64,000 nt of DNA. Origin: Bradyrhizobium ivorense (lineage in GTDB: Bacteria; Pseudomonadota; Alphaproteobacteria; Rhizobiales; Xanthobacteraceae). Below are positions 1 through 64,000 of the stretch, piece by piece; the stretch's first letter is position 1, and every line of letters starts with the position of its first letter. The notes under the pieces are model-generated. The model saw only the letters and a list, made by a program, of their open reading frames with translations, did not search any database and was not told the origin of the DNA. The stretch lies in the NCBI RefSeq assembly GCF_900696085.1, contig NZ_CAADFC020000029.1, forward strand, positions 62,001 to 126,000, written 5' to 3'. A program made the translations under genes and the position numbers.

Positions 1-1304
1 AAGCCCGCGACGGTGACGCCGAGATAGGTCTGCGGTCCCTGCGCCCAGACATCCGACAGCGACTTGCCGCCGCGGCCGGAGATCGGATGCACCGCCATGA
101 TGGCGCCGGTCATGGCGTCGAAGCCGGTGGCGAACACGATGACGTCGACGTCGAAGCTGCGGCCGTTGGTCGAAATGCCGCTGGCGGTGATTTGCTTGAT
201 CGGCTCCTGCCGCAGATTCACCAGCGTGACGTTGGGCCGGTTGTAGGTCGCGTAGTAATTGGTATCGAGGCAGGGCCGCTTGGCGCCGAACGGATGGTCA
301 TAGGGCGTGAGTGCCTCCGCGGTCTCGGGATCCTTGACGACCGCGCGGACTTTTTCGCGGATCAGATCGGCGACCAGCCGGTTGCCGTCGACGTCGACGC
401 CCTGGTCGGCCCACAGCTGGGTGAGAATGTGGACGAGGTCGCCCGCCGCCCATGCCTTCTCGAAACGTTCGCGGCGCTCGGCGTCGCTGAGCTGCCAGCT
501 CACCGCCGTCTGCTGCGGATACGGCACGCCGGTCATCGACCAGCGCGCCTGATCGCGATAGGCGGCGCGATCGGTCTCGAAATAGGTCTTGCGATCCTCC
601 GGCGGCGGGCCGTTGCCCGCAGGCAATGCAAAGTTCGGCGTGCGCTGGAACACGGTGAGCTGCGCCGCCTGCTCGGCGATCAGCGGGATCGACTGGATGC
701 CGGACGAGCCGGTGCCGATCACCGCGACGCGCTTGCCCTTGAGATCGACGCCTTGATGCGGCCAGCGGCCGGTGAAGTAGATCTCGCCCTTGAAGTCCTT
801 GACGCCGTCGATCTCCGGCGGCTTCGGCGACGACAAGCAGCCGGTCGCCATGATGTAATAGCGGCACGCGATCGGGCCGTTGTTGGTCGCGAGCTGCCAG
901 CGTTCGCTCGCATCGTCCCAGGTCGCCTGCGTGACCTTGGTGCCGAAGCGGATGTCGCGGCGCAGATCATAGCGGTCGGCGACGAAGCCGAGATAGCGCA
1001 GGATTTCCGGCTGGGTCGCGTATTTCTCCGACCAGGTCCAGGCTTTGTCGAGCTCGGGATCGAACGTGTAGCTGTAATCGATGGTCTGGATGTCGCAGCG
1101 CGCGCCGGGATACCGGTTCCAGTACCAGGTGCCGCCGACGTCGCCGCCCTCTTCCAGCGCCACCGCCGACAGACCGGCCTTGCGCAGCCGATGCAACAGA
1201 TAAAGGCCGGCGAAGCCGGCGCCGACCACGACAGCGTCGATCTGCTGTGTGGTTCCGCTCTGCGTGGAGTCCGAAGCGCGTGCTGCAACCGCTGCGTCTG
1301 GCAT
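1..1304 (-). CDS. Baeyer-Villiger type flavin monooxygenase (C-terminus beyond window)
   Basis: A cytosolic FAD- and NADPH-dependent monooxygenase of the Baeyer-Villiger class, expected to insert oxygen next to a ketone. The frame runs off the left edge, so 434 codons are present; the family is usually 530-600 residues. An FAD-binding VVGAGFAGLYL lies at residues 26-36, GGTWYWNRYPG near 57-67, and a second dinucleotide site VIGTGSSG at 195-202. ATG at 1304 is chosen because a GGGAGGAA ribosome site lies just upstream. The class fingerprint FxGxxxHxxxWP appears as FKGEIYFTGRWP (171-182), with Phe177 in place of the usual His. The substrate cannot be told. A second monooxygenase with the normal fingerprint is at 47289-48944. 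Confidence 0.9.
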   Translation of the reverse strand, partial: MPDAAVAARASDSTQSGTTQQIDAVVVGAGFAGLYLLHRLRKAGLSAVALEEGGDVGGTWYWNRYPGARCDIQTIDYSYTFDPELDKAWTWSEKYATQPEILRYLGFVADRYDLRRDIRFGTKVTQATWDDASERWQLATNNGPIACRYYIMATGCLSSPKPPEIDGVKDFKGEIYFTGRWPHQGVDLKGKRVAVIGTGSSGIQSIPLIAEQAAQLTVFQRTPNFALPAGNGPPPEDRKTYFETDRAAYRDQARWSMTGVPYPQQTAVSWQLSDAERRERFEKAWAAGDLVHILTQLWADQGVDVDGNRLVADLIREKVRAVVKDPETAEALTPYDHPFGAKRPCLDTNYYATYNRPNVTLVNLRQEPIKQITASGISTNGRSFDVDVIVFATGFDAMTGAIMAVHPISGRGGKSLSDVWAQGPQTYLGVTVAG

Positions 1305-1434
1305 GCCATTCCTCCCGAGTGTTTTGATTTTGGAAGAAGGCTAGTCCTGCGCATTCAGTTTGTCATCACGACAAGTGCAATCTCTGGTCACGATATTTGC
1401 GACACGCGCAGTTCTGCTGCGCGAGATGCAGCGT

Positions 1435-1495
1435 GTAGACGCAACTTTCGCCTGTCATTGCGAGCGAAGCGAAGCAATCCATCGCGCCGCATATG
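1435..1495. repeat. Short dispersed intergenic repeat downstream of LTXXQ gene
   Basis: Between the two minus-strand genes lies the phrase CATTGCGAGCGAAGCGAAGC, which I recognise as a common dispersed intergenic sequence of Bradyrhizobium genomes. It sits just past the stop codon of the LTXXQ gene. There is no coding potential here. Whether it acts as a terminator or is only a repeat is not known. Confidence 0.5.
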
Positions 1496-1505
1496 GGATG
1501 AAAAA

Positions 1506-2780
1506 TCACACCCCCCGCTTCTTCGGACCGAGCCCCTCGAACTGCGTCTTCTGCTCGTCGCTCAGGTTCCAATGGAAATCGTCGACCGCGTCGTTCACGC
1601 TCATGATCGCCTCTCGCATCGCTTCCAACCGCGCCTTTGCGGCTCTCAGGCGGGCCGGCGGCGTGAGCGCGTCTTTTGGCGGACATGCACTTAAGGCTTC
1701 CATGGTGCCCGTCGCAGTGTCCTGCACCACTTCGAGCGCGGCGCGTTGGGTATCGTTCAGTTTCAGGCTGGCGGCGATGTCGTCGAGGGGCCATTGCTGG
1801 GCGACGAGCTGGCGGTATTGCTTTTCGGCCTGTTGCTCGTCCTGCGGTTCGCGGCTCGCCTTGCAGGCGGCGTCCTGCATCTCCCTCAGCTTCGCGGCCG
1901 CAGCGTTAGTGCGGGGGTCGCGTTCGGGCGCATTGAACCGCGCCTTCTGCTCATCGCTTAGGAGATCGTAGAATTTTTGAAATGGCAGCTGAACGGCTGC
2001 AACTGCGCTCAGCATTGCGTCGACGCGGCTCAGCATGGCCGCGAACCGCTCCAGCGCGGTGGTAGCGGCCTGTGCCGGACAGGAGGCGCGGATGATATCG
2101 CCGGCGGAAATCCAGGCGCTCGCGAGCTCGTCGAAGGCTGTGCGCTGCGCCTCGTTCGCCGCGACCACCCGGCCGATCCGCTCGAGGGGAAGGCCGGTCG
2201 TCTCGGCGGTGTCGCCGCTACAGAGCTCCTGCACGGAGGGCGCTTTGCGATGCCGCCTCGCGGCGGGGCGCTCGGCCGCAAACGCCGAGAGATCGCTCGC
2301 TGCGTAAGGCGAGAAGATCGCGGCGTAGAGATCGCCGTAGCCATAGGCCCAGAAGCCGCTGCCATCATTGAGAAGCGCGTAGTCATAGAGATCGCTATAG
2401 GCGAACGGCCAGAAGAGCGGACCGACCCAGCCGTATGACCCGTCGGAGTGCTGCCACCAGCCTTGCGCAGCTCGGCCGCCCTGCCAGCCGGCCAGCGCCA
2501 CGACCGCAGTGAGCTGCGCGCGCTCACTTGGGCGGATCGACTCGGCGGCGGGGCGAAGATCTTGCGGTCTTAAAGCAGCCATTCGGACGCGGCTGTGGCG
2601 CGCCGCCATGCGTGCGTGGCGGCGACCTGCGACCGACAGCATGCCGGCCATCGCGAAGCGCGCGACACTCACGGGGCCGCCAACGCGCAGGCGGAAGCCC
2701 GCCTCGGCCGCGCTCGGCAGCGCTCCCAGAACGACCAATGCGACGCCGGCCGCAGCCATTCCAAGGTTGGACTTTGACAT
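1506..2780 (-). CDS. LTXXQ-motif (Spy/CpxP-like) periplasmic protein
   Basis: Predicted periplasmic protein of 424 residues. A signal peptide (hydrophobic core about 9-24, then ...AEAG) is followed by an Arg/Ala-rich stretch, a Trp/Tyr/Gly-rich segment near 105-160, and a helical C-terminal half. That half carries two copies of the LSDEQK signature, one near residue 275 and one near the C-terminus, as in LTXXQ proteins related to the Spy and CpxP chaperones. Those relatives bind unfolded envelope proteins or metals; the role here is inferred only. The gene stands alone, with a repeat downstream. The tandem helical domains make it longer than Spy or CpxP (about 160 residues). Confidence 0.8.
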   Translation of the reverse strand: MSKSNLGMAAAGVALVVLGALPSAAEAGFRLRVGGPVSVARFAMAGMLSVAGRRHARMAARHSRVRMAALRPQDLRPAAESIRPSERAQLTAVVALAGWQGGRAAQGWWQHSDGSYGWVGPLFWPFAYSDLYDYALLNDGSGFWAYGYGDLYAAIFSPYAASDLSAFAAERPAARRHRKAPSVQELCSGDTAETTGLPLERIGRVVAANEAQRTAFDELASAWISAGDIIRASCPAQAATTALERFAAMLSRVDAMLSAVAAVQLPFQKFYDLLSDEQKARFNAPERDPRTNAAAAKLREMQDAACKASREPQDEQQAEKQYRQLVAQQWPLDDIAASLKLNDTQRAALEVVQDTATGTMEALSACPPKDALTPPARLRAAKARLEAMREAIMSVNDAVDDFHWNLSDEQKTQFEGLGPKKRGV

Positions 2781-3096
2781 GACCGCTCCCTTGGCTTCCC
2801 TCCTTGGCGGCCAGGCCGCATCGCGTCACAAATATGACTCGCAGCGAAACCGAAAGTTCCCGCCGTTTTCATTCCGGTGAACCTGCGGTCGATCGTCAGG
2901 TTCGAGACGACGTAGTCGATCTCACCCCGCGTGATGCTGATGTCCATTAACTCGCCGCCCGTCAGCCGGCATAGCTGGTCCGCGGCCTTCGCATTTGCAC
3001 CACTCACGAAACGCTTTCCAATATGCTTCGAGGGGACATGATTGTTGTCACACCCCAGGTGTTCGATTTGCTTGCGACGACTTATGAGTGCACGCC
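2781..3096. other. Gap between LTXXQ gene and SDR gene
   Basis: About 316 bases without an intact gene. The only coding signal is a DUF1127-like fragment on the minus strand, given separately. I see no tRNA, clear terminator or known RNA motif in the remainder. Confidence 0.5.
2866..3007 (-). pseudogene. DUF1127-like small protein remnant
   Basis: A minus-strand stretch reads QLCRLTGGELMDISITRGEI followed by DYVVSN. This closely resembles the ELMDIGI(T/G)RGEIDYV signature of small DUF1127 proteins, which are common in alphaproteobacteria as RNA-binding or phosphate-related regulators of 40-60 residues. There is no ATG with a ribosome site in front (a GTG at 3007 is possible), and the frame continues past the usual C-terminus without a stop. 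I therefore read it as a decayed copy or part of a mis-started gene. The signature is seen directly; the pseudogene status is inference. Confidence 0.4.
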
Positions 3097-3801
3097 CTAG
3101 ATCGACCGCATCAATCCGCCGTCGACGCGGATGTTCTGGCCGGTGATGTAGCCCGCACCGTCGGAGACGAGGAACGCGATGGTCGCCGCGATCTCTTCCA
3201 TCTTGCCGTAGCGCTGCATCGGCACGCTGTCGCGGCGCGCATCGGTGGCCGGCAGGCTGTCGATCCAGCCCGGCAGCACGTTGTTCATGCGCACATTGTC
3301 GGCGGCATGGCTGTCGGCGAACAGTTTTGTGAAGGCCGCGAGTCCGGCGCGGAACACCGCCGAGGTCGGAAACATCGCGCTTGGCTCGAACGCCCAGGCG
3401 GTCGAGATGTTGACGATGGCGCCCGACTTCTGCGCCTGCATGATCGGCGCGACGAGACGCGTCGGGCGGATCACGTTCATTAGATAGACGTCGAGCCCGG
3501 TGCGCCACTGCTCGTCGGTCAATTCCAGCACCGCCGCGCGCGGACCGTGGCCGGCGCTGTTGACCAGCGCGTCGATACGGCCCCAGCGCGCCATCACGCC
3601 GTCGACCGCGCGCTTGAGATCGTCGTTCGAGCGGTTCGAGCCGGTGAAGCCGAGGCCGCCGAGCTCATTCGCCAGCGCCTCGCCCTTGCCCGACGACGAC
3701 AGGATGGCGACGCTGAAACCGTCAGCGGCGAGCCGCCGCGCCGCCGCCGCGCCCATGCCACTGCCGCCCGCGGTGACGAGCGCGACTTTTTCTGCTGCCA
3801 T
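3097..3801 (-). CDS. Short-chain dehydrogenase/reductase with altered active site
   Basis: A 234-residue SDR-fold protein, cytosolic. The N-terminus VALVTAGGSGMG (6-17) is the TGxxxGxG cofactor site with Ala in place of Gly, and NSAG (81-84) stands for NNAG. Near the C-terminus, ITGQNIRVDGGL is the normal SDR ending. Ser133 of the triad region (NISTAW) is kept, but the YxxxK pair is replaced: the aligned stretch FPTSAVFRAGL has Ser147 and Arg151 in the Tyr and Lys positions. A divergent SDR subgroup with this change is known, so it may not be a classic oxidoreductase. ATG 3801 is preceded by a GGGGAT sequence. The gene appears to stand alone. Confidence 0.85.
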   Translation of the reverse strand: MAAEKVALVTAGGSGMGAAAARRLAADGFSVAILSSSGKGEALANELGGLGFTGSNRSNDDLKRAVDGVMARWGRIDALVNSAGHGPRAAVLELTDEQWRTGLDVYLMNVIRPTRLVAPIMQAQKSGAIVNISTAWAFEPSAMFPTSAVFRAGLAAFTKLFADSHAADNVRMNNVLPGWIDSLPATDARRDSVPMQRYGKMEEIAATIAFLVSDGAGYITGQNIRVDGGLMRSI

Positions 3802-3890
3802 GATCTGATATCCCCGTGATGACGAAGCTGATGCTAGATCTATCACCTGATATCGCGCGGCGCGACAGCACTCCGCTGCGCGATGTCGCA

Positions 3891-4085
3891 CTACTTCCTG
3901 AACACCTGCTTCGAGGCGGCATCGAACCTGGCGATGGGCCGATCCAGCTGCCACAGCTCGACATCGTGGCTCTCGACCAGGCGGCTCGCCGATGTAACGG
4001 CCTGGTCGTCATCGGCGCAATCCAAATTGACCACGCCGATCGAACGGCTGTGCGCCCCGACGATATATGCGCGATAGGTAGTCAT
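3891..4085 (-). CDS. Small conserved hypothetical protein (64 aa)
   Basis: A 64-residue acidic protein starting MTTYRAYIVGAHSRSIGVVN, with no signal peptide or membrane segment. The composition (IGVVNLDCADDDQAV...LVESHDVELWQLDR) resembles a family of short proteins seen across Bradyrhizobium. These share the layout of an aromatic start, a D-D-D-Q-A segment and a VELWQ(L/G)xR ending. The ATG is preceded by GGAGAGCGAAC, a good ribosome site. No function is known to me. It lies between the SDR and the receiver protein on the same strand, without tight coupling. Confidence 0.7.
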   Translation of the reverse strand: MTTYRAYIVGAHSRSIGVVNLDCADDDQAVTSASRLVESHDVELWQLDRPIARFDAASKQVFRK

Positions 4086-4211
4086 GTTCGCTCTCCAAAT
4101 GCGGTGCAGCCCGTTGCGAACGAGATGCCTGCCGCGAAGATGAGCGCGAGCGCGTATGAATTCGAGAAGGATTGCTTGCGGAAGGTATAAAGGCCGAATA
4201 AGCGCCGGCCG

Positions 4212-4595
4212 TCACGGCCGCGGCGCAGCCTTGACCAGCTTGGCCACCGCCGCGACCAGTTCATCCGGCGAGAACGGCTTCTTCAAGAGCGCGCTATCCG
4301 GCACGCCGCGGGTCGGCCATTCATCACCGCCGCCGCCGGTGATGTAGAGCACCGGGAACGACGGATCGATCTCGCGCGCGCCGCGTGCGACGCGCCAGCC
4401 GTCGAGCCGGCCGAGCAGACGGATGTCGGTGACGAGCGCGCTGTACTTGGTCCGGAACGCCTTCAGCAGCGTCAGCGCTTCCTCGCCGGAGGGCGCGATC
4501 GCAGGCTCAAAGCCGCCGTCCCTCAGCGCGTCCTCCACCATCATCTGGAGGTCACGGTCGTCTTCGATGACGAGAATGATCGGCGCGTCTTGCAA
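4212..4595 (-). CDS. Single-domain response regulator (CheY-like receiver)
   Basis: A 127-residue receiver domain with no output domain. The acidic pair EDD (11-13), the phosphorylation site Asp57 in LVTDIRL, and Lys105 or Lys106 in LLKKPF are all present, as in active CheY-like proteins. Proteins of this kind usually pass phosphate within a phosphorelay or act on a partner by binding. No histidine kinase is adjacent; the nearest pair in the window is at 37734-39838 and is not obviously linked. The partner is therefore unknown. The stop is close to the C-terminus of the fold, so the protein is complete. Confidence 0.88.
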   Translation of the reverse strand: MQDAPIILVIEDDRDLQMMVEDALRDGGFEPAIAPSGEEALTLLKAFRTKYSALVTDIRLLGRLDGWRVARGAREIDPSFPVLYITGGGGDEWPTRGVPDSALLKKPFSPDELVAAVAKLVKAAPRP

Positions 4596-4702
4596 AACTG
4601 TCCCCCAGTATCCAGCCGGGCGTGCCCGACTCAGCGAGCATATGCAGCAAAAGTGGCCACCGTTTGCACGGTGTCACCCAGTAGAAATACGGGCGTCCTG
4701 CC

Positions 4703-5971
4703 CTATTCGTCGAGGAATTCGTCTTCGTCGTAAGCGCCCGCCTTGCCCCGCGGGGACGGCTTTCTGCCGCCAAGTGAACCTGTGACATAAGGTTCGCGCG
4801 CTGCATAGGGGTTGCGCGCCCCGGCGCGTGCGGCGACCTCGTCGCCGGAGACCGCCGCCGGCTGGCAAATCACGCGCCGGCTGGCCCGGCGCATCAGGTC
4901 CACATGGATGTGGTCGTAGTGATAGACGTTGGAGCCCGGCGCCAGCACGGTGTTGAACTGCTGGCAGGCCGCGGCCTGGACGTCGCGTAGAAAACCCTGC
5001 TCCTCGGGGAGGCCCTTCCAGCCGTTCTTCACCACGATGCGGCGGCCGTCGGCGAGCGTGAAGGCGGCGATGTCGAGCGCGTTGCCGAAGGCGTGTTCGG
5101 AAATATGCGCATGCGGATTGCCGTTCATGCCGCGGCAGGAATAGGCCGAGATCTGCTTGATCTCGACCACGCGCGCGCCGAACCAGCGCTGCGCCGCCGG
5201 CTGCACGGAATCGGCGAGCCAGCGCTCGAGCGCCGAGACGATCGGGCACGCCAGCGTGGCCGCCGGCTTCACCGCGACCGGGCCGACCGCCATCACCGGG
5301 TTGCCGCTCGACGGGCCGAGCCGTGGCGGCGCGGCGTCAGCCGGCTGCTGGGAGTAAGGTGCCGGTGAGTAAGGCGCGGCGGCGCGCTCGCGCTGCGGGT
5401 TGGCCGGCAGGCCCGGATAGTAGGGACGTTCACCGCGCGGCTCGGGCGTGCCCTCGGGCGGCAGGTCGATCTCGTCCTGCTGCGGCGGAACGCCGGGCGC
5501 CGACAGCGAGATCGGTCCGTTCGACTGGTTGCCGTAGCCCGAGTTCGGCTGATTGCCATAACTCTGCTGAGCGCCATAGCCCGGCTGGCTGCCATAGCCT
5601 GACTGGGGCTGATCGGGATAGGGCGCCTGCGCCGGCGGCGGGCTCGGTTGCCGGTTGATCGGCCAGCGCGGCTGGTTGCCGATCGCTGCGGGCGGACGCA
5701 GACTATCGTCGGCAAAGCCATAGGCCGAGCTGCTCTCGCCAAGTGCTGCCACCTTGAGCGGGAACTCGGCGCCGCAGACGCCGGGACCGGAGATCGGATC
5801 GATGCGGACGAGGTCGGGGCCTTCCTTGACCGCGCCGGATTTCAAACATGCGGCTTCGGCCTCGGCCCGCCACGGCTCGCGCTCGGCAGTCTGAAACAGA
5901 CCGCGACCGCAACCAGCCAGCGAAACAAGGACAAGGGAGCCGACGAGATACAAACGAACTCCACGCGTCAT
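4703..5971 (-). CDS. Extensin-like C-terminal domain lipoprotein
   Basis: A 422-residue predicted lipoprotein: signal peptide with lipobox LAGC (Cys21). Residues about 90-240 are a Pro/Gln/Tyr/Gly-rich linker with GYGSQPGYG-like repeats. The C-terminal part (about 245-375) is an extensin-like domain, with CRGMNGNPHAHISEHAFGNA and YHYDHIHVDLM. These His/Asp clusters match the D-Ala-D-Ala-type metallopeptidase fold, so a peptidoglycan-related role is possible, but this is inference. The tail is acidic (DEDEFLDE). It lies alone on the minus strand. The linker probably spans the periplasm or carries the domain away from the membrane. Confidence 0.88.
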   Translation of the reverse strand: MTRGVRLYLVGSLVLVSLAGCGRGLFQTAEREPWRAEAEAACLKSGAVKEGPDLVRIDPISGPGVCGAEFPLKVAALGESSSAYGFADDSLRPPAAIGNQPRWPINRQPSPPPAQAPYPDQPQSGYGSQPGYGAQQSYGNQPNSGYGNQSNGPISLSAPGVPPQQDEIDLPPEGTPEPRGERPYYPGLPANPQRERAAAPYSPAPYSQQPADAAPPRLGPSSGNPVMAVGPVAVKPAATLACPIVSALERWLADSVQPAAQRWFGARVVEIKQISAYSCRGMNGNPHAHISEHAFGNALDIAAFTLADGRRIVVKNGWKGLPEEQGFLRDVQAAACQQFNTVLAPGSNVYHYDHIHVDLMRRASRRVICQPAAVSGDEVAARAGARNPYAAREPYVTGSLGGRKPSPRGKAGAYDEDEFLDE

Positions 5972-6325
5972 GCCGCGCAGGTTCTTCGAACTTAATTAAA
6001 AGACTCTTCAACGCATTGATGTCAGGAGTCTTTAACCATGCGGCGGAACCCGGCCGCGCGATCGCGCGCCGATTAGGTCTTTACTCCATTCTCCTTGTGA
6101 TTGTGTCTAGCAATGATGCACTCTGGGGAAAGAGAAGCCGACGGCCCAAAATATACTTGGGGAACCATCAACACTTTGATTCGACATTCGTTTTCGGGTG
6201 CATCGCAACTGGGCGTTGCGGCCGGATGCCGAGGCTGGACAGCAGGACTGACTTTTTAGGTCGGGAACGACTTGCTACCCTTTAGAGTTAATGCGGGCAG
6301 CGTTGTGAACCGAGGGAGTTTCCCA
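5972..6325. other. Intergenic region with no recognised element
   Basis: About 350 bases between the divergent extensin-like gene and a small plus-strand gene. It is more AT-rich than its surroundings near 5990-6190 and should hold both promoters. I could not pick out a convincing -35/-10 pair, RNA gene or repeat. Confidence 0.4.
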
Positions 6326-6421
6326 ATGGATTTCGCGAGTCCTCTGCTGAGCAAGCTGAGCATTGTGGCCGCGTACATCGCGTTAGCCTTTGTCGGCGCC
6401 ATCATTCTCGGCGTGTTCTGA
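6326..6421 (+). CDS. 31-residue single-pass membrane peptide
   Basis: A very short gene encoding a 31-residue peptide, MDFASPLLSKLSIVAAYIAL followed by AFVGAIILGVF. About 20 residues are hydrophobic and form one membrane helix. A strong GAGGGAG ribosome site lies 7 bases before the ATG, and a rho-independent terminator follows the stop by 25 bases, so this looks like a complete single-gene transcript. Function is unknown; small membrane peptides often modulate larger membrane proteins. I recall similar 30-residue peptides in related genomes, but could not search. Confidence 0.65.
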   Translation: MDFASPLLSKLSIVAAYIALAFVGAIILGVF

Positions 6422-6446
6422 TCATCGACCAGGCAAGTAGTTTTGA

Positions 6447-6477
6447 GCGCCCGGCGGCCGCCCTCGCCGGGCGCTTT
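6447..6477 (+). terminator. Rho-independent terminator after the small membrane peptide
   Basis: The arms GCGCCCGGC and GCCGGGCGC are fully complementary over 9 bases with a 10-base loop, followed by TTT. The hairpin is correctly placed to end transcription of the 31-residue gene. Confidence 0.8.
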
Positions 6478-6606
6478 GCATTTCAGGGACCCCTAACGAG
6501 CCAGCGTGACCCGTATCACAGAAGCCGCGCCTGACGGCGCGTAGCCTCCTCGGCAATCCGATGCAACCAGGCGCGGATGCGTCGCCACTCTCGAGGGGAG
6601 ACTGTG

Positions 6607-7371
6607 ATGAAGAAGCTCGTTGCAATCGCCGCGCTGCTGATGGCCACGACGACCGCCCATGCCGGCGGTGCGGGCATCACCTTTCAGGTCGACGGCCAGC
6701 GCATCCATATCGAGGCGCCGCGCAACTGCAACGCGATGTCCTGCATCCGCATCTCGGCGCCCGGCTATAACGGCACGCTCGGCAATATCAATCTCAAGGG
6801 CCTTGGTTCGAAGTCGACCGACGATGACGATGTCGTCTCGGACGCGCCGCCGCCGGCGCCGCCCGCTCCCGCGCCGGTTCAGGCCGCCCCGCCGCGGCCG
6901 CAACCTGTCGCACCCGCTGCCGCCGTGGCACCGCCCGCACCTCCTCCTGCGCGAGCCGCGACGGTCGCGACTGCAGCGCCGGCGCCGGTTGATGCCGCGC
7001 CCGTCGCACCTGCGCCGGCCCCGGTCGCCGCACAGCCCGCGCCGCAGCCGCAGGCCGCTCCCGCCGCCGCAGCGCCGGCACCCGCGCCGACCGGACCGAT
7101 CGGCGTCTGGGCCACCGAGGAGAACAAGGGCAACGTCCGCGTCGAAACCTGCGGCGCCAATCTGTGCGGCTACTCGGAAAAGACCAACGAACGGATCCTG
7201 ATCAACATGAAGCCCGAGGGCAGCAAGTGGAGCGGCCGCATCCACGATCCCAATTCAGGCCGCAACTACGACTCGACGATCGCGATGAAGGGCCCCAATG
7301 CGATGCGCGTGCAGGGCTGTGCCTTCGGCGGCATGTTCTGCGGCGGCCAGACCTGGAAGCGGGTCAGCTAA
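6607..7371 (+). CDS. Secreted DUF2147-like protein with Pro/Ala-rich linker
   Basis: A 254-residue exported protein. The signal peptide covers residues 1-19 (MKKLVAIAALLMATTTAHA). A small N-terminal part with two Cys (CNAMSC) is joined by a long Pro/Ala linker (about 78-165) to a C-terminal DUF2147-like domain beginning GPIGVWATEENKGNVRVETC. Such domains occur in periplasmic proteins of unknown role. The ATG at 6607 is chosen over an upstream in-frame ATG because it starts the signal peptide and has GAGGGGAGACTGTG before it. The linker has the low-complexity, GC-rich coding typical of other envelope genes here (4703, 10785). Confidence 0.75.
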   Translation: MKKLVAIAALLMATTTAHAGGAGITFQVDGQRIHIEAPRNCNAMSCIRISAPGYNGTLGNINLKGLGSKSTDDDDVVSDAPPPAPPAPAPVQAAPPRPQPVAPAAAVAPPAPPPARAATVATAAPAPVDAAPVAPAPAPVAAQPAPQPQAAPAAAAPAPAPTGPIGVWATEENKGNVRVETCGANLCGYSEKTNERILINMKPEGSKWSGRIHDPNSGRNYDSTIAMKGPNAMRVQGCAFGGMFCGGQTWKRVS

Positions 7372-7498
7372 GCGCGCGAATTCGAAGATTGCCCGATGTC
7401 CGCTTCCGCCCGGAGGCGGGCATCGGCGTGTGGGCTGCAGCTTCAAGCCGATCGCCGGAAACGCTATAAGACGTGCGTCGAACCGAGGGCGGCTTGCG

Positions 7499-8608
7499 AT
7501 GGCGTTGACGGCTCTTGATCTCGGCCTCCGCGGCGCGGTGGTCGGACTCTTTCTCGTGGTGTGTGCGGTGCTGCTGCTACGCACCGCGGCGGTGCACCGC
7601 GCCGCGCATTTGGGCGCGGCGCTGGGCGTGGCCGGTGCGGCCTATGCGATTTCCACCGCGCCATACTTTCCGCTGTGGTCGTTCGGCTGGAGTTCTCCCT
7701 TCATCGCGCTGGCGATGGGTTCTCCCGTCATTCTTTGGCTTTGGGCGCGCGCGATCTTCGACGAGGGTTTTGCGCTGCGGCCCTGGCATGGTGCGGTGTG
7801 GGTGCTGGTCGCCGGCCTCGGCCTCATGACCTTCAATGGCTCGACGAATTGGCCTGGCCTTGCGGCGATCTGCGGCCGCCTCTTGGCGCTGGCATCGATC
7901 GGCTTCGCCCTGCTGGCGGTGGCGCAGATTCCGAAAGGCTGGCGCAACGCCATCGCGACGCCGCGCGGGCGGCTGCTGGTCGCGCTGATCGTCGGGATCA
8001 GCGTCCAGATCGTGCTCAGCGCCGGTGCCGGGCTTGCCGCGATTCCGTTTCGCGCCATCAGCCTGACCGTCGCGCTGGGCCTCGGCACGTTCGGCGTGCT
8101 GTCGGTCTGGATGATGGTGTTCGATCCGCCCGAAAACCTACCGGCTGTCGCCGCAGCCGGCGGCGGCAATGGCCAGGCTGCCCGGGCGCCGGGCCCGCTT
8201 GCGGACGCCGGCCTGTCGGCCCCGGACCATGCCGCGCTCCACCGCCTCAGGCATCTGATGGCGAGCGAGCGAAGCTATCGGCAGGAGGGGCTGACCATCG
8301 GCGTGCTGGCGGTCAGGCTCGGCATGCCGGAATACCGGCTGCGCACGCTGATCAATGACGGGCTCGGCCACCGCAACTTCAACGCCTTTCTCAACCGCTA
8401 CCGTCTCGACGAAGCGAAAGCTGCGCTGGCCGATCGCGGCCAGGCCGAGGTACCGGTGCTGACGATCGCGCTCGACGCCGGCTTCCAGTCGCTGGCGCCG
8501 TTCAACCGCGCCTTCAAGGCCGACACCGGATTGACCCCGACCGAGTTTCGCCGTCGGGCCGCGGCCGGGCCAACCACCGATGCGGCGGAAATCGCCTCCT
8601 CAAACTGA
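7499..8608 (+). CDS. Membrane-anchored AraC-family transcription regulator
   Basis: A 369-residue protein with two parts. Residues 1-220 contain about seven hydrophobic helices (for example LRGAVVGLFLVVCAVLLL and VWVLVAGLGLMTF). Residues about 260-355 form an AraC-type DNA-binding domain: LTIGVLAVRLGMPEYRLRTL, then NFNAFLNRYRLDEAK, and a second helix-turn-helix VLTIALDAGFQSLAPFNRAF followed by GLTPTEFRR. The fold is a known class of inner-membrane AraC regulators, but the signal and targets are unknown. The start at 7499 is where the membrane domain begins. The next gene, 91 bases on, is a CPBP intramembrane protease, which may be relevant to its control. Confidence 0.85.
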   Translation: MALTALDLGLRGAVVGLFLVVCAVLLLRTAAVHRAAHLGAALGVAGAAYAISTAPYFPLWSFGWSSPFIALAMGSPVILWLWARAIFDEGFALRPWHGAVWVLVAGLGLMTFNGSTNWPGLAAICGRLLALASIGFALLAVAQIPKGWRNAIATPRGRLLVALIVGISVQIVLSAGAGLAAIPFRAISLTVALGLGTFGVLSVWMMVFDPPENLPAVAAAGGGNGQAARAPGPLADAGLSAPDHAALHRLRHLMASERSYRQEGLTIGVLAVRLGMPEYRLRTLINDGLGHRNFNAFLNRYRLDEAKAALADRGQAEVPVLTIALDAGFQSLAPFNRAFKADTGLTPTEFRRRAAAGPTTDAAEIASSN

Positions 8609-8699
8609 CAATCGCTCCTCGGTTTCGAAATTCGATAGGCGCAACGCCGCGCGATCTGCCTGACTGTGCCGATGACAGCACTGCTTCGGGAGTTCGCAG

Positions 8700-9506
8700 G
8701 TGAACATGGCCATACTGGACGGCGGCGCCGGATCCACGGCGCCTCAGGCCAAGGCGGGCAGCGTCGGCTGGCGCGAAGGCATCGTTGTGCTCGCGATGGT
8801 GCTGGCGCCGGTCGCACTGGCCGTGCTTCTGACCGCCGCCGGTGCTCTGGCCTACGCAAGCTGGAAAATCGTTTACAGGGACGTCGTTGAAATCCCGACA
8901 TGGCGGAGTCTTCAGCCGTTCGGGATGCTGGCCTATGTGGTCAGCAGCTGGATTGCGGTCGCGGCGGCCTGGCGCTGGTCGCAGCGACGCTGCTTGCGCC
9001 GCGAGGTGTTTCTGTTCCGCCGGCTGACTTGGCCGGCCACCACTGCGAGCCTCGTGGGATTCCTGGTTGCGCTCTACGGCGCCCCGGCCGCGACACATTG
9101 GTTGTCGCACGTCACCGGCGGCGCAGGCCCGGGCGGCCGGATCGATTTCCACAGCCCGTACATGACCGCGATCTACCTCGTGCTGTTCGTGGTCACGGCG
9201 CCGCTGTGCGAGGAAATTCTGTATCGCGGGCTGCTGGTGGCCTGGCTGCGCCGGATCGGCTGGCACGATTCCGCGATCTGGCTGGTGGGCAGCCTGATCT
9301 TCGGGGCCAATCACATCATTCCGTTCAGCCTGGTCTGGAGCGTGGTCATCACCGCCTTCGGCGCCATCCTGTTTGGGTTGCGCCTGCGCTACGACTCCCT
9401 GACGCCCGCTTGGCTCACCCATGTGCTATTCAATGCGCAACCATTTCTGATCCTGCCGCTGATCAGCCGGATCGCGCCCGCATTGCACCCTGGATCCATC
9501 TCCTGA
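8700..9506 (+). CDS. CPBP family intramembrane metalloprotease
   Basis: A 268-residue multi-pass membrane protein of the CPBP (Abi, Rce1-like) family. The conserved motifs are all visible: EEILYR with Glu171, Glu172 and Arg176; FGANH with His205; and LTHVLFN with His241. These residues form the glutamate/histidine active site of the family. The start may be GTG 8700 (GGGAG 8 bases upstream) or ATG 8706. It sits between a membrane-anchored AraC regulator and a YciB-like gene on the same strand. Members process prenylated or membrane-anchored substrates or give bacteriocin immunity. The substrate here is unknown. Confidence 0.9.
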   Translation: MNMAILDGGAGSTAPQAKAGSVGWREGIVVLAMVLAPVALAVLLTAAGALAYASWKIVYRDVVEIPTWRSLQPFGMLAYVVSSWIAVAAAWRWSQRRCLRREVFLFRRLTWPATTASLVGFLVALYGAPAATHWLSHVTGGAGPGGRIDFHSPYMTAIYLVLFVVTAPLCEEILYRGLLVAWLRRIGWHDSAIWLVGSLIFGANHIIPFSLVWSVVITAFGAILFGLRLRYDSLTPAWLTHVLFNAQPFLILPLISRIAPALHPGSIS

Positions 9507-9527
9507 AGATAGCGAGTTCAAGCAACG

Positions 9528-10142
9528 ATGAAGCATTTCCTCAACGCGGCCAAATTGCTGTTTCTCGACCTGGCGTCGACGCTGTTCTTTCTCGTCGTCT
9601 ATCTCTTGACCCACAACACAGCGCTGGCGGTCGGCCTCGGCATCGCATTCGGCCTTGTGCAAATCGGCAGCCAGTTGATCCGCCGCAGGCCGGTCCACGC
9701 CATGGAATGGCTGAGCCTGTCCCTCATCATCGTCGCGGGCATCGCGACGCTGCTCACCCACGATCTGCGCTTCGTGCTGTTCAAGCCGAGCGTGATCTAC
9801 GCGATCGTCGGCATCGTGATGCTCAAGCGCGGCTGGCTGAACCGCTATGTGCCCGAGATTGCACGGACGGTGGCGCCCGACATTGCCACGGCCGTGGGCT
9901 ACGCCTGGGCCGGGCTGATGTTCGTGTCCGCCGCGGTGAATGCCTTCGTCGCGCTGACCTGCAGTCTCGAGACCTGGGCCGTGGCCATGCCGATCTACGG
10001 CATCGTCAGCAAGGTGGCGGTGTTCGTCGGCGGATTTGCCGTGCTGCGCATGACCGTGCGGCGCCGCCTCCACGCCATGCCGGCCGACCAGCGTGATGCG
10101 CTGCTGGCGCTCGACAGCGGGACGGCGACGGCCTCGCCATGA
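9528..10142 (+). CDS. Septation protein A-like inner-membrane protein (YciB/IspZ family)
   Basis: A 204-residue protein with five or six membrane helices. The order of features matches the YciB/IspZ family: an N-terminal LLFLDLASTLFFLVVYL, the loop RRRPVHAMEWLSLSLIIVAG, then DLRFVLFKPSVIYAIVGIVM and a Trp-rich helix. YciB takes part in cell-envelope synthesis and septation in Escherichia coli. This copy is divergent, with an Ala/Thr-rich tail instead of the usual one, and may be a paralogue rather than the housekeeping gene. It follows the CPBP protease by 21 bases and probably belongs to the same transcript. Confidence 0.75.
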   Translation: MKHFLNAAKLLFLDLASTLFFLVVYLLTHNTALAVGLGIAFGLVQIGSQLIRRRPVHAMEWLSLSLIIVAGIATLLTHDLRFVLFKPSVIYAIVGIVMLKRGWLNRYVPEIARTVAPDIATAVGYAWAGLMFVSAAVNAFVALTCSLETWAVAMPIYGIVSKVAVFVGGFAVLRMTVRRRLHAMPADQRDALLALDSGTATASP

Positions 10143-10298
10143 CGGCCAATCCGCGGGTCCGATCTCGCTTGGTTAACGAAACAAACGGAGCGCGCGACGA
10201 AACCATTTTGGCGTCGCGACGAAGAATTGCGGAAACCAAGCGCCCCTAGTCATGCAGCCGACGCACCGCTTCGATGCGCTCGACACAAGGGGGACAAG

Positions 10299-10613
10299 AT
10301 GGCTTTCACCGCACTTCGTCACGGCAAACTGCTGGCTGCCACCGCGTTCGCGCTGGGTTTGTTGACCTCGGCCGCGTACGCCTACACTGACGAGCAGCAG
10401 CAGATGTGCGCCGGCGATGCGATGCGGCTGTGCAGCGCCGACATTCCCGACGTCGATCGCGTCACAGCCTGCATGATCCGCCAACGCGCGCAGCTCAGCG
10501 ACGGCTGCAAGGCGGTTTTCCACTACGTGCCGCCGGCGCCGCAGCCCGCGAGCTATTCGCCGGCAGCCAAGCCGGGCAAGCCGCTCACGATTACCCCGCA
10601 CAAGCGCGGCTGA
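10299..10613 (+). CDS. Small exported cysteine-rich-repeat protein
   Basis: A 104-residue secreted protein with a signal peptide ending in AAYA (about residue 27). The mature part has the layout CAGDAMRLCSADIPDVDRVT, ACMIRQRAQLSDGCKAVF, with four Cys spaced as in the cysteine-rich repeat family (related to Golgi apparatus protein 1). It ends with a short Pro/Lys tail. The ATG has AGGGGGACAAG before it. Such proteins are frequent in Bradyrhizobium, with unknown function; the Cys pairs probably form disulfides in the periplasm. A hairpin terminator follows. Confidence 0.75.
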   Translation: MAFTALRHGKLLAATAFALGLLTSAAYAYTDEQQQMCAGDAMRLCSADIPDVDRVTACMIRQRAQLSDGCKAVFHYVPPAPQPASYSPAAKPGKPLTITPHKRG

Positions 10614-10636
10614 CCATTTCATCCAAGATCGAACAC

Positions 10637-10667
10637 GCACCGCCGCCTCCCAAGGAAGGCGCGGTGC
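10637..10667 (+). terminator. Hairpin terminator-like structure
   Basis: GCACCGCCGCCT and AGGCGCGGTGC form a strong stem with one bulged base and an 8-base loop, 24 bases after the previous stop codon. There is only a short T run after it, so efficiency is uncertain. Confidence 0.6.
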
Positions 10668-10784
10668 TTGATCGTTCCGGTCTGCCAAAATAACCTGACA
10701 AGACAACAAGGCGAGACCGTTCATTCGGCATTCAGCCTGACACGGCTCAATTGCCTCTCCGTCCGAATGCTCCCCCGGGAATTC

Positions 10785-12338
10785 ATGCTGATGCGGCGCA
10801 GGCTGTCTTTCGCGCTTCTGCTGGGTGTCGGCGTCATGGTTGGCTGGCACACGCGAGCTGTCGCGGCGCCGGACCTGACGCGGCTTGCGCAGGCGCAACC
10901 TGTACCGGCGCCTGCACCTCCTCCAGCGCCCGCTGCAACGCCCGCCCCAGCCGCAACGCCTGCGCCCGCGACCCCGGCTCCGGCCGCGAGCGCGCAGGCC
11001 GCGGCGCCCGAGCCGATCGGCAACGTCGCGACATTGACCGGCACCGCGACCGTCAAGCGCAACAACGCCACTACGCCGCTGCAGATCCGCGACGACATCT
11101 TCGCCAATGACGAGGTCGCGACCGCGGCGACCTCCTCGCTCGGCATCACCTTCAACGACGGCACCACGTTCAACCTGCGGGCCTCGACCCGGATCACGAT
11201 CGACAGCTACGTCTATGAAGACGGCGGCAAGCAGAACAGCGCGCTGTTCGACGTCGTCAGGGGAACCGCGGCGTTCGTCGCCGCTGCCGTCGCCAAGACC
11301 GGCGACATGAAAATCTCGACACCGACCGCGACGCTCGGCATCCGCGGCACCACCGGCCTCGTCGAGGTGCCCGAAGGCGCGACCGCGACCAGCAACAATG
11401 TCGGCATCAAGCTCTATCCCGACGAGGACGGCCATGTCGGGCGCATCGAGGTTCATGACCGCGGCGGCACCTCGCTCGGCGTGCTGACGCGCGCGGCGAG
11501 TGGCTTTGCGATTCGCCCCGGCGTCGGCGGAGTGCGTTTCGCCGCGGTGCCGCTGACGATCTCGCCGCAGCAGATCACCCGCGACCGCGGCTTTGTCCGC
11601 CAGGTGCACACCGCGCAATCGCTCGGCCGCCAGGTGGTGAGCGAGCAGCGCGATTTCCGCCGCGCCAATCCGGACTTCCGCCGCAGCAATCCGGCGGCGC
11701 CCTATCCGAACCGCGGCCAGCCGGTGCAGCCGAACCAGCAGCGGCCGAACGCCCTGCCGGGCCAGAACCGCAACGCACCGGGCCAGCCGGGTCAGCAGAA
11801 CCGTCCGGGTCAGTTGCAGCAGCAGCCCGGCCAGCAAAACCGTCCCGGCCAGCCGCAGCGGCCGGGCACGCCGGGCCGGCAGGGCTTGCAGCAGCCGGGC
11901 ACGCAGCAGCAGGGCGCGGCGGGTCATGCTTTGCCCGGGCAGCCCGGCGGCGCGGCGCTGCCGCGCACGCCCGGTGCGCAGACGCCGGCCGGACAGCGGC
12001 CGACGGGACAACAGCCGGCGGGACAACAGCCGGGACGCCAGGAGCCTGCGCGTCAGGGCGGCTTGCAGCCGGGACGCCCGCAGCAGCAGCCCAGCGTGCA
12101 GCAACCGGGCGGCGTGCGGCAACCTGGCCAACTGCAGGGCCAGCCCGGCTACCCGCGCCAGGGCCTTGCACCGCCGGTGCCGGGACAGATACGGCCGGGC
12201 TTCCAGCAAGCGGTGCCGGGCGGCCGGCTCGTGCCCGGCCTGCTGCGGCCAGGCGCACAGCCGCGCCCCGGCGTCCAGCAGCAGCGGCGACCGCCACCAG
12301 CGCGGCAAGGGAAACCGCCCAAGGACCAGCGTCAGTAG
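10785..12338 (+). CDS. Secreted FecR-domain protein with Gln/Pro/Gly-rich tail
   Basis: A 517-residue exported protein. After a signal peptide and a Pro/Ala linker, residues about 83-185 form a FecR-like domain (GNVATLTGTATVKRNN, then FNLRASTRITIDSYVYEDGG and ATLGIRGTTG). In iron-responsive FecR proteins this fold signals to a sigma factor. Here there is no sigma gene nearby and the protein appears secreted, so it is more like the periplasmic or surface FecR proteins of alphaproteobacteria. From about residue 300 the sequence is a low-complexity Q/P/G/R tail of more than 200 residues. ATG 10785 is preferred; 10767 and 10791 are in-frame alternatives. The gene is alone. Confidence 0.8.
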   Translation: MLMRRRLSFALLLGVGVMVGWHTRAVAAPDLTRLAQAQPVPAPAPPPAPAATPAPAATPAPATPAPAASAQAAAPEPIGNVATLTGTATVKRNNATTPLQIRDDIFANDEVATAATSSLGITFNDGTTFNLRASTRITIDSYVYEDGGKQNSALFDVVRGTAAFVAAAVAKTGDMKISTPTATLGIRGTTGLVEVPEGATATSNNVGIKLYPDEDGHVGRIEVHDRGGTSLGVLTRAASGFAIRPGVGGVRFAAVPLTISPQQITRDRGFVRQVHTAQSLGRQVVSEQRDFRRANPDFRRSNPAAPYPNRGQPVQPNQQRPNALPGQNRNAPGQPGQQNRPGQLQQQPGQQNRPGQPQRPGTPGRQGLQQPGTQQQGAAGHALPGQPGGAALPRTPGAQTPAGQRPTGQQPAGQQPGRQEPARQGGLQPGRPQQQPSVQQPGGVRQPGQLQGQPGYPRQGLAPPVPGQIRPGFQQAVPGGRLVPGLLRPGAQPRPGVQQQRRPPPARQGKPPKDQRQ

Positions 12339-12413
12339 ATCAGACACCCGAGCGCGGCACGGGCGACAACGCGCCAGTGCCGCGCGCGAGATCGACGAAC
12401 GCCAAACGGCGGA

Positions 12414-13241
12414 TCAGCCGTTCCTGGTGATGACGGCCTCGAGATATTCGCCGGGAACGACCAGCGTGCCGTCTGTCGCCGTATTGAACCGGTCCACGAG
12501 GGCGAGCATGTCGGCGGCGAGCGCCTGCTGCTTGTCGGCGTCGAGCGCACCAAAGGCCTTCAGCACCGGCCCGTAATAGGTGCGGAAGATCTCGAGCAGG
12601 TGTTCGCGCGATTTGTAGCGGAAGTTGAAGTGCTTCGATTTGGCGGCAACGCTCGCGCGCGGACCGAAGAGCGCGGCGAGATGCGTCTCGGTGCCCCATA
12701 GCGCGGGAGACTTCACGCCCGGCGCCGGCGGAACATATTTGCCGATGGTCTTGAAGATGTTGCCGACAAAACTGTCCGGCGTCCAGTTGGCGAGGCCGAT
12801 CTTGCCGCCGACGCGGCAGACACGCAGCAGCTCATTGGCGGCGCGCCGCTGGTCGGCGGTGAACATCACGCCGAACGTCGAGAGCACGACGTCGAAGCGC
12901 CGGTCGGGAAACGGCAGGTTCTCCGCGTCCGCTTCCTGGAACGTCACCGGCAGACGCTCGGCCGCCGCCCGCTCGCGGCCGCGCTCGAGCAGCGCGCCGA
13001 CGTAATCGGTCGAGACCACGTCGGCGAAGCGCCGCGCCGGCGCGAGCGTCGCATTGCCGTTGCCGGCGGCGACGTCGAGCACGCGCTGATTGCTGCGCAG
13101 GTCGACGGCCTCGCACAGCGTCTCGCCGACGATCTGCAGCGTGGTGCCGACGATGGCGTAGTCACCCGAGCTCCAGGTGGCTTGCTGGCGCGCCTTCACG
13201 GCGGCGAGATCGACGGCGGGCGTTTCGGTCTGAACATTCAT
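12414..13241 (-). CDS. Class I SAM-dependent methyltransferase
   Basis: A 275-residue SAM-dependent methyltransferase. Motif I VLDVAAGNGNATL is followed by an acidic loop (STDYV), then EADAENLPFPDRRFDVVLST. This is the layout of UbiE-like enzymes acting on small molecules. The C-terminal third (GKYVPPAPGVKSPALWGT...) is typical of a subset found near DUF4242 and similar stress proteins. ATG 13241 has GAGGGAG 7 bases upstream. It reads away from the DUF4242 gene's promoter region and probably shares the regulator at 14254. The substrate is unknown. Confidence 0.85.
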   Translation of the reverse strand: MNVQTETPAVDLAAVKARQQATWSSGDYAIVGTTLQIVGETLCEAVDLRSNQRVLDVAAGNGNATLAPARRFADVVSTDYVGALLERGRERAAAERLPVTFQEADAENLPFPDRRFDVVLSTFGVMFTADQRRAANELLRVCRVGGKIGLANWTPDSFVGNIFKTIGKYVPPAPGVKSPALWGTETHLAALFGPRASVAAKSKHFNFRYKSREHLLEIFRTYYGPVLKAFGALDADKQQALAADMLALVDRFNTATDGTLVVPGEYLEAVITRNG

Positions 13242-13299
13242 TGCTATCTCCCTCGAGAGGTGTCGTGATGAAAATGCAGTGCTGAAAATGTGCTGCGGA

Positions 13300-13713
13300 C
13301 TATTCCGTGCGCTGGTCGGGGATGTCAGGGCTCGCGGACGCGACCACGAGGCGCCATTCCGAGCTGAGGCGGCAGCGCTGCCTGGTGCGTTGCTGCGAGA
13401 CCGCCTGCTCCGCTTGCGCCGCGTGATGGTCCCGTACAACCAGGTCCGCGGCCATGGTGAACACGGGTGAAGAGCCACCTGCGATCACCAGGGCAAAGAG
13501 CGCGCGCCGCATGATCGGCCGCGAGGGCCGGACGCCGAGGTTCGGCAACGGTCGGCCGCCGAAGCTGCGCAGCATGACGCGGCTGACTTGCCGCGCACGA
13601 TTTGCAAGCATGCGAGCGACCGACTGATTGACGATCCGGCTGAAGCGCGAAAGGACAATGGAAAAATACTTTTGCGCCGGACTAAAAACTGGCTCCATGA
13701 AAGAGAAAGACAT
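13300..13713 (-). CDS. Hypothetical protein, doubtful
   Basis: An open frame of 137 codons starting MSFSFMEPVFSPAQKYFSIV, then a basic stretch (SRFSRIVNQSVARMLANRAR) and a short hydrophobic run (RALFALVIAGGSSPVFTMAA). An AAGGA sequence precedes the ATG. It occupies the space between the methyltransferase and DUF4242 genes on the same strand. The basic, low-information composition makes it uncertain that this is expressed; I do not recognise the family. Confidence 0.3.
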   Translation of the reverse strand: MSFSFMEPVFSPAQKYFSIVLSRFSRIVNQSVARMLANRARQVSRVMLRSFGGRPLPNLGVRPSRPIMRRALFALVIAGGSSPVFTMAADLVVRDHHAAQAEQAVSQQRTRQRCRLSSEWRLVVASASPDIPDQRTE

Positions 13714-13790
13714 TATCGTATCCTTGATCGTGATGTGACAGCGTGCCGGATCGTCGGATCGGGATGCGCCATCGGACGCTTCGCAAAGCG

Positions 13791-14096
13791 TCACTCAGCG
13801 GCAATGGGCGGTTCGACGGGATCGCCGCGCACCACGACGGTGGTCGCGACCTTGTAAAATTCCTCACCGGGCATGCCGACGCGGCGAGCATGCTCGCGGA
13901 TCGAGTCGCCGTCACGCGCCTCGTATATGCAGAAGGTGCCAATGCGACCATCTGCCTCATGCACCACGTAGCTGCGGATCCAGCGCACGCGATCGGACAT
14001 CTGCTCGTTGCCGATCCTGGCGGAGGTCGCGCCGGCGGCCTGCAGCTCGGCCATGTTGGCCCAGGCGCTGGGGCGGCGAATGACGTAGAGATCCAT
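13791..14096 (-). CDS. DUF4242 family protein
   Basis: A 101-residue cytosolic protein matching the DUF4242 layout: N-terminal MDLYVIRRP, then RWIRSYVVHEADGRIGTFCI and a stretch with YEARDGDSIREHARRVGMP. Related proteins include a nickel-binding single-domain protein of Streptomyces. The ferredoxin-like fold is known for metal or small-ligand binding, but no activity is established. It is the first gene of the minus-strand group and faces the winged-helix regulator at 14254 across a 157-base gap, so regulation by that protein is plausible. Confidence 0.8.
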   Translation of the reverse strand: MDLYVIRRPSAWANMAELQAAGATSARIGNEQMSDRVRWIRSYVVHEADGRIGTFCIYEARDGDSIREHARRVGMPGEEFYKVATTVVVRGDPVEPPIAAE

Positions 14097-14253
14097 GGAA
14101 ATGCTCCTCGATGACGAATTGTTGAACGGTGAGCCGCGACGATCGCGAGCCGTGAGGAGCTATATGCGCTGCCGACGCTGACTGTCCTTACCGCGGACTG
14201 ATCATTGTCTGATCTTTGCCTGAACCTTTTCCACGGCGGCCGGACTCACTGAC

Positions 14254-16074
14254 ATGGCCTTCGCCTTTGGACCGTTCGAGCTTGACGAAGCGGGCCGCGT
14301 CGTGTTGTGCGCGCGGCAAGAGGTCCCATTACAGCCGCGTGTCTTCGACCTGCTGGTCTACTTCGTTCATCACCGCGGCCGCGTCGTCTCCAAGGATGAA
14401 CTGCTGGACGCGGTGTGGCCCGACGTCACAGTCACCGACAACTCGCTGCAGCGCGCCGTGAGTGCGTTGCGCGCCGTGCTGCGCAAGGGCGGCATGGAGC
14501 ATGCGATCCGCAACCTGCCGGGCAAGGGATATCGCTTCAGCCTCGAGGCCGAGAGCGCGCAACCGCTGCAGGCTGCCGAGCCGCAGCTTGGCGAGGCGAC
14601 CGGCGCGATCGGTCTCGCCCGGCGCGCCGTGGCCGGACAATTGTGGCTGCAGGCCGCCAGCCTGTTCGAGAGCGCGCATGAAGACGGTTCGCTCACTGCC
14701 GACGATTTGCACGACTGGGCGCTGGCGCTGCAATGCCTCGGCAAACCTGCGGCGGCGATTCCAATTCTGGTTCGCGCGGTCAGTGCACGCGCCAAGGCGG
14801 GCGATGCCGCCGGTGCCGCGGCCGACGCGATCACGCTGTCGGGCCTGCATTTCGAATGCGGCCAGGCCGCGGTCGGCAAGGGCTGGCTGGCCCGCGCGGA
14901 AGACTGGGCGTCCGGGCTGAACGATCCGCCGACCAGCGCGCTGGTGCTGTGGATGAAATCGAAGCTCGCCGCATTCGACGGCGATCCGGAACAGGCGCTC
15001 GCCTTGGCCGACACCGCCTACACGTCGGTCCGGCACAAGGACGCGATCGGCATCGAGGCGGTGAGCCTTGCCTATCGCGGCTTCTACCGGCTGTGTCTTG
15101 GCGACACCAGCGGCGGACTGGCCGATCAGGACCATGCCGCCGCGCTTGCGCTCTCCAGCAACACGCTGGATCCGATCATGGCCGGCCTGCTCTACTGCAA
15201 CATCCTGTGGGCGGCGCGGATGTTCGGCGACTGGGCGCGCGCCGACCAATGGACGCGCGGCTACCAGAGCTTTTGCTCGGGCAGCGGCATGGAGCTGACC
15301 GGATCATGCCAGCTGCACCGCTCCGAGGTGCTCGGCATCCGCGGCTCGCTCAGTGAGGCGCTGTCGCGTATCCAGGACGCGCTGACGCGGCTGACGAGCG
15401 ATGCGCCGTGGTCGATCGGCGACGCCAACCGCGTGCTGGGCGAGATTCAAGCCGCGATCGGCAATGATGACGCCGCGCTCGCAGCCTATGATCGGGCTTA
15501 CGCGCTGGGCTGGTGTCCGGAGCCGGGCCGCGCAATGCTGCTGCTGGCAAGAGGCGAAGCCGAAGCCGCCTATGCCAGCCTCGAGCGGAGCCTGATCGGC
15601 AAGACCTGGTGGACACTGCAGCGGCGCGGCATCCTGCTGGCGCATCTGGCGCTGGTTGCGGCCCACACCCATCGGAACGAGCAGGCGGAAAGCCTGATCC
15701 GTGAGCTGTCCGGCAGTCCGGACCGCTGGCCGATGCCCTCGATCCGCGCGCTCACCAACGAGGCGCAGGCGATTCTGGCGCTTGGCCGGCAGGATCATGA
15801 CGCGGCGTTGCGGCACCTGCATCTCGCTCGCCAGCTGTGGTCGAGCATCGAGGGGCGGGTTCAGGCGGTGCGGCTGCGGCTGCAGATCGCCAGGCTGCAG
15901 TTCGAACGCGACGACATTCGCGGCGCCGCGACCGAGGTCCACGCCGCCCGGCTGATTGCGAGCGAGATGGGATCGCGCAAGCTGGAAGCCGACTGCATCG
16001 CGCTTGAGCGCGACATCGACTGGGCGACGGGCGGCCGCGCCGTCGCCGGCCAGCGCCAGCAGTTGCGTGGATGA
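14254..16074 (+). CDS. Winged-helix (OmpR-type) regulator with TPR-like C-terminus
   Basis: A 606-residue protein. Residues 1-100 are an OmpR/PhoB-type winged helix without receiver domain (FGPFELDEAGRVV, VFDLLVYFVHHRGRVVSKDE, then SLQRAVSALRAVLRKGG and GKGYRFSLE). The remainder is an alpha-helical, Ala/Leu-rich region that looks like TPR repeats (for example VRAVSARAKAGDAAGAAADA). This is the plan of CadC-like and SARP-like one-component regulators found in Bradyrhizobium. No membrane helix is present, so it is cytosolic and probably senses a protein or small molecule through its TPR part. It is divergent from the DUF4242/methyltransferase genes, its likely targets. Confidence 0.85.
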   Translation: MAFAFGPFELDEAGRVVLCARQEVPLQPRVFDLLVYFVHHRGRVVSKDELLDAVWPDVTVTDNSLQRAVSALRAVLRKGGMEHAIRNLPGKGYRFSLEAESAQPLQAAEPQLGEATGAIGLARRAVAGQLWLQAASLFESAHEDGSLTADDLHDWALALQCLGKPAAAIPILVRAVSARAKAGDAAGAAADAITLSGLHFECGQAAVGKGWLARAEDWASGLNDPPTSALVLWMKSKLAAFDGDPEQALALADTAYTSVRHKDAIGIEAVSLAYRGFYRLCLGDTSGGLADQDHAAALALSSNTLDPIMAGLLYCNILWAARMFGDWARADQWTRGYQSFCSGSGMELTGSCQLHRSEVLGIRGSLSEALSRIQDALTRLTSDAPWSIGDANRVLGEIQAAIGNDDAALAAYDRAYALGWCPEPGRAMLLLARGEAEAAYASLERSLIGKTWWTLQRRGILLAHLALVAAHTHRNEQAESLIRELSGSPDRWPMPSIRALTNEAQAILALGRQDHDAALRHLHLARQLWSSIEGRVQAVRLRLQIARLQFERDDIRGAATEVHAARLIASEMGSRKLEADCIALERDIDWATGGRAVAGQRQQLRG

Positions 16075-16869
16075 TCACGCGGCGCGGCGCAGCCAATCCC
16101 GCACGCGATCGAGCAGGTTCTTGCGCAGGATCGGCTGGGCCGCGGCGCCGATCGGCGCGATCTCCGGCGCAAATGACGGCGAGGTTGCCGGCGCCGCCGG
16201 GCCTGCGGCCTGCTCGCTCTCGATGCCATCGCCCGCATCGGCAGCAGCCTCCTGCGGCGCCGTAACCGGCGCCTCAGGCTCGGTGTGCGCCACAACCTCG
16301 GGCGTCTCCGCGACCTCCGCGGCCCCGGGCGCCTCTGCGACCACCGACCTGTCGACAACCGGCGTCCCCTCGACGGCCGGCGCCTGCTCGGCAAGCCGGC
16401 TCTTCCGCCGTTCCGCAGCCACGGCGCGCAAACGCGCCCGCCGCTCGCGTTCGGCCAGCGCCGCGGACTGCAACGCGATCGGGCCGACATTCTCAAGGAA
16501 CGTGCGTTCATAGCTGCGCGACAGCCGTTCCAGTGCCTGTTCGAGCGGCAGCCAGTCGACCTCGCGGATGTCGCTCATCAACTCGCGCACCGGCCGGCCG
16601 CCGGCATCCATGCGCCAGTAATGCACAACTTTCGAACGGCCGCCGGATTCGTAGACCAGCGTGCCCAGGAACTCGTGCACGTCGACGGCGTGGCCGGTTT
16701 CCTCCAGCACCTCGCGCTCGGCGGCGGCGCGCGGCGTCTCGCCGTCATCGAGCTTGCCCTTCGGCAGCACCCATTCATTGCGCTTGCGCAGGCGCACGAC
16801 GGCAATCCGCGGCGGTGACTCCCGCCGCAGCACAATGCCTCCCGCCGCCAGAACAGGCGTCCGCGCCAT
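16075..16869 (-). CDS. Nudix hydrolase with long Ala/Glu/Pro-rich C-terminus
   Basis: A 264-residue protein. Residues 5-140 form a Nudix domain with the complete box (GKLDDGETPRAAAEREVLEE, about 38-57), predicted to hydrolyse nucleoside diphosphate-linked compounds with Mg2+. The layout (VVRLRKRNEWVLPKGKL) resembles diadenosine polyphosphate or MutT-like hydrolases. From about residue 165 the sequence is a low-complexity acidic Ala/Glu/Pro extension, ending with a basic RKNLLDRVRDWLRRAA helix that might bind membrane or protein. ATG 16869 is preferred to the one 12 bases upstream. The stop abuts the stop of the regulator on the other strand. Confidence 0.88.
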   Translation of the reverse strand: MARTPVLAAGGIVLRRESPPRIAVVRLRKRNEWVLPKGKLDDGETPRAAAEREVLEETGHAVDVHEFLGTLVYESGGRSKVVHYWRMDAGGRPVRELMSDIREVDWLPLEQALERLSRSYERTFLENVGPIALQSAALAERERRARLRAVAAERRKSRLAEQAPAVEGTPVVDRSVVAEAPGAAEVAETPEVVAHTEPEAPVTAPQEAAADAGDGIESEQAAGPAAPATSPSFAPEIAPIGAAAQPILRKNLLDRVRDWLRRAA

Positions 16870-16924
16870 CAGAAATCCCAAGGTTTGCGATTTGCAATCG
16901 TCGCACGACGATCACGTCCATACT

Positions 16925-17095
16925 AGAGCATGATCGGCAAAAGTGGAAACCGGTTTTCCCCGCGACAACTGCAAAACATCTGCGTCGAGATCATGCGCAA
17001 AAATGCGGCGACGAAACGATCAAATTGGGATTCTTGTTTTGACGCGTTTTCTTCTCGCGAACCGGTGCCCACTTCGCTCGAAAACGCTATGGCTT
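16925..17095. repeat. Dispersed intergenic repeat (AGAGCATGATC type)
   Basis: Contains TAGAGCATGATCGGCAAAAG and CGGTTTTCC, and, at the other end, GATCATGCGCAAAAATG plus ACGCGTTTTCTTC...CGAACCGGTGCCC. These are partly complementary (ACCGGTTTTCC against AACCGGTGCCC). The phrase AGAGCATGATC is a hallmark of a repeat family in Bradyrhizobiaceae; related but shorter copies are at 36975-37070 and 50375-50450. Confidence 0.6.
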
Positions 17096-17986
17096 GCGCA
17101 GCAGCGGCTCGCCGCATTTGATCCGCGTTCCCTCCGCGACGTTGTCACAGAATTCGAAATGATCGGGCGCCAGCACGATGATTGTCGAGCCATGTTCGAA
17201 CCAGCCGAGCTCATCGCCCTTTTTCACCTGCGCATCGCAGGGAAAATCCACCGGTCCCCGCGACTGCGCATTCAGCGTGACGTCGAGGAAATGCAGGCGG
17301 ATGCTCGCGACCAGGATGGCGGCGACCGGAACCATGGTGAACGCCTCGCCGGTCGAGAGTTTTGCGCACAGCACCGCGCGCTCGTTCTTGCAGAACAGCC
17401 GCTCGATCCGCTTCAGCGCGATCGGATTGACGTTCCAGACGTCGCCATGAATGAACGTGACCTTGTCGATGGTCAGATCATACGGCGCATGGAAGCGGTG
17501 ATACATGCTCGAGGTCAGCCGCAGCGTGACAAAGCGGCCGTTGCGATGCCGCTCGACCAACGCGGGGTCGCCGACCAGATCCAGCAGCGAATAGGGCGCG
17601 CCCTTGACCTGGAACAACTGCCCATCCTCGATCCGGCCATGGGCGCCGATGATCGCGTCCGACGGGCTGGCGATGATGGCGGGGTCGGCCGCCGCCGGGC
17701 GCAGGCCGGGCTTGAGCTCGCGGGTGAAGCAGTCGTGCAGGCTGCGAAACTCGGTCTTCTTGGCCTCCGAGAGGTCGAGGTCGGAGAACAGCTTCCAGCA
17801 GGCGATCGAGGCATCGCGGACCAGCGGGTTCTCGACCTTGGAGAACCAGCCCATGAACCGGGTCAGCGCCGCCCGCGGAATCCGGTTGGTGAGCAGGAAA
17901 TTCAGGTCTTCCTGCTGGGTGAATGCCGAGATCAGGCCCTTGACTGTCATGAATCTGTTAGGTGCCGAGGCTAGCGCTTCTGTCAT
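17087..17986 (-). CDS. Phosphatidylserine decarboxylase family proenzyme
   Basis: A 299-residue pyruvoyl-dependent decarboxylase that would make phosphatidylethanolamine, or a related aminolipid, from phosphatidylserine at the inner membrane. The family signatures are present: SPSDAIIGAHG, YHRFHAP (here MYHRFHAP), and the self-cleavage site GST (Gly266-Ser267-Thr268) in WFEHGSTIIVL, 33 residues from the end. Cleavage would give the large chain and the pyruvoyl small chain. ATG 17986 has GGAAGGG about 8 bases upstream. The ATG is on the same CATG as that of the aminotransferase on the other strand, so the two genes share their start-codon bases. It is probably not the only PSD of this organism. 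Confidence 0.85.
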   Translation of the reverse strand: MTEALASAPNRFMTVKGLISAFTQQEDLNFLLTNRIPRAALTRFMGWFSKVENPLVRDASIACWKLFSDLDLSEAKKTEFRSLHDCFTRELKPGLRPAAADPAIIASPSDAIIGAHGRIEDGQLFQVKGAPYSLLDLVGDPALVERHRNGRFVTLRLTSSMYHRFHAPYDLTIDKVTFIHGDVWNVNPIALKRIERLFCKNERAVLCAKLSTGEAFTMVPVAAILVASIRLHFLDVTLNAQSRGPVDFPCDAQVKKGDELGWFEHGSTIIVLAPDHFEFCDNVAEGTRIKCGEPLLRKP

Positions 17987-19649
17987 GGAAACATCCCTTC
18001 CGATTCTCTCGCTGTCCGCCGCCGCGCTTGCCGGCGCCGCCGCAGCTTTCCCCAAAATTCAGGCCCGCATCGCGCTGTCGCGCGCGAAGCACCGCTCGCT
18101 GACCGGACATTCCAAGATGTCCAAGATGGTGGCGCGGATGGTGCCGAAATACGAATTCGACATCGACGAGTTCTTTCGCTCCGACGGCGCGCCATCCGAG
18201 GTCGCGATGCAGCGCCAGGACGGCTTCTTCCGCCTCGCCGGTCTCTACAAGGAGCGCTACCCCAAGGGCCGCGCGCTGACCGCCGAGGTCTCGGACCGCA
18301 TCTCCGATCTGCAGTTCACCGAATCCTACCGGGTGCCGTTCCAGTACAGCCGCCTGGTCCGCGAGCATCTCAACACCTCGGCCTTCATGCAGGCCTCGAG
18401 CGGCGTCACTGTGACCGACGTCGACGGCAACACGTTCTACGACCTCACCGGCTCCTACGGCGTCAACATCTTCGGCAACGACTTCTACAAGGAGTGCATC
18501 GCCGAGGGTGAGAAGCGCGCCCATGGGCTCGGCCCGGTGCTCGGCCCCTACCATCCAATCATCACCGACAACGTGAAGCGGCTGTGCGAGATCTCCGGCC
18601 TCGACGAGGTCTCGTTCCATATGTCCGGCACGGAGGCGGTGATGCAGGCGGTGCGGCTCGCGCGCTACCACACCAAGCGCAAGCGCCTGGTCCGCTTTGC
18701 CGGCGCCTATCACGGCTGGTGGGGCGACGTGCAGCCGGGCGTCGGCAACCCGGTGTCGCCGCACGAGACCTTCACCCTCGCCGAGATGTCGGAGAAGACG
18801 CTGCACGTGCTGCGCACCCGCAGCGACATCGCCTGCGTGCTGGTCAACCCGCTGCAAGCGCTGCATCCGAACGCCAACGCACCCGGCGATTCCGCGCTGG
18901 TCGACTCGTCGCGCTCCTCGAAATACGACCGTGCCGCCTACACCGACTGGCTGAAGCAGCTGCGCGAGGTCTGCACCGCGCGCGGCATCGTGCTGATCTT
19001 CGACGAGGTGTTCGTCGGCTTCCGCCTCGCCGCCGGCGGCGCCCAGGAATATTTCGGCGTCAAGGCCGACATGGTGACCTACGGCAAGAGCCTCGCCGGC
19101 GGCCTGCCGGTCGGCGTGGTGTGCGGCCGCAAGGATCTGATGCGGCGCTTCCGCGACGACCGTCCTGCCGATGTCTGCTTCGCCCGCGGCACCTTCAACT
19201 CGCATCCCTACGTCATGACGTCGATGGACGAGTTCTTGAGCCGGCTCGCCAGCCCGAACTTCCGCTCGATCTACAACGGGCTGGAGGAGACCTGGAACGG
19301 CCGCGCCAAGGCGCTGAACGACCGGCTCGAAGCGCAGGGGCTGCCGGTTCGCGTCGGCAACATCTCGTCGATCTGGACGGTCTATTACACCGAGCCGTCC
19401 CGCTACAACTGGATGCTGCAATACTATCTGCGCGCCGAGGGCCTCGCGCTGAGCTGGGTCGGCACCGGCCGGCTGATCTTCAGCCTGAACTACAACGACG
19501 CCGACTTCACCGAGGTCGCCGACCGCTTCGTCGCCGCCGCGGAGAAGATGAAGCGCGACAGCTGGTGGTGGCACAAGGACGGCCTCACCAACAAGAACAT
19601 CAAGCGCCAGATCCTGCGCGAAATGGCCGCCGCGAAGTTCAAGCGCTGA
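17985..19649 (+). CDS. Class III aminotransferase with N-terminal membrane anchor
   Basis: A 554-residue PLP enzyme of the glutamate-1-semialdehyde aminomutase/omega-aminotransferase group. The active-site Lys368 is in YGKSLAGGLPVG, with Asp340 in LIFDEVFVGF. The N-terminal about 45 residues are hydrophobic then basic (SLPILSLSAAALAGAAAAFP, then KIQARIALSRAKHR), suggesting a membrane anchor, which is unusual for a soluble aminotransferase. This extra segment and about 90 more residues make it longer than hemL-type enzymes (about 430). A substrate such as a lipid amine or a long-chain aldehyde would fit its anchoring and neighbours; this is inference. The start at 17985 has a poor ribosome site (GAGG 14 bases away); later starts such as 18117 would lose the anchor. 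Confidence 0.85.
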   Translation: METSLPILSLSAAALAGAAAAFPKIQARIALSRAKHRSLTGHSKMSKMVARMVPKYEFDIDEFFRSDGAPSEVAMQRQDGFFRLAGLYKERYPKGRALTAEVSDRISDLQFTESYRVPFQYSRLVREHLNTSAFMQASSGVTVTDVDGNTFYDLTGSYGVNIFGNDFYKECIAEGEKRAHGLGPVLGPYHPIITDNVKRLCEISGLDEVSFHMSGTEAVMQAVRLARYHTKRKRLVRFAGAYHGWWGDVQPGVGNPVSPHETFTLAEMSEKTLHVLRTRSDIACVLVNPLQALHPNANAPGDSALVDSSRSSKYDRAAYTDWLKQLREVCTARGIVLIFDEVFVGFRLAAGGAQEYFGVKADMVTYGKSLAGGLPVGVVCGRKDLMRRFRDDRPADVCFARGTFNSHPYVMTSMDEFLSRLASPNFRSIYNGLEETWNGRAKALNDRLEAQGLPVRVGNISSIWTVYYTEPSRYNWMLQYYLRAEGLALSWVGTGRLIFSLNYNDADFTEVADRFVAAAEKMKRDSWWWHKDGLTNKNIKRQILREMAAAKFKR

Positions 19650-19670
19650 GCGCAGCCGCCGCCCACGCTC

Positions 19671-20240
19671 TATCCCCCCCTCGCCCCGCTTGCGGGGAGA
19701 GGGTCGGGGTGAGGGGGAGTCTCCCCAAAGCCGGTGACAGACGGACTCGCGGAGAGGCCCCCTCACCCGGATTGCATCTGCGATGCAATCCGGCCTCTCC
19801 CCGCAAGCGGGGCGAGGCGAAGCGGGTGTGCCGGGGACGTGCCCTCGCGATAAGGCTGCGCACAACTCTCTCCCTCCCTCGCCCCGCTCTTGCGGGGAGA
19901 GGGTCGGGGTGAGGGGCTGCGTCCACATGATTGCTGCCGGACGGACTCGCGGAGACTCCCCCTCACCCGGATTGCATCTGACGATGCAATCCGGCCTCTC
20001 CCCGCAAGCGGGGAGAGGCGAAGTGAGTACGCGGCTTAGTTGTCCAAGCCCTGAGACAAGGCACAACTGTCTCCCCCCCTCGCCCCGCTTGCGGGGCCGC
20101 GACGAGCAAAGCTCGCGCTGAGAGGGTTGGGGTGAGGGGGAGTCTCCGCGAAACCGGTGAGAGATGGACTCGCGGAGAGTCCCCCTCACCCGGATTGCAT
20201 CTGCGATGCAATCCGGCCTCTCCCCGCACGCGGGGCGAGG
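19671..20240. repeat. Three copies of a palindromic intergenic repeat (CTCACCC/GGGTGAG type)
   Basis: Three similar units (about 19671-19816, 19877-20015 and 20080-20240). Each opens with CCCCTCGCCCCGCTTGCGGG, AGAGGGT(C/T)GGGGTGAGG, then GACTCGCGGAGA, then CACCCGGATTGCATCTGCGA and TGCAATCCGGCCTCTCCCCG near the far side. The two sides of each unit can pair to form a long hairpin. Only short unique stretches separate the units. Such elements occur throughout Bradyrhizobium and are non-coding. They fill the space between the aminotransferase and the Mpo1-like gene. Confidence 0.8.
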
Positions 20241-20291
20241 CGAAGTGAGCGTATGGCCGACGAGATTCAATCGAAGTGGTCCCAAGACGTC

Positions 20292-20316
20292 GATGCCCGG
20301 GGCTGGCCCGGGCATC
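20292..20316. terminator. Perfect 10-bp hairpin near end of Mpo1-like gene
   Basis: GATGCCCGGG and CCCGGGCATC are fully complementary, with a 5-base loop, 33 bases past the stop of the minus-strand gene. There is no clear T run, so it may act with Rho or as an RNA end rather than as an intrinsic terminator. Confidence 0.5.
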
Positions 20317-20348
20317 ACGCAGTTCGAAAGAGATTGGGGGATCAACGA

Positions 20349-20969
20349 TCAGGCAGCGTGCTTGACGTGCTTCTCGAGACCCGGATCGATCAGCTCGCCC
20401 TTCATCAGGAACAGCGGCGCCTTGTGATAGAGCTTCAGGTCGTTGAAGGGATCGGTGATGATCTTGGTCGCCCAGACGAGGCCGGTCTCGACGTCGCGGA
20501 TGAAGAACAAATGGATGGTGCGGAACAAGAGACCGCCGATGCCGACCGCGAGCCAGATCTTGGCCACCTGGCGGGTGAAATCGCCCATCGTGACCCAGGG
20601 CTTGAACAGGCCGAACAGGGTCGGATCGAAGTACAGCACCATCGGCGACAGCGCCCAGATCGACATCAGCACGACCTTGCGCTGCAGATTGTAGCCGACC
20701 TTGATGTCTTCCTTGTGCTCGTGGGTGGCGTGGTTGACGTGGTCGTAGCCCTTCGGCTCGAAGAAGAAGTGACCCGCCTGGCGCGAGGTCATCGAGACCA
20801 GCCAGCCGACCAGCGCCGACACCACCGGATCGAAGAACAGCATCACATAGGCGAACAGGAAGCTCAGCGCGCTGACGAAGTGCAGGCTCTGGTTGATGCG
20901 GCTGTGATGATAGTAGCGGTGGTCATCCCAGCGCTGGGTACGCAACTCTTGCAGAAAATTCTTGATCAT
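20349..20969 (-). CDS. Mpo1-like (DUF962-type) membrane protein
   Basis: A 206-residue inner-membrane protein with about four hydrophobic segments. Its key histidines and acidic residues are arranged HHSRINQSLH (His21, His22, Asn26, His30) and GHFFFEP (His67, Glu71), with later His77, His80, His83 and His85. This resembles the H(x)4N(x)3H and GHxxxE pattern of Mpo1/DUF962 proteins, which in yeast are iron-dependent 2-hydroxy fatty acid dioxygenases of the sphingoid-base degradation pathway. The match is by eye and weak enough to need a profile search. ATG 20969 (GGGGGAACC upstream) is preferred over the ATG 15 bases before. It belongs to the lipid island. Confidence 0.55.
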   Translation of the reverse strand: MIKNFLQELRTQRWDDHRYYHHSRINQSLHFVSALSFLFAYVMLFFDPVVSALVGWLVSMTSRQAGHFFFEPKGYDHVNHATHEHKEDIKVGYNLQRKVVLMSIWALSPMVLYFDPTLFGLFKPWVTMGDFTRQVAKIWLAVGIGGLLFRTIHLFFIRDVETGLVWATKIITDPFNDLKLYHKAPLFLMKGELIDPGLEKHVKHAA

Positions 20970-21024
20970 TGGTTCCCCCAACATCTTTCGGAACTTGGTT
21001 TACAGGGATTCGATGTACGGCGTG

Positions 21025-21045
21025 TGACATCATCATAATGACATA
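21025..21045. promoter_or_regulatory. Candidate regulatory motif upstream of Mpo1-like gene
   Basis: TGACATCATCATAATGACAT lies about 57 bases before the Mpo1-like start codon, on the side where that gene's promoter should be. A similar sequence (TGACGTCATCGAAATGTTA) is at 23040-23058 before the glycosyltransferase gene. Both read in the same direction relative to their genes. The shared core is TGACNTCATCNNAATG. Confidence 0.4.
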
Positions 21046-21199
21046 TAACGATGTGGAGCGACGCCTTGACGCAACCGGAGAGTGCCTCGCCTCACCCGGC
21101 ACGCGCACTCGCGGTGGATGAGGCCGAGGCTCGGTACCGTAGTTTCCCGGTTCGAGGCGGCGCTGTGCGCCGCGTCACGCGGGAGCAACGGCGGCGGCG

Positions 21200-21889
21200 T
21201 TAGGCAGCCTTGGCGACCTCCGCCTTGCGGAAGCGGACCAGCGAGAAGTGACCGAGCGGCGGGATCAGGCGGCGCTCGGCGAGCTCCATGCCGTGCGCGC
21301 CGGACAGCCATTTGGTGTAGCGCGACCAGGCGAACTCGGCGGTGCGGAAGCCGAGCGGACGCACCACGGGCTGCAGCCGCTGCTCGATGAAGCGGCGGAC
21401 GCCGGCGTCGGCGCTGACACGGGTCAGGATGATCAGCTCGCCGCCCGGGCGCACCACGCGGGCGAACTCGTCGAGCGCGGCTTCCGGATTCGGCACCGCC
21501 GACAGCACGTACTGCGCCATCACCACGTCGAACGAATTGTCCGGGAATTCGAGCTTCTCGGCGTCCATCACCGCGAGCCCCTCGACATTCTTCAGGCCGT
21601 ATTCGGTGACCCGCTTCTTGGCCTTCTCCAACATCGCTTCGGAGATGTCGGTCCCGAAGATGCGGACGTGCGGGCCGTACAGCGGCAGCGAGATGCCGGT
21701 GCCGACGCCGACTTCGAGCACACGGCCGCCGATCTTGTTGGTGGCCTGGATCGCGGCCTGCCGGCCCTTGCTGAACACGCCGCCGAATACGAGGTCATAG
21801 ATCGGTGCCCAGCGGTCATAGGCCTGCTCGACCGTTTCGCGGTCGAAGTCCATGGAGCGCTTTGCGTCCAGCTTGAGGATATCAGCCAT
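21200..21889 (-). CDS. PmtA-like phospholipid N-methyltransferase
   Basis: A 229-residue SAM-dependent methyltransferase that resembles the Rhodobacter-type PmtA, which methylates phosphatidylethanolamine stepwise to phosphatidylcholine. The start YDRWAPIYDLVFGGVFSKGR is characteristic of PmtA; motif I is VLEVGVGTGISLPLYG (57-72), then GTDISEAML and YVLSAVPNPE. Phosphatidylcholine is needed for symbiosis in Bradyrhizobium. The gene begins 24 bases after the GT4 gene and is probably co-transcribed. Given the PSD-like gene nearby, it may act on the same lipid. I leave the symbol blank because several pmt paralogues exist in this genus. Confidence 0.8.
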   Translation of the reverse strand: MADILKLDAKRSMDFDRETVEQAYDRWAPIYDLVFGGVFSKGRQAAIQATNKIGGRVLEVGVGTGISLPLYGPHVRIFGTDISEAMLEKAKKRVTEYGLKNVEGLAVMDAEKLEFPDNSFDVVMAQYVLSAVPNPEAALDEFARVVRPGGELIILTRVSADAGVRRFIEQRLQPVVRPLGFRTAEFAWSRYTKWLSGAHGMELAERRLIPPLGHFSLVRFRKAEVAKAA

Positions 21890-21913
21890 AGTCCCTTGTC
21901 TCTCGTTCGTTTG

Positions 21914-22969
21914 TTAATTCGAAACCGCGGTCTGGCCGGCGACACGGCGGGCGGGCCGCGGCGCGCGGCTCGGCTGCAGCGTGGCCAGATTGCCGATGAA
22001 CTGACGCGCACTGTTTTCCCAGGAGCGCTCCAGCGCAAAATTGCGACAGGCTTCGCGCGACATCGTCAGCGCGCGCAGGCAGGCCTTGTGCAGGTCGTTG
22101 TCGATCGCGCCGATCGGATGATCCGCGATGACGTCCTTCGGGCCGGTGACCGGAAACGCGGCGACCGGCGTGCCGCAGGCCAGCGCCTCGAGCTGCACGA
22201 CGCCGAAGGTGTCGGTGAGGCTCGGGAACACGAAGACGTCGGCGGCGGCGAGGTGCGAGGTCAAATCCTGGCCCTTCTTCTCGCCAAGGAAAATCGCATC
22301 CGAATATTTCTGTTCCAGCGCCGCCTTCTGCGGTCCGTCGCCGACCACGACCTTGGAACCGGGCAGCTCCAGCGACAGGAAGGCGTCGAGGTTCTTCTCC
22401 ACCGCAACGCGGCCCATGGTCATGAAGATCGGCCGCGGCAGATCGAGTTTGGCCGGCTGGTCGGGGTTGAACAGGCGGGTGTCGACGCCGCGGGTCCAGA
22501 AGCCGAGCTTGCGGAAGCCGCGCTCGGCGAGCTCGGTCCGCAGCGAGTCGGTCGCCACCATCGTCATCGATCCGGCGGCGTGGAAGTGGCGCAGCACGGC
22601 GTAGCCGACGCTGTCGGGAATGCCGGTCCGCACCGAGACATATTCCGGGAAGCGCGTGGTGTAGGACGTGGTGAAGGCGAGCTTGTTGCGCTTGCAATAG
22701 CCGCGCACCGCCCAGCCGATCGGCCCTTCGGTCGCGATGTGGATCGCCTCGGGCGCGGCCTCCTCGATCCGGCGCGCGATCTCGCGGCGGTTCGGCAGCG
22801 CCATGCGCAGGCCCGGATAGGTCGGCACGCCGACCGAGGGAAAGCCGTCCGGCGTCAGGAATTCGATCTCGGCGCCGAGCGTCGCGGCGCTGCGCGACAG
22901 CGAGGTCAGCGTCCTCACCACGCCGTTGACTTGCGGATGCCAGGCATCGGTCGCAACCAGTATGCGCAT
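21914..22969 (-). CDS. GT4-family glycosyltransferase
   Basis: A 351-residue GT-B fold glycosyltransferase (GT4 type), acting at the cytosolic membrane face. It starts MRILVATDAWHPQVNGVVRT, a pattern found in family 4 diacylglycerol and mannosyl transferases. The donor-site region includes FMTMGRVAVEKNLDAFLSL, then VVGDGPQ and the motif SLTDTFGVVQLEALACGTPV (E-x7-E type). Its sequence suggests a lipid or lipid-linked acceptor, similar to SqdX or the alpha-glycosyl diacylglycerol synthases of alphaproteobacteria. It leads a two-gene operon with the PmtA-like gene. It is divergent from the TAXI gene. Confidence 0.82.
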   Translation of the reverse strand: MRILVATDAWHPQVNGVVRTLTSLSRSAATLGAEIEFLTPDGFPSVGVPTYPGLRMALPNRREIARRIEEAAPEAIHIATEGPIGWAVRGYCKRNKLAFTTSYTTRFPEYVSVRTGIPDSVGYAVLRHFHAAGSMTMVATDSLRTELAERGFRKLGFWTRGVDTRLFNPDQPAKLDLPRPIFMTMGRVAVEKNLDAFLSLELPGSKVVVGDGPQKAALEQKYSDAIFLGEKKGQDLTSHLAAADVFVFPSLTDTFGVVQLEALACGTPVAAFPVTGPKDVIADHPIGAIDNDLHKACLRALTMSREACRNFALERSWENSARQFIGNLATLQPSRAPRPARRVAGQTAVSN

Positions 22970-22989
22970 TGCAGGAGATCCAGATCGTT

Positions 22990-23058
22990 AACGTTTGATT
23001 CTGCTCGCACGACGTTCTGACATGGATGTTTCAAACGTATGACGTCATCGAAATGTTA
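22990..23058. promoter_or_regulatory. Intergenic control region with inverted repeats
   Basis: Between the GT4 and TAXI genes lie ACGTTTGA (22991-22998) and TCAAACGT (23031-23038), perfect inverted arms with 32 bases between, and the perfect palindrome ATGACGTCAT (23039-23048). The latter overlaps the motif also found near 21025. The region must contain both divergent promoters. Confidence 0.45.
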
Positions 23059-23108
23059 GGTTCTTTTTGAACCCCTATGCCCCGTTTTTCGTGTATCGTG
23101 ACAGTAAG

Positions 23109-24491
23109 ATGTCAGAGCAGCATGAAAATCCCGGCGCCGTGCGCCGCAGGCTGAAGCGGCGAAACTGGTCGCTGCTGATCCTTGCGGTCGGCATCTTCGT
23201 GTTCGGCCTCGCCGCCGGCGCGCTGTACTACGCGCTGCGTCCTGTGACGCTGCAGGTCGCGGTCGGCCCGACCGGCAGCGACGACGTAAAGCTGATGCAG
23301 GCCTTCGCACAGACGTTTGCGCGCGACGGCAGCGCGGTGCGGCTGAAGCCGGTGATGACGGCGGGCTCCGCCGAGAGCATCGCGCTGTTTGCCGCCAACA
23401 AAGTCGATCTCGCGGTCGCGCGCGGCGATCTCAATCTGCCGGCGAACGCCGAGTCGGTCGCGATCCTGCGCAAGAACGTCGTGGTGCTGTGGGCGCCGTC
23501 GGGCACGAAGGGCGCGCGGCGCTCGGCAGCGCGGATCAAGAGCATCGACGATCTCGCCGGCCGCAAGGTCGGCGTGATCGGCAGCACGCAGGCCAATGTC
23601 ACGCTGCTGCGCGTGATCCTGACCGAGTCCGGCGTCAACCCCGACAAGGTCGCGGTCGCCCAGTTCTCGACCAAGCAGATCGCCGATCTGGCGCGCGATC
23701 CCTCGCTCGACGCCTACATGGCGGTCGGCCCGCTCGACAGCAAGATCACCACCGACGCGATCTCGGCAACCGCGACGGCGCGCGGCGAGCCGCGCTTCCT
23801 GCCGGTCGAGGTCTCGGAGGCGATCGCGCAGAAACATCCGCTCTACGAATCCGAGGAGATCCTCGGCAGCATCTTCTCGTCGTCGCCGGCGCGGCCGGAG
23901 GACAAGGTCGAGACCGTCAGCGTCAACCATCTTTTGATCGCCCAGCATGCGCTGAACGATGCCACCGTCGGCGCGCTGGCCCGGCAATTGTTCGCGCTGC
24001 GCCTGCAGGTCGCCCATGACGCGCCGGCGGCCTCCAAGATCGAGAAGCCCGACACCGACAAGGACGCTGCGCTGCCGGCGCATCAGGGCGCTGCCGCCTA
24101 TATCGACGGCACCGAGCGCACCTTCCTGGAAAAATACTCCGACTATCTCTGGGCCGGAATCCTGCTGATCTCCGGCCTCGGCTCCGCCGGTGCCTGGCTG
24201 CGTCACTACATGAAGCGCAACGAGCGCGAGCAGTACATCACCCATCGCGACAATCTGCTGGCGCTGATCACGCGGGTGCGCAGCGCCGAGACGCCGGAGC
24301 AGCTCGAGGCGATGATGAGCGACGCCGACGATCTCCTGCGCGAGGCGCTCGACTGCTACGACGACGGCGCGATCGAGGAAGGCGATCTCTCGGTGATCGC
24401 GCTGACGCTGGAGCAATTCCATCACGCCATCGCCGATCGCCGCGCCGTGATCGGCGGCGACCGCCCCGGCCTGCCGCGGCTACGCGCCTAG
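23109..24491 (+). CDS. Membrane-tethered TAXI-family solute-binding protein
   Basis: A 460-residue protein with a TRAP-associated extracytoplasmic immunogenic (TAXI) domain between two membrane helices. Helix one is residues about 20-42; the TAXI domain begins with VTLQVAVGPTGSDDVKLMQA and includes AGRKVGVIGSTQANVTL; helix two is about 346-366. After it comes a cytosolic tail of about 90 residues with charged helices. Normal TAXI proteins are secreted and work with TRAP membrane subunits; no such genes are adjacent. The double anchoring and tail suggest a sensing or scaffold role, but this is inference. The start at 23109 is the first ATG that gives a short cytosolic N-terminus. Confidence 0.8.
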   Translation: MSEQHENPGAVRRRLKRRNWSLLILAVGIFVFGLAAGALYYALRPVTLQVAVGPTGSDDVKLMQAFAQTFARDGSAVRLKPVMTAGSAESIALFAANKVDLAVARGDLNLPANAESVAILRKNVVVLWAPSGTKGARRSAARIKSIDDLAGRKVGVIGSTQANVTLLRVILTESGVNPDKVAVAQFSTKQIADLARDPSLDAYMAVGPLDSKITTDAISATATARGEPRFLPVEVSEAIAQKHPLYESEEILGSIFSSSPARPEDKVETVSVNHLLIAQHALNDATVGALARQLFALRLQVAHDAPAASKIEKPDTDKDAALPAHQGAAAYIDGTERTFLEKYSDYLWAGILLISGLGSAGAWLRHYMKRNEREQYITHRDNLLALITRVRSAETPEQLEAMMSDADDLLREALDCYDDGAIEEGDLSVIALTLEQFHHAIADRRAVIGGDRPGLPRLRA

Positions 24492-24798
24492 CGCTCGCCT
24501 ATAATTTCGGGATAATGGAATAATACCGGTGAGTTGCCCGACGTGTCAAGGCCGTATCGCCGGTCGGCCGTCGGCTACTTTGCATGGGGTTGTTTTTCGG
24601 CATTTTGGCAGCCCCCCGCGACGGCCCGCAAGTGGGGTGAGAGAGAGCGCAGTTCCGACGTGGTTGCCGTTTGACCTGATCTCAACAACACCGCGCGGAA
24701 TTGCTCCGAGAGCAATGTGCTCCGAGAGCAATATAAAAGTTGCGCGCGCATGCACGCGATACCATGTTGCTCATCATCGCAACGCATCGCGCAGCACC
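24492..24798. other. Gap holding dispersed repeat sequences
   Basis: About 307 bases without a gene. It includes the 35-base repeat at 24516-24550, then GGCTACTTTGCATGGGGTTG and a T-rich segment that also look like Bradyrhizobium intergenic repeat sequence. No RNA gene is evident. The promoter of the transporter gene must lie near its right end. Confidence 0.5.
24516..24550 (-). repeat. 35-base dispersed repeat, copy 1
   Basis: The minus-strand sequence, beginning CTTGACACGTCGGGCAACTC and ending ATTATTCCA, is identical over 35 bases to the plus strand at 60490-60524. Similarity continues for about 15 more bases with a few mismatches. This copy is not next to an insertion sequence. Confidence 0.85.
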
Positions 24799-25581
24799 AT
24801 GACCGCCTCCGCCATCGCAGAACTGCCCGGGCCATACGTGCTCGCGGTTGCGTTCGCCGGCGTGTTCCTGATCGCCTTCATGAAGGGCGCGTTCGGCGGC
24901 GGCTTTGCCATCGTCGGCATCCCGCTGCTCTCGCTGGCGATGGATCCGATCGCCGCCGGCGCGCTGCTGGCGCCGCTGTTCGTCGTCATGGACATCACGG
25001 CGCTGCGCTTCTGGCGGCCGAGCACCTGGTCGCGCGCCGACCTCGCGATGCTGCTGCCGGCGCTCATCGTCGGCATCGGCCTCGGCTATTTCGTGCTGCG
25101 CGATCTCGACCGCCACGCGGTGGAGATCGTGATGGGTGTCGTCACGCTGGCGTTCGCCGCGACCTGGTTTCTCGGCGGCGGCGAGATCAAGCCGCGACCG
25201 CGCTCGACCATCAAGGCTTCGCTGGCCGGGCTCGGCTCGGGCGTCACCACGATGGTCGCGCATTCCGGCGGACCGCCGCTGGCGATGTACCTGCTGCCGC
25301 TCGGCATGCCGAAGGCGCTCTACGCCGGCACCACCAGCCTGTTCTTCACGGTCGGCAACCTCTTGAAGGCGGGCCCGTGGCTGGTGCTCGCGACGCCCTC
25401 GCGCAGCCTGTGGATGCTGATGGCGCTGTGCGTACCGGCGGTGCCCGCCGGGGTCTGGGCCGGCTGCCGGCTGCACGAGCGCCTCGACCAGCGCGCGTTG
25501 TACCGCGCCTGCTACGCCATTCTGGTCGTCACCGCGGCCAAGCTGCTGTGGGATGGCCTCGCTGGATACATCCGGTTCTGA
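24799..25581 (+). CDS. TauE/SafE-family sulfite or organic anion exporter
   Basis: A 260-residue inner-membrane protein with about eight helices, in the TauE/SafE fold. Two characteristic glycine-rich helices are visible: FMKGAFGGGFAIVGIPLLSL (about 31-50) and the repeat version LAGLGSGVTTMVAHSGGPPL. The family exports sulfite, sulfoacetate or other small anions and sulfur compounds. The ATG at 24799 starts the first helix. Nothing nearby gives the substrate, and the two flanking genes are unrelated. Confidence 0.85.
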   Translation: MTASAIAELPGPYVLAVAFAGVFLIAFMKGAFGGGFAIVGIPLLSLAMDPIAAGALLAPLFVVMDITALRFWRPSTWSRADLAMLLPALIVGIGLGYFVLRDLDRHAVEIVMGVVTLAFAATWFLGGGEIKPRPRSTIKASLAGLGSGVTTMVAHSGGPPLAMYLLPLGMPKALYAGTTSLFFTVGNLLKAGPWLVLATPSRSLWMLMALCVPAVPAGVWAGCRLHERLDQRALYRACYAILVVTAAKLLWDGLAGYIRF

Positions 25582-25617
25582 GCACCGCAGCCGATCCCGG
25601 CTGTGCTTCGGATGCCG

Positions 25618-26819
25618 TCAGGGAGCCGCGGATCGCCTGCCGGCGACGCCGCCGGCCGCAGCGCCGAGTGGCCCGTCATCGGCCGCGAGCCGTCGCGGCG
25701 CCACGAACGAGAAGCCGCTGCGCAGCTTCAGCACCGGCTTTTCGATCCAGTGCCAGGAGAACGCCGCGAACAGCGTGATCAGCACGAAGCATATCCAGAA
25801 CTGCGCGAGCAACGATGTGCTCGGCAGCAGTGTCTTCACCACCTGCTGCAGCGGAAATCCATAGAGATACATCCCGCAGGAATAGTCGCCCCTTGAAAAC
25901 ACCGGCAGGCGGGGCAGCTTCGAGACGCCAAGGTATGCGGTGATGTAGACCAGCGCCGGGCAGAGGGTGGCGTTGAGGACAGGCTGGGTCAGCCAGTCGA
26001 CCGGCCCGATGATCGCGACGGCGAGGCAGAGCAGGCAGCAGGCGGCGAGAATGCGCCAGTCGTAGGGGATGCGGTACCGGTAGGGGTAGATCGCGACCCC
26101 GAGGATGAAGGCGACCAGCAGTTTTGAGCCGCGCCCGAGGAAGATCGCCGTGCTGAAGATCTTGTCGTGCAGCGAGGCGGTGACACCGGGGGTCAGCTGC
26201 GGCGGAAGCGCGGCGTGCCCGGTGAGATCAAGCACGAGACCGATGCCGACGAGCGCGATCGCACCGAACAGGATCAGCGCCGGCTGCGCAACAGTCCGCA
26301 GGAGATCACGGCCATCATCAGCACGTAGCACATGTATTCGAACGGGATGGTCCAGAGCGAGCTGTTGACCTCCGGTGCGGGATTGCCGCTGAACACGCCG
26401 GGCAGCATGTAGTCGACCAGGCCGGCAATGTTGCCGAAGTACCGGTAGGTCCCGTAGCTGGTGAAATACTCCGACAGCGGCAGCGAGGTGAAGATCGGTC
26501 CGAGGATCAGCGCCGACAGCACGATCTCCACGGCGAGCGCGGGAATGATCCGCAAGCCGCGATTGATGACGAATTCCTTCAGGCTCAAGCGCAGGCCGCT
26601 TGCCGCGACCAGAAATCCGCCGAGCACAAAGAACACCACCAGGGCGGCATAGTGCGGAAAAAACACGTACCACGGCTCTGGGCCGTTAAGACGTCCCATC
26701 GCGATATAGGGCGCATGGGCGGCGACGACGGAAACCGCGAGCGAAATGCGGAGAAAGTCGAAGCCCGGACCGAACCCCTTCTGTCGATCCAGCATGTTGC
26801 CGATCGATTGCCGTGACAT
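25618..26819 (-). pseudogene. Acyltransferase 3 family membrane protein, frameshifted
   Basis: An acyltransferase-3 (OafA/NodX-like) gene that would modify a surface carbohydrate or lipid. Residues from 26819 read FDFLRISLAVSVVAAHAPYI, then FFVLGGFLVAASGL and NSSLWTIPFEYMCYVLMM, which are family features, but this frame stops at 26274. The rest (ALILFGAIALVGIGLVLDLT, then FSRGDYSCGMYLYGFPLQQV and FSWHWIEKPVLKLR) continues in another frame down to 25618. One base lost near 26275-26290 explains both halves. Together they give about 395 residues, a normal length. It could be a real mutation or a sequencing error. Confidence 0.75.
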
Positions 26820-27069
26820 CATTTCCTCTCAACCGAGAAACAATGCGCTGGACAGCAAGGGGCGTGCCAAGGACTTCTGTCCTGTGCCGGGACACTTCCG
26901 GATCAACCCTGGATTAACTGTCCCACGAAACACGCACGAAACAATTCCCTAACGCCACGAAACCATTTTGGCAATTTCGTGCAAACGTCCGGAAACGCCC
27001 ACCCTGTACTGGTTTGACCCAACGACGCGCCGAACCGGCGCGCAAGGGCGCAAACAACAGGGGTCGACA

Positions 27070-27759
27070 ATGTTCAATTCCAGCAAGCTGAACTCGCGTC
27101 TCGCTGCCGCCGCCTTCGGTGCGCTGGCGATCGGCGCCGTGGCATTCTCCAATTCCGCCGCGGCCGCGCCGCTGCCGATGTTCCCGTTCCTGCTGACGCC
27201 GCCGACCGAGACCGCGCCGCCGCCGGTGCAGTCGATGCCGCAGGCGCAGGACGATGAGGGGTCGTTCCAGCTGCCCGCCCGCCTCCGCCGCCAGGTCGTC
27301 GCCTATCCGACCCGCGAGGCGCCCGGCACCATCATCATCGACACCCCGCACACCTATCTCTACCTCGTGCTCGGCAACGGCCAGGCGATGCGCTACGGCA
27401 TCGGCATCGGCCGCGACGGCTTCACCTGGTCGGGCACCCAGACCATCACCAAGAAGGCGGAGTGGCCGGACTGGACCCCGCCGCCGGAAATGATCGCCCG
27501 CCAGCCCTATTTGCCGCGCCACATGGCCGGCGGCCCCGGCAACCCGCTCGGCGCCCGCGCCATGTATCTCGGCGGCACCATCTACCGCATCCACGGCACC
27601 AACATGCCGGAGACCATCGGCACCCGCGTCTCCTCGGGATGCCTGCGCCTGACCAATGAAGACGTTACCGATCTCTATTCGCGGGTCAGCGTCGGCACCA
27701 AGGTGATCGTGCTGCCGATGACTGACCGCCGCGCGGATCTCGGCGCGACCATCCGCTAG
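27070..27759 (+). CDS. L,D-transpeptidase (YkuD domain)
   Basis: A 229-residue exported enzyme that would form 3-3 peptidoglycan cross-links or attach proteins to peptidoglycan. The signal peptide is residues 1-33. The YkuD domain includes GTIIIDTPHTYLYLVLGNGQ, then YRIHGTNMPETIGTRVSSGC and LRLTNEDVTDLY, with His in YRIHG and the catalytic Cys191 in SSGCLRL. This is the standard HG...SxGC(I/L)R motif. Alphaproteobacteria rely on many such enzymes. A hairpin follows the stop by about 20 bases. Confidence 0.93.
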   Translation: MFNSSKLNSRLAAAAFGALAIGAVAFSNSAAAAPLPMFPFLLTPPTETAPPPVQSMPQAQDDEGSFQLPARLRRQVVAYPTREAPGTIIIDTPHTYLYLVLGNGQAMRYGIGIGRDGFTWSGTQTITKKAEWPDWTPPPEMIARQPYLPRHMAGGPGNPLGARAMYLGGTIYRIHGTNMPETIGTRVSSGCLRLTNEDVTDLYSRVSVGTKVIVLPMTDRRADLGATIR

Positions 27760-27781
27760 GCCGGACACATTCGTTCATCGA

Positions 27782-27812
27782 CAACGGCTCCGGCTCCCCG
27801 CCGGGGCCGTTG
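27782..27812 (+). terminator. Hairpin terminator after L,D-transpeptidase gene
   Basis: CAACGGC and GCCGTTG form the outer stem and CCGGC/GCCGG the inner part of a strong hairpin 22 bases after the stop codon. A run of T residues is lacking. Confidence 0.6.
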
Positions 27813-27946
27813 TCGCGTCCGTTAACTGTGCGCCGCGATTTGGCGGCAGCCGCCCAACTCCGCCCCCGAACCAGCTTGATCCGGCCACACTGGCGCCCTC
27901 GTCGGCAGGCCTGTACAACCGCGTCGAGTTCATTTCATCCGGGGAA

Positions 27947-29518
27947 ATGATGCGTCTGCCGATGCGTCCATGGACGATCCTGATCGCCGTCGTGGTGGTC
28001 GCGGTGTCGTTCCTGATCAGCCTGAAGGCCATGGACTGGTTTGCGCCGCGCGCCACGGTGCAGCAGCCCAAGCTCGTGGAGGTGCCGCCACTGCCGACGG
28101 CGCCGCGCTCCTCGACGATCGTGGCGCAGGTCTCGGTCGCGCTGTCGGCGATCCGCGATGCCGCCGAACGCGGTGCGCCGAAGACGTTTGGCGGCAAGGC
28201 ACCCAATCCGGCGACGCAGATCCTGCAGAACGCCGATATCAACTGGACTGCCGGGCGCGGCCCGATCGCGCTGACCGGCGCCCAGGATGTGCTGACGCTG
28301 TCGACCCCGATCGACGGATCGCTCAAGGTCACCGGCTCGCTGTCGGCAAAGGCGAACGGGGCGGTCAACGACGCGCTCGGCAGCCTGCTCGGCGCCAACG
28401 TCGCCAAGCAGATCGGCGCGGTGAACATCAAGAACGTCAACGCCAATGCCGAGATCAAGGGCAACGTCACCCTCACATCGCGGCCGAAGCTCGGCGCCTC
28501 CTGGCGGATCGAGCCCAACCTGCAGGCGCAGGTCAATCTCGGCGACACCAGCCTGACCGCCGCCGGCGTCCGCATCAGCGTGCCCAACCAGGTCAAGCCG
28601 GTGATCGACAAGACGGTCGCCGATCAGATCGCGGCCGTCGAGGCCAAGCTGCAGAACAACCCGGCGTTCCAGAACAGCGCGCGCGCGCAATGGGTCAAGG
28701 CCTGCCGCTCGATCCCGCTGCAGGGCACTGGCGGCACCTCGTCGATGCCGCCGATGTGGCTCGAGCTGCGGCCGACCCGCGCGATCGCGGCGCAGCCCAA
28801 GGTCGATGCGTCATCGATGATCCTCACCATGGGGATCGAGGCCGAGACCAGGATCACCGAGACCCAGACCAATCCGAGCTGCCCGTTCCCCGACAAACTC
28901 TCGATCGTGCCGCCGATGCCGGGCAGCGTCGCAATCGGCCTGCCGGTCGACATGTCCTTCACCACACTGACCCAGCTCGTCGAGGCGCAGCTCAAGGGCA
29001 AGACCTTTCCCGAGGACGGCTCAGGTCCGGTCGACGTGACTGTCAAGCGTGCGAGCATCGCCGCCTCCGGCGACCGCCTTCTGATCTCGCTGCTGGTGCA
29101 GGCCAAGGAGAAGGCCAGTTGGTTCGGCCTCGGCGCCGAGGCGACCGTGCACATCTGGGGCCGCCCGCGGCTGGATCAGGAGGCGCAGACGCTGCGGCTG
29201 AACGATGTCGAGCTGGCGGTGGAATCCGAGGCCGCATTCGGCCTGCTCGGCGCCGCCGCGCGTGCGGCGATCCCGCGCGTGCAGCAGGCGCTGGCCGACC
29301 GGATGATCGTCGACCTCAGGCCGTTCGCGAGCAATGCGCAGCGCAAGATCGCCGCCGCCATCGCCGACCTGCAGAAGAACGAAGAGGGCCTCCGCGTCGA
29401 CGCCGAGGTCACCAGCATCCGCCTCGCCGGCATCGCCTTCGATGCGAAGACCTTGCGGGTGATCGTGGAAACCGACGGCACCATCAAGGCCGCGATCACC
29501 GCGCTGCCGGCGCTGTAA
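27947..29518 (+). CDS. DUF4403 family protein
   Basis: A 523-residue protein with an N-terminal membrane helix (WTILIAVVVVAVSFLISL, about 9-26) and a long soluble part that matches DUF4403. Features: an N-terminal ELxxPP-like element (LVEVPPLPTAPRSS), a central SARAQWVKACRSIPL, then WLELRPTRAIAAQPKVD and a C-terminal IVDLRPFASNAQRKIA. DUF4403 proteins appear to have tubular lipid-binding (BPI-like) folds and are associated with the envelope. It lies between an L,D-transpeptidase and an ABC binding protein. The function is unknown. An alternative start is 6 codons later. Confidence 0.8.
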   Translation: MMRLPMRPWTILIAVVVVAVSFLISLKAMDWFAPRATVQQPKLVEVPPLPTAPRSSTIVAQVSVALSAIRDAAERGAPKTFGGKAPNPATQILQNADINWTAGRGPIALTGAQDVLTLSTPIDGSLKVTGSLSAKANGAVNDALGSLLGANVAKQIGAVNIKNVNANAEIKGNVTLTSRPKLGASWRIEPNLQAQVNLGDTSLTAAGVRISVPNQVKPVIDKTVADQIAAVEAKLQNNPAFQNSARAQWVKACRSIPLQGTGGTSSMPPMWLELRPTRAIAAQPKVDASSMILTMGIEAETRITETQTNPSCPFPDKLSIVPPMPGSVAIGLPVDMSFTTLTQLVEAQLKGKTFPEDGSGPVDVTVKRASIAASGDRLLISLLVQAKEKASWFGLGAEATVHIWGRPRLDQEAQTLRLNDVELAVESEAAFGLLGAAARAAIPRVQQALADRMIVDLRPFASNAQRKIAAAIADLQKNEEGLRVDAEVTSIRLAGIAFDAKTLRVIVETDGTIKAAITALPAL

Positions 29519-29646
29519 GCGGCGGAACCGCCCCTCCCCGCATACCGTTGTCTGCCCACAAAGTCGGCTTTGCGACACCTTGCCGCACCGGATAGAACGG
29601 CGCCGTGGACAGCAACCCTCAACGAAAAGTCAGGGAGAGAACAACC

Positions 29647-30858
29647 ATGAAATCGCTCTTGGCCGCAGCTGCGGCCGGCCTCGCGCTCGCGGCCTCCGGC
29701 ACCGCGGCCAACGCCCAGATCTCCGACAATGTCGTCAAGATCGGCGTGCTCACCGACATGTCGAGCCTTTATGCGGACGCCACCGGCAAGGGTTCGGTTG
29801 CCGCCGTCGAGATGGCAGTCGCCGATTACGGCGGCAAGGTGAAGGGCGTGCCGGTCCAGGTGGTCTCGGCCGATCACCAGAACAAGCCCGACGTCGGCAT
29901 CAACATCGCGCGCAACTGGTACGACAACGACAAGGTCGATGCGATCCTCGACGTCCCCACCTCCTCGGTCGCGCTGCCGATCTCGGCGCTGACCCGCGAG
30001 AAGAACAAGATCAACATCAATTCCGGCGGCGGCTCCTCCGACATCACCGGCACCGCCTGCTCGCCCAACACGGTGCACTGGACCTACGACACCTATGCGC
30101 TGTCGAACGTTGCCGGCAAGGCGATGGTCAAGCGCGGCGAGGACACCTGGTTCTTCGTCACCGCCGACTACGCCTTCGGCATGGCGCTGGAGCGCGACGC
30201 CGCCAATGTCGTCAAGGAGAGCGGCGGCAAGGTGCTCGGCGACGTGCGGCATCCGCTGAACTCGTCGGATTTCTCGTCGTTCCTGCTGCAGGCGCAGGCG
30301 TCGAAGGCCAAGGTCGTGGCGCTGGCCAACGCCGGCGGCGACACCACCAACGCGCTGAAGCAGGCCTCCGAGTTCGGCCTCGTGCAGGGCGGCCAGAAGA
30401 TGATCGCGCTGCTGCAGGAGATCACCGACACCCACTCGCTCGGCATCAAGGCGACACAGGGCCTGATCGTCACCGACGCCTTCTACTGGGACATGAACGA
30501 CGAGACTCGCGCCTTCTCGAAACGCTTCAACGAGAAGGTCGGCCACATGCCGACCATGATCCAGGCCGGGCTCTATTCGGCGACCATGCATTACCTGAAG
30601 GCGATCGAGGCCATTGGCACCGACGAAGCGCCGAAGGTGATGGTGCAGATGCGCGACACGCCGATCAACGACTTCTTCGCCAAGAACGGCCATATCCGGA
30701 TCGACGGCCGCATGGTGCACGACATGTATTTGTTCGAGGTCAAGAAGCCGGAAGAGTCCAAGGGCGAATGGGACCTCTACAGGCTGATCGCCACCGTGCC
30801 CGGCGACGAGGCGTTCCGTCCGCTCGACAAGGGCGGCTGCCCGTTGGTGAAGCCGTAG
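29647..30858 (+). CDS. Periplasmic ABC substrate-binding protein (branched-chain amino acid/urea type)
   Basis: A 403-residue secreted binding protein of the Leu/Ile/Val-binding family. The signal peptide is residues 1-24 (ending ANA). The domain opens VVKIGVLTDMSSLYADATGK and includes HPLNSSDFSSFLLQAQAS and QAGLYSATMHYLKAIEAIG. In Bradyrhizobium many orphan members bind aromatic acids, amides or amino acids; the matching membrane and ATP-binding genes are not in this window. GGGAGAGAACAACC precedes the ATG. A hairpin follows closely. Confidence 0.9.
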   Translation: MKSLLAAAAAGLALAASGTAANAQISDNVVKIGVLTDMSSLYADATGKGSVAAVEMAVADYGGKVKGVPVQVVSADHQNKPDVGINIARNWYDNDKVDAILDVPTSSVALPISALTREKNKININSGGGSSDITGTACSPNTVHWTYDTYALSNVAGKAMVKRGEDTWFFVTADYAFGMALERDAANVVKESGGKVLGDVRHPLNSSDFSSFLLQAQASKAKVVALANAGGDTTNALKQASEFGLVQGGQKMIALLQEITDTHSLGIKATQGLIVTDAFYWDMNDETRAFSKRFNEKVGHMPTMIQAGLYSATMHYLKAIEAIGTDEAPKVMVQMRDTPINDFFAKNGHIRIDGRMVHDMYLFEVKKPEESKGEWDLYRLIATVPGDEAFRPLDKGGCPLVKP

Positions 30859-30871
30859 CCGTCGTTGCTGT

Positions 30872-30906
30872 GTAGGGTGGGCACGCTTTCGCTTTGCCCA
30901 CCCTAC
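30872..30906. terminator. Perfect 12-bp hairpin after ABC binding protein
   Basis: GTAGGGTGGGCA and TGCCCACCCTAC are complementary, with 11 bases between, 14 bases after the stop codon. It is a dispersed palindrome of the genome and can act as a bidirectional terminator between the binding-protein gene and dodecin. Confidence 0.65.
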
Positions 30907-30911
30907 CGTTC

Positions 30912-30948
30912 CGTAGCCCGGATGCAGCGAAACGCAATCCGGGCTACG
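30912..30948. repeat. GTAGCCCGGAT palindromic repeat
   Basis: CGTAGCCCGGAT and ATCCGGGCTACG flank a 13-base loop; this is the most compact copy in the window of a family also seen at 49677-49764, 49081-49147 and 46149-46247. Confidence 0.75.
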
Positions 30949-30966
30949 AGCTACGGTTGCGTGCGC

Positions 30967-31182
30967 TCACGAACCTTCGAACTTGAACGAAACTTTCAAC
31001 TTGGCGCGGTAGGCTTCGACCTTGCCGGCGGCGTCCAGCTGCAGGTCGAGCTCGACGACCTCGGCAACGCGCAAATCGCGCAGGGTCTCTCCGGCCCTGC
31101 TGACCGCTGCTGCGGCCGCCTTTTCCCAGGAGTCCTTGCTGGTCCCGATCAGCTCGATAACCTTGTAGACGCTCTCAGCCAT
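30967..31182 (-). CDS. Dodecin (flavin-binding protein)
   Basis: A 71-residue protein matching the dodecin family: MAESVYKVIELIGTSKDSWE, then AAAAAVSRAGETLRDLRVAE and VEAYRAKLKVSFKFEG. Dodecins form hollow dodecamers that bind and store flavins such as riboflavin or FMN, and in some species CoA. The whole chain is a single beta-alpha-beta-beta unit, and the length is normal. The ATG has GGGAGGACGAC upstream. Confidence 0.93.
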   Translation of the reverse strand: MAESVYKVIELIGTSKDSWEKAAAAAVSRAGETLRDLRVAEVVELDLQLDAAGKVEAYRAKLKVSFKFEGS

Positions 31183-31357
31183 GTCGTCCTCCCTTTGCTG
31201 TCAGGCAGGAGGCGAGTGCTCCCGCCGCGATCAGCCTAACATCGGGACATCAGGGCTAACAGGATGCGCCGCACCATTCCGAGTGTGGCGTAGCCCGGAT
31301 GGGCTACGCGCTTCGAAATGCGGCGGGCAATCGCTTGCCCGCCGAGCAGTTTGACGA

Positions 31358-31645
31358 TTAGCGGCCGCGGTGATGGTGGCTGTAGTGCGGCACTTCGGCG
31401 ATGCCAACGCCGCTCTCCTCGGCCTGCAGACGCTGCAGCACCTGCGGCGGCAGCAGAACCAGCTTGGCTGCCGGCGTCGGCGCACCGCCATTGAGCACGT
31501 CCCGATAGGGATACATCGCCTGATACGCGGCCGGCTCGGAGATCGCCGCCTGGGCTGACGCCGCCGTGACGGTGATGGCCGACAGCGCCGCAGCCAGCGC
31601 GATGGCTTTGAACGTCTTTGCGACGTGGGAAATCCTGGTGGTCAT
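31358..31645 (-). CDS. Small exported hypothetical protein with His-rich end
   Basis: A 95-residue protein with a signal peptide (cleavage near ASAQA, about residue 32). The mature 60 residues include AYQAMYPYRDVLNGGAPTPA, a short Leu/Pro/Gln stretch, and the ending PHYSHHHRGR, which might bind metal. I recognise similar short proteins in related genomes but know no function. It is transcribed away from the operator-bearing region at 31667. Confidence 0.65.
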   Translation of the reverse strand: MTTRISHVAKTFKAIALAAALSAITVTAASAQAAISEPAAYQAMYPYRDVLNGGAPTPAAKLVLLPPQVLQRLQAEESGVGIAEVPHYSHHHRGR

Positions 31646-32085
31646 GGTAACGCTCCGGCGATTTTCATCGCATACGATTAACTCGGTTACGCTTGATAGA
31701 TGCCCCCGAGCGGCAGGATTTCAAGCGTTCCGATTAAATCGGATACGATTTATAAGCGTCCATGGCTTCAAATAATCGTGTCGGCGCAACGCCGTTGAGC
31801 AATTTGCAGGGCTGGCCTGACGGCGCGGCAGAACTCGCAAGGTTGAAGGCGCCGCCTGCCCGTCGCGATCACGCCCGCGCGAGCGAGGCGGCATCAGACT
31901 CCGCGATATCTCGTTTTGAGATGGCGCCATCTCAACAATTCATTATTCGCCGAACGCCCCGCCCGATAAGGCGTGTCATCCGCCTTTGGTTCAGCGATCT
32001 GTCTGCCGCTGAAGACCGCGACGCTCGAACCATCGAGACGGCGAACGATACGCCATGTGCGAACAACAACGACACGGGAGCGAGA
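31646..32085. other. Gap before MFS gene with operator-like sites
   Basis: About 440 bases between divergent genes. The left part is AT-rich and holds two ATCGNATACGAT sites, given separately. An upstream in-frame ATG at 31762 could extend the transporter by 108 codons, but that stretch has poor coding character and no membrane features, so I leave it as leader. Confidence 0.5.
31667..31749 (+). promoter_or_regulatory. Two ATCGNATACGAT operator-like sites
   Basis: ATCGCATACGAT at 31667-31678 and ATCGGATACGAT at 31738-31749. Each is an imperfect palindrome (ATCG..CGAT), and they are 71 bases apart, close to seven helical turns. GntR-family regulators of sugar-acid genes bind sites of this kind. 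They lie ahead of the MFS/enolase pair. Confidence 0.5.
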
Positions 32086-33393
32086 ATGTCCGACGCGGTT
32101 GCTGACAGGGCGATCAGGAAGGCTTTCGTTCGGCTGATGCCGGTGCTGTTCGTCTCCTACATCCTGGCCTATATCGATCGGGTCAATGTCGGCTTTGCGG
32201 CGCTGACGATGAACGCCGATCTCGGCATTTCGCCCTATATCTTCGGGCTTGGCGCCGGCGTGTTCTTCCTCGGCTATTTCGTCTGCGAGATCCCGAGTAA
32301 TCTGGTGATGGCGAAAGTCGGTGCGCGGCGCTGGATTTCGCGCATCATGATTTCCTGGGGCGTGATCGCCGTCGCGATGGCGCTGGTGCAGGGACCTGCG
32401 AGCTTCATCGTCATCCGCTTTCTGCTTGGAGCGGCCGAGGCCGGCTTCTTCCCGGGCGTGATCCTGTACCTGACCTACTGGTTTCCGCAGCAATATCGCG
32501 CGCGCATGATCGCCGCGTTCATCGTCGCAGTGCCGGTGTCGCTCGCGCTCGGCGGACCGGTCTCGACGGCGATCCTGCAGATGGACGGGGTTGCCGGCCT
32601 GAAGGGATGGCAGTGGCTGTTCATCCTCGAAGGGTTGCCGACCATTCTGGTCGGCCTGGTCTTCCTGAAAGTGATGCCCGACCGGCCGGGCGAAGCAAAA
32701 TGGCTCAGCAGCGAGGAGCGGAGTTGGCTGCAGAATGCGCTCGACAGCGAAGCGCGCGCGGTCGCCGGGGCGCATGGGCTCAGCCTGCTGCAATCGCTCG
32801 CCGACATGCGCGTGCTGGCGCTCGCATTCATCTGGTTCGCCAACACCACCGCCAATCTCGGCCTCGCATTCTTCCTGCCCCAGATCCTGAAGGGCCTCGG
32901 CCTGACCGACATGCAGACCGGGATCACGACCTCGATCCCCTACATCTTCGGCACGCTTGGCATCATCGCGTTCGGCTTCATCTCCGATCGCCACAATGAG
33001 CGCCGATGGACCCTTTGCGCGGCGCTCGCGCTCACGGCGCTCGGATTGACCGCGGCCGGCGCCCTGTCCGGATCGCTGCTCGCCGTGGCCGTCATGGCGG
33101 TTGCCGCCGTCGGCATCTACGGCGCAAAACCGCCGTTCTGGCCGCTGCCGTCGACTTTCCTTGTCGGCAACGCTGCGGCCGCCGGCATCGCGCTGATCAA
33201 TGCGACCGGCAATCTCGGCGGCTTCGTCGGGCCCTATGCGATCGGCTGGATTCGCGATGCAACACACAGCTATCAGGCCGGGCTCTACCTCCTCGCCGCA
33301 CTGTCGTTCGTCGCCGCGGTGCTTGTACCGGTCGTCGTCAATCCGCGTTTCCTCAAGGTCGCGACGCCGACGTCCGGACTGAAGCGGGCCTGA
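32086..33393 (+). CDS. MFS transporter of the anion:cation symporter type
   Basis: A 435-residue inner-membrane transporter with 12 predicted helices, in the ACS branch of the major facilitator superfamily, which takes up hexonates, hexuronates, phthalate or similar acids with protons. Visible features: VSYILAYIDRVNVGFAALTM, FFLGYFVCEIPSNLVM, then AEAGFFPGVILYLTYWFP and RPGEAKWLSSEER in the middle loop. The ATG at 32086 has GGGAGCGAGA upstream. The next gene (43 bases) is an enolase-superfamily enzyme, so it probably imports that enzyme's sugar-acid or related substrate. Confidence 0.9.
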   Translation: MSDAVADRAIRKAFVRLMPVLFVSYILAYIDRVNVGFAALTMNADLGISPYIFGLGAGVFFLGYFVCEIPSNLVMAKVGARRWISRIMISWGVIAVAMALVQGPASFIVIRFLLGAAEAGFFPGVILYLTYWFPQQYRARMIAAFIVAVPVSLALGGPVSTAILQMDGVAGLKGWQWLFILEGLPTILVGLVFLKVMPDRPGEAKWLSSEERSWLQNALDSEARAVAGAHGLSLLQSLADMRVLALAFIWFANTTANLGLAFFLPQILKGLGLTDMQTGITTSIPYIFGTLGIIAFGFISDRHNERRWTLCAALALTALGLTAAGALSGSLLAVAVMAVAAVGIYGAKPPFWPLPSTFLVGNAAAAGIALINATGNLGGFVGPYAIGWIRDATHSYQAGLYLLAALSFVAAVLVPVVVNPRFLKVATPTSGLKRA

Positions 33394-33435
33394 GCCGGCC
33401 CGATCGCACATGCCTCGCCGAAAGGAGCACTATCC

Positions 33436-34590
33436 ATGACCATCAGCATCGCGCGCATCGAGGTGTTCCTGTTTCGCGCCGAGGTGAAGGAGCCCGTCAA
33501 GACCTCGTTCGGCAGCATTCCGAGGCGCAGGGTTCTGCTGTTGCGCGTCGAGGATACCGATGGCGCGTATGGTTGGGGCGAAATCTGGTGCAACTTCCCG
33601 CCCTACAGCGCCGACAACAAGATGCGGTTGCTCGAAACCGTGATCTGTCCCGCAGCGCTGGCTTCAACCTATCTCGATCCGTCGGACGCCTGGCACACGC
33701 TGACGGCGCGGACTCATCGCTGGGCCCTTCAAGGCGCGGAGCCCGGCCCGTTTGCGGCGTGCCTCGGCGGGCTCGACCTCGCGCTGTGGGACCTTGCTGC
33801 ACGGCGCGCGGGGAAATCGCTGCGCGCCATGCTCGCCGGCACCGCCGTGCGCGATAGGGTGCCGGCCTATGCCAGCGGCCTCAATCCGGACACGGCCGCC
33901 GAGACGGTGGCGCGCTGCCGCGACGCCGGGTTTCGCGCCTTCAAGGTCAAGGTCGCGTTCGGCACCGAAACCGATACGGCTGTCGTCTCGACCATCACGC
34001 GCGATCTGCGGAGTGGCGAGCGGCTGATGGTGGATGCGAACCAGGGCTGGGATCTAGCCGAGGCCCGGCGCGCGGTGGCGAGGCTCGGCGCATTCGGCCT
34101 TGGCTGGATTGAGGAGCCACTGGCGGCGGACCGGCCCGCAGCCGAATGGGCCGAGTTGGCGCTGCTGTCGCCAGTGCCGCTGGCAGGTGGCGAGAACGTC
34201 ATGGGTTACGAAGCCTTCGCGGGTCTGATCGCGAACGGCTATCACGGTGTAGTTCAGCCTGACATGTTGAAATGGGGTGGCGTCACCGGTGCCTATGCGG
34301 TCGGCCGGCGCGCGGTGCAGACGGGACGGTCCTACTGCCCGCATTGGCTCGGCAGCGGCGTCGGCCTGCTTGCAGCGGCCCAAGTGCTTGCAGGGGTGGG
34401 CGGTCCCGGCCTGCTCGAGCACGATGTGATGGAGAATCCCCTGCGTGAGGCGCTGGCGCAGCCCTTCCCCCGCGTCCGGGATGGTCTCTTCCCGCTGCCT
34501 GACGGACCAGGATTGGGGGCGGAGCCCGACCTCGCGGCTGCGGCCGACTGGCTTGTCACACGGCAGGAATACGGCGCGCCGCGATCTTAG
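33436..34590 (+). CDS. Enolase-superfamily (mandelate racemase type) dehydratase or cycloisomerase
   Basis: A 384-residue Mg2+-dependent enzyme of the mandelate racemase/muconate lactonizing group. Key residues: Lys-x-Lys in FKVKVAFG, metal ligands Asp in MVDANQGW, Glu in WIEEPL and Glu in AGGENV, then the catalytic His in YCPHWLGSG with QPDMLKWGG ahead of it. This set points to acid-sugar dehydratases or racemases. The substrate is not known, but pairing with the MFS transporter suggests uptake and breakdown of an acid sugar. A terminator with 12-bp stem follows. Confidence 0.88.
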   Translation: MTISIARIEVFLFRAEVKEPVKTSFGSIPRRRVLLLRVEDTDGAYGWGEIWCNFPPYSADNKMRLLETVICPAALASTYLDPSDAWHTLTARTHRWALQGAEPGPFAACLGGLDLALWDLAARRAGKSLRAMLAGTAVRDRVPAYASGLNPDTAAETVARCRDAGFRAFKVKVAFGTETDTAVVSTITRDLRSGERLMVDANQGWDLAEARRAVARLGAFGLGWIEEPLAADRPAAEWAELALLSPVPLAGGENVMGYEAFAGLIANGYHGVVQPDMLKWGGVTGAYAVGRRAVQTGRSYCPHWLGSGVGLLAAAQVLAGVGGPGLLEHDVMENPLREALAQPFPRVRDGLFPLPDGPGLGAEPDLAAAADWLVTRQEYGAPRS

Positions 34591-34619
34591 AGGCAAGGCG
34601 CGCGAAGTCATTGCGCAGA

Positions 34620-34648
34620 AAACGCGCCCGGCGGTACCGGGCGCGTTT
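34620..34648. terminator. Bidirectional intrinsic terminator
   Basis: AAACGCGCCCGG and CCGGGCGCGTTT form a perfect 12-base stem with a 5-base loop; the A and T ends serve both strands. It lies between the converging enolase-type and PRC-barrel genes. Confidence 0.85.
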
Positions 34649-34673
34649 GGCTTTCACGGAACGCGATTGCGCG

Positions 34674-35243
34674 TTACTCAGTCGAATACTTGAACTCGGG
34701 CATTGCCTTCAGCTCGTCCTTGGTCGCGTTGAAGACGGCGTGATCGGGATACCAGGGGTTCGGCTTCGACGCCGTTGCCGGGGCCGCGCCGGTGGTCGTC
34801 GACGTCTTGCTGGTGCCGCCGGCACCGCCGGGGCTGCCGGTGTTCGACGCGCTGGACCCGGTGTAGGCGACCGGTTCGGTCGAGAACTTCACCTTGTCGA
34901 TCGGCACGGCGACCAGATGCTCGCCGACGCCAAGGAAGCCGCCGACGCCGATCACCACCGCCTTGATGGCCCCGCCCTTGTCCATCAAGAGATCGTTGAT
35001 CGAGCCGACGCTCTCGTTCTTGTCGTTGTACACGCTGAGACCGACGACCTTGGATGCGCGCCAGTCGCCCTTATACGAGGTCGATGAGACGGCTGTCGTG
35101 CTCGCCGGAGGCGATGTGGTGCTCGCGGCCGGAGGCGACATCTCGTTCTTGTCGCTCTTGGTGTCGGTCGGCGTCTGCGCGAACGCAACGGTTGCAAGCA
35201 GCGCAGTGCCGGCGACGCCGGCCATGATAGATCTGACTAACAT
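34674..35243 (-). CDS. Exported PRC-barrel domain protein
   Basis: A 189-residue secreted protein. The signal peptide (MLVRSIMAGVAGTALLATVA, then FAQ) is followed by a Ser/Thr/Pro linker and one PRC-barrel (ASKVVGLSVYNDKNESVGSI, then VIGVGGFLGVGEHLVAVPID). The C-terminal half is Gly/Ser/Thr-rich and ends with KDELKAMPEFKYSTE. PRC-barrels bind proteins or RNA, or occur in reaction centre subunit H; secreted forms with unknown role are widespread in Bradyrhizobium. ATG 35243 has GAGGAGAGCC upstream. A cytosolic version is at 37077. Confidence 0.85.
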   Translation of the reverse strand: MLVRSIMAGVAGTALLATVAFAQTPTDTKSDKNEMSPPAASTTSPPASTTAVSSTSYKGDWRASKVVGLSVYNDKNESVGSINDLLMDKGGAIKAVVIGVGGFLGVGEHLVAVPIDKVKFSTEPVAYTGSSASNTGSPGGAGGTSKTSTTTGAAPATASKPNPWYPDHAVFNATKDELKAMPEFKYSTE

Positions 35244-35491
35244 GTTGGCTCTCCTCAGTTCGCAAAATCGATACATGGAGAACCCGTAATCTTGGCAAGC
35301 GTTCCTACGGGAACCTGCTATCAAAGGCCACTCCAGCACGGAGGAACGCTTCGACGCGACGCAACAGCCTTCGCGGAAGCGAAGCCGCCGACGACTCAAC
35401 TAACGGCCGTAGCCCTCAAGCGTTGCATCCATCGCCGACCGCGTTGTGTAAATTCGGCCTGTCCCGTTTTTTGCCCGCCCGGCCCGCCTGA

Positions 35492-35509
35492 CAGTCATCG
35501 GACTGTCAG
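35492..35509 (+). promoter_or_regulatory. Pho-box-like site upstream of glycerophosphodiesterase gene
   Basis: CAGTCAT at 35492-35498 and CTGTCAG at 35503-35509 are 7-base direct repeats 4 bases apart, matching the CTGTCAT-N4-CTGTCAT plan of PhoB binding sites. The same stretch is also an inverted repeat (CTGACAGTC/GACTGTCAG). It lies about 60 bases before the ATG. Confidence 0.55.
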
Positions 35510-35569
35510 AGAACTGCGACATGAGGAACAGGAGGTAACAGGTGCTGCGTTGGAGATGGAGGGCTGGCT

Positions 35570-36976
35570 ATGATGCACACTGGTTCGCTGCGGAAACTAC
35601 GCGTTGGCGCGATGCTGCTCGCGACCGCGGCTTTGGCGGTCCTCCCCGCCTCGATGGCGTCAGCGCAAGCCGGCTCGGCACCGGCCGGCGCAAAACCGTT
35701 CCTGACCCTCGATGGCAAGCAGCCCTTGGTCATCGGGCATCGCGGCGTGCCGGGGCTGGTGCCTGAAGAGACCGAGGCCTCGTATGATCTGGCCGCGGCG
35801 CTGGGCACCGATTCACTCGAAGAGGACCTGCACCTGACCAAGGATTGCGTCCTGGTGGCGCGTCACAATCCGTGGCTGGGCGACAATACCAACATTGCCG
35901 AGGTGGCGAAGACCAACCCTGTGGTTGCGGCCCGCAAGCGCACGACACCGGGCGTCCGCGTCAAGGTGAAATGGCCGCAAACTCCCACCAGCGGACCGGC
36001 TGACTATCCCACCGATCTCGTCGATCCGGCCGACCCCAAATCGGTGCTGAAGGCGCTGATCGTCGACGGCGAAGACCGCACCAATGACTGGTCGATCACC
36101 GATTTCACCATGGCCGAGCTGAAGGAGTGGATCGCCGGCACCACCTATGATGCGGCCAATGAACGGCCGAAGGTGTTCAACGGCAAGCTGCCGGTTATCA
36201 GTTTCCAGGACGTCATCGACATCGCCAAGGCCAAGAGCAAGGAGACCGGACGCAGCATCTCGGTCTATCCGGAGACCAAGAACCCAACCTGGAATAATGC
36301 CCAGGCGATCGCCAATGGCTGCGGCGCGCCTGGCAGCCGCCCGCTCGAGGATGCCCTGATCAAGATCATCAAGGACAACGGCCTCAACGCCAAGGACGCG
36401 CCCATCATCGTCCAGAGCTTCGAGCCCGGCAGCCTGAAATACATGCGCAGCCAGGGCCTTCAGACGCGGCAGGTCCAGCTCATCGACGGCAACGGCGTCG
36501 ACTTCAAGACCGGCAAGGTGCTGCTCAACAACATCACCACCTCACGTCCGTACGACTGGACGATTGCGGGCGACCCGCGCCAGTACGATGCGATGCTGAC
36601 GCCCGAGGGTCTGGCGGAGATCAAGACCTATGCCGACGGCATCGGTCCGTGGAAGGCCTATATCGTCCCCTACAAGATTTTGCCGTGGAAGGACAGCAAC
36701 GCCGACGGCACGCCCTACAAGGGATCGACACCGGAGGCCACGACGCAGGAGGCAACCAGCGTCATCGCCGACGCGCATAAGCTCGGCCTGTTCGTGCATG
36801 TCTTCACGTTCCGCAACGAGAAGAAGTACCTCGCTGCCGACTATCGCGCCGATCCCGGCCTGGAGTATCTGAAGTTCTTCCGTCTCGGCGTCGATGGCGT
36901 CTTTACCGACTTCACGCACACCGGCGTTGCCGCCCGCGCCGCCTATCTGCGCGAGCTTGGCTGGCGAGGCGACTAG
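35570..36976 (+). CDS. Periplasmic glycerophosphodiester phosphodiesterase
   Basis: A 468-residue exported enzyme that hydrolyses glycerophosphodiesters to glycerol 3-phosphate and an alcohol. The signal peptide is about 1-33. GDPD motifs: HRG (His57, Arg58), LEEDLHLTKD with Glu84, Asp86 and His88, then His99 in VARHNP. It resembles GlpQ-type calcium-dependent enzymes. The sequence is longer than E. coli GlpQ (about 358) because of inserts near 130-190 and 280-400. GGAGGG lies 7 bases before the ATG. A Pho-box-like site suggests phosphate-starvation control, which would free phosphorus from phospholipid remains. Confidence 0.9.
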   Translation: MMHTGSLRKLRVGAMLLATAALAVLPASMASAQAGSAPAGAKPFLTLDGKQPLVIGHRGVPGLVPEETEASYDLAAALGTDSLEEDLHLTKDCVLVARHNPWLGDNTNIAEVAKTNPVVAARKRTTPGVRVKVKWPQTPTSGPADYPTDLVDPADPKSVLKALIVDGEDRTNDWSITDFTMAELKEWIAGTTYDAANERPKVFNGKLPVISFQDVIDIAKAKSKETGRSISVYPETKNPTWNNAQAIANGCGAPGSRPLEDALIKIIKDNGLNAKDAPIIVQSFEPGSLKYMRSQGLQTRQVQLIDGNGVDFKTGKVLLNNITTSRPYDWTIAGDPRQYDAMLTPEGLAEIKTYADGIGPWKAYIVPYKILPWKDSNADGTPYKGSTPEATTQEATSVIADAHKLGLFVHVFTFRNEKKYLAADYRADPGLEYLKFFRLGVDGVFTDFTHTGVAARAAYLRELGWRGD

Positions 36977-37070
36977 AGCATGATCCGTGTGAAGCGTTTT
37001 CCGAAAAGATCATGCTCAAACAAAGGGCTAAAGGGCGATGACGATTCGACCCGATCTCATCGCGCTTTAG
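36975..37070. repeat. AGAGCATGATC intergenic repeat
   Basis: TAGAGCATGATCCGTGTGAA, then GCGTTTTCCGAAAAGATCATGC and CGATCTCATCGCGCTTTAG. The AGCATGATC and GATCATGCT parts can pair. The glycerophosphodiesterase TAG stop (36974-36976) is part of it. Confidence 0.65.
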
Positions 37071-37076
37071 GCTGAA

Positions 37077-37454
37077 TCAGAAGCCGCCCCAATAGGGCGG
37101 TACGCCGTAGAAGCGATGCAACTCGGCTTCCTGCGAACGGTCGCCCCAATCGAAATCCTTGTCGGCGCGGAACGACGGCGCGCGCTTCAGCTCGTCATCC
37201 TCTATGTCGAGCTCGTAGGCCTCGAACTTCGGGTTGTAGTGCAGCTTGCCCCACGGCAGCGGAATCAGGTTGGTTCCGATGCCGAGGAAGCCGCCGAAGC
37301 TGAGTACGGCGTACGACACCTTGCCGGAAATCTTGTCGATCATCAGCCGCTCGATATGGCCGATCATGTCGCCGTTGGGCCGCCGCACCGCGGTCCCCTC
37401 GACGCGATCGCTTGCAATGAGTTGATGCGGTCTGGTCTGGACCTCGACAGCCAT
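37077..37454 (-). CDS. Cytosolic PRC-barrel domain protein
   Basis: A 125-residue protein, mainly one PRC-barrel: HQLIASDRVEGTAVRRPNGD, then IERLMIDKISGKVSYAVLSF and GGFLGIGTNLIPLPWGKLHY. There is no signal peptide. The C-terminus is acidic then ends with a Tyr/Pro/Trp/Gly run (YGVPPYWGGF). ATG 37454 is chosen because GGAGGGTGAG is 2 bases before it; a longer form from 37589 would add 45 poorly conserved residues. Its exported relative is at 34674. Function unknown. Confidence 0.8.
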   Translation of the reverse strand: MAVEVQTRPHQLIASDRVEGTAVRRPNGDMIGHIERLMIDKISGKVSYAVLSFGGFLGIGTNLIPLPWGKLHYNPKFEAYELDIEDDELKRAPSFRADKDFDWGDRSQEAELHRFYGVPPYWGGF

Positions 37455-37733
37455 CTCACCCTCCACAGCCTGAAAAACAGTCAACGCCTCGCCGGGCATG
37501 CGGGTTCCGCCGGGATACGACAGCCGCCCTTCCCCTTTGCCCTCTGGGCCACCGAGGCGGCGTGCAGATTGGGCCAGTTCTTTCGCCATTTCAATGCACT
37601 ACGCTTGATGACAGAACGCTAACTTTTCACGCTGGCGGCGACCTGCTACCTCCGGATGCCGGGCAAGATTTCAGACATACACTGAAACAAAATTCCTCAG
37701 CCGCTTTCCCCGAATCACGGACAAAAGATCGGT

Positions 37734-38471
37734 ATGACCCAGGCCACGCCCAACATCCTTGTCGTTGAGGACGATCGCGAGACGCGGACCCTCATCGCAA
37801 AATATCTCCGCACCAATTCCTGTCACGTCACCACCGCCTCCGACGGCCGCGAAATGGCCAAGGCCATGACCGACCACCGGATCGACCTCCTGGTGCTCGA
37901 CGTCATGCTGCCAGGCGAGGACGGCCTCAGCCTGTGCCGCAAGGTGCGCGCAGAATCGCAGACGCCGATCATCATGCTGACCGCGCGCGGTGAGGACGTC
38001 GACCGCATCCTCGGCCTCGAGATGGGCGCCGACGACTATCTGGCAAAGCCGTTCAACCCGCGCGAGCTGCTGGCGCGGATCAACGCGGTGCTGCGCCGCC
38101 AGGTCGCCGCGCGCAACGCCAGCGCGATCGAGGGCGCCACCGTGCTGACCTTCCTCGGCTGGAAGATCGACATCCGCCTGCGCGAGCTGCGCAACCCCGA
38201 GGGCGCCCGCGTCGCGATGACCAGCGCCGAGTTCGACCTGCTGCGCACCTTCTGCGAGCGGCCCGGCCGCGTGCTGTCGCGCGACAGCTTGCTCGATCTG
38301 ACCCAGGGCCGCAGCTCCGGCTCGTTCGAGCGCTCGATCGACGTGCTGGTCAGCCGCATCCGCCGCAAGATCGAGCCCGACCCGCAGGAGGCCACCATGA
38401 TCAAGACGGTGCGCTCCGGCGGCTACGTGTTCACGCCGAGGGTGGAGGCCGTTCCCACCGCGAGCAACTGA
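37734..38471 (+). CDS. OmpR-family response regulator
   Basis: A 245-residue two-component regulator: receiver domain with Asp56 (LVLDVMLPGEDG), acidic residues EDD at 12-14 and Lys105 in YLAKPF, then a winged-helix DNA-binding domain (AEFDLLRTFCERPGRVLSRD, then RSIDVLVSRIRRKIEPDP). The kinase gene begins 2 bases after its stop, so the pair is co-transcribed. The receiver and wing regions resemble OmpR or related stress regulators; the target genes are unknown. Confidence 0.94.
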   Translation: MTQATPNILVVEDDRETRTLIAKYLRTNSCHVTTASDGREMAKAMTDHRIDLLVLDVMLPGEDGLSLCRKVRAESQTPIIMLTARGEDVDRILGLEMGADDYLAKPFNPRELLARINAVLRRQVAARNASAIEGATVLTFLGWKIDIRLRELRNPEGARVAMTSAEFDLLRTFCERPGRVLSRDSLLDLTQGRSSGSFERSIDVLVSRIRRKIEPDPQEATMIKTVRSGGYVFTPRVEAVPTASN

Positions 38472-38473
38472 CC

Positions 38474-39838
38474 ATGAAGCTGCTGAGTGTGCTGAGTCTG
38501 CGGAGGATCGGCGCACAGATGGCGGCGCTGGTGGTGGTATCGATCGTCGCGCTGCATCTGATCATCACCGCAATCTTTCTGATCCACCGCCCGGACCAGC
38601 CCGAACCGCCGGATCGCTGGCACAACCAGCTTGCAGCCGCCACGCAGCTCCTGGGACGCGCCCCGGTGTCGGAGCGGCCGCGGCTCGCAGCCGACATCAC
38701 GCGCGCCTTCCCGCAGCTGGCGATGAGCGACCTGCCGGACGAGACCGTCCCGATGACCGATCCCGATACGCAGAGCCTGCACGCGCTGCGCCGGCTCGGC
38801 GCCGGCTATCGCGTCTTCCTGCTGCCGCGCGACGCCGGCGTCACGCCGCATGAGGGCGAAGTCCGCCGCGTCGCGATCCGCCTGCCCGACGGCGACATGA
38901 TCGCCGCCAACCTGATGCCGGATCTGCACCTGCGGCCGTTCTGGGGCGGACCGTGGATGATGACGGTGCTGTTCGCCGTCATCTGCGTCACCCTGCTCAG
39001 CCTGTGGGCGGCATGGGCGCTGACCGCGCCGCTGTCGTCCTTCGTCAAGGCCGCCGAGACCTTTAGCCTGAACGGCGCCGCGGCGCCGCTGCCGGAGCGT
39101 GGCCCGGAGGAGATCCGCTCGCTCGCCAAGGCACTGAACCGGATGCGCGAGCGCATCACCGCGCTGATCGACGACCGCACCAAGATGCTGGCTGCGATCA
39201 GCCACGATCTGCGCACGCCGATCACGCGGATGCGGCTGCGCGCCGAATTCATCGAGGACGAGACCCATCGCCTGCGCATGCTGCGCGATCTCGACCAGAT
39301 GCGCTCGATGCTGGAATCGGTGCTGTCGTTCCTGCGCAACGACCGCAAGCTCGAGGACATGACGCTGGTCGACATCGCAAGCACGCTGCACCTCGTCACC
39401 GACCAGTTCGCCGACATGGGCCACAAGGTGACCTATGATGGCCCGCAGCACGCGATGGCGACCGCGCGGCCCGCCGACCTGCATCGCAGCATCACCAATC
39501 TGGTGGAGAACGCGGTCCGCTTCGGCGGCGATGTCGCGGTCCGTCTCGCCGTTACGCGCGACCTGCTCACCATCGACATCGAGGACGATGGCCCGGGTAT
39601 TTCGGATGCGCACAAGGCGAGCGTGCTGGAGCCGTTCGTGCGCGGCGACCAGGCGCGCAACATGGACGAGGCCGAGGGCTTTGGCCTTGGACTGTCGATC
39701 GCCAATGCAATCGTGCTCGCGCATGGCGGCACGCTGTCGCTGCACGACCGCAAGCCGCACGGGCTCGTGGTCCGCATCCAACTGCCGGCACGCCAGCAGC
39801 CGCAGCTCGACCAGCCGCCGCAGAAATCCGCGGCCTGA
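38474..39838 (+). CDS. EnvZ-like sensor histidine kinase
   Basis: A 454-residue membrane kinase. Membrane helices are about residues 15-37 and 160-182, with a periplasmic domain of about 120 residues between. A HAMP-like segment follows (SFVKAAETFSLNGAAAPLPE), then the dimerization/phosphorylation box AAISHDLRTPITRMR with His244, and an ATP-binding domain (SITNLVENAVRFGG, DIEDDGPGIS, GLGLSIANAIVLAHGG). It is the partner of the preceding regulator. The signal is unknown. Confidence 0.94.
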   Translation: MKLLSVLSLRRIGAQMAALVVVSIVALHLIITAIFLIHRPDQPEPPDRWHNQLAAATQLLGRAPVSERPRLAADITRAFPQLAMSDLPDETVPMTDPDTQSLHALRRLGAGYRVFLLPRDAGVTPHEGEVRRVAIRLPDGDMIAANLMPDLHLRPFWGGPWMMTVLFAVICVTLLSLWAAWALTAPLSSFVKAAETFSLNGAAAPLPERGPEEIRSLAKALNRMRERITALIDDRTKMLAAISHDLRTPITRMRLRAEFIEDETHRLRMLRDLDQMRSMLESVLSFLRNDRKLEDMTLVDIASTLHLVTDQFADMGHKVTYDGPQHAMATARPADLHRSITNLVENAVRFGGDVAVRLAVTRDLLTIDIEDDGPGISDAHKASVLEPFVRGDQARNMDEAEGFGLGLSIANAIVLAHGGTLSLHDRKPHGLVVRIQLPARQQPQLDQPPQKSAA

Positions 39839-39882
39839 TCAGGCGATCGAGTTCGGGCGAGCAGTGTTCGGATGTGTTGCGT

Positions 39883-40092
39883 TCACGCGGCGAGCGGGGT
39901 GAGCTGCTCGTCGTCGTAGATCGCGATGGCCTCGAAACGGTAATTGCAGGCGCGGCAATTCCACAGATAGGACGTGCGGCCTTCGCCATGCTCCACCCAG
40001 TCCGGGCGGGAAATCGGTTTGCCGCATTGTGCGCAGGGATTTTCGCGAGGTGTGTAACCAAAATCCGGACGGGCAAAATCCTGACGAGCCAT
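39883..40092 (-). CDS. Small zinc-ribbon-like protein
   Basis: A 69-residue protein with two CxxC pairs: NPCAQCGKPI and WNCRACNYRF, spaced as a zinc ribbon. The N-terminus MARQDFARPDFGYTP contains a short R/P motif. It is common in Bradyrhizobium, without assigned function. The ATG lies well before the lytic transglycosylase, on the other strand. Confidence 0.75.
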   Translation of the reverse strand: MARQDFARPDFGYTPRENPCAQCGKPISRPDWVEHGEGRTSYLWNCRACNYRFEAIAIYDDEQLTPLAA

Positions 40093-40402
40093 GGCGCATC
40101 TCCCGAACAGCGTTTCTTATCGGCTTTTGGAATAGACAGTTGTGCTGACTGACTGAACTGGCACCGCTGCCGGCAGGCAGTGTAGACCTCTGTTGATTCA
40201 TTTGCACGACAAACCGTTGTTTGCGGCGTGCGGAAAAATCGATCCTGTCAATTTGAATTTTTCTCGTCGTGTTCGCAGCAGCGAGAACGATGCATGCAGT
40301 GGCATCAATTCGTGACGCGGGTTTTGCCACATTCCTGCCTGCTCGCCGTACCAATGAAGCCGCAGGAACTGATGCGCGTTCAATGGCCCCGATCGACCCG
40401 AC
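40093..40402. other. Gap of 310 bases with no recognised element
   Basis: Between divergent small genes. It is slightly AT-rich around 40195-40280 and should hold the promoters of both. I found no clear RNA gene, repeat or binding site; only short palindromes (for example CTGCCGGCAG near 40171). Confidence 0.4.
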
Positions 40403-40939
40403 ATGAAGACCTTTCAAACCTTTCTTCAGACCCTTGGCTGCCTCGCCGTGATCGCGGCCCTGGTGCCGTGGGCAACTGCGAGCGCGCAATCGCGCGCGCA
40501 GTATGAGGCGATGGTCGCGGCGGAAGCGCAGGCCAATCTGGTGCCGGAAGCGCTGGTGCATCGCGTCATCGTGCGTGAGAGCAAGTATCAGCCAAAGCTG
40601 ATCGGACGCGGCGGCACCATCGGGCTGATGCAGATCAAGCTCGGCACCGCTCGCGGCCTCGGCTACACCGGCACCGCCGAAGGCCTGCGCGACCCCGGCA
40701 CCAACCTCAAATACGGCATCAAATACCTCGCCGGCGCCTACCGCGCTGCCAACGGCGATCACGATCGAGCCGTGCGTTACTTCGCGGGCGGGTATTACTA
40801 CGTCGCAAAGCGCCAGCGCAGCGAGCACCTGAAAGAGGCGAAGCATGTCGGCACGCGTGCACCGCCAAAGGCGTTCGTCGGGTCGGAGCAGGTGACAGCC
40901 GAGACCGCCGAGGCGAAGCCGGAACAGGCTTCAAAATAA
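40403..40939 (+). CDS. Lytic transglycosylase (SLT domain)
   Basis: A 178-residue exported enzyme cleaving peptidoglycan glycan chains. The signal peptide is about 1-29 (ends TASA). The SLT motifs are present: catalytic Glu in VIVRESKYQPKLIG, GTIGLMQIKLGTARGLGY (the GLMQ motif) and NLKYGIKYLAGAY. The C-terminus is a short Glu/Lys/Ala tail. The layout is that of small alphaproteobacterial transglycosylases used for cell-wall remodelling. Confidence 0.9.
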   Translation: MKTFQTFLQTLGCLAVIAALVPWATASAQSRAQYEAMVAAEAQANLVPEALVHRVIVRESKYQPKLIGRGGTIGLMQIKLGTARGLGYTGTAEGLRDPGTNLKYGIKYLAGAYRAANGDHDRAVRYFAGGYYYVAKRQRSEHLKEAKHVGTRAPPKAFVGSEQVTAETAEAKPEQASK

Positions 40940-41108
40940 GGCCGATCGCGCCGCGGCCGCCCGGCAGCACCCGGTCGTCTTCGATCACCTGCTACCACAC
41001 AAGCGATCCGAATCCAGCCACGCGCCCGCGGCGAAGAGCGCGGTCGGGTTCCTTGTCAGTTCCTGGCATACACGTTGACACGCCCGCTCATCCGCCTACA
41101 TTAGAGCC

Positions 41109-41230
41109 GTTCCGAGGGGTGCTCCGAGGAGGAGCTGAGATACCGCAAGCTTGGACCCCGCCCAATGGCGGAAAAGTCCGGGACCGCGGTGACCCTTTGA
41201 ACCTGATCCGGGTCATGCCGGCGAAGGGAC
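41109..41230 (+). ncRNA. TPP riboswitch (THI element)
   Basis: The conserved riboswitch parts are clear: GAGGGGTGCTCCGAGGAGGA, then GCTGAGATACC, later ACCCTTTGAACCTGATCC and GGGTCATGCCGGCGAAGGGA. These match the thiamine pyrophosphate-binding THI box (GGGG-CUGAGA-ACCCUUUGAACCUGAUC...). The 3' end overlaps the GGGACAGGG region just before the thiO start, so TPP binding probably hides the ribosome site or ends transcription. Confidence 0.95.
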
Positions 41231-41234
41231 AGGG

Positions 41235-42248
41235 ATGTACCAGACGTCAAGACCGCGGGGGGATTCCCCCGTTTCCATCATCGGCGCAGGCATAGCCGGC
41301 GCCTGGCATGCGCTGTTGCTCGCAGAGGCCGGACGAGCGGTTACCCTGCACGAGCGCAGTGACGCCACCATGACGGAATCCACAAGCCATTGGGCCGGCG
41401 GCATGCTGGCGCCATGGTGCGAGGCCGAGGCCGCCGAGCCCGTGATCTCCCGCCTCGGCATCCGCTCGCTGGATCTGTGGCGACAGCATTTTCCGAAAAC
41501 GCCGTTCAACGGCTCGCTGGTGGTGGCGCATCCGCGCGACCGCAGCGATTTCGAACGCTTCGCCCGGATGACCAGCGGCCACCAGAGGCTGGATGCAGAG
41601 GGCGTGCGCGCGCTCGAGCCATCGCTCGAGGGCCGCTTCCGCGATGCGCTGTTCTATCCTGACGAGGGCCATGTCGAGCCGCGCCGCGTGCTGCCCGAAC
41701 TGCATACCGCGATCGAGCGCGCCGGCGGCACCATCAAGTTCGGCAGCGATGCCGAGGCCGGCGATCTCGACGGCCTTGTGATCGACTGCCGCGGCCTTTC
41801 CGCGCGCGACCGCGAGTCGAGCCTGCGCGGCGTCAAGGGCGAGATGGTCATCATCGAGACCGCGGAGGTTACGCTGTCGCGCCCGGTGCGGCTGATCCAT
41901 CCGCGCTGGCCGCTCTATGTGATCCCGCGCGGCGACGGCCGCTTCATGCTCGGCGCGACCTCGATCGAGGCCGAGGACACTGGCGTCAGCGTGCGCTCGG
42001 CGCTGGAACTTTTGGGCGCAGCCTATGTCGTGCATCCGGCGTTTGCCGAGGCACGTATCGTCGAATTCGGCGCCGGGCTGCGGCCTGCTTTCCCGGACAA
42101 TCTGCCGAAAATCAGGATCGAGCAGGAACGCATCACGGTGAACGGACTCTACCGTCATGGCTTCCTGCTGGCGCCGGCGCTGGCCGAGCTAACGCTCGCC
42201 TATCTCGCGCGCGGCGAAATCGACAACGAGGTGATGCAATGCGCGTGA
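41235..42248 (+). CDS. thiO: Glycine oxidase ThiO (thiazole synthesis)
   Basis: A 337-residue FAD enzyme of the DAO family that oxidises glycine to iminoglycine for the thiazole ring of thiamine. The FAD site is VSIIGAGIAGAWHALLLAEA (about 13-32), with HWAGGMLAPWCEAEAA and, near the end, GLYRHGFLLAPALAEL, typical of ThiO/DAO proteins. It is the first gene behind the TPP riboswitch. Its stop overlaps the thiS start by 10 bases, so the two are translated together. Confidence 0.92.
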   Translation: MYQTSRPRGDSPVSIIGAGIAGAWHALLLAEAGRAVTLHERSDATMTESTSHWAGGMLAPWCEAEAAEPVISRLGIRSLDLWRQHFPKTPFNGSLVVAHPRDRSDFERFARMTSGHQRLDAEGVRALEPSLEGRFRDALFYPDEGHVEPRRVLPELHTAIERAGGTIKFGSDAEAGDLDGLVIDCRGLSARDRESSLRGVKGEMVIIETAEVTLSRPVRLIHPRWPLYVIPRGDGRFMLGATSIEAEDTGVSVRSALELLGAAYVVHPAFAEARIVEFGAGLRPAFPDNLPKIRIEQERITVNGLYRHGFLLAPALAELTLAYLARGEIDNEVMQCA

Positions 42249-42436
42249 TCGTCAACGGCGAGCAGCGCGAGATCGCGGCAGGCAGCGTCGGCGCCCTGCT
42301 CGCCGAGCTCGACTATGAGGGCACGCATTTCGCGATCGCGCTGAATTACGATGTGGTGCCGAAGAGCCGCTGGGCCGAGACCCCGCTGAAAGCCGGCGAC
42401 GAGATCGAGATCATCACGCCGCGGCAGGGAGGGTGA
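42239..42436 (+). CDS. thiS: Sulfur carrier protein ThiS
   Basis: A 65-residue ubiquitin-fold protein ending in Gly-Gly (TPRQGG), the site activated by adenylylation and thiocarboxylation. It starts [20 protein letters not shown], and the [13 protein letters not shown] segment is typical of ThiS. It overlaps thiO by 10 bases. Between thiS and thiG lies a 118-base palindromic repeat. Confidence 0.93.
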
Positions 42437-42471
42437 TGGTGAGGACTGCGCACGTTCCGCACACTCCGCTC

Positions 42472-42589
42472 TCATCGCCCGGCCTGTGCGCATGGCGCAC
42501 ATGGACCGGGCGATCCAGTACGCCGCGGCCTCTCGGGTCAACTACAGGCGCCCCGGCGTACTGGATCCCCGCTTTCGCGGGGATGACGA
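42472..42589. repeat. Palindromic repeat A (TCATCGCCCGG...GGGGATGAC type), in thi operon
   Basis: TCATCGCCCGGCCTGTGCGC, then GACCGGGCGATCCAGTACGC, CGCGGC and, at the far side, GTACTGGATCCCCGCTTTCG and GGGGATGAC. Near-identical copies are at 51858-51959, 63253-63373 and 63461-63563. This copy separates thiS from thiG. Confidence 0.85.
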
Positions 42590-42614
42590 CCTCATTTGGG
42601 GAGACACCTCCGAC

Positions 42615-43397
42615 ATGGTGAACTTCTACGGCAAATCCTTCGCCTCTCGTCTGCTGATCGGCACGGCGCTGTACCCCTCGCCCGCGATCATGCAAGCGGC
42701 GATCCGAGCCTCCGGCGCCAGCATCGTCACGGTGTCGCTGCGGCGCGAGGCGGCGGGCGGCAAGACCGGCGATGCGTTCTGGTCGCTGATCCGCGAGCTC
42801 GGCGTCACCGTGCTGCCCAACACCGCCGGCTGTCGCAGCGTCAAGGAAGCCGTCACCACGGCGAAGCTGGCGCGCGAATTGTTCGACACGCCCTGGATCA
42901 AGCTCGAAGTGATCGCCGACAACGACACGCTGCAGCCCGACGTGGTCGGCCTGGTCGAAGCGGCCTCTATCCTGATCAAGGACGGCTTTGAGGTGTTCCC
43001 CTATTGCACCGAGGATTTTTCGGTGGCCGCGCGGCTGGTCGACGCCGGCTGCAAGGTGGTGATGCCGTGGGCCGCGCCGATCGGCAGCGCCAAGGGCATC
43101 ATCAACCGCGACGCCTTGAGGTTGCTGCGCGACCGGCTGCCCGACATCACGCTGGTGGTCGATGCCGGCATTGGCGCGCCGTCGCATGCGGCGGAGGCGC
43201 TCGAGCTCGGCTACGACGCCGTGCTGCTCAACACCGCCGTCGCGAAAGCCGCCGATCCGGTCGCGATGGCAAACGCCTTCCGCCTCGGCGTCGAGGCCGG
43301 CCGCACCGCCTACGAAGCCGGGCTGATGGAAGCCCGCGACTTCGCCTCCCCCTCCACCCCTGTCGTTGGGACACCGTTCTGGCATGCCGTATCCTGA
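42615..43397 (+). CDS. thiG: Thiazole synthase ThiG
   Basis: A 260-residue TIM-barrel enzyme that builds the thiazole phosphate from DXP, iminoglycine and ThiS thiocarboxylate. The Schiff-base Lys96 is in [17 protein letters not shown], and phosphate-binding GIIN and [17 protein letters not shown] are in place. It follows the repeat. Length and motifs are normal. ATG 42615 is the start that fits the family's N-terminus ([20 protein letters not shown]). Confidence 0.94.
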
Positions 43398-43992
43398 TCG
43401 CTTTTATCCCGTCGTCGACAGCATCAAATGGGTCGAGCGACTGACAAAACTCGGCGTCGGCACCATCCAGCTGCGCGCCAAGGAGCTCGACGACGGCGCC
43501 GCGCTGCAGATCGTCAGCGACGCACTGGCGGTGACCAAGGGGACATCGACAAAACTCGTGGTCAATGATTACTGGCGCGCGGCGATCGTCGCCGGCGCCG
43601 AACATCTGCATCTCGGCCAGGAAGACCTTGCCGACGCCGACCTCGCCGAGATCCGCAAGGCCAAGCTGACGCTCGGCATCTCCACCCATGACGATGCCGA
43701 GCTCGCCACGGCGCTCGCCGCGAAGCCCGACTACGTCGCGCTCGGCCCGATTTTCTTCACCACGCTGAAGTCGATGCGGTTCGAGCCGCAGGGCATCCCG
43801 AAGATCACCGAATGGAAGCAGCGCATCAGCGCCATCCCCCTTGTCGCGATCGGCGGCATCAAGTTCGAGCACGCGGCCGAGATCTTTGCCGCCGGCGCCG
43901 ACTCGATCGCCGTCGTCTCCGACGTCACCCAGAACGCCGACCCCGACGCGCGGGTGCGGCAATGGCTCGGCCTCGAAGCGGAGGCCGCGTGA
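43384..43992 (+). CDS. thiE: Thiamine phosphate synthase ThiE
   Basis: A 202-residue TIM-barrel enzyme joining HMP-PP and thiazole phosphate to thiamine phosphate. It keeps [36 protein letters not shown] and [15 protein letters not shown], with a C-terminal [20 protein letters not shown]. It begins 14 bases inside the thiG gene, which implies coupled translation. The chosen ATG 43384 starts [14 protein letters not shown]; a start at 43366 is possible. Confidence 0.93.
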
Positions 43993-44017
43993 TGCACGGC
44001 ATCGCACACTACTCATC

Positions 44018-44121
44018 CCGTCACCCTGAGGTGGCCGCTTCTTCAGCGGCCCTCGAAGGGTCGACGGCCCGGCTCGTCGACCCTTCGAGGCGCGCAAGTG
44101 CGCGCACCTCAGGGTGACGAG
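44018..44121. repeat. Palindromic repeat B (GTCACCCTGAGG...CCTCAGGGTGAC), in thi operon
   Basis: GTCACCCTGAGGTGGCCGCT, CCTCGAAGGGTCGACG, then CGTCGACCCTTCGAGGCGCG and GCACCTCAGGGTGACGA. The arms are complementary over most of their length. Related elements are at 51996-52127 and 63587-63719. It lies between thiE and thiC. Confidence 0.85.
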
Positions 44122-44145
44122 AACAACCATCGCTCAAGAGATTAA

Positions 44146-46026
<1,881 letters not shown>

Positions 46027-46106
46027 CCCTCACCGCTCGTCATGCCCGGGCAACAGCGCGAAGCGCGTCTTCGCGCTAGACGACCCGGGCATCCATCGCA
46101 AAGCGA

Positions 46107-46133
46107 AAGGCCGGGCGAGAGCCCGGCCTTTTT
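46107..46133 (+). terminator. Strong intrinsic terminator after thiC
   Basis: AAGGCCGGGC and GCCCGGCCTT are perfectly complementary with a GAGA tetraloop, followed by TTT. It ends the thiamine operon 81 bases after the thiC stop. Confidence 0.9.
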
Positions 46134-46148
46134 GCGCAATAAAGTAGC

Positions 46149-46249
46149 CGGATGAGCGACGTGTCCGCCATAGCTCGAAGAGCGACGGCGGAAGCGATAT
46201 CCGGGGTTTCTCTCGGCCCCGCATCTCGCTACGCTCACGCGGGCTACAG
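46149..46249. repeat. Diverged TAGCCGGATGAGC repeat
   Basis: TAGCCGGATGAGCGACGTGT near the start and GATATCCGGGGTTTCTC ... CGCGGGCTAC at the end. This is a weaker member of the GTAGCCCGGAT family. Confidence 0.5.
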
Positions 46250-46273
46250 ACCGCTCACTCGGCAGAGACCGCC

Positions 46274-46678
46274 ATGACCGACAATCTCACCGGCGTCTGG
46301 GACGGCAGCTACGTTCAACCTGATACCGGCGTGGTCACGTTTCTGGCCACCCTGATCGAGTCCGGCGGCGCGCTCGGCGGCAGCATCACCGAACCCTGTA
46401 TGATGCCCGCTTGTCCGCTGACCACCCACAACGCATCGGTTACCGGCCATCGCTCCGGCAGCGCGGTCGCCTTCGTCAAGCGCTACGAGCCGCCGGGCTA
46501 CGGCTACGACACCGTGCATTACGAAGGCGCGGTCAACGCCGAGGCGACCGAGATCGACGGCCACTGGAAGATCCCCGGCACACAGTTCTCGGGCACGTTT
46601 CTGATGATCCGCGCCAGCCGGCCGGCGGAGCAGGTGGCAGGCGAAGAACGGACCAAGGAGCCGGTGCGCAACCGGTAG
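46274..46678 (+). CDS. Conserved hypothetical protein (134 aa)
   Basis: A 134-residue protein without signal peptide. It reads MTDNLTGVWDGSYVQPDTGV, then VTFLATLIESGGALGGSITE, SAVAFVKRYEPPGYGYDTVH and DGHWKIPGTQFSGTFLMIRA. The L-x-G-x-W-x-G and T-G-x-W beta-strand rhythm suggests a small beta-barrel, like lipocalin-fold or DUF proteins of similar size, but no family is certain. It is preserved in many Bradyrhizobium genomes as I recall, with unknown function. Confidence 0.65.
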   Translation: MTDNLTGVWDGSYVQPDTGVVTFLATLIESGGALGGSITEPCMMPACPLTTHNASVTGHRSGSAVAFVKRYEPPGYGYDTVHYEGAVNAEATEIDGHWKIPGTQFSGTFLMIRASRPAEQVAGEERTKEPVRNR

Positions 46679-46810
46679 GGCGGATCAGCGAAGCGTAATC
46701 CGCCGTTTTTCCAATGCGACTAGATCGGTGGGTTGCCGCGTCGCTAACCAATCCTACGATCCTGGAATCAGCAAACTGGGCTCGGCTCGCTTGCCGTGGC
46801 ATGACCGGTT

Positions 46811-47194
46811 CTATGCCGCCACTTCCGCTTGGCGAATGTCACGTTGCGCTTTGAATGCAGCGATGAACACCTCGAGGCCAACCGGGGTCAAACCGTTCTC
46901 GCTGATGAGACCCAACCGCATCAGGTTGATTGTCTCGTTCATGCTGTCACCATGCAACGACCCGCCGCCGAACAGCTTGATGATAATTCGCTGCTCCCGG
47001 CGCGTCATGTTATTCCAGAGCGTCAGAGCGGACACCCATGCCTCGTGCGAATCGCTGAATGACACTTTGGAAATTAGCCGATCGCCCGGAGGCCAAATCG
47101 TGGCGGATATCGCCGCGCGTTGAGAAGAGCCCCCGTTTTCAACAGACCAGCAAGCGAGGTCCGGGTGAGCAAAGTGCGTAGCCGGGTTAGCCAA
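46811..47194 (-). CDS. Hypothetical protein with uncertain start
   Basis: An open frame of up to 127 codons. The C-terminal 65 residues (MTRREQRIIIKLFGGGSLHG, then NETINLMRLGLISENGLTPV and GLEVFIAAFKAQ) look like a real small alpha-helical protein, possibly winged-helix-like. The N-terminal 62 residues have no clear features, so the real start may be 47008. Neither start has a strong ribosome site. Function unknown. Confidence 0.5.
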   Translation of the reverse strand: MANPATHFAHPDLACWSVENGGSSQRAAISATIWPPGDRLISKVSFSDSHEAWVSALTLWNNMTRREQRIIIKLFGGGSLHGDSMNETINLMRLGLISENGLTPVGLEVFIAAFKAQRDIRQAEVAA

Positions 47195-47288
47195 CGGGTC
47201 CGCGCTTGGCGTGGCCCGATGACAGGCTCCGGCGTGCCCACCGATTTGGCCGACGAAAGAATGGCGGGTTATGCCTCGCTAATCCGAC

Positions 47289-48944
47289 CTACGAAGCCGC
47301 CGCCTGTACGCCAGCTTCTGCCTCTGCCCCAAACTCAATCTCCTCATACCCCTTCGCCGCGACCTCGTTGATGATGCCCAGAAACTTCGGCGTGCCGCCG
47401 TTGTAGACGAAGTAGCGCACGGTGCCCTCCTCGTGCCCCGCCACGTTCGAGTTGTAGCCGGTGAACCAGGACTTGGCTTTGCGCATCAGCATGATCTCGT
47501 ACATTTTGGCGACATGCGCGGTCCAGCGCTGCTGCGCATCCAGCGTTGCCTCGGCGCGCGTGTAGCCGCGGTCCCACATGAATTTCAGCAGGTTGGTGCA
47601 CCAGCCGACGCCGTTCTCGATGCCGCGCGGAAAGTTGGTCGAGGCGGAGGCGCTTTGCGGGCCGGTCGGCATCAGCAAATTCGGGAAGCCGTGGACCAGC
47701 ATGCCGAGGAAGGTGGACGGCGCCTGCTTCCATTTGTCGGCGAGCTTTTCGCCACCGATGCCAGTGATGTCGATCAGGTCGTAGGCGCCGGTGATGGCGT
47801 CGAAGCCGGTGGCGTAGACGATGATGTCGAAATCGTAGTCGCGCGCCGTGGTGCGCAGGCCGGTCTCGGTGACGCGGACCAGCGGCGTCTCGCTGAGATC
47901 GACGAGGTGCACGTTATCGCGGTTGTAGGCCTCGAAGTAGTTCGTCTCCAGCGGCAGGCGCTGCACGCCAAAACCGTGATCTCGCGGGATCAGCTTTTCG
48001 GCGACCTTCGGATCGTTCACGCGGCCGCGAATGCGGTCCGCGATATACGCCGACAGCTCGGCATTGGCGGCTTCGTCCATGAAGATTTCGCGAAAGTTCG
48101 CGAGCCAGATGCCGAAGCCGGGCTCGTCGTAGAGCCTGTCCCACAGCGCGAGGCGCTCCTCGCGGCTCACCTCGTAGAATCCGCGGCTCTGCGGCCCATG
48201 GACAAAGCTGCCCGGCGTCAGCGCGCAGGCGGCAAAGATCTCGTCATAGCGGGCGCGGATGTCGGCCATCTCCGCCTCCGAGATCGCGCTGTTGTTGAGC
48301 GGCGCGCTCCAGTTCGGCCGGCGCTGGAACACCGTGAGCTCGCCGACCTTGTCAGCGATCTCGCCGATCACCTGAATGCCGGTGGCGCCGGTGCCGATCA
48401 CCGCGACCTTCTTGCCGGTGAGATCGACCGGTTCGTGCGGCCAGTAATAGGTGTGGAACGACCGGCCCTTGAAGTCGTCGATCCCAGGCACGCGCGGCAT
48501 GGTCGGCGCCGAGAGCAGCCCGATCGCCAGCACCACGAAGCGGCAGGTCAGCTCGCGGCCGTCACTGAGCGTGAGGTGCCAGAGATCGCGCGTCTCGTCG
48601 AAGCGCATCGCGTCGACCTTGCAATTGAACTGCATGTGCCGTCGCAGATCGAATTTGTCGGCGACATAATTGAGGTAGCGCAGGTTCTCGGGCTGGCCGG
48701 AAAAACGCTCCTTCCAGTGCCACTCGTCGAGCAGCTCGCGCGAGAACGAAAAACCGTAGGTGTAGCTTTCGGAATCGAAGCGGCAACCGGGATAGCGATT
48801 CCAGTACCAGGTGCCGCCGAGATCGGGCGCGCCTTCCAGCACGGTGGCATCGATGCCGAGATCGACCAGCCGCTTGATCTGGTAGATGCCGGCGACGCCG
48901 GCGCCGACCACGATCACCTCGTAATGGGTTTTTGCTTCGCCCAT
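47289..48944 (-). CDS. Baeyer-Villiger type flavin monooxygenase
   Basis: A 551-residue complete monooxygenase of the cyclohexanone/phenylacetone type (FAD and NADPH). GAGVAG (14-19) begins the FAD site, GGTWYWNRYPG follows (43-53), then the fingerprint FKGRSFHTYYWP (158-169, with His164), and VIGTGATGIQVIGEIAD as the second Rossmann site. It also has IIVYATGFDAITGAYDL near 375. All family motifs are intact, unlike those of the gene at the left edge. It might convert steroid or cyclic ketones; substrate unknown. It stands alone. Confidence 0.93.
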   Translation of the reverse strand: MGEAKTHYEVIVVGAGVAGIYQIKRLVDLGIDATVLEGAPDLGGTWYWNRYPGCRFDSESYTYGFSFSRELLDEWHWKERFSGQPENLRYLNYVADKFDLRRHMQFNCKVDAMRFDETRDLWHLTLSDGRELTCRFVVLAIGLLSAPTMPRVPGIDDFKGRSFHTYYWPHEPVDLTGKKVAVIGTGATGIQVIGEIADKVGELTVFQRRPNWSAPLNNSAISEAEMADIRARYDEIFAACALTPGSFVHGPQSRGFYEVSREERLALWDRLYDEPGFGIWLANFREIFMDEAANAELSAYIADRIRGRVNDPKVAEKLIPRDHGFGVQRLPLETNYFEAYNRDNVHLVDLSETPLVRVTETGLRTTARDYDFDIIVYATGFDAITGAYDLIDITGIGGEKLADKWKQAPSTFLGMLVHGFPNLLMPTGPQSASASTNFPRGIENGVGWCTNLLKFMWDRGYTRAEATLDAQQRWTAHVAKMYEIMLMRKAKSWFTGYNSNVAGHEEGTVRYFVYNGGTPKFLGIINEVAAKGYEEIEFGAEAEAGVQAAAS

Positions 48945-49080
48945 CGGTTCCTGCTCCGGAATTCTTGCCTGGTTGACGCGATTACAGACCGTTTTGCCTG
49001 ATCAGGCAACCGCAGGATCGACGACGCAGCTTGCGTTGAGGCGCTGCCTGCGCGACATCGATCCCTGCAACTCAACGGCG

Positions 49081-49147
49081 CGTAGCCCGGATGAGCGCAG
49101 CGACATCCGGGGCCTCTCCCCGCATATCGCTGCGCTCATGCGGGCTA
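49081..49147. repeat. GTAGCCCGGATGAGC palindromic repeat
   Basis: GTAGCCCGGATGAGCGCAGC, then GACATCCGGGGCC and CATATCGCTGCGCTCATGCG with GGGCTAT. The sides can pair (GCCCGGATGAGCGCAG against CTGCGCTCATGCGGGC). It lies upstream of mug and may contain part of its promoter region. Confidence 0.6.
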
Positions 49148-49165
49148 TCAACACCATTCCTCAAA

Positions 49166-49681
49166 ATGCCGGACGATCTTCCCCACCGCCTCCCCGACCA
49201 GCTCCGCGCCAACCTCCGCCTCGTGTTCGTTGGCACCGCGGCCAGCACGCGCTCGGCCAAGCTCGGGCATTACTACGCGCATCCCGGCAATCGGTTCTGG
49301 CGGGCGCTGCATGAGGCCGGCATCACGCCGCGGCGCTATCGGCCGGATGAGTTTGCCGCGCTGCTCGCGCTCGGCATCGGCTTCACCGACCTTTCCAAGA
49401 CCGGCGCCGGGATGGATCGTGAGATTGCGCGGCCGTCGTTCGACGTGATCGGCTTTCGCGCGAAGATCGAGACGTTCCGGCCGAAGACCATCGCCTTCAC
49501 CAGCAAGAAGGCCGCGAGCCTGTTCTATCAGCGGCCGACCAGCGCGCTCGCGCTCGGCCGGCAGCCGACACTCACCGGCTTTCCCGCTGTGTTCGTGCTG
49601 CCGTCGCCATCGGGCGCGGCGTCCGGACATTGGACGTTGCAGCCGTGGCGGGAGCTCGCGGAGTGGATCGCGCCGATGTAG
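49166..49681 (+). CDS. mug: G/U mismatch-specific uracil DNA glycosylase
   Basis: A 171-residue DNA repair enzyme removing uracil and thymine from mismatches with guanine. The family signature is VFVGTAASTRSAKLGHYYAH, then PGNRFWRALHEAG, and the C-terminal motif VFVLPSPSGAASGHW. It starts at ATG 49166, which lacks a strong ribosome site. The TAG stop is inside the start of a palindromic repeat (49677-49764). Confidence 0.88.
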   Translation: MPDDLPHRLPDQLRANLRLVFVGTAASTRSAKLGHYYAHPGNRFWRALHEAGITPRRYRPDEFAALLALGIGFTDLSKTGAGMDREIARPSFDVIGFRAKIETFRPKTIAFTSKKAASLFYQRPTSALALGRQPTLTGFPAVFVLPSPSGAASGHWTLQPWRELAEWIAPM

Positions 49682-49764
49682 CCCGGATGGAGCGAAGCGC
49701 AATCCGGGAATCGCTTCCGCGGAGACACGGCCCCGGATTTCGCTTCACTCCATCCGGGCTACAT
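49677..49764. repeat. Long GTAGCCCGGATGGAG palindrome
   Basis: TGTAGCCCGGATGGAGCGAA and, at the other end, TTCGCTTCACTCCATCCGGG with CTACA are complementary, with about 40 bases between, including internal complementarity (ATCCGGGAATCG against GGCCCCGGATT). The mug stop codon is at 49679-49681. Confidence 0.8.
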
Positions 49765-49816
49765 GCTCCTTCGCCGTCACGCTCGCGGTGGGTTGCGAGA
49801 CGATGCGCTGGCGCCA

Positions 49817-50251
49817 CTATTCCTTCAACGTGATCGCAAGTCCGCTGAGGTCGAAGTTCGCCATCAGGCCGACCTGCTTGCCGCCCAGCTCCAAAATTGC
49901 GCCGTTCGGGTTGGTCAGCACGATGCCGCGGATCCCGGCGCCGAAGGCAACGCCGGCGCCCGCAGCGGCGTAGACGCCGGCGATGTCCTGGGCGCGGCGG
50001 ATGTTGCGCACCCGCCCCTGCAGCGTGGTCTGGGAGCCGCCGAACACGAGGCCGTAGTCGAGCCCGCCCGCCGTCAGCCCGTAGGTCTTGCCGTGGAAGG
50101 TCATTACGCCCTTGCCGGCGGAGCCGCCGAACACCCAGCCGCCCTTGAAGATGACGAGCGTCACGGCTCCTTCGTCGGCCAGCGCGGCGGACGATCCGGT
50201 GAGCAGCGCCAGTGCGAGCAGCACGGCGCGGGCGGCGGACGGAAATTTCAT
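49817..50251 (-). CDS. Exported conserved hypothetical protein (144 aa)
   Basis: A 144-residue protein with a signal peptide (1-25, ending ALA). The mature part is Gly/Ala-rich with regular pairs: FKGGWVFGGSAGKGVMTFHG, then KTYGLTAGGLDYGLVFGGSQ, VYAAAGAGVAFGAGIRGIVL and GGKQVGLMANFDLSGLAITL. This suggests a beta-rich envelope protein, perhaps distantly like other DUF families with Gly-rich strands. I do not name it. GGAGAATACCCC precedes ATG 50251. Confidence 0.65.
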   Translation of the reverse strand: MKFPSAARAVLLALALLTGSSAALADEGAVTLVIFKGGWVFGGSAGKGVMTFHGKTYGLTAGGLDYGLVFGGSQTTLQGRVRNIRRAQDIAGVYAAAGAGVAFGAGIRGIVLTNPNGAILELGGKQVGLMANFDLSGLAITLKE

Positions 50252-50374
50252 GGGGTATTCTCCAGACGGCAAATCGAGTCGCGCCAATCTAGCCGATGGG
50301 CGGCACCGTTGATGTGTCCGCAAAAGCACACAGAGTTGAGCTTGTAGCTGACGCCGCGGAGCCTATCATCGGGG

Positions 50375-50450
50375 CGGGCCAAAATTTCGCTTTGACGCGT
50401 TTTCATCACGCGAGCCGGCATCCACGTCGCGTGAAAGCGCTCTGAACACA
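50375..50450. repeat. Fragment of AGAGCATGATC-type repeat
   Basis: GGGCCAAAATTTCGCTTTGA, then CGCGTTTTCATCACGCGAGC and CCACGTCGCGTGAAAGCG. This matches the right half of the element at 16925-17095 (TTTGACGCGTTTTC...CGCGAACCGG). Confidence 0.5.
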
Positions 50451-50462
50451 GAATGGTGATCC

Positions 50463-50846
50463 ATGTCGATCCAGCACTTCCCTCCCCCGCCCGGCGTCAA
50501 GGCGCCGCCGCTCTCGTTCGGCGCCCGCGTCGGCGACCTGCTGTTCATCTCCGGCATTCCCGGCTTCGACGCCAACCGCGGGCTGCCCGACAGCTTCGAG
50601 GCGCAGTTCGCCAATGTCGTGACCAATTTCAAGCGCGTGCTCGGTGAGGCCGGCGCGACGATGCGCGACCTCGTCAAGGTCAATGTGCTGCTGACCCGCG
50701 CGTCCGACGTCGCCACGATGAACGTGCTGTACGCCGGCGCGTTCGGCCCGGCACCCTATCCCGCCCGCACCACCTGCGTCGTGGTGGCGCTGCCCGATCC
50801 GAAAATGCTGATCGAGATCGAGGGCGTGGCACAGGTGAAGGGGTGA
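50463..50846 (+). CDS. RidA family enamine/imine deaminase
   Basis: A 127-residue RidA (YjgF/YER057c) protein. Members hydrolyse reactive enamines and imines such as 2-aminoacrylate. The core FGARVGDLLFISGIPGFDAN, then FANVVTNFKRVLGEAGATMR and RTTCVVVALPDPKMLIEIEG is intact, with the key Arg102 in ARTTCVV. The protein is a likely trimer in the cytosol. No biosynthetic neighbour shows a special role. Confidence 0.88.
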   Translation: MSIQHFPPPPGVKAPPLSFGARVGDLLFISGIPGFDANRGLPDSFEAQFANVVTNFKRVLGEAGATMRDLVKVNVLLTRASDVATMNVLYAGAFGPAPYPARTTCVVVALPDPKMLIEIEGVAQVKG

Positions 50847-50887
50847 ACGCGCCGCTCGTCATTGCGTGATGGAGCCACCGCTGGAAG

Positions 50888-51072
50888 GGCTCCCTCTCCC
50901 CTTGCGGGAGAGGGTTGGGGAGAGGGGTGGCCCCGGGCGAGATGCGGGAATTGGATTCTGTTACATCAACGAGCATCGCGCTCGTCGAGAGCACGATGTC
51001 ACCGCGTTCCACTGACAGCGGAGCAAGCGGCCACCCCTCTCCCCAACCCTCCCCCGCAAGGGGGAGGGAGCC
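50888..51072. repeat. Two facing CCTCTCCCC repeats
   Basis: CTCCCTCTCCCCTTGCGGGA, then GAGGGTTGGGGAGAGGGGTGG at 50888-50931 faces CCACCCCTCTCCCCAACCCT with CCCCCGCAAGGGGGAGGGAG at 51031-51071. Each is a small hairpin, and the two are inverted copies. A third copy is at 60575-60612. Confidence 0.75.
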
Positions 51073-51153
51073 CAACCGGTGTGCTCACCTGACCTGATGT
51101 CGTTATCGCAGGGTGGATGAAGGCGTTTCAGCGCCGTGCACACGCCATTAAAC

Positions 51154-51663
51154 TCACGGCCGCGGCAGCGCTTCGCGCAGCGTGGCGCTGACGAAGCCGG
51201 CGGCGCGGCGGAAGGCTTCGTCGGTGTCGCCGCGGAAGGTTACGGTCCGCTGCAGCAGCAGTTTGTTGTCCTTGATGTCGACGAGCTGGACCTCGCCCCA
51301 TTGCACCAGCGTGCTCATCTTGCGGATGCCACCATAGACGACGAACTGCGCGCCGGACTGCCGCGCCGCGGCAGCGAAATCATCCGCCGGCATGCTTCCG
51401 GCCGTGCAAGGATGCTGCGCGCAGGCGACCGGCTGCACGCGATAGTCGCCGCTCCCGCCGAGGTCGCGGCGCAGATGCTCGCCGAAGGCGGTGACCAATG
51501 CTGTGTGCTTGGCCACCTGGTCGTTCGGCTCGCCCGAGGTATCGACATAGTCGAAATCCGCAATCGCAACGGCAACCGGCGATGCCGGCCATGTCGTGGC
51601 CGGACACAGGCACAGCGCCAGCACGGCGCAGAGCGTTTGCAACGAGGCGACTGTCCGGCGCAT
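51154..51663 (-). CDS. DUF2380-type secreted protein
   Basis: A 169-residue exported protein. The signal peptide (1-27) ends near WPASP; the mature part starts VAVAIADFDYVDTSGEPNDQ and contains LVTAFGEHLRRDLGGSGDYR, then AAAARQSGAQFVVYGGIRKM and STLVQWGEVQLVDIKDNKLL. This layout matches DUF2380 secreted proteins, found in Rhizobiales with unknown role (a domain with a receptor-like alpha/beta fold). Two Cys (CAQHPC) may pair. Confidence 0.8.
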   Translation of the reverse strand: MRRTVASLQTLCAVLALCLCPATTWPASPVAVAIADFDYVDTSGEPNDQVAKHTALVTAFGEHLRRDLGGSGDYRVQPVACAQHPCTAGSMPADDFAAAARQSGAQFVVYGGIRKMSTLVQWGEVQLVDIKDNKLLLQRTVTFRGDTDEAFRRAAGFVSATLREALPRP

Positions 51664-51857
51664 GAGGTTTCTCCCGAATGACTGCTTGAGCACGCGGCCT
51701 GGCGCAAGGCGACCACAGAACGGCCGCGCCCACAATCGCCAAGATCGGCCGCGCCAGCAAAATCCGACGCCGGCTGCAACTGGAGAGGGCAGAACGAGAA
51801 GCAAAGCTCGGGCAAATCATGTCGCGAGAACGCGAAGGTGCGTCCCCACCCACAACT

Positions 51858-52127
51858 GTCATCGCCCGGCTCGACCGGGCGATCCAGTACGCCGCGGCCC
51901 ATCGGCTCAATCACCGCGGTCTCTGGAATACGGGATCACTCGCGTGCGCGGGTGATGACATCGCGTTAGTTGTTTGACACTGGAATCAAACTATCCCCGT
52001 CATCCTGAGGTGCTCGTCCAGCAGCGCAATCGCGCTGCTGGACGAGCCTCGAAGGATGAATCGGCCCGGCTGGAGGCCGTCGATCCTTCGAGGCTCGCCG
52101 AAGAGGCGAGCACCTCAGGATGACGGG
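51858..52127. repeat. Adjoining copies of repeats A and B
   Basis: Repeat A at 51858-51959 (GTCATCGCCCGGCTCGACCG ... GGGTGATGAC) is followed after 36 bases by repeat B at 51996-52127 (CCCGTCATCCTGAGGTGCTC ... GAGCACCTCAGGATGACGGG). The B arms are perfectly complementary over 18 bases. Similar A-B order recurs at 63461-63719. Confidence 0.85.
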
Positions 52128-52164
52128 TTGAACAGCGGCGCAACACACTCACTGTCGTCTCGGG

Positions 52165-52929
52165 CTAGAACAACGAGCCCTGCCCGTCATCCTCGTCGCG
52201 CACCGGCGGCTTGCGTGGCGCGGCCTTCTTCGGCGGCGGCGCCTCTTCGGCGGCGATCTCCTCCGCGGTCATCGGCAGCGTCAGTTGCGCGTCGTCATTG
52301 GCAAAGCTGTTGACGCGCGTCGTCACCTGGTGCCAGGCGAATTCGCCGACCTCGGGCCCTTTCAGCAGCGGCATCACGTCGTCGACGTCGTTGGGCAGGC
52401 AGTCGAGCCAGCGCGCAAAATCCTCGAGGCGGATCGTCACCGGCACGCGCGGATGCAGCGCTGCGAGATCGCGGCTCGCCGGCGCGGTGACGATCGCGAC
52501 CGTGTCCTGCTCCTCGCCGTTCGGCCCCATCCAGGTCTCGGCGAGCGCGGCAAACGCCACCGGCGCGCCGTCGCGGCGATGGATGAAGAACGGACGCTTG
52601 CGGCCGCCGGCGTCCTGCCATTCGTAATAGCCGTCGGCCGGGACCAGCGCGCGGCGGCGCTTGATCGCGTTCTTGAACGCGGGCTTCTCGCGCACCGTCT
52701 CGGAGCGTGCATTGATCAGCAGCGAGAAGGTGCGCGGGTCCTTGACCCAGGACGGGATCAGGCCCCAGCGCATCAATTGAAAATGCCGCCCGCCATTCTG
52801 CAACAGCACCACGGGGATCGGCTGGGTCGGCGCAACATTATACCGCGGCGGAAAATTCGGCTGCTCGATGTAGCCAAAAATTTCCCGCAAGGCCGCCGGT
52901 GGCGAGGTGATCACAAAGCGTCCGCACAT
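52165..52929 (-). CDS. SOS response-associated peptidase (SRAP, YedK/HMCES family)
   Basis: A 254-residue protein of the SRAP family, which binds abasic DNA by a thiazolidine link through Cys2. The key residues are Cys2 (MCGRF), Asn73 in INARSE, Glu103 in YYEWQ and His159 in LHPRVP. It would shield abasic sites in single-stranded DNA. The C-terminal 30 residues are Pro/Lys/Asp-rich and unlike the family core. No clear LexA box was seen in the 62-base divergent gap. Confidence 0.93.
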   Translation of the reverse strand: MCGRFVITSPPAALREIFGYIEQPNFPPRYNVAPTQPIPVVLLQNGGRHFQLMRWGLIPSWVKDPRTFSLLINARSETVREKPAFKNAIKRRRALVPADGYYEWQDAGGRKRPFFIHRRDGAPVAFAALAETWMGPNGEEQDTVAIVTAPASRDLAALHPRVPVTIRLEDFARWLDCLPNDVDDVMPLLKGPEVGEFAWHQVTTRVNSFANDDAQLTLPMTAEEIAAEEAPPPKKAAPRKPPVRDEDDGQGSLF

Positions 52930-52991
52930 ATCTGGTCCAGAGTGGTATCCGTTTATTCCGCTTTAACCCCAACCGTTAAAGAGTGCGACCG

Positions 52992-53492
52992 ATGACCTCA
53001 ACGGCCGCCATAGCGGGCTCCTCCCCGCGAAAGACGTATCCCGACGAGGCGCGGGCCGCGCAACTGCGCGCCGCCAACATCAACCCGCGCACCGGGCTTG
53101 CGACCGACTACCTCAATCACTTCAACGAAGCCATCATGCTGCTGGAGATGGTCCCGGACATGCCGGAATGCGCCAGCGATTTCCTGGAATGGACGCCGCT
53201 GTCCTATGCCGAGCATTTCACGGCCTCCGGCTTTCGGGCGCGCGATCTCGCGATCGAGGCCTACGAGACGGCCGACGTGAACATTCGTGCTGAGTTCGAC
53301 CAGCTCACCGACAGCATGACGCGGATCCTGACCGAGGTCGGCGCGGCGATGCGGCAGGTGCAGCAGGACAAGAGCCGGGTCGCGCTCGCCGAGCAGGCCA
53401 TCGTCTGGGTCAAGCCGCTGGTGATGCAGACCGCCGGCGTGATCAACGGCGCGGCCGAGGCCGATGTCGACAGCATCATGGCGGGCCCCTGA
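52992..53492 (+). CDS. Conserved hypothetical protein (166 aa)
   Basis: A 166-residue alpha-helical protein without signal peptide: NPRTGLATDYLNHFNEAIML, then LEMVPDMPECASDFLEWTPL, SYAEHFTASGFRARDLAIEA and SMTRILTEVGAAMRQV. The profile (NHFNEAIMLLEMV) is conserved in Bradyrhizobium and Rhodopseudomonas as I recall, with unknown function. ATG 52992 is the better of two starts 9 bases apart. It is followed after 21 bases by a Nudix gene on the same strand, perhaps the same transcript. Confidence 0.7.
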   Translation: MTSTAAIAGSSPRKTYPDEARAAQLRAANINPRTGLATDYLNHFNEAIMLLEMVPDMPECASDFLEWTPLSYAEHFTASGFRARDLAIEAYETADVNIRAEFDQLTDSMTRILTEVGAAMRQVQQDKSRVALAEQAIVWVKPLVMQTAGVINGAAEADVDSIMAGP

Positions 53493-53513
53493 TTTGTCGG
53501 GCATGATGGCGCC

Positions 53514-53933
53514 GTGACCTCTTCCGAACCCCCGATCCGCCCGCAGTTGGCCGTCTCCGGCGTGATCTTTCGCGACGGCAAGGTGCTCTTGGTGCGCCGC
53601 GCCCGCTCGCCCGGAAAGGGTTTTTACTCGCTGCCCGGCGGCCGGGTCGAGTTCGGTGAATCCCTGCACACCGCCCTGCACCGCGAGGTCGACGAGGAGA
53701 CCGGCCTCCGGATCGAAATCGTGGGGCTGGCCGGCTGGCGCGAGGTGCTGCCGAGCGGCGCCGGCGGCGGGCACTATGTGATCATGTCGTTTGCGGCGCG
53801 CTGGGCGTCCCGGGAACCGGTGCTGAACGACGAGCACGACGATTTCAAGTGGCTGGCGCCCGAGGAGATCGGCGACCTCAAGGTCACCGGCGGGCTCCAT
53901 GAGGTTATCGCGGCCGCCAGAGCGCTGGTTTGA
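53514..53933 (+). CDS. Nudix hydrolase
   Basis: A 139-residue Nudix hydrolase. The box is complete: GGRVEFGESLHTALHREVDE, then ETGL (42-65), with the residues E and EE that bind metal. The start GVIFRDGKVLLVRRARSP and the tail WLAPEEIGDLKVT are typical of the ADP-ribose or MutT-like group. The GTG start at 53514 has no strong ribosome site, so translation may depend on the gene upstream. Substrate unknown. Confidence 0.88.
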   Translation: MTSSEPPIRPQLAVSGVIFRDGKVLLVRRARSPGKGFYSLPGGRVEFGESLHTALHREVDEETGLRIEIVGLAGWREVLPSGAGGGHYVIMSFAARWASREPVLNDEHDDFKWLAPEEIGDLKVTGGLHEVIAAARALV

Positions 53934-54007
53934 GGGGGATTCCGGGTCTTCCCCGCCTTGCCTCGGGCGCATTGCGGGGGCATACCACGGGCATCCCGGA
54001 ACCCCTG

Positions 54008-54385
54008 ATGCGCCACGCTTTTCTCGCCGTTCTGATCCTGCTGTCGACTTCACTCGCCGCGCCGTCCCGGGCGCAGGACGCCCCTGCGCCGTTCGACGGC
54101 GACCTGCAGCGGCTGGCCGAGATCCTCGGCACCCTGCATTACCTGCGGGGCATCTGTGGCTCCAACGAGGGCGCCAAATGGCGCAACGAGATGCAGGCGC
54201 TGATCGACGCCGAAACCCCCTCCGGCGACCGCCGCGCCCGCATGATCGCGGGCTTCAACCGCGGCTATAACGGGTTCCAGCAGACCTACCGGACCTGCAC
54301 CCCGGCCGCAGCGGTGGCGATCCGCCGCTACATCGAGGAGGGCTCGAAAATCTCCCGCGACCTGACGGCCCGCTATGCCAACTGA
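54008..54385 (+). CDS. TIGR02301-type exported protein
   Basis: A 125-residue protein with a signal peptide (1-22). The core DLQRLAEILGTLHYLRGICG, then GAKWRNEMQALIDAETPSGD and FNRGYNGFQQTYRTCTPAA is the TIGR02301 signature, with three conserved Cys. It is restricted to alphaproteobacteria and has no assigned role. The stop overlaps the HAD gene by 11 bases. ATG 54008 starts the signal peptide. Confidence 0.82.
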   Translation: MRHAFLAVLILLSTSLAAPSRAQDAPAPFDGDLQRLAEILGTLHYLRGICGSNEGAKWRNEMQALIDAETPSGDRRARMIAGFNRGYNGFQQTYRTCTPAAAVAIRRYIEEGSKISRDLTARYAN

Positions 54386-55031
54386 CGGCGCGATCTTCTT
54401 CGACCTCGACGGCACGCTGACCGACCCGAAACCCGGCATCACGGGCTCGATCCAATATGCGCTGGAGAAGCTCGGCCGCAAGGTTCCGACGCAGGACGAG
54501 CTGACCTGGTGCATCGGGCCGCCGCTGCGTGCGAGCTTTGCCATGCTGCTCGGCGGCGAGGAATATGCCGACCGCGCCATCGAATTGTACCGCGAGCGGT
54601 TCGGCACCGTCGGGCTGTTCGAGAACAGCGTCTATCCTGATATCGCCGAGGTGCTGGCCGCGCTGCGCGCAACGCCGCGGCGCATGTTCGTGGCGACCTC
54701 TAAGCCGCACGTGTTCGCGACGCGGATCATCGCGCATTTCGGGCTGTCGGAGCATTTCGACCATGTGTTCGGCTCCGAGCTCGACGGCACCCGGGTCAAC
54801 AAGGTCGAGCTGCTGGCCTACGCGCTGGAACAGACCGGGGCCGATCCGGCCTCTGCCGTGATGATCGGCGACCGCAGCCACGACGTGATCGGCGCGAAGC
54901 GCAACGGCATCCGCGCGGTCGGCGTCACCTACGGCTATGGCAGCGCCGAGGAGCTGCGCGAGGCCGGCGCGAGCCAGCTCTGCGCCACCCCGCGCGCGGT
55001 GCTGCACCATATCCACAGCTCAAGGGGCTGA
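54375..55031 (+). CDS. HAD-family phosphatase (phosphoglycolate phosphatase-like)
   Basis: A 218-residue haloacid-dehalogenase-like hydrolase. Motif I is FFDLDGTLTDPKPG (Asp10 and Asp12 by family analogy), motif II VATSKP, motif III/IV MIGDRSHDVIGAKRNGIRAV. The cap (KVPTQDELTWCIGPPLRASF) resembles the Gph/phosphoglycolate phosphatase type. It follows TIGR02301 with an 11-base overlap, suggesting a shared transcript. Confidence 0.9.
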   Translation: MPTDGAIFFDLDGTLTDPKPGITGSIQYALEKLGRKVPTQDELTWCIGPPLRASFAMLLGGEEYADRAIELYRERFGTVGLFENSVYPDIAEVLAALRATPRRMFVATSKPHVFATRIIAHFGLSEHFDHVFGSELDGTRVNKVELLAYALEQTGADPASAVMIGDRSHDVIGAKRNGIRAVGVTYGYGSAEELREAGASQLCATPRAVLHHIHSSRG

Positions 55032-55188
55032 TGGACGGCAAGATATCGGGATTTCCCCTTTAAATGCCCAAGGGGCCGTTAACCTTTCCTAAAGATATGG
55101 CTAGGCGGTACCCACATGCGTGGTAAGTCTCAAATGCGACGTGCCGCGGTTCGCATCCGTACCGTGTGTCCCATTTTGATGAAGTTTC

Positions 55189-55455
55189 ATGCGCCATCCA
55201 GCGAGCTTTACTCTCCACCAAGACCCACGGCCCGACCACGAGCAGAAGCAGGCCGCACTGAGTTACCTCAACCAGGCCTGGGCGGAAGCACGTCTTGATG
55301 GCGTCGATGGCGACTGCCTGGCGCAGGCGAGCCTGTTTGCTGCGCTGGCCGAGCTCGTCTCCACCTATGGCGAGGACGCGGTGGCGAAGTACGCCGAGGG
55401 CCTTGCCGCGCGCGTGCGCAACGGCGAGTTCTCGCTGACGCTGGCGCGGCAGTAA
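55189..55455 (+). CDS. Small conserved hypothetical protein (88 aa)
   Basis: An 88-residue alpha-helical protein: HEQKQAALSYLNQAWAEARL, then DGVDGDCLAQASLFAALAEL and YGEDAVAKYAEGLAARVRNG. There is no signal peptide or membrane segment. The gene is alone on the plus strand and ends 13 bases before the converging dihydroorotase stop. I recognise it as a common short protein of related genomes; its function is unknown. Confidence 0.7.
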   Translation: MRHPASFTLHQDPRPDHEQKQAALSYLNQAWAEARLDGVDGDCLAQASLFAALAELVSTYGEDAVAKYAEGLAARVRNGEFSLTLARQ

Positions 55456-55468
55456 CCAGCCAAAAGCG

Positions 55469-56803
55469 CTACGGCTTCAGCGTCTCGAGGAAGCGGACCG
55501 GCTCGCCCGTCGACGGCGTCGCGAGCTCGCCCTGCCACATCACCCTTTTGCCGCGCACGAAGGTGCCGACCGGCCAGCCCTGCACGCGCACGCCGTCATA
55601 GGGCGTCCAGCCCGCGCGCGAGGCGATCCATTGGTTGGTGATGGTCTCGCCGCGCTTCAGATCGACGACGGTGAAGTCGGCGTCATAGCCCGCCGCGATG
55701 CGGCCCTTGCAGGCGATGTTGAACAGCCGCGCCGGCCCCGCGCTGGTGAGGTCCACCAGCCGCGCCAGCGACAGCCGGCCGGCGTTGACGTGGTCGAGCA
55801 TCAAGGGCACCAGCGTCTGCACGCCGGTCATGCCCGACGGCGAGGCTGGATAGGCCTTGGCCTTCTCCTCCAGCGTGTGCGGCGCGTGATCGGAGCCGAG
55901 CACGTCGATGATTCCCTGCTCGATGCCGTACCAGATGCCGGCGCGATGATCGGCCGAGCGCACCGGCGGGTTCATCTGGGCCAGCGTGCCGAGCCGCTCG
56001 TAGCATTCCGGCGCCGCCATGGTCAGGTGATGCGGCGTCGCCTCGCAGGAGGCGACGTCCTTGTGGTCGCGCAGGTAGAGGATCTCTTCCTTGGTCGAGA
56101 TGTGCAGCACGTGGATGCGCTTGCCGGTCTCGCGCGCGAGATTGACCAGGCGCTCGGTCGCCATCAGCGCCGCGGTCTCGTCGCGCCACACCGGATGCGA
56201 GCGCGGGTCGTTCTCGATCCGCAGCGGCTTGCGCTCGTTGAGGCGGTGTTCGTCCTCGGCGTGAAACGCGGCGCGGCGCCGGATCACCTGGAAGATCCGC
56301 CGCAGGCTCTCATCGTCCTCGACCAAGAGTGCGCCGGTGGAAGAGCCGATGAACACTTTGACGCCGGCGCAGCCCGGCGCGCGCTCGAGCTCCGGCAGGT
56401 CCTGCACGTTCTCGCGGGTGCCGCCGATGAAGAACGCGAAATCGCAATGCATGCGATGGCGGCCGCGCTTGACCTTGTCGGTGAACGCGGCTTCGGTGAC
56501 CGTCAGCGGGTTGGTGTTCGGCATCTCGAACACCGCGGTGACGCCGCCCATCACCGCGCTGCGCGAGCCGGTCTCGAGGTCTTCCTTCTGCGTCAGCCCA
56601 GGCTCGCGGAAATGCACCTGGGTGTCCATCACGCCGGGCAGGATGTGCAGGCCCTTGCAGTCGATCACCTCGCCGGCCGAGGCCTGGCCGAGCGATCCAA
56701 TCGCGGCGATGCGGCCACCCTTGATGCCGATATCGCGGACGCCCTCGCCGTCCTGATTGACCACGGTGCCGGATTTTAGAATGCTGTCGAAATGCTGATT
56801 CAT
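55469..56803 (-). CDS. pyrC: Dihydroorotase-family amidohydrolase
   Basis: A 444-residue cyclic amidohydrolase of the class I dihydroorotase type, which would ring-close or open dihydroorotate in pyrimidine synthesis. Motifs: GVMDTQVHFREPGL with His64, GVKVFIGSSTGALLVED with the carboxylated Lys, HVLHISTKEE and LGSDHAPHT. The usual first His of the HxH pair is Gln62, as in a known subgroup. The other ligands seem intact. It might instead be allantoinase- or hydantoinase-like. It is divergent from ygfZ across a 128-base gap. Confidence 0.8.
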   Translation of the reverse strand: MNQHFDSILKSGTVVNQDGEGVRDIGIKGGRIAAIGSLGQASAGEVIDCKGLHILPGVMDTQVHFREPGLTQKEDLETGSRSAVMGGVTAVFEMPNTNPLTVTEAAFTDKVKRGRHRMHCDFAFFIGGTRENVQDLPELERAPGCAGVKVFIGSSTGALLVEDDESLRRIFQVIRRRAAFHAEDEHRLNERKPLRIENDPRSHPVWRDETAALMATERLVNLARETGKRIHVLHISTKEEILYLRDHKDVASCEATPHHLTMAAPECYERLGTLAQMNPPVRSADHRAGIWYGIEQGIIDVLGSDHAPHTLEEKAKAYPASPSGMTGVQTLVPLMLDHVNAGRLSLARLVDLTSAGPARLFNIACKGRIAAGYDADFTVVDLKRGETITNQWIASRAGWTPYDGVRVQGWPVGTFVRGKRVMWQGELATPSTGEPVRFLETLKP

Positions 56804-56931
56804 CGGTCCTCGGCGCCCGCCTTCCGCTATCGCGCGGGCCTTGTTCGGCGCACTCTAGCGCCTTAGCTTGGCAGGGGATATCCGCAGCCTTTGCGTTTCC
56901 CAAGGAACTTGAAAAAAGAGCCACTTTTGCG

Positions 56932-57813
56932 ATGAAAGCAGCGTTTCTTCCGGATCGGGGCGTGGTCAAGGTCGCAGGCGACGACGCCCGCAACTTCCTC
57001 AACGGCCTCATCACAACCGACATCGCCGAGCTGCGCCCCGGGCTCGGCAAGTTCGGCGCCCTGCTGACGCCGCAGGGCAAGATCATCGCCGACTTCCTGA
57101 TCACCGAGGCGCCGGCCGGCCATGGCGGCGGCTTCCTGATCGATGCGCCGCGCGCGCTCGCAAAGGGCCTCGCCGACAAGCTCGGCTTCTACAAGCTGCG
57201 CGCCAAGGTCACGGTCGAAAACCTCTCGGACAGCATGGGCGTGCTGGCGGCCTGGGACGGCGAGCCGGCGACGACGCCCGATCTCGGCTTCGCCGATCCG
57301 CGCAATCCGGCGCTGGGCTGGCGCATCCTGGTCCCCGAGGAGCAAACGCAGGCGGTCGCCGAACTGATCGGCGCCGATCTCGTCGACAGCAGCGCCTATG
57401 AGGCGCATCGCATCGCGACCGGCGTGCCGCGCGGCGGGCTCGATTTCATGTATGGCGATGCCTTCCCGCACGAGACCAACATGGATCGCCTCAACGGCGT
57501 CGATTTCGACAAGGGCTGCTATGTCGGCCAGGAGGTCGTATCGCGCATGCAGCACCGCGGCACGGCGCGCACCCGCACCGTGAAGATCATCCTCGACGGC
57601 CCGTCGCCGGAAGCTGGTGCTGCCATCCTTGCCGGCGACAAGCAGGTCGGCACCATCGGCTCGACCGCGGGCGAGAAGGGCCTCGCGCTGGTCCGCATCG
57701 ATCGTGTCGCCGACGCGCTCGACGCCAGCCAGCCGCTCACCGCGGGCGGGCTGCCACTTCGCCTCGCCGAACCTGATGTCGTCCGCACTCCGCCCAAACA
57801 GAACATCGCATGA
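56932..57813 (+). CDS. ygfZ: Iron-sulfur cluster repair protein, YgfZ/CAF17 family
   Basis: A 293-residue folate-binding protein of the GcvT-like fold needed for assembly or repair of certain Fe-S enzymes. The start AAFLPDRGVVKVAGDDARNF, then LNGLITTDIAELRPGLGKFG and the signature KGCYVGQEVVSRMQHRG (about 193-209) are the hallmark of the family. The length is normal. The stop overlaps the tag gene by 4 bases, so translation is coupled. Confidence 0.92.
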   Translation: MKAAFLPDRGVVKVAGDDARNFLNGLITTDIAELRPGLGKFGALLTPQGKIIADFLITEAPAGHGGGFLIDAPRALAKGLADKLGFYKLRAKVTVENLSDSMGVLAAWDGEPATTPDLGFADPRNPALGWRILVPEEQTQAVAELIGADLVDSSAYEAHRIATGVPRGGLDFMYGDAFPHETNMDRLNGVDFDKGCYVGQEVVSRMQHRGTARTRTVKIILDGPSPEAGAAILAGDKQVGTIGSTAGEKGLALVRIDRVADALDASQPLTAGGLPLRLAEPDVVRTPPKQNIA

Positions 57814-58436
57814 GCCGCACTGCCAAACTGCATCCCGACGGCAAGACACGCTGCCCTTGGCCGGGCGAAGACCCGTTCTACATCGCCTATCACGACACCG
57901 AATGGGGCGTGCCCGAGTATGACGACCGCGCGCTCTACGAGAAGCTGATCCTCGACGGCTTCCAGGCCGGCCTGTCCTGGATCACGATCCTGCGCAAGCG
58001 CGAGAATTTCCGCAAAGCATTCGACGACTTCCAGCCCGAGAAGATCGCACGCTACACCGACAAGAAGGTGCATGCGCTGATGAACGACGCCGGCATCGTG
58101 CGCAACCGCGCCAAGATCGAAGGCACGGTGGCGAGCGCAAGATCGTATCTGGAGATCATGGAGAAGGGTCCCGGCTTCTCTAAATTCCTGTGGGACTTCG
58201 TCGACGGCAAGCCCAAGGTCAATCAGTTCAAGACCACCGCGAGCGTGCCGGCCTCGACGCCGGTCTCGATCAAGATCTCCAAGGAGCTCGGCGCGCGCGG
58301 CTTCAAGTTCGTCGGCCCGACCATCGTTTACGCCTTCATGCAGGCGACCGGCATGGTCAACGATCACCTCGTCACCTGCTACTGTCACGCGACCTGCGGC
58401 GGCAAGCCTCGCGTACCGCGGCTCAAGGCGAAATGA
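57810..58436 (+). CDS. tag: DNA-3-methyladenine glycosylase I
   Basis: A 208-residue base-excision repair enzyme removing 3-methyladenine from alkylated DNA. Zinc ligands of the family are seen: CPWPGEDPFYIAYHDTEWG near the start and CYCHATC at the end. The core LILDGFQAGLSWITILRKRE, then NFRKAFDDFQPEKIARYTDK is the family core. It starts inside the ygfZ gene end (ATGA) and its own stop overlaps the HD gene's ATG. Confidence 0.95.
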   Translation: MSRTAKLHPDGKTRCPWPGEDPFYIAYHDTEWGVPEYDDRALYEKLILDGFQAGLSWITILRKRENFRKAFDDFQPEKIARYTDKKVHALMNDAGIVRNRAKIEGTVASARSYLEIMEKGPGFSKFLWDFVDGKPKVNQFKTTASVPASTPVSIKISKELGARGFKFVGPTIVYAFMQATGMVNDHLVTCYCHATCGGKPRVPRLKAK

Positions 58437-59041
58437 CCGCGCGCAGATCGGCGGAAACCACCCGCGCCTGGCAGCGGATGTTGTCCGGGCGCCGGCTCGA
58501 CCTGCTCGATCCGTCGCCGCTCGACATCGAGATCGTCGACATCGCGCATGGGCTGGCGCGGGTCGCGCGCTGGAACGGACAGACCTCCGGCGCGCATATC
58601 TTCTCGGTGGCGCAGCATACGCTGCTGGTCGAAGCCGTGATGCGCCAGCAGACGCCGCGCGTCGACACGCGGTTTCGTCTGGCTGCACTGCTGCACGACG
58701 CGCCGGAATACGTCATCGGCGACATGATCTCGCCGTTCAAGGCGGTGCTCGGCGGCGACTACAAGGTGGTGGAGAAGCGCCTGCTGTCGGCGATCCATGT
58801 CCGCTTCGGCCTGCCCGCGGTGCTGGCGGACGAGATTACGCAGCAGATCAAGGCCGCCGACCGCGGCGCGGCCTATCTCGAGGCGACGCATCTTGCGGGG
58901 TTTTCCCGGACCGAAGCAAAGCGGCTGTTCGGCCGCGATCCCGGGCTGCCGGAGGCGACCGAGCGCGATTATCTGACGCCGTGGACTGCGGCGAGGGCCG
59001 AGAAGCAGTTCCTCGAGCGCTTCAACGCACTGCACGCGTAG
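58433..59041 (+). CDS. HD-domain hydrolase (YfbR-like)
   Basis: A 202-residue metal-dependent phosphohydrolase of the HD family. Ligands: His in SGAHIFSVAQHTLLVE, HD in AALLHDAPEYVIGDMISPFK, and Asp in IKAADRGAAYLEATHL. Related YfbR enzymes hydrolyse deoxynucleoside monophosphates. It overlaps tag by 4 bases, forming a ygfZ-tag-HD transcript. Substrate unknown. Confidence 0.85.
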   Translation: MTARRSAETTRAWQRMLSGRRLDLLDPSPLDIEIVDIAHGLARVARWNGQTSGAHIFSVAQHTLLVEAVMRQQTPRVDTRFRLAALLHDAPEYVIGDMISPFKAVLGGDYKVVEKRLLSAIHVRFGLPAVLADEITQQIKAADRGAAYLEATHLAGFSRTEAKRLFGRDPGLPEATERDYLTPWTAARAEKQFLERFNALHA

Positions 59042-59218
59042 CAGCGCAGCATTGTCGTTTCGCAGGGTGCGCACCCGCGTCGCTGTCGATAGCTAATTAA
59101 GTTGGCCGGTTTTGGTAGCACATTAAATGTCCGCTTCGTCTGCTTTTGTTCTCCTGTGGGCGGGGTGGGCAAGTCGCAGACTTGTCCATGCCGTCCACAG
59201 GCTCGCCGCCGAGCGGAT

Positions 59219-60394
59219 TTAAGCGGCAATCGGTATGTCCATGGCCGCGCCGCTGCGGTCATAGCGACCGAGACAACGCGGGCCGTGGAAGATGGCGTGG
59301 GTGCCGTCGTGGTATTGCCGGACCTTGACCCGCGCCTTGACGAAATGCGCGCGCAAAGGACTCGCCGGGATCTGCAACTTCAAACGGTTGAACGACACGC
59401 AATTGTCGTTGCCGACCTGCCTCTCCTCCTGCACGCAAAGAATCTCGCCGAGATCGATACCCGCAATCGCGACGAAAGCGCTGCCGTCCTGCTCGGGCTT
59501 GATGGCAAAACGGGCGTTGTGGGCCGGCAGATAGACCTCGCGAATAAATAGATTGGCGGCCTCCACCGTGGCGATCCCGGCCAATGCCAGCTCCTTGGTC
59601 AGCCGGTCTTGCAGCGTCTGAAAGACACGCTCGGAACGGCCCCGCGCTTGCGGCGAATAGGCCGCGATATGTTCGATACCCAGATGCGCCAGCGCCCGGC
59701 CGACCTGGGTCGGCGCCGCGCGATCGACCGCGCCGCCGGCCGTCGCCGTCTGAAAGTAATGCGAGCCCCGATCGGTGTAGAGGCTCAATGGCAGGCCATG
59801 CCGGCCAAACACTTCCTCCAGCGCGCGGAAGGTCGAGGCGGTACCTTCTTCCTCCACCAGGAACGCCGAATAGATTGCGCTCGTCGCGTCATCCAGGGTC
59901 ACGATCAGATCGAGCATCGGCTGCCCTGCGAGCCATTGATGCCGCGATCCGTCCTGATGCAGCAGCATCCCTGGTAACGGCCGGCGCGGACGCTTGCGCC
60001 GGTGTGCGCCGCGGCGGCGGGCCTTCTTCACAAGCCCCTTCGACTGCAGGAAGGTCTTGGTCCAGGTGTAGCTCCAGCTGAAGCGATGATCCTTCACCAG
60101 GTGCTCGTGAAAATGCTTCGCCGTGAAGCCGGCGTAGCGCGTGCGATAAAGCGCTTCCACCTCGTCCGCGCGGTCAATCGGAACCCGTCGGCCGGAAACC
60201 TTGCCGAGCCGACGGTCCAGCAATCCCGCCTCGCCGTCCTCTTCGTAGCGCTGACACCAGCGCCGAAACGTCCGTTCACCGACACCCAACAGCTCCGCTG
60301 CTTCCAACTGGTTGAACTCCAAAGCCTCGTACCGGCCTAAAATGTCCAGAAACTTGATCATGCGCACACCCTGAAGGGCTTCCGTCCGGCGCAT
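59219..60394 (-). CDS. ISNCY-type transposase
   Basis: A 391-residue transposase. The N-terminus has a helix-turn-helix (NQLEAAELLGVGERTFRRWC) and a second DNA-binding part (KHFHEHLVKDHRFSWSYTWT). The catalytic core has Asp in LLHQDGSRHQWL, Asp in LYTDRGSHYF and Glu in RSERVFQTLQDR, the DDE set. It looks intact and may be active. ATG 60394 has GGAGGGGCATGTG before it. Both termini of the element are present. Confidence 0.92.
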   Translation of the reverse strand: MRRTEALQGVRMIKFLDILGRYEALEFNQLEAAELLGVGERTFRRWCQRYEEDGEAGLLDRRLGKVSGRRVPIDRADEVEALYRTRYAGFTAKHFHEHLVKDHRFSWSYTWTKTFLQSKGLVKKARRRGAHRRKRPRRPLPGMLLHQDGSRHQWLAGQPMLDLIVTLDDATSAIYSAFLVEEEGTASTFRALEEVFGRHGLPLSLYTDRGSHYFQTATAGGAVDRAAPTQVGRALAHLGIEHIAAYSPQARGRSERVFQTLQDRLTKELALAGIATVEAANLFIREVYLPAHNARFAIKPEQDGSAFVAIAGIDLGEILCVQEERQVGNDNCVSFNRLKLQIPASPLRAHFVKARVKVRQYHDGTHAIFHGPRCLGRYDRSGAAMDIPIAA

Positions 60395-60423
60395 CACATG
60401 CCCCTCCAAAGGGCACGAAAATT

Positions 60424-60470
60424 ACCGGACAGATCGTGTGCTACATAAACCGGACATATCGTGTGCTACC
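60424..60470. repeat. Tandem ACCGGACA..ATCGTGTGCTAC sites at IS right end
   Basis: ACCGGACAGATCGTGTGCTA (60424-60443) and ACCGGACATATCGTGTGCTA (60449-60468) are direct repeats 25 bases apart, differing by one base. The second is the terminal repeat. They are probably transposase-binding sites; only one is present at the left end. Confidence 0.75.
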
Positions 60471-60489
60471 GACACGTTCGACCGGGCGG

Positions 60490-60524
60490 CTTGACACGTC
60501 GGGCAACTCACCGGTATTATTCCA
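60490..60524 (+). repeat. 35-base dispersed repeat, copy 2
   Basis: Identical over 35 bases to the minus strand at 24516-24550 (starts CTTGACACGTCGGGCAACTC). It lies 20 bases outside the IS right end and is not part of the IS. Confidence 0.85.
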
Positions 60525-60839
60525 ATATTCCGAAATTTAGTTCGGGTGTGAAGGTGAGAGTGTGCCGGTTGGCACCCCTCTCCCTAACCCTCTCCCGCAA
60601 GGGGAGAGGGAACCCTACCGCTGGTGCGTCCCTTAGTTGGAAGCCGGAGAGGCGCAGGCGCTCCCAAAACGCCGGAGAAAATCTGCGTCGCCGCGGCCGC
60701 GATCTCAGCAATAAATCCACTGCCAGACCGCCGCTCCCCAACACGCCCGTTGTTATTTCCCGCGGCATGTCGACGGCTTTGCCCGCTGCCGCCATGTTCC
60801 CTGCGTGCCCGGCCGTTCCCGGCACGGAAGGAACCCACC
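60525..60839. other. Gap with one CCTCTCCC hairpin
   Basis: About 315 bases. At 60575-60612 is a copy of the repeat seen at 50888 (CACCCCTCTCCCTAACCCTC, then TCCCGCAAGGGGAGAGGG), a stable hairpin. Past it is GC-rich sequence without a convincing gene up to the short frame at 60840. Confidence 0.5.
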
Positions 60840-60947
60840 ATGCGACAGGTCCAGTCATTGCTCCGCAACGCGCCCGCCAAGATCGGCCGCCGGCTGGCGC
60901 AGATCGTCGCGATTGCGGCAGCCAGCCTGCCGCTGGCCGGCGCCTAG
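60840..60947 (+). CDS. 35-residue peptide, uncertain
   Basis: A 35-codon frame, MRQVQSLLRNAPAKIGRRLA, then QIVAIAAASLPLAGA, with GGAAGGAA 8 bases before the ATG. The N-terminal half is basic and amphipathic, and the rest is hydrophobic, so it may be a small membrane or secreted peptide. It is too short to judge by coding statistics. Confidence 0.4.
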   Translation: MRQVQSLLRNAPAKIGRRLAQIVAIAAASLPLAGA

Positions 60948-61060
60948 TTGTCCCCGCTGCGAACAGCTGCATGCGGCGGCGTTCGAATTAACTCACCCTC
61001 ATCCCGCGTCAGTGCTATCGTATGAGCCCCGGGCTCTGCCGGTTCAGCAGGGAGGGTTCC

Positions 61061-61276
61061 ATGTCACGCTTCGTCGTCCACTTCATGAAGGACGTGCTCG
61101 GCGGCAACGGCCGCCAGCGCGAGGTCTGTCAGGGCCTGCTCGAGATCGATGCCTCGAGCGAAGGCCAGGCCACCGAGATGGCCAAGCTCAAATTTTGCCA
61201 GGAACAATCGCTGTGCGACTGGTCGCTGCACGCCGACCGCATCCGGATCGAGGCGGCCGACCTGCATGTGACCTGA
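61061..61276 (+). CDS. Small conserved hypothetical protein (71 aa)
   Basis: A 71-residue protein: MSRFVVHFMKDVLGGNGRQR, then EVCQGLLEIDASSEGQATEM and AKLKFCQEQSLCDWSLHADR. A strong GGAGGG site precedes the ATG. The ferredoxin-like strand-helix rhythm suggests a small alpha/beta fold; the family is common in Bradyrhizobium and its function is unknown. It converges with ilvD, with only 6 bases between the stops. Confidence 0.7.
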   Translation: MSRFVVHFMKDVLGGNGRQREVCQGLLEIDASSEGQATEMAKLKFCQEQSLCDWSLHADRIRIEAADLHVT

Positions 61277-61282
61277 CGTCAA

Positions 61283-63130
61283 TTACTCCTCGGGCAGGAT
61301 GCGCACCGCGCCCTTGGCGGCGCTGCTGGCGAACGCCGCGTAGGCCTTCAGCGCGGTCGAGACCGCGCGCTTGCGCGGCGCGGCCGGCTTCCACGCGGCC
61401 TTGCCCTTGGCGAGCATCGCTTCGCGGCGGCGCTTCAGTTCGGCGTCGTCGACCTTGAGGTTGACCTTGCGGTTCGGGATGTCGAACTCGATGATGTCGC
61501 CTTCCTCCACCAGGCCGATCAGGCCGCCTTCGGCGGCTTCCGGCGAGACGTGGCCGATCGACAGGCCCGACGAGCCGCCGGAGAAGCGGCCGTCGGTGAT
61601 CAGCGCGCAGGCCTTTCCGAGCCCCTTCGACTTCAGATAGCTGGTCGGATACAGCATCTCCTGCATGCCGGGGCCGCCGCGCGGTCCTTCGTAGCGGATC
61701 AGCACGACGTCGCCGGCCTTCACCTTGTTGCCGAGAATGGCGTCGACCGATGCGTCCTGGCTCTCGAAGATGCGGGCCGGGCCGGAGAATTTCAAAATGC
61801 TCTCGTCGACGCCGGCGGTCTTCACGATGCAGCCGTCTTCCGCCAGATTGCCGAACAGCACGGCGAGGCCGCCGTCCTTGGAATAGGCGTGCGCGGCGTC
61901 GCGGATGCAGCCCTTGGCGCGGTCGAGATCGACCTCATCGAAGCGGCGATCCTGGCTGAAGGCTTCCTGGGTCGGCACGCCGCCGGGCGCGGCGCGGTAG
62001 AAGCCGCGCACCTTGTCGCTCGTGGTCCGCACCACGTCCCAGCGGTTCAGCGCATCGTCGAGCGTCGCGCTGTGCACGGTCGGGCCGTCGGTGGTGAGCA
62101 GTTTGGCGCGGTCGAGCTCGCCGAGGATCGCCATGATGCCGCCGGCGTGGTGCACGTCCTCCATGTGGACGTCCTGCACCGAGGGCGCGACCTTGCACAG
62201 CACCGGCACCTTGCGCGAGAGACGGTCGATGTCGGCCATCGTGAACGGCACCTCGCCCTCGCGCGCGGCGGCGAGCAGATGCAGTACAGTGTTGGTCGAA
62301 CCGCCCATCGCGATGTCGAGCGTCATCGCGTTCTCGAACGACTTGAAGCTCGCGATATTGCGCGGCAGCACCTTGGCGTCGTCCTGCTCGTAGTAGCGGC
62401 GGGCGAGGTCGACGATCAGGTGGCCGGCCTCGACGAACAGGCTCTTGCGGTCGGCATGGGTCGCCAGCACCGAGCCGTTGCCGGGCAGCGCAAGCCCGAG
62501 CGCCTCGGTCAGGCAGTTCATTGAATTCGCGGTGAACATGCCGGAGCAGGAGCCGCAGGTCGGGCAGGCCGAGCGCTCGATCACTTCGACCTCTTCGTCG
62601 GTCACGTTGGAATCCGCCGCCGCCACCATGGCGTCGATCAAGTCGACCGCGCGCTTCTTGCCCTTGAGCTGGATCTTGCCCGACTCCATCGGGCCGCCCG
62701 AGACGAACACGGTCGGGATGTTGAGGCGCAAGGTCGCCATCAGCATGCCGGGGGTGATCTTGTCGCAGTTGGAGATGCAGACCATCGCGTCGGCGCAATG
62801 CGCATTGACCATGTATTCGACGCTGTCGGCGATCAATTCGCGCGAGGGCAGGCTGTAGAGCATGCCGTCATGACCCATCGCGATGCCGTCGTCGACCGCG
62901 ATGGTGTTGAACTCCTTCGCCACGCCGCCGGCCTTCTCGATCTCGCGCGCCACGAGCTGACCGAGATTCTGCAGATGGACGTGGCCGGGCACGAACTGCG
63001 TGAAGGAATTGACCACCGCGATGATCGGCTTGCCAAAATCCTCGTTCTTCATGCCGGTGGCGCGCCAGAGGCCGCGAGCACCCGCCATGTTGCGGCCGTG
63101 CGTGGTGGTGCGGGAGCGATAGGCGGGCAT
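61283..63130 (-). CDS. ilvD: Dihydroxy-acid dehydratase
   Basis: A 615-residue Fe-S dehydratase of the branched-chain amino acid pathway. The ligand cysteines are in [11 protein letters not shown] and [19 protein letters not shown], with the catalytic region [20 protein letters not shown] near the end. Start ATG 63130 gives the normal N-terminus [20 protein letters not shown]; an upstream frame would add 30 unlikely residues. No leader peptide or T-box was seen. It appears to stand alone. Confidence 0.96.
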
Positions 63131-63763
63131 GGTAAATCCTTGGGGTCTGTGCGCTTTTTTAAGGGAGGCGGCGTTCCTTATGCCCGCCCGGGGCCGGGGA
63201 TTCAAGCGTGGAACCGACATGGCTGAGCCCCGCTCCGCATCCCGCCCACGCCGTCATCGCCCGGCCTGTGCGCAATTGCGCACATGGACCGGGCGATCCA
63301 GTACGCCGTGGCCCATCAGCTCAACAACCACCGTCTCTGGAATACTGGATCACCCGCTTTCGCGGGTGATGACACCGAACTGGCTGGTTGAAATGTGAAT
63401 CAGACCAGCACCAACCCCGTCATCCTGAGAGAATGTGAAGCTTTGCCCTCATCTACCGTTGTCATCGCCCGGCTTGACCGGGCGATCCAGTACGCCGCGG
63501 CCTTTCGCTTCTATCACCGGCGTCTCTGGAATACTGGATCACCCGGTCAAGCCGGGTGATGACACCGAGCAAGCTGAGCAAACCCTCCCCGTCATCCTGA
63601 GGTGCGAGCCTTGCAGCGCAATGCGCTGCGGGGCGAGCCTCGAAGGATGAATCGGCCCGGCTGGTGGCCGTCGATCCTTCGAGGCTCGCCGAAGAGGCTC
63701 GCACCTCAGGATGACGGGGCAGCGCATGCCCAGGGACGACGGTGGAGGAAGAGCCGGCGCCCC
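63131..63763. other. Repeat-rich intergenic region
   Basis: About 630 bases between the divergent ilvD gene and the flavoprotein gene. It contains repeats A (63253-63373 and 63461-63563) and B (63587-63719), plus a short partial B at 63417. No gene was seen. The ilvD promoter should be in 63131-63250. Confidence 0.6.
63253..63719. repeat. Cluster of two A and one B palindromic repeats
   Basis: Two A units, each opening GTCATCGCCCGGC and closing GGGTGATGAC, are followed by a B unit with CCCCGTCATCCTGAGGTGCG and CGCACCTCAGGATGACGGGG. All three are near-palindromic and related to the copies in the thi operon and at 51858-52127. Confidence 0.85.
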
Positions 63764-63793
63764 TTGACAATTATTTTAAGTATAAAATAATAT
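63764..63793 (+). promoter_or_regulatory. Promoter with perfect 9+9 inverted repeat operator
   Basis: TTGACA (63764-63769) and TAATAT (63788-63793) are 18 bases apart and look like a promoter. Between and over them is ATTATTTTA (63770-63778), a 4-base spacer, and TAAAATAAT (63783-63791), a perfect inverted repeat in otherwise GC-rich DNA. The size and position fit an operator for a dimeric repressor, such as a MarR-family protein, controlling the flavoprotein gene. Confidence 0.7.
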
Positions 63794-63848
63794 CCCGCAT
63801 CGGCACGCTGGAGGTCACTGCCCAGCCGCCGCCCAACGGGAGAGCGCC

Positions 63849-64000
63849 ATGCGCATCGTTTGCATTGGAGGCGGGCCGGCCGGGCTCTATTTCGGCATCC
63901 TGATGAAGATGCTGGACCCCGCGCATCAGATCTCCGTGGTCGAGCGCAACCGGCCCTACGACACGTTCGGGTTCGGCGTGGTGTTTTCCGATGCCACCAT
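63849..64000 (+). CDS. FAD-dependent hydroxylase, salicylyl-CoA 5-hydroxylase-like (partial)
   Basis: The first 50 codons of a flavoprotein cut by the right edge: [20 protein letters not shown], then [20 protein letters not shown] and [10 protein letters not shown]. The [11 protein letters not shown] site and the [14 protein letters not shown] continuation match the bifunctional salicylyl-CoA 5-hydroxylase and anthraniloyl-CoA monooxygenase group. These enzymes act in CoA-linked breakdown of aromatic acids. GGGAGAGCGCC precedes the ATG. The rest of the pathway should lie to the right. Confidence 0.75.

Follow-up and report, generated by a model that had tools for sequence, protein, structure and literature searches.

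A conserved AT-rich dyad on an aryl-CoA hydroxylase promoter of Bradyrhizobium ivorense as a probable MarR operator of tryptophan and anthranilate catabolism

A perfect AT-rich inverted repeat lies on the promoter of a gene for a bifunctional aryl-CoA hydroxylase/oxidoreductase, at the right end of the 64,000-nucleotide stretch of DNA analysed here (the window, G000:C29:62001-126000). This repeat is very probably the operator of the MarR repressor encoded in the same cluster and, together with similar sites elsewhere in the genome, would define a regulon of tryptophan/anthranilate catabolism, binding and repression being predicted from sequence. As judged from its position, the putative operator is a dyad overlapping the promoter of the gene that it would control, as in the MarR family. 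The features at this end of the window are as follows:

63764-63769, + strand: -35 hexamer TTGACA (promoter scan), abutting the operator without a gap
63770-63791, no strand: proposed MarR operator (sequence, weight matrix and conservation), a 22-bp dyad ATTATTTTA-AGTA-TAAAATAAT, with the left arm ATTATTTTA at 63770-63778, AGTA at 63779-63782, the right arm TAAAATAAT at 63783-63791, and AT following at 63792-63793
63786-63793, + strand: -10 element, overlapping the right arm of the operator, either AATAAT (63786-63791) or TAATAT (63788-63793)
63849-64000, + strand: start of the gene for the bifunctional aryl-CoA hydroxylase/oxidoreductase (770 aa), 57 nt after the repeat

The sequence-only reading had described a perfect AT-rich inverted repeat with four bases between its arms, placed at a TTGACA hexamer, and the repeat is found at exactly those coordinates. 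The -10 element that it had named, TAATAT, is present at a spacing of 18 nt and scores 10/12 in the promoter scan, but AATAAT at a spacing of 16 nt scores higher (11/12); shuffles of the 801-nt region gave 0.2 promoter matches. Likewise, the four-base spacer is real in this sequence, but its AGTA is mostly AGCT or AACT in relatives (consensus TAYTTTAAGCTTAAAATA), which indicates that the element is one continuous dyad rather than two arms and a spacer. In the window, whose GC content is 65.5%, the repeat pattern with at most three mismatches has a single occurrence (none in 100 shuffles), and among the 45 perfect 9-nt inverted repeats with a spacer of 0-8 nt only the operator has arms with two G/C or fewer. 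It is also the sole place in the window where 22 nt include at most one G/C (four overlapping frames). With a weight matrix whose training omitted this locus but included ten other loci with an identical site, the operator scored 41.0 and the rest of the window 3.6 at most.

The hydroxylase gene has 152 bases in the window and continues for 2.2 kb beyond it (L003:849-3161, corresponding to G000:C29:125849-128161), where L003 is the stretch to the right (C29:125001-142000). The sequence-only reading had suggested looking there for a MarR gene with a similar site, and both were found in a cluster that encodes, from left to right:

L003, behind the hydroxylase gene, + strand: SDR, crotonase and RidA genes
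L003:6046-7302, + strand: FAD monooxygenase gene
L003, before the MarR gene, - strand: cupin gene, then a gene for an ABC-transporter binding protein
C29:134217 and C29:134298 (starts): two weak operators (scores 19.3 and 19.0) upstream of the MarR gene and of the divergently transcribed transporter-protein gene
C29:134363-134857 (L003:9363-9857), + strand: MarR gene, 8.6 kb to the right of the operator
C29:134909-134932 (L003:9909-9932): second operator AATTATTTTAAGTATAAAATGATT, between the MarR gene (51 nt to its left) and the ligase gene (103 nt to its right)
C29:135036-136679 (L003:10036-11679), + strand: acyl-CoA ligase gene

Queried with the last 301 bases of the window, the genome gave a second DNA match of 86% over 41 nt, 9.1 kb to the right. 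The motif TTNTTTNAAGNNNAAAA occurs three times in the 9.4-Mb genome, always in this cluster, having been derived from those same three sites (the two strong ones and the weaker one before the MarR gene), and its reversed control does not occur. The strict repeat with at most three mismatches is found in three places in the genome, two of which are in this cluster. The weak sites at the MarR gene have counterparts in related Bradyrhizobium loci. Operators at the gene of the regulator itself are frequent, but not universal, in the MarR family; with two weak sites, autoregulation is not firm here.

The gene downstream of the operator had been taken for an aromatic-CoA hydroxylase, and family profiles agree, adding that the enzyme is fused to an old-yellow-enzyme domain. 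Indeed, the protein combines an FAD monooxygenase domain (PF01494, 39.1 bits, cut-off 22) with an old-yellow-enzyme domain (PF00724, 221.7 bits, cut-off 27) and matches NCBIfam PRK08255, named 'bifunctional salicylyl-CoA 5-hydroxylase/oxidoreductase' (1356 bits, cut-off 1078). The enzyme of the anthranilate pathway on the Arthrobacter plasmid pAL1 receives the same name (1228 bits), so that the label is not to be taken literally, and an activity as salicylyl-CoA 5-hydroxylase was set aside. The hydroxylase shares 50% identity over 771 columns with the pAL1 enzyme, itself assigned by homology, and the ligase shares 53% identity over 536 columns with the ligase encoded beside the pAL1 hydroxylase. 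An anthranilate-CoA ligase activity was measured for pAL1, according to the excerpted text of PMC3534580; that the AMP-binding gene adjoining the pAL1 hydroxylase is the ligase whose activity was measured is our own reading of two accounts. By homology, the hydroxylase is thus named here a homologue of 2-aminobenzoyl-CoA monooxygenase/reductase. The likeness to the pAL1 pathway extends to RidA and cupin genes nearby, whereas the regulators encoded beside the pAL1 pathway genes belong to the PaaX family and not to the MarR family; no site of the present kind was found in the 45 of 113 kb of pAL1 examined (best score 11.5).

Beyond the cluster, a profile built without the sites of this genome, with which 150 of 227 first-look candidates were scored, gave four places at E <=10 (best E 0.02 to 0.64), namely before the hydroxylase gene, before the ligase gene, before the kynurenine (kyn) operon and, on contig C32, between two ligase genes. 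The C32 site at 19843 (L148), between the two divergent ligase genes, scores 32.5, and a pair of sites at 12338 and 12542, 204 nt apart (29.0 and 28.3), precedes genes that include a thiolase-like one. These sites suggest that the regulon, or the regulon of a paralogue, extends further. The C32 sites accompany a further CoA-type catabolic cluster with two divergent ligases, a thiolase-like gene and a transporter; in Bradyrhizobium cajani (L086), a comparable pair (192 nt apart) is found 8 kb upstream of a 75%-type hydroxylase gene.

The operator also precedes the kyn operon. In locus L092, the site precedes an alpha/beta hydrolase gene and a tryptophan 2,3-dioxygenase gene (TIGR03036, 435.9 bits, cut-off 390.7). 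The corresponding operon of the own genome, on contig C18, encodes the hydrolase, the dioxygenase (432.9 bits) and a kynureninase (TIGR01814, 276.8 bits, cut-off 246.4), with an operator 67 nt before its first gene (score 28.9). A tryptophan dioxygenase was found in 89 of 117 genomes of the genus, and a site with at most 3 mismatches in 17 positions lies 902-952 nt before its gene in all 30 best-match loci, in the own locus and in four others; these 30 are the best among the 89 genomes, are dominated by close relatives and exclude the dioxygenases of 64-70% identity. Inside the dioxygenase genes, the best match has 7-9 mismatches. In 14 genomes, a dioxygenase of 64-67% identity is encoded within about 12 kb of the hydroxylase. 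The genes for both stretches of the route, from tryptophan down to anthranilate and on to CoA-bound products, thus have the operator in common and in part lie together.

The hydrolase of the kyn operon belongs to family NF058665 (NCBI name hormone-sensitive lipase), and the hydrolase before the dioxygenase was identified by family search in L092 and in the own genome only. Of the 20 own-group loci with both a MarR and a ligase gene, 15 have a related hydrolase gene between the two (e.g. L012:18436-19251), this NF058665 homologue reaching 212 bits, below the cut-off of 320; the own cluster is without it, and the own kyn operon has one instead. The best solved relatives of this homologue from the MarR-ligase gap are a putative esterase (2pbl, E 7e-42), a lipase, and then a kynurenine formamidase (4e11, E 2.3e-21). 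On the basis of gene neighbourhood, we infer that these hydrolases are formamidases.

According to the proposed mechanism, a MarR dimer would, without inducer, occupy the 22-bp dyad, which fills the gap between the -35 and -10 elements and includes the latter, so that RNA polymerase would be kept off the promoter of the hydroxylase operon by occlusion. The same MarR protein would act on like sites before the CoA-ligase gene and before the kyn operon (formamidase-like hydrolase, tryptophan 2,3-dioxygenase and kynureninase), and perhaps also on the two weaker sites lying between its own gene and the divergent gene for the transporter protein. During catabolism of tryptophan, kynurenine or anthranilate, an intermediate would bind the repressor and the promoters would be freed together.

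Because the promoters of one route share an operator, the signal is expected to be made by that route. In the excerpted texts of PMC4737184 and PMC5487221, CouR (Rhodococcus jostii RHA1; Rhodopseudomonas palustris) and FerC (Sphingobium SYK-6) are MarR repressors of CoA-ester aromatic catabolism, and both answer to CoA esters, which makes anthraniloyl-CoA (2-aminobenzoyl-CoA) the first candidate; we give it roughly an even chance of being the inducer. The presence of the kyn operon, of an anthranilate-CoA-ligase homologue and of a 2-aminobenzoyl-CoA monooxygenase/reductase homologue in the regulon makes an aryl-CoA ligand, as proposed in the sequence-only reading, more plausible and more specific. 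With the same operator and repressor, the inducer could instead be anthranilate or kynurenine as the free acid, or a different aryl-CoA such as salicylyl- or benzoyl-CoA, a group of possibilities that together fall somewhat short of an even chance within the preferred reading of the operator. Indeed, free aromatic acids are ligands of other MarR proteins, protocatechuate being bound by PcaV (excerpted text of PMC5487221), the NCBI name of the enzyme refers to salicylyl-CoA, and some sites are at loci with no clear tie to anthranilate. However, FerC and CouR answer to CoA esters, and the pAL1 enzyme carries the identical label although its pathway is that of anthranilate; an operator common to the kyn operon and to the anthranilate-CoA-ligase homologue favours a signal derived from anthranilate over one derived from salicylate or benzoate.

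If anthraniloyl-CoA is the inducer, the regulator and its operator would lend themselves readily to use as a biosensor, and one could test directly what becomes of tryptophan- or auxin-derived anthranilate in root bacteria. A bolder and rather unlikely extension is that a single MarR regulon acts as an anthraniloyl-CoA-sensing hub in root-associated Hyphomicrobiales, releasing together all routes to anthraniloyl-CoA: (i) from tryptophan via kynurenine, (ii) from free anthranilate via the ligase, and (iii) from auxin via isatinate, the last through an IorA-like oxidoreductase that shares the operator in L040 (Rhizobium) and L061 (Ochrobactrum). In such a hub, the last shared intermediate, and not each substrate, would gate the turnover of tryptophan and auxin.

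The system resembles that of CouR and FerC in its MarR gene, in its CoA-ester aromatic catabolism and in having inverted-repeat boxes on promoters, and RHA1 CouR likewise uses one type of box before several transcription units of one pathway (PMC4737184 and PMC5487221, in excerpt). It differs in that the CouR box, cATTGA-N5-TCAATg in the same excerpts, lies over the -35 element, whereas here a continuous TTTAAGCTTAAA-type dyad lies over the spacer and the -10 element, and in that CouR serves a hydroxycinnamate pathway and not anthranilate/tryptophan. Arg36 and Arg38 of CouR hold the CoA phosphates (excerpted text of PMC4737184); the corresponding region reads VTLPRFD here, that is Thr, then Pro and Arg, when aligned by eye on the SlyA/OhrR positions given in that excerpt. 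With no obvious counterparts of Arg36/Arg38 by eye, a CouR-type masking of DNA-binding arginines cannot be assumed.

The auxin-degradation repressors IadR (MarR_73) and IacR are also MarR proteins, but their ligand is indole-3-acetate. In the excerpted text of PMC9613470, MarR_73 binds a 24-bp site between its own and the neighbouring gene and is released by a pathway compound, and the iad route ends at anthranilate. The present MarR protein is nearer to 3boq, a MarR structure with no named function (E 1.8e-21), than to 7kfo (E 2.6e-6), which is a Variovorax regulator according to the excerpt of PMC11630574. The present cluster does not look like an iac or iad locus, as no ring-hydroxylating dioxygenase was detected among the nine of its proteins that were scanned. 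In the own genome, contig C33 encodes a dioxygenase pair (Pfam Rieske, Ring_hydroxyl_A and Ring_hydroxyl_B), followed by an SDR gene and a second MarR gene (C33:20947), with an IorA-like gene about 5 kb from both; this is possibly its auxin-degradation locus. Two weak sites (C33:13379-13556, or L157:1280-1457; scores 14.3 and 19.5) sit between the IorA-like gene and a divergent acyl-CoA dehydrogenase gene. A place for the operator in the auxin regulon of this genome was considered and rejected, the C33 locus carrying only these weak sites.

A description of this operator or regulator was not found in the open-licence literature, consulted in excerpt (subscription literature and regulon databases lay outside the search), nor did three motif strings occur there. 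MarR operators with a catabolic repressor are a known type of system, but this member appears to be new, as do the regulon and the probable signal. With them, the aerobic CoA route by which rhizobia break down anthranilate would gain its operator, regulator and regulon, as well as a link to tryptophan catabolism.

The regulator is recognised by the Pfam families MarR_2 (46.0 bits, cut-off 27) and MarR (41.0 bits, cut-off 24.6). Divergent MarR and hydroxylase genes with the site between them are found in L028, L044, L057, L068-L070, L076 and L086, and the site between the two genes on a Rhizobium leguminosarum plasmid scores 42.6. Where the MarR gene has another place, as in these loci, the site stays with the promoter. 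MarR proteins from outside the own genus group, with an overall identity of 42-53%, agree at 62-85% in the recognition helix (around MVSNGNVTGLVERL) and at 32-44% in the C-terminal part, whereas four unrelated MarR proteins of the own genome share 8-15% of the helix, a contrast that is partly by construction as the comparison set was picked by similarity. In Bradyrhizobium paralogues (47-50%) encoded beside such sites, the helix is 54% identical, no better than the remaining protein.

A paralogue, such as the C33 MarR protein, or several cross-talking paralogues might occupy the site instead of the cluster's own regulator, but this is improbable. In favour of such binding, MarR proteins of 42-53% identity adjoin the same kind of site in other loci, and the C33 MarR, which might also bind some of the sites, belongs to the same subfamily (41% overall), has a similar recognition helix (62%) and has weak sites at its locus. 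However, two strong sites flank genes of the very cluster that holds this MarR gene, whereas the weight matrix found no strong site in C33:12100-26000, and the own-group locus L025, with no MarR homologue in the 22 kb covered, has no site either.

The proposal of an operator had depended on conservation of the site, and this is now seen widely. Before the hydroxylase gene, 81 loci were compared, i.e. the own locus and the best 80 of at least 585 confirmed hydroxylase loci from 84,980 species genomes scanned; from the organism names, we take all of them to belong to the Hyphomicrobiales. A site with at most 5 mismatches in the 18 arm positions is present within 350 nt before the gene in 73 of the 81 loci, and three loci have 6 or 7 mismatches; random 350-nt stretches of the same loci gave a site with at most 5 mismatches in 16 of 405 cases, true sites included. 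No site was found before the hydroxylase gene in L025, L029, L030, L031 and L033 (best 9 mismatches). L029-L031 encode a MarR protein of 68-69% identity within the operon, yet have no recognisable site before the hydroxylase gene, and their regulator may use another site.

An alignment of 21 own-group loci shows 95% conservation of the site, compared with 80% for the ten preceding bases and 47% and 54% for the flanks. Forms of the element seen in other families (Rhizobium, Ochrobactrum, Kaistia, Roseibium and others) include TATATTTTAAGCTTAAAATAAT and TATATTTTAAACTTAAAATAAT. Among the 22 own-group loci, TTGAC starts 6 nt (17 loci) or 8 nt (4 loci) before the site, L025 having none, while among the 55 other site-bearing loci it lies 20-23 nt upstream in 33, 7 nt upstream in one and nowhere within 40 nt in 21. 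The -35 box is thus shifted by about 15 nt between the two geometries and the dyad is kept: in the own group the operator coincides with the spacer and the -10 element, and in the other geometry it begins at the -10 element. A dyad that persists while the position of the -35 box changes is not readily accounted for by anything but a protein-binding site, and the shifted box around a fixed operator offers a clean natural example of promoter rearrangement at a repressor site.

Across the genus, TTATTTTAAGNNTAAAATA with at most one mismatch has matches in 90 of 117 genomes (one per species), and the reversed control in 0 of 117. Among the matches listed, there are 109 distinct sites in 77 genomes. 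Of these sites, 76 are located 17-120 nt (median 34) before a hydroxylase gene, and 31 adjoin a MarR gene, standing either upstream of it or as far as 1.1 kb downstream; as 11 sites count in both groups, 96 of the 109 are at one or the other gene and 13 at neither. These counts draw on 117 hydroxylase matches, with partial matches and 44-48% matches to the second domain only omitted, and on 40 MarR matches, those on site-bearing contigs, an omission of others that can only lower the count. The hydroxylases behind the listed sites fall mostly into three subfamilies (90-100%, 74-75% and 52-55% identity). Of the 13 remaining sites, five precede the kyn operon, two an acyl-CoA dehydrogenase gene, two a hydroxylase gene cut by the contig end and one a cupin gene, while two lie within the same cluster where it lacks the hydroxylase and one adjoins a ligase gene of 27% identity; those at the cupin and ligase genes are weak support for the regulon. 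Loci with the operator before an acyl-CoA dehydrogenase gene are L090, L096, L097 and L098, the gene being divergent in L090 and L096 from a MarR paralogue of 48-50% identity, and a homologous gene follows the hydroxylase gene within its operon in L040 (Rhizobium) and L061 (Ochrobactrum).

In the 81 loci (1.70 Mb), the weight matrix gave 170 hits with a score of at least 20, and none in three shuffles, which preserve base content per 200-nt piece but not dinucleotides. These comprise 100 hits before hydroxylase genes, 44 before ligase, MarR or transporter genes and 26 elsewhere; because hydroxylase and kyn sites, except those of the own genome, served to train the matrix, its hydroxylase hits are partly by construction, and those at ligase, MarR and transporter genes are not. 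Variants of one Rhizobium site account for 16 of the 26 hits elsewhere, and in L040, the one locus opened, this site adjoins a gene related to indolepyruvate ferredoxin oxidoreductase (below the curated cut-off). No clear tie to anthranilate is seen for the C32 sites of the own genome, nor for sites that in relatives accompany SDR/MoaF-like, FAD-enzyme or cupin genes. Genes were called by a codon-position score together with tblastn, the longest ORF being often in the wrong frame in such GC-rich DNA.

These data bear on an alternative in which no regulator is involved and the repeat is simply part of an AT-rich promoter or a palindrome arisen by chance, as its coincidence with a near-consensus promoter, whose -10 element is AT-rich anyway, might suggest. 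This is very improbable, since the dyad persists despite a shifted -35 box (TTGAC starting 6-8 nt before it in 21 loci of the own group and 20-23 nt before it in 33 of the 55 others with a site), precedes ligase and kyn genes with no adjacent TTGACA, and is matched 170 times in real loci against 0 in three 1.7-Mb shuffles; the shuffles, the uniqueness in the window and the matrix counts led to its rejection. A transcription terminator or RNA structure, to which a perfect inverted repeat might also belong, has a negligible probability and was likewise rejected, because G-C pairs are lacking in the stem, the scan for terminators gave no hit there and the large dihydroxy-acid dehydratase gene on its left (61283-63220) lies on the - strand.

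Elsewhere in the window, the gap between this - strand dehydratase gene and the promoter is filled, at 63253-63719, by inverted repeats (arms of up to 36 nt, one of them perfect with 25 nt) and a duplicated 70-nt unit; intergenic repeat elements of this kind are common in such genomes. Furthermore, a 396-aa ORF on the - strand (59219-60409), with helix-turn-helix domains and a sub-threshold match to the integrase core rve (23.3 bits, cut-off 32.6), looks like an insertion-sequence transposase.
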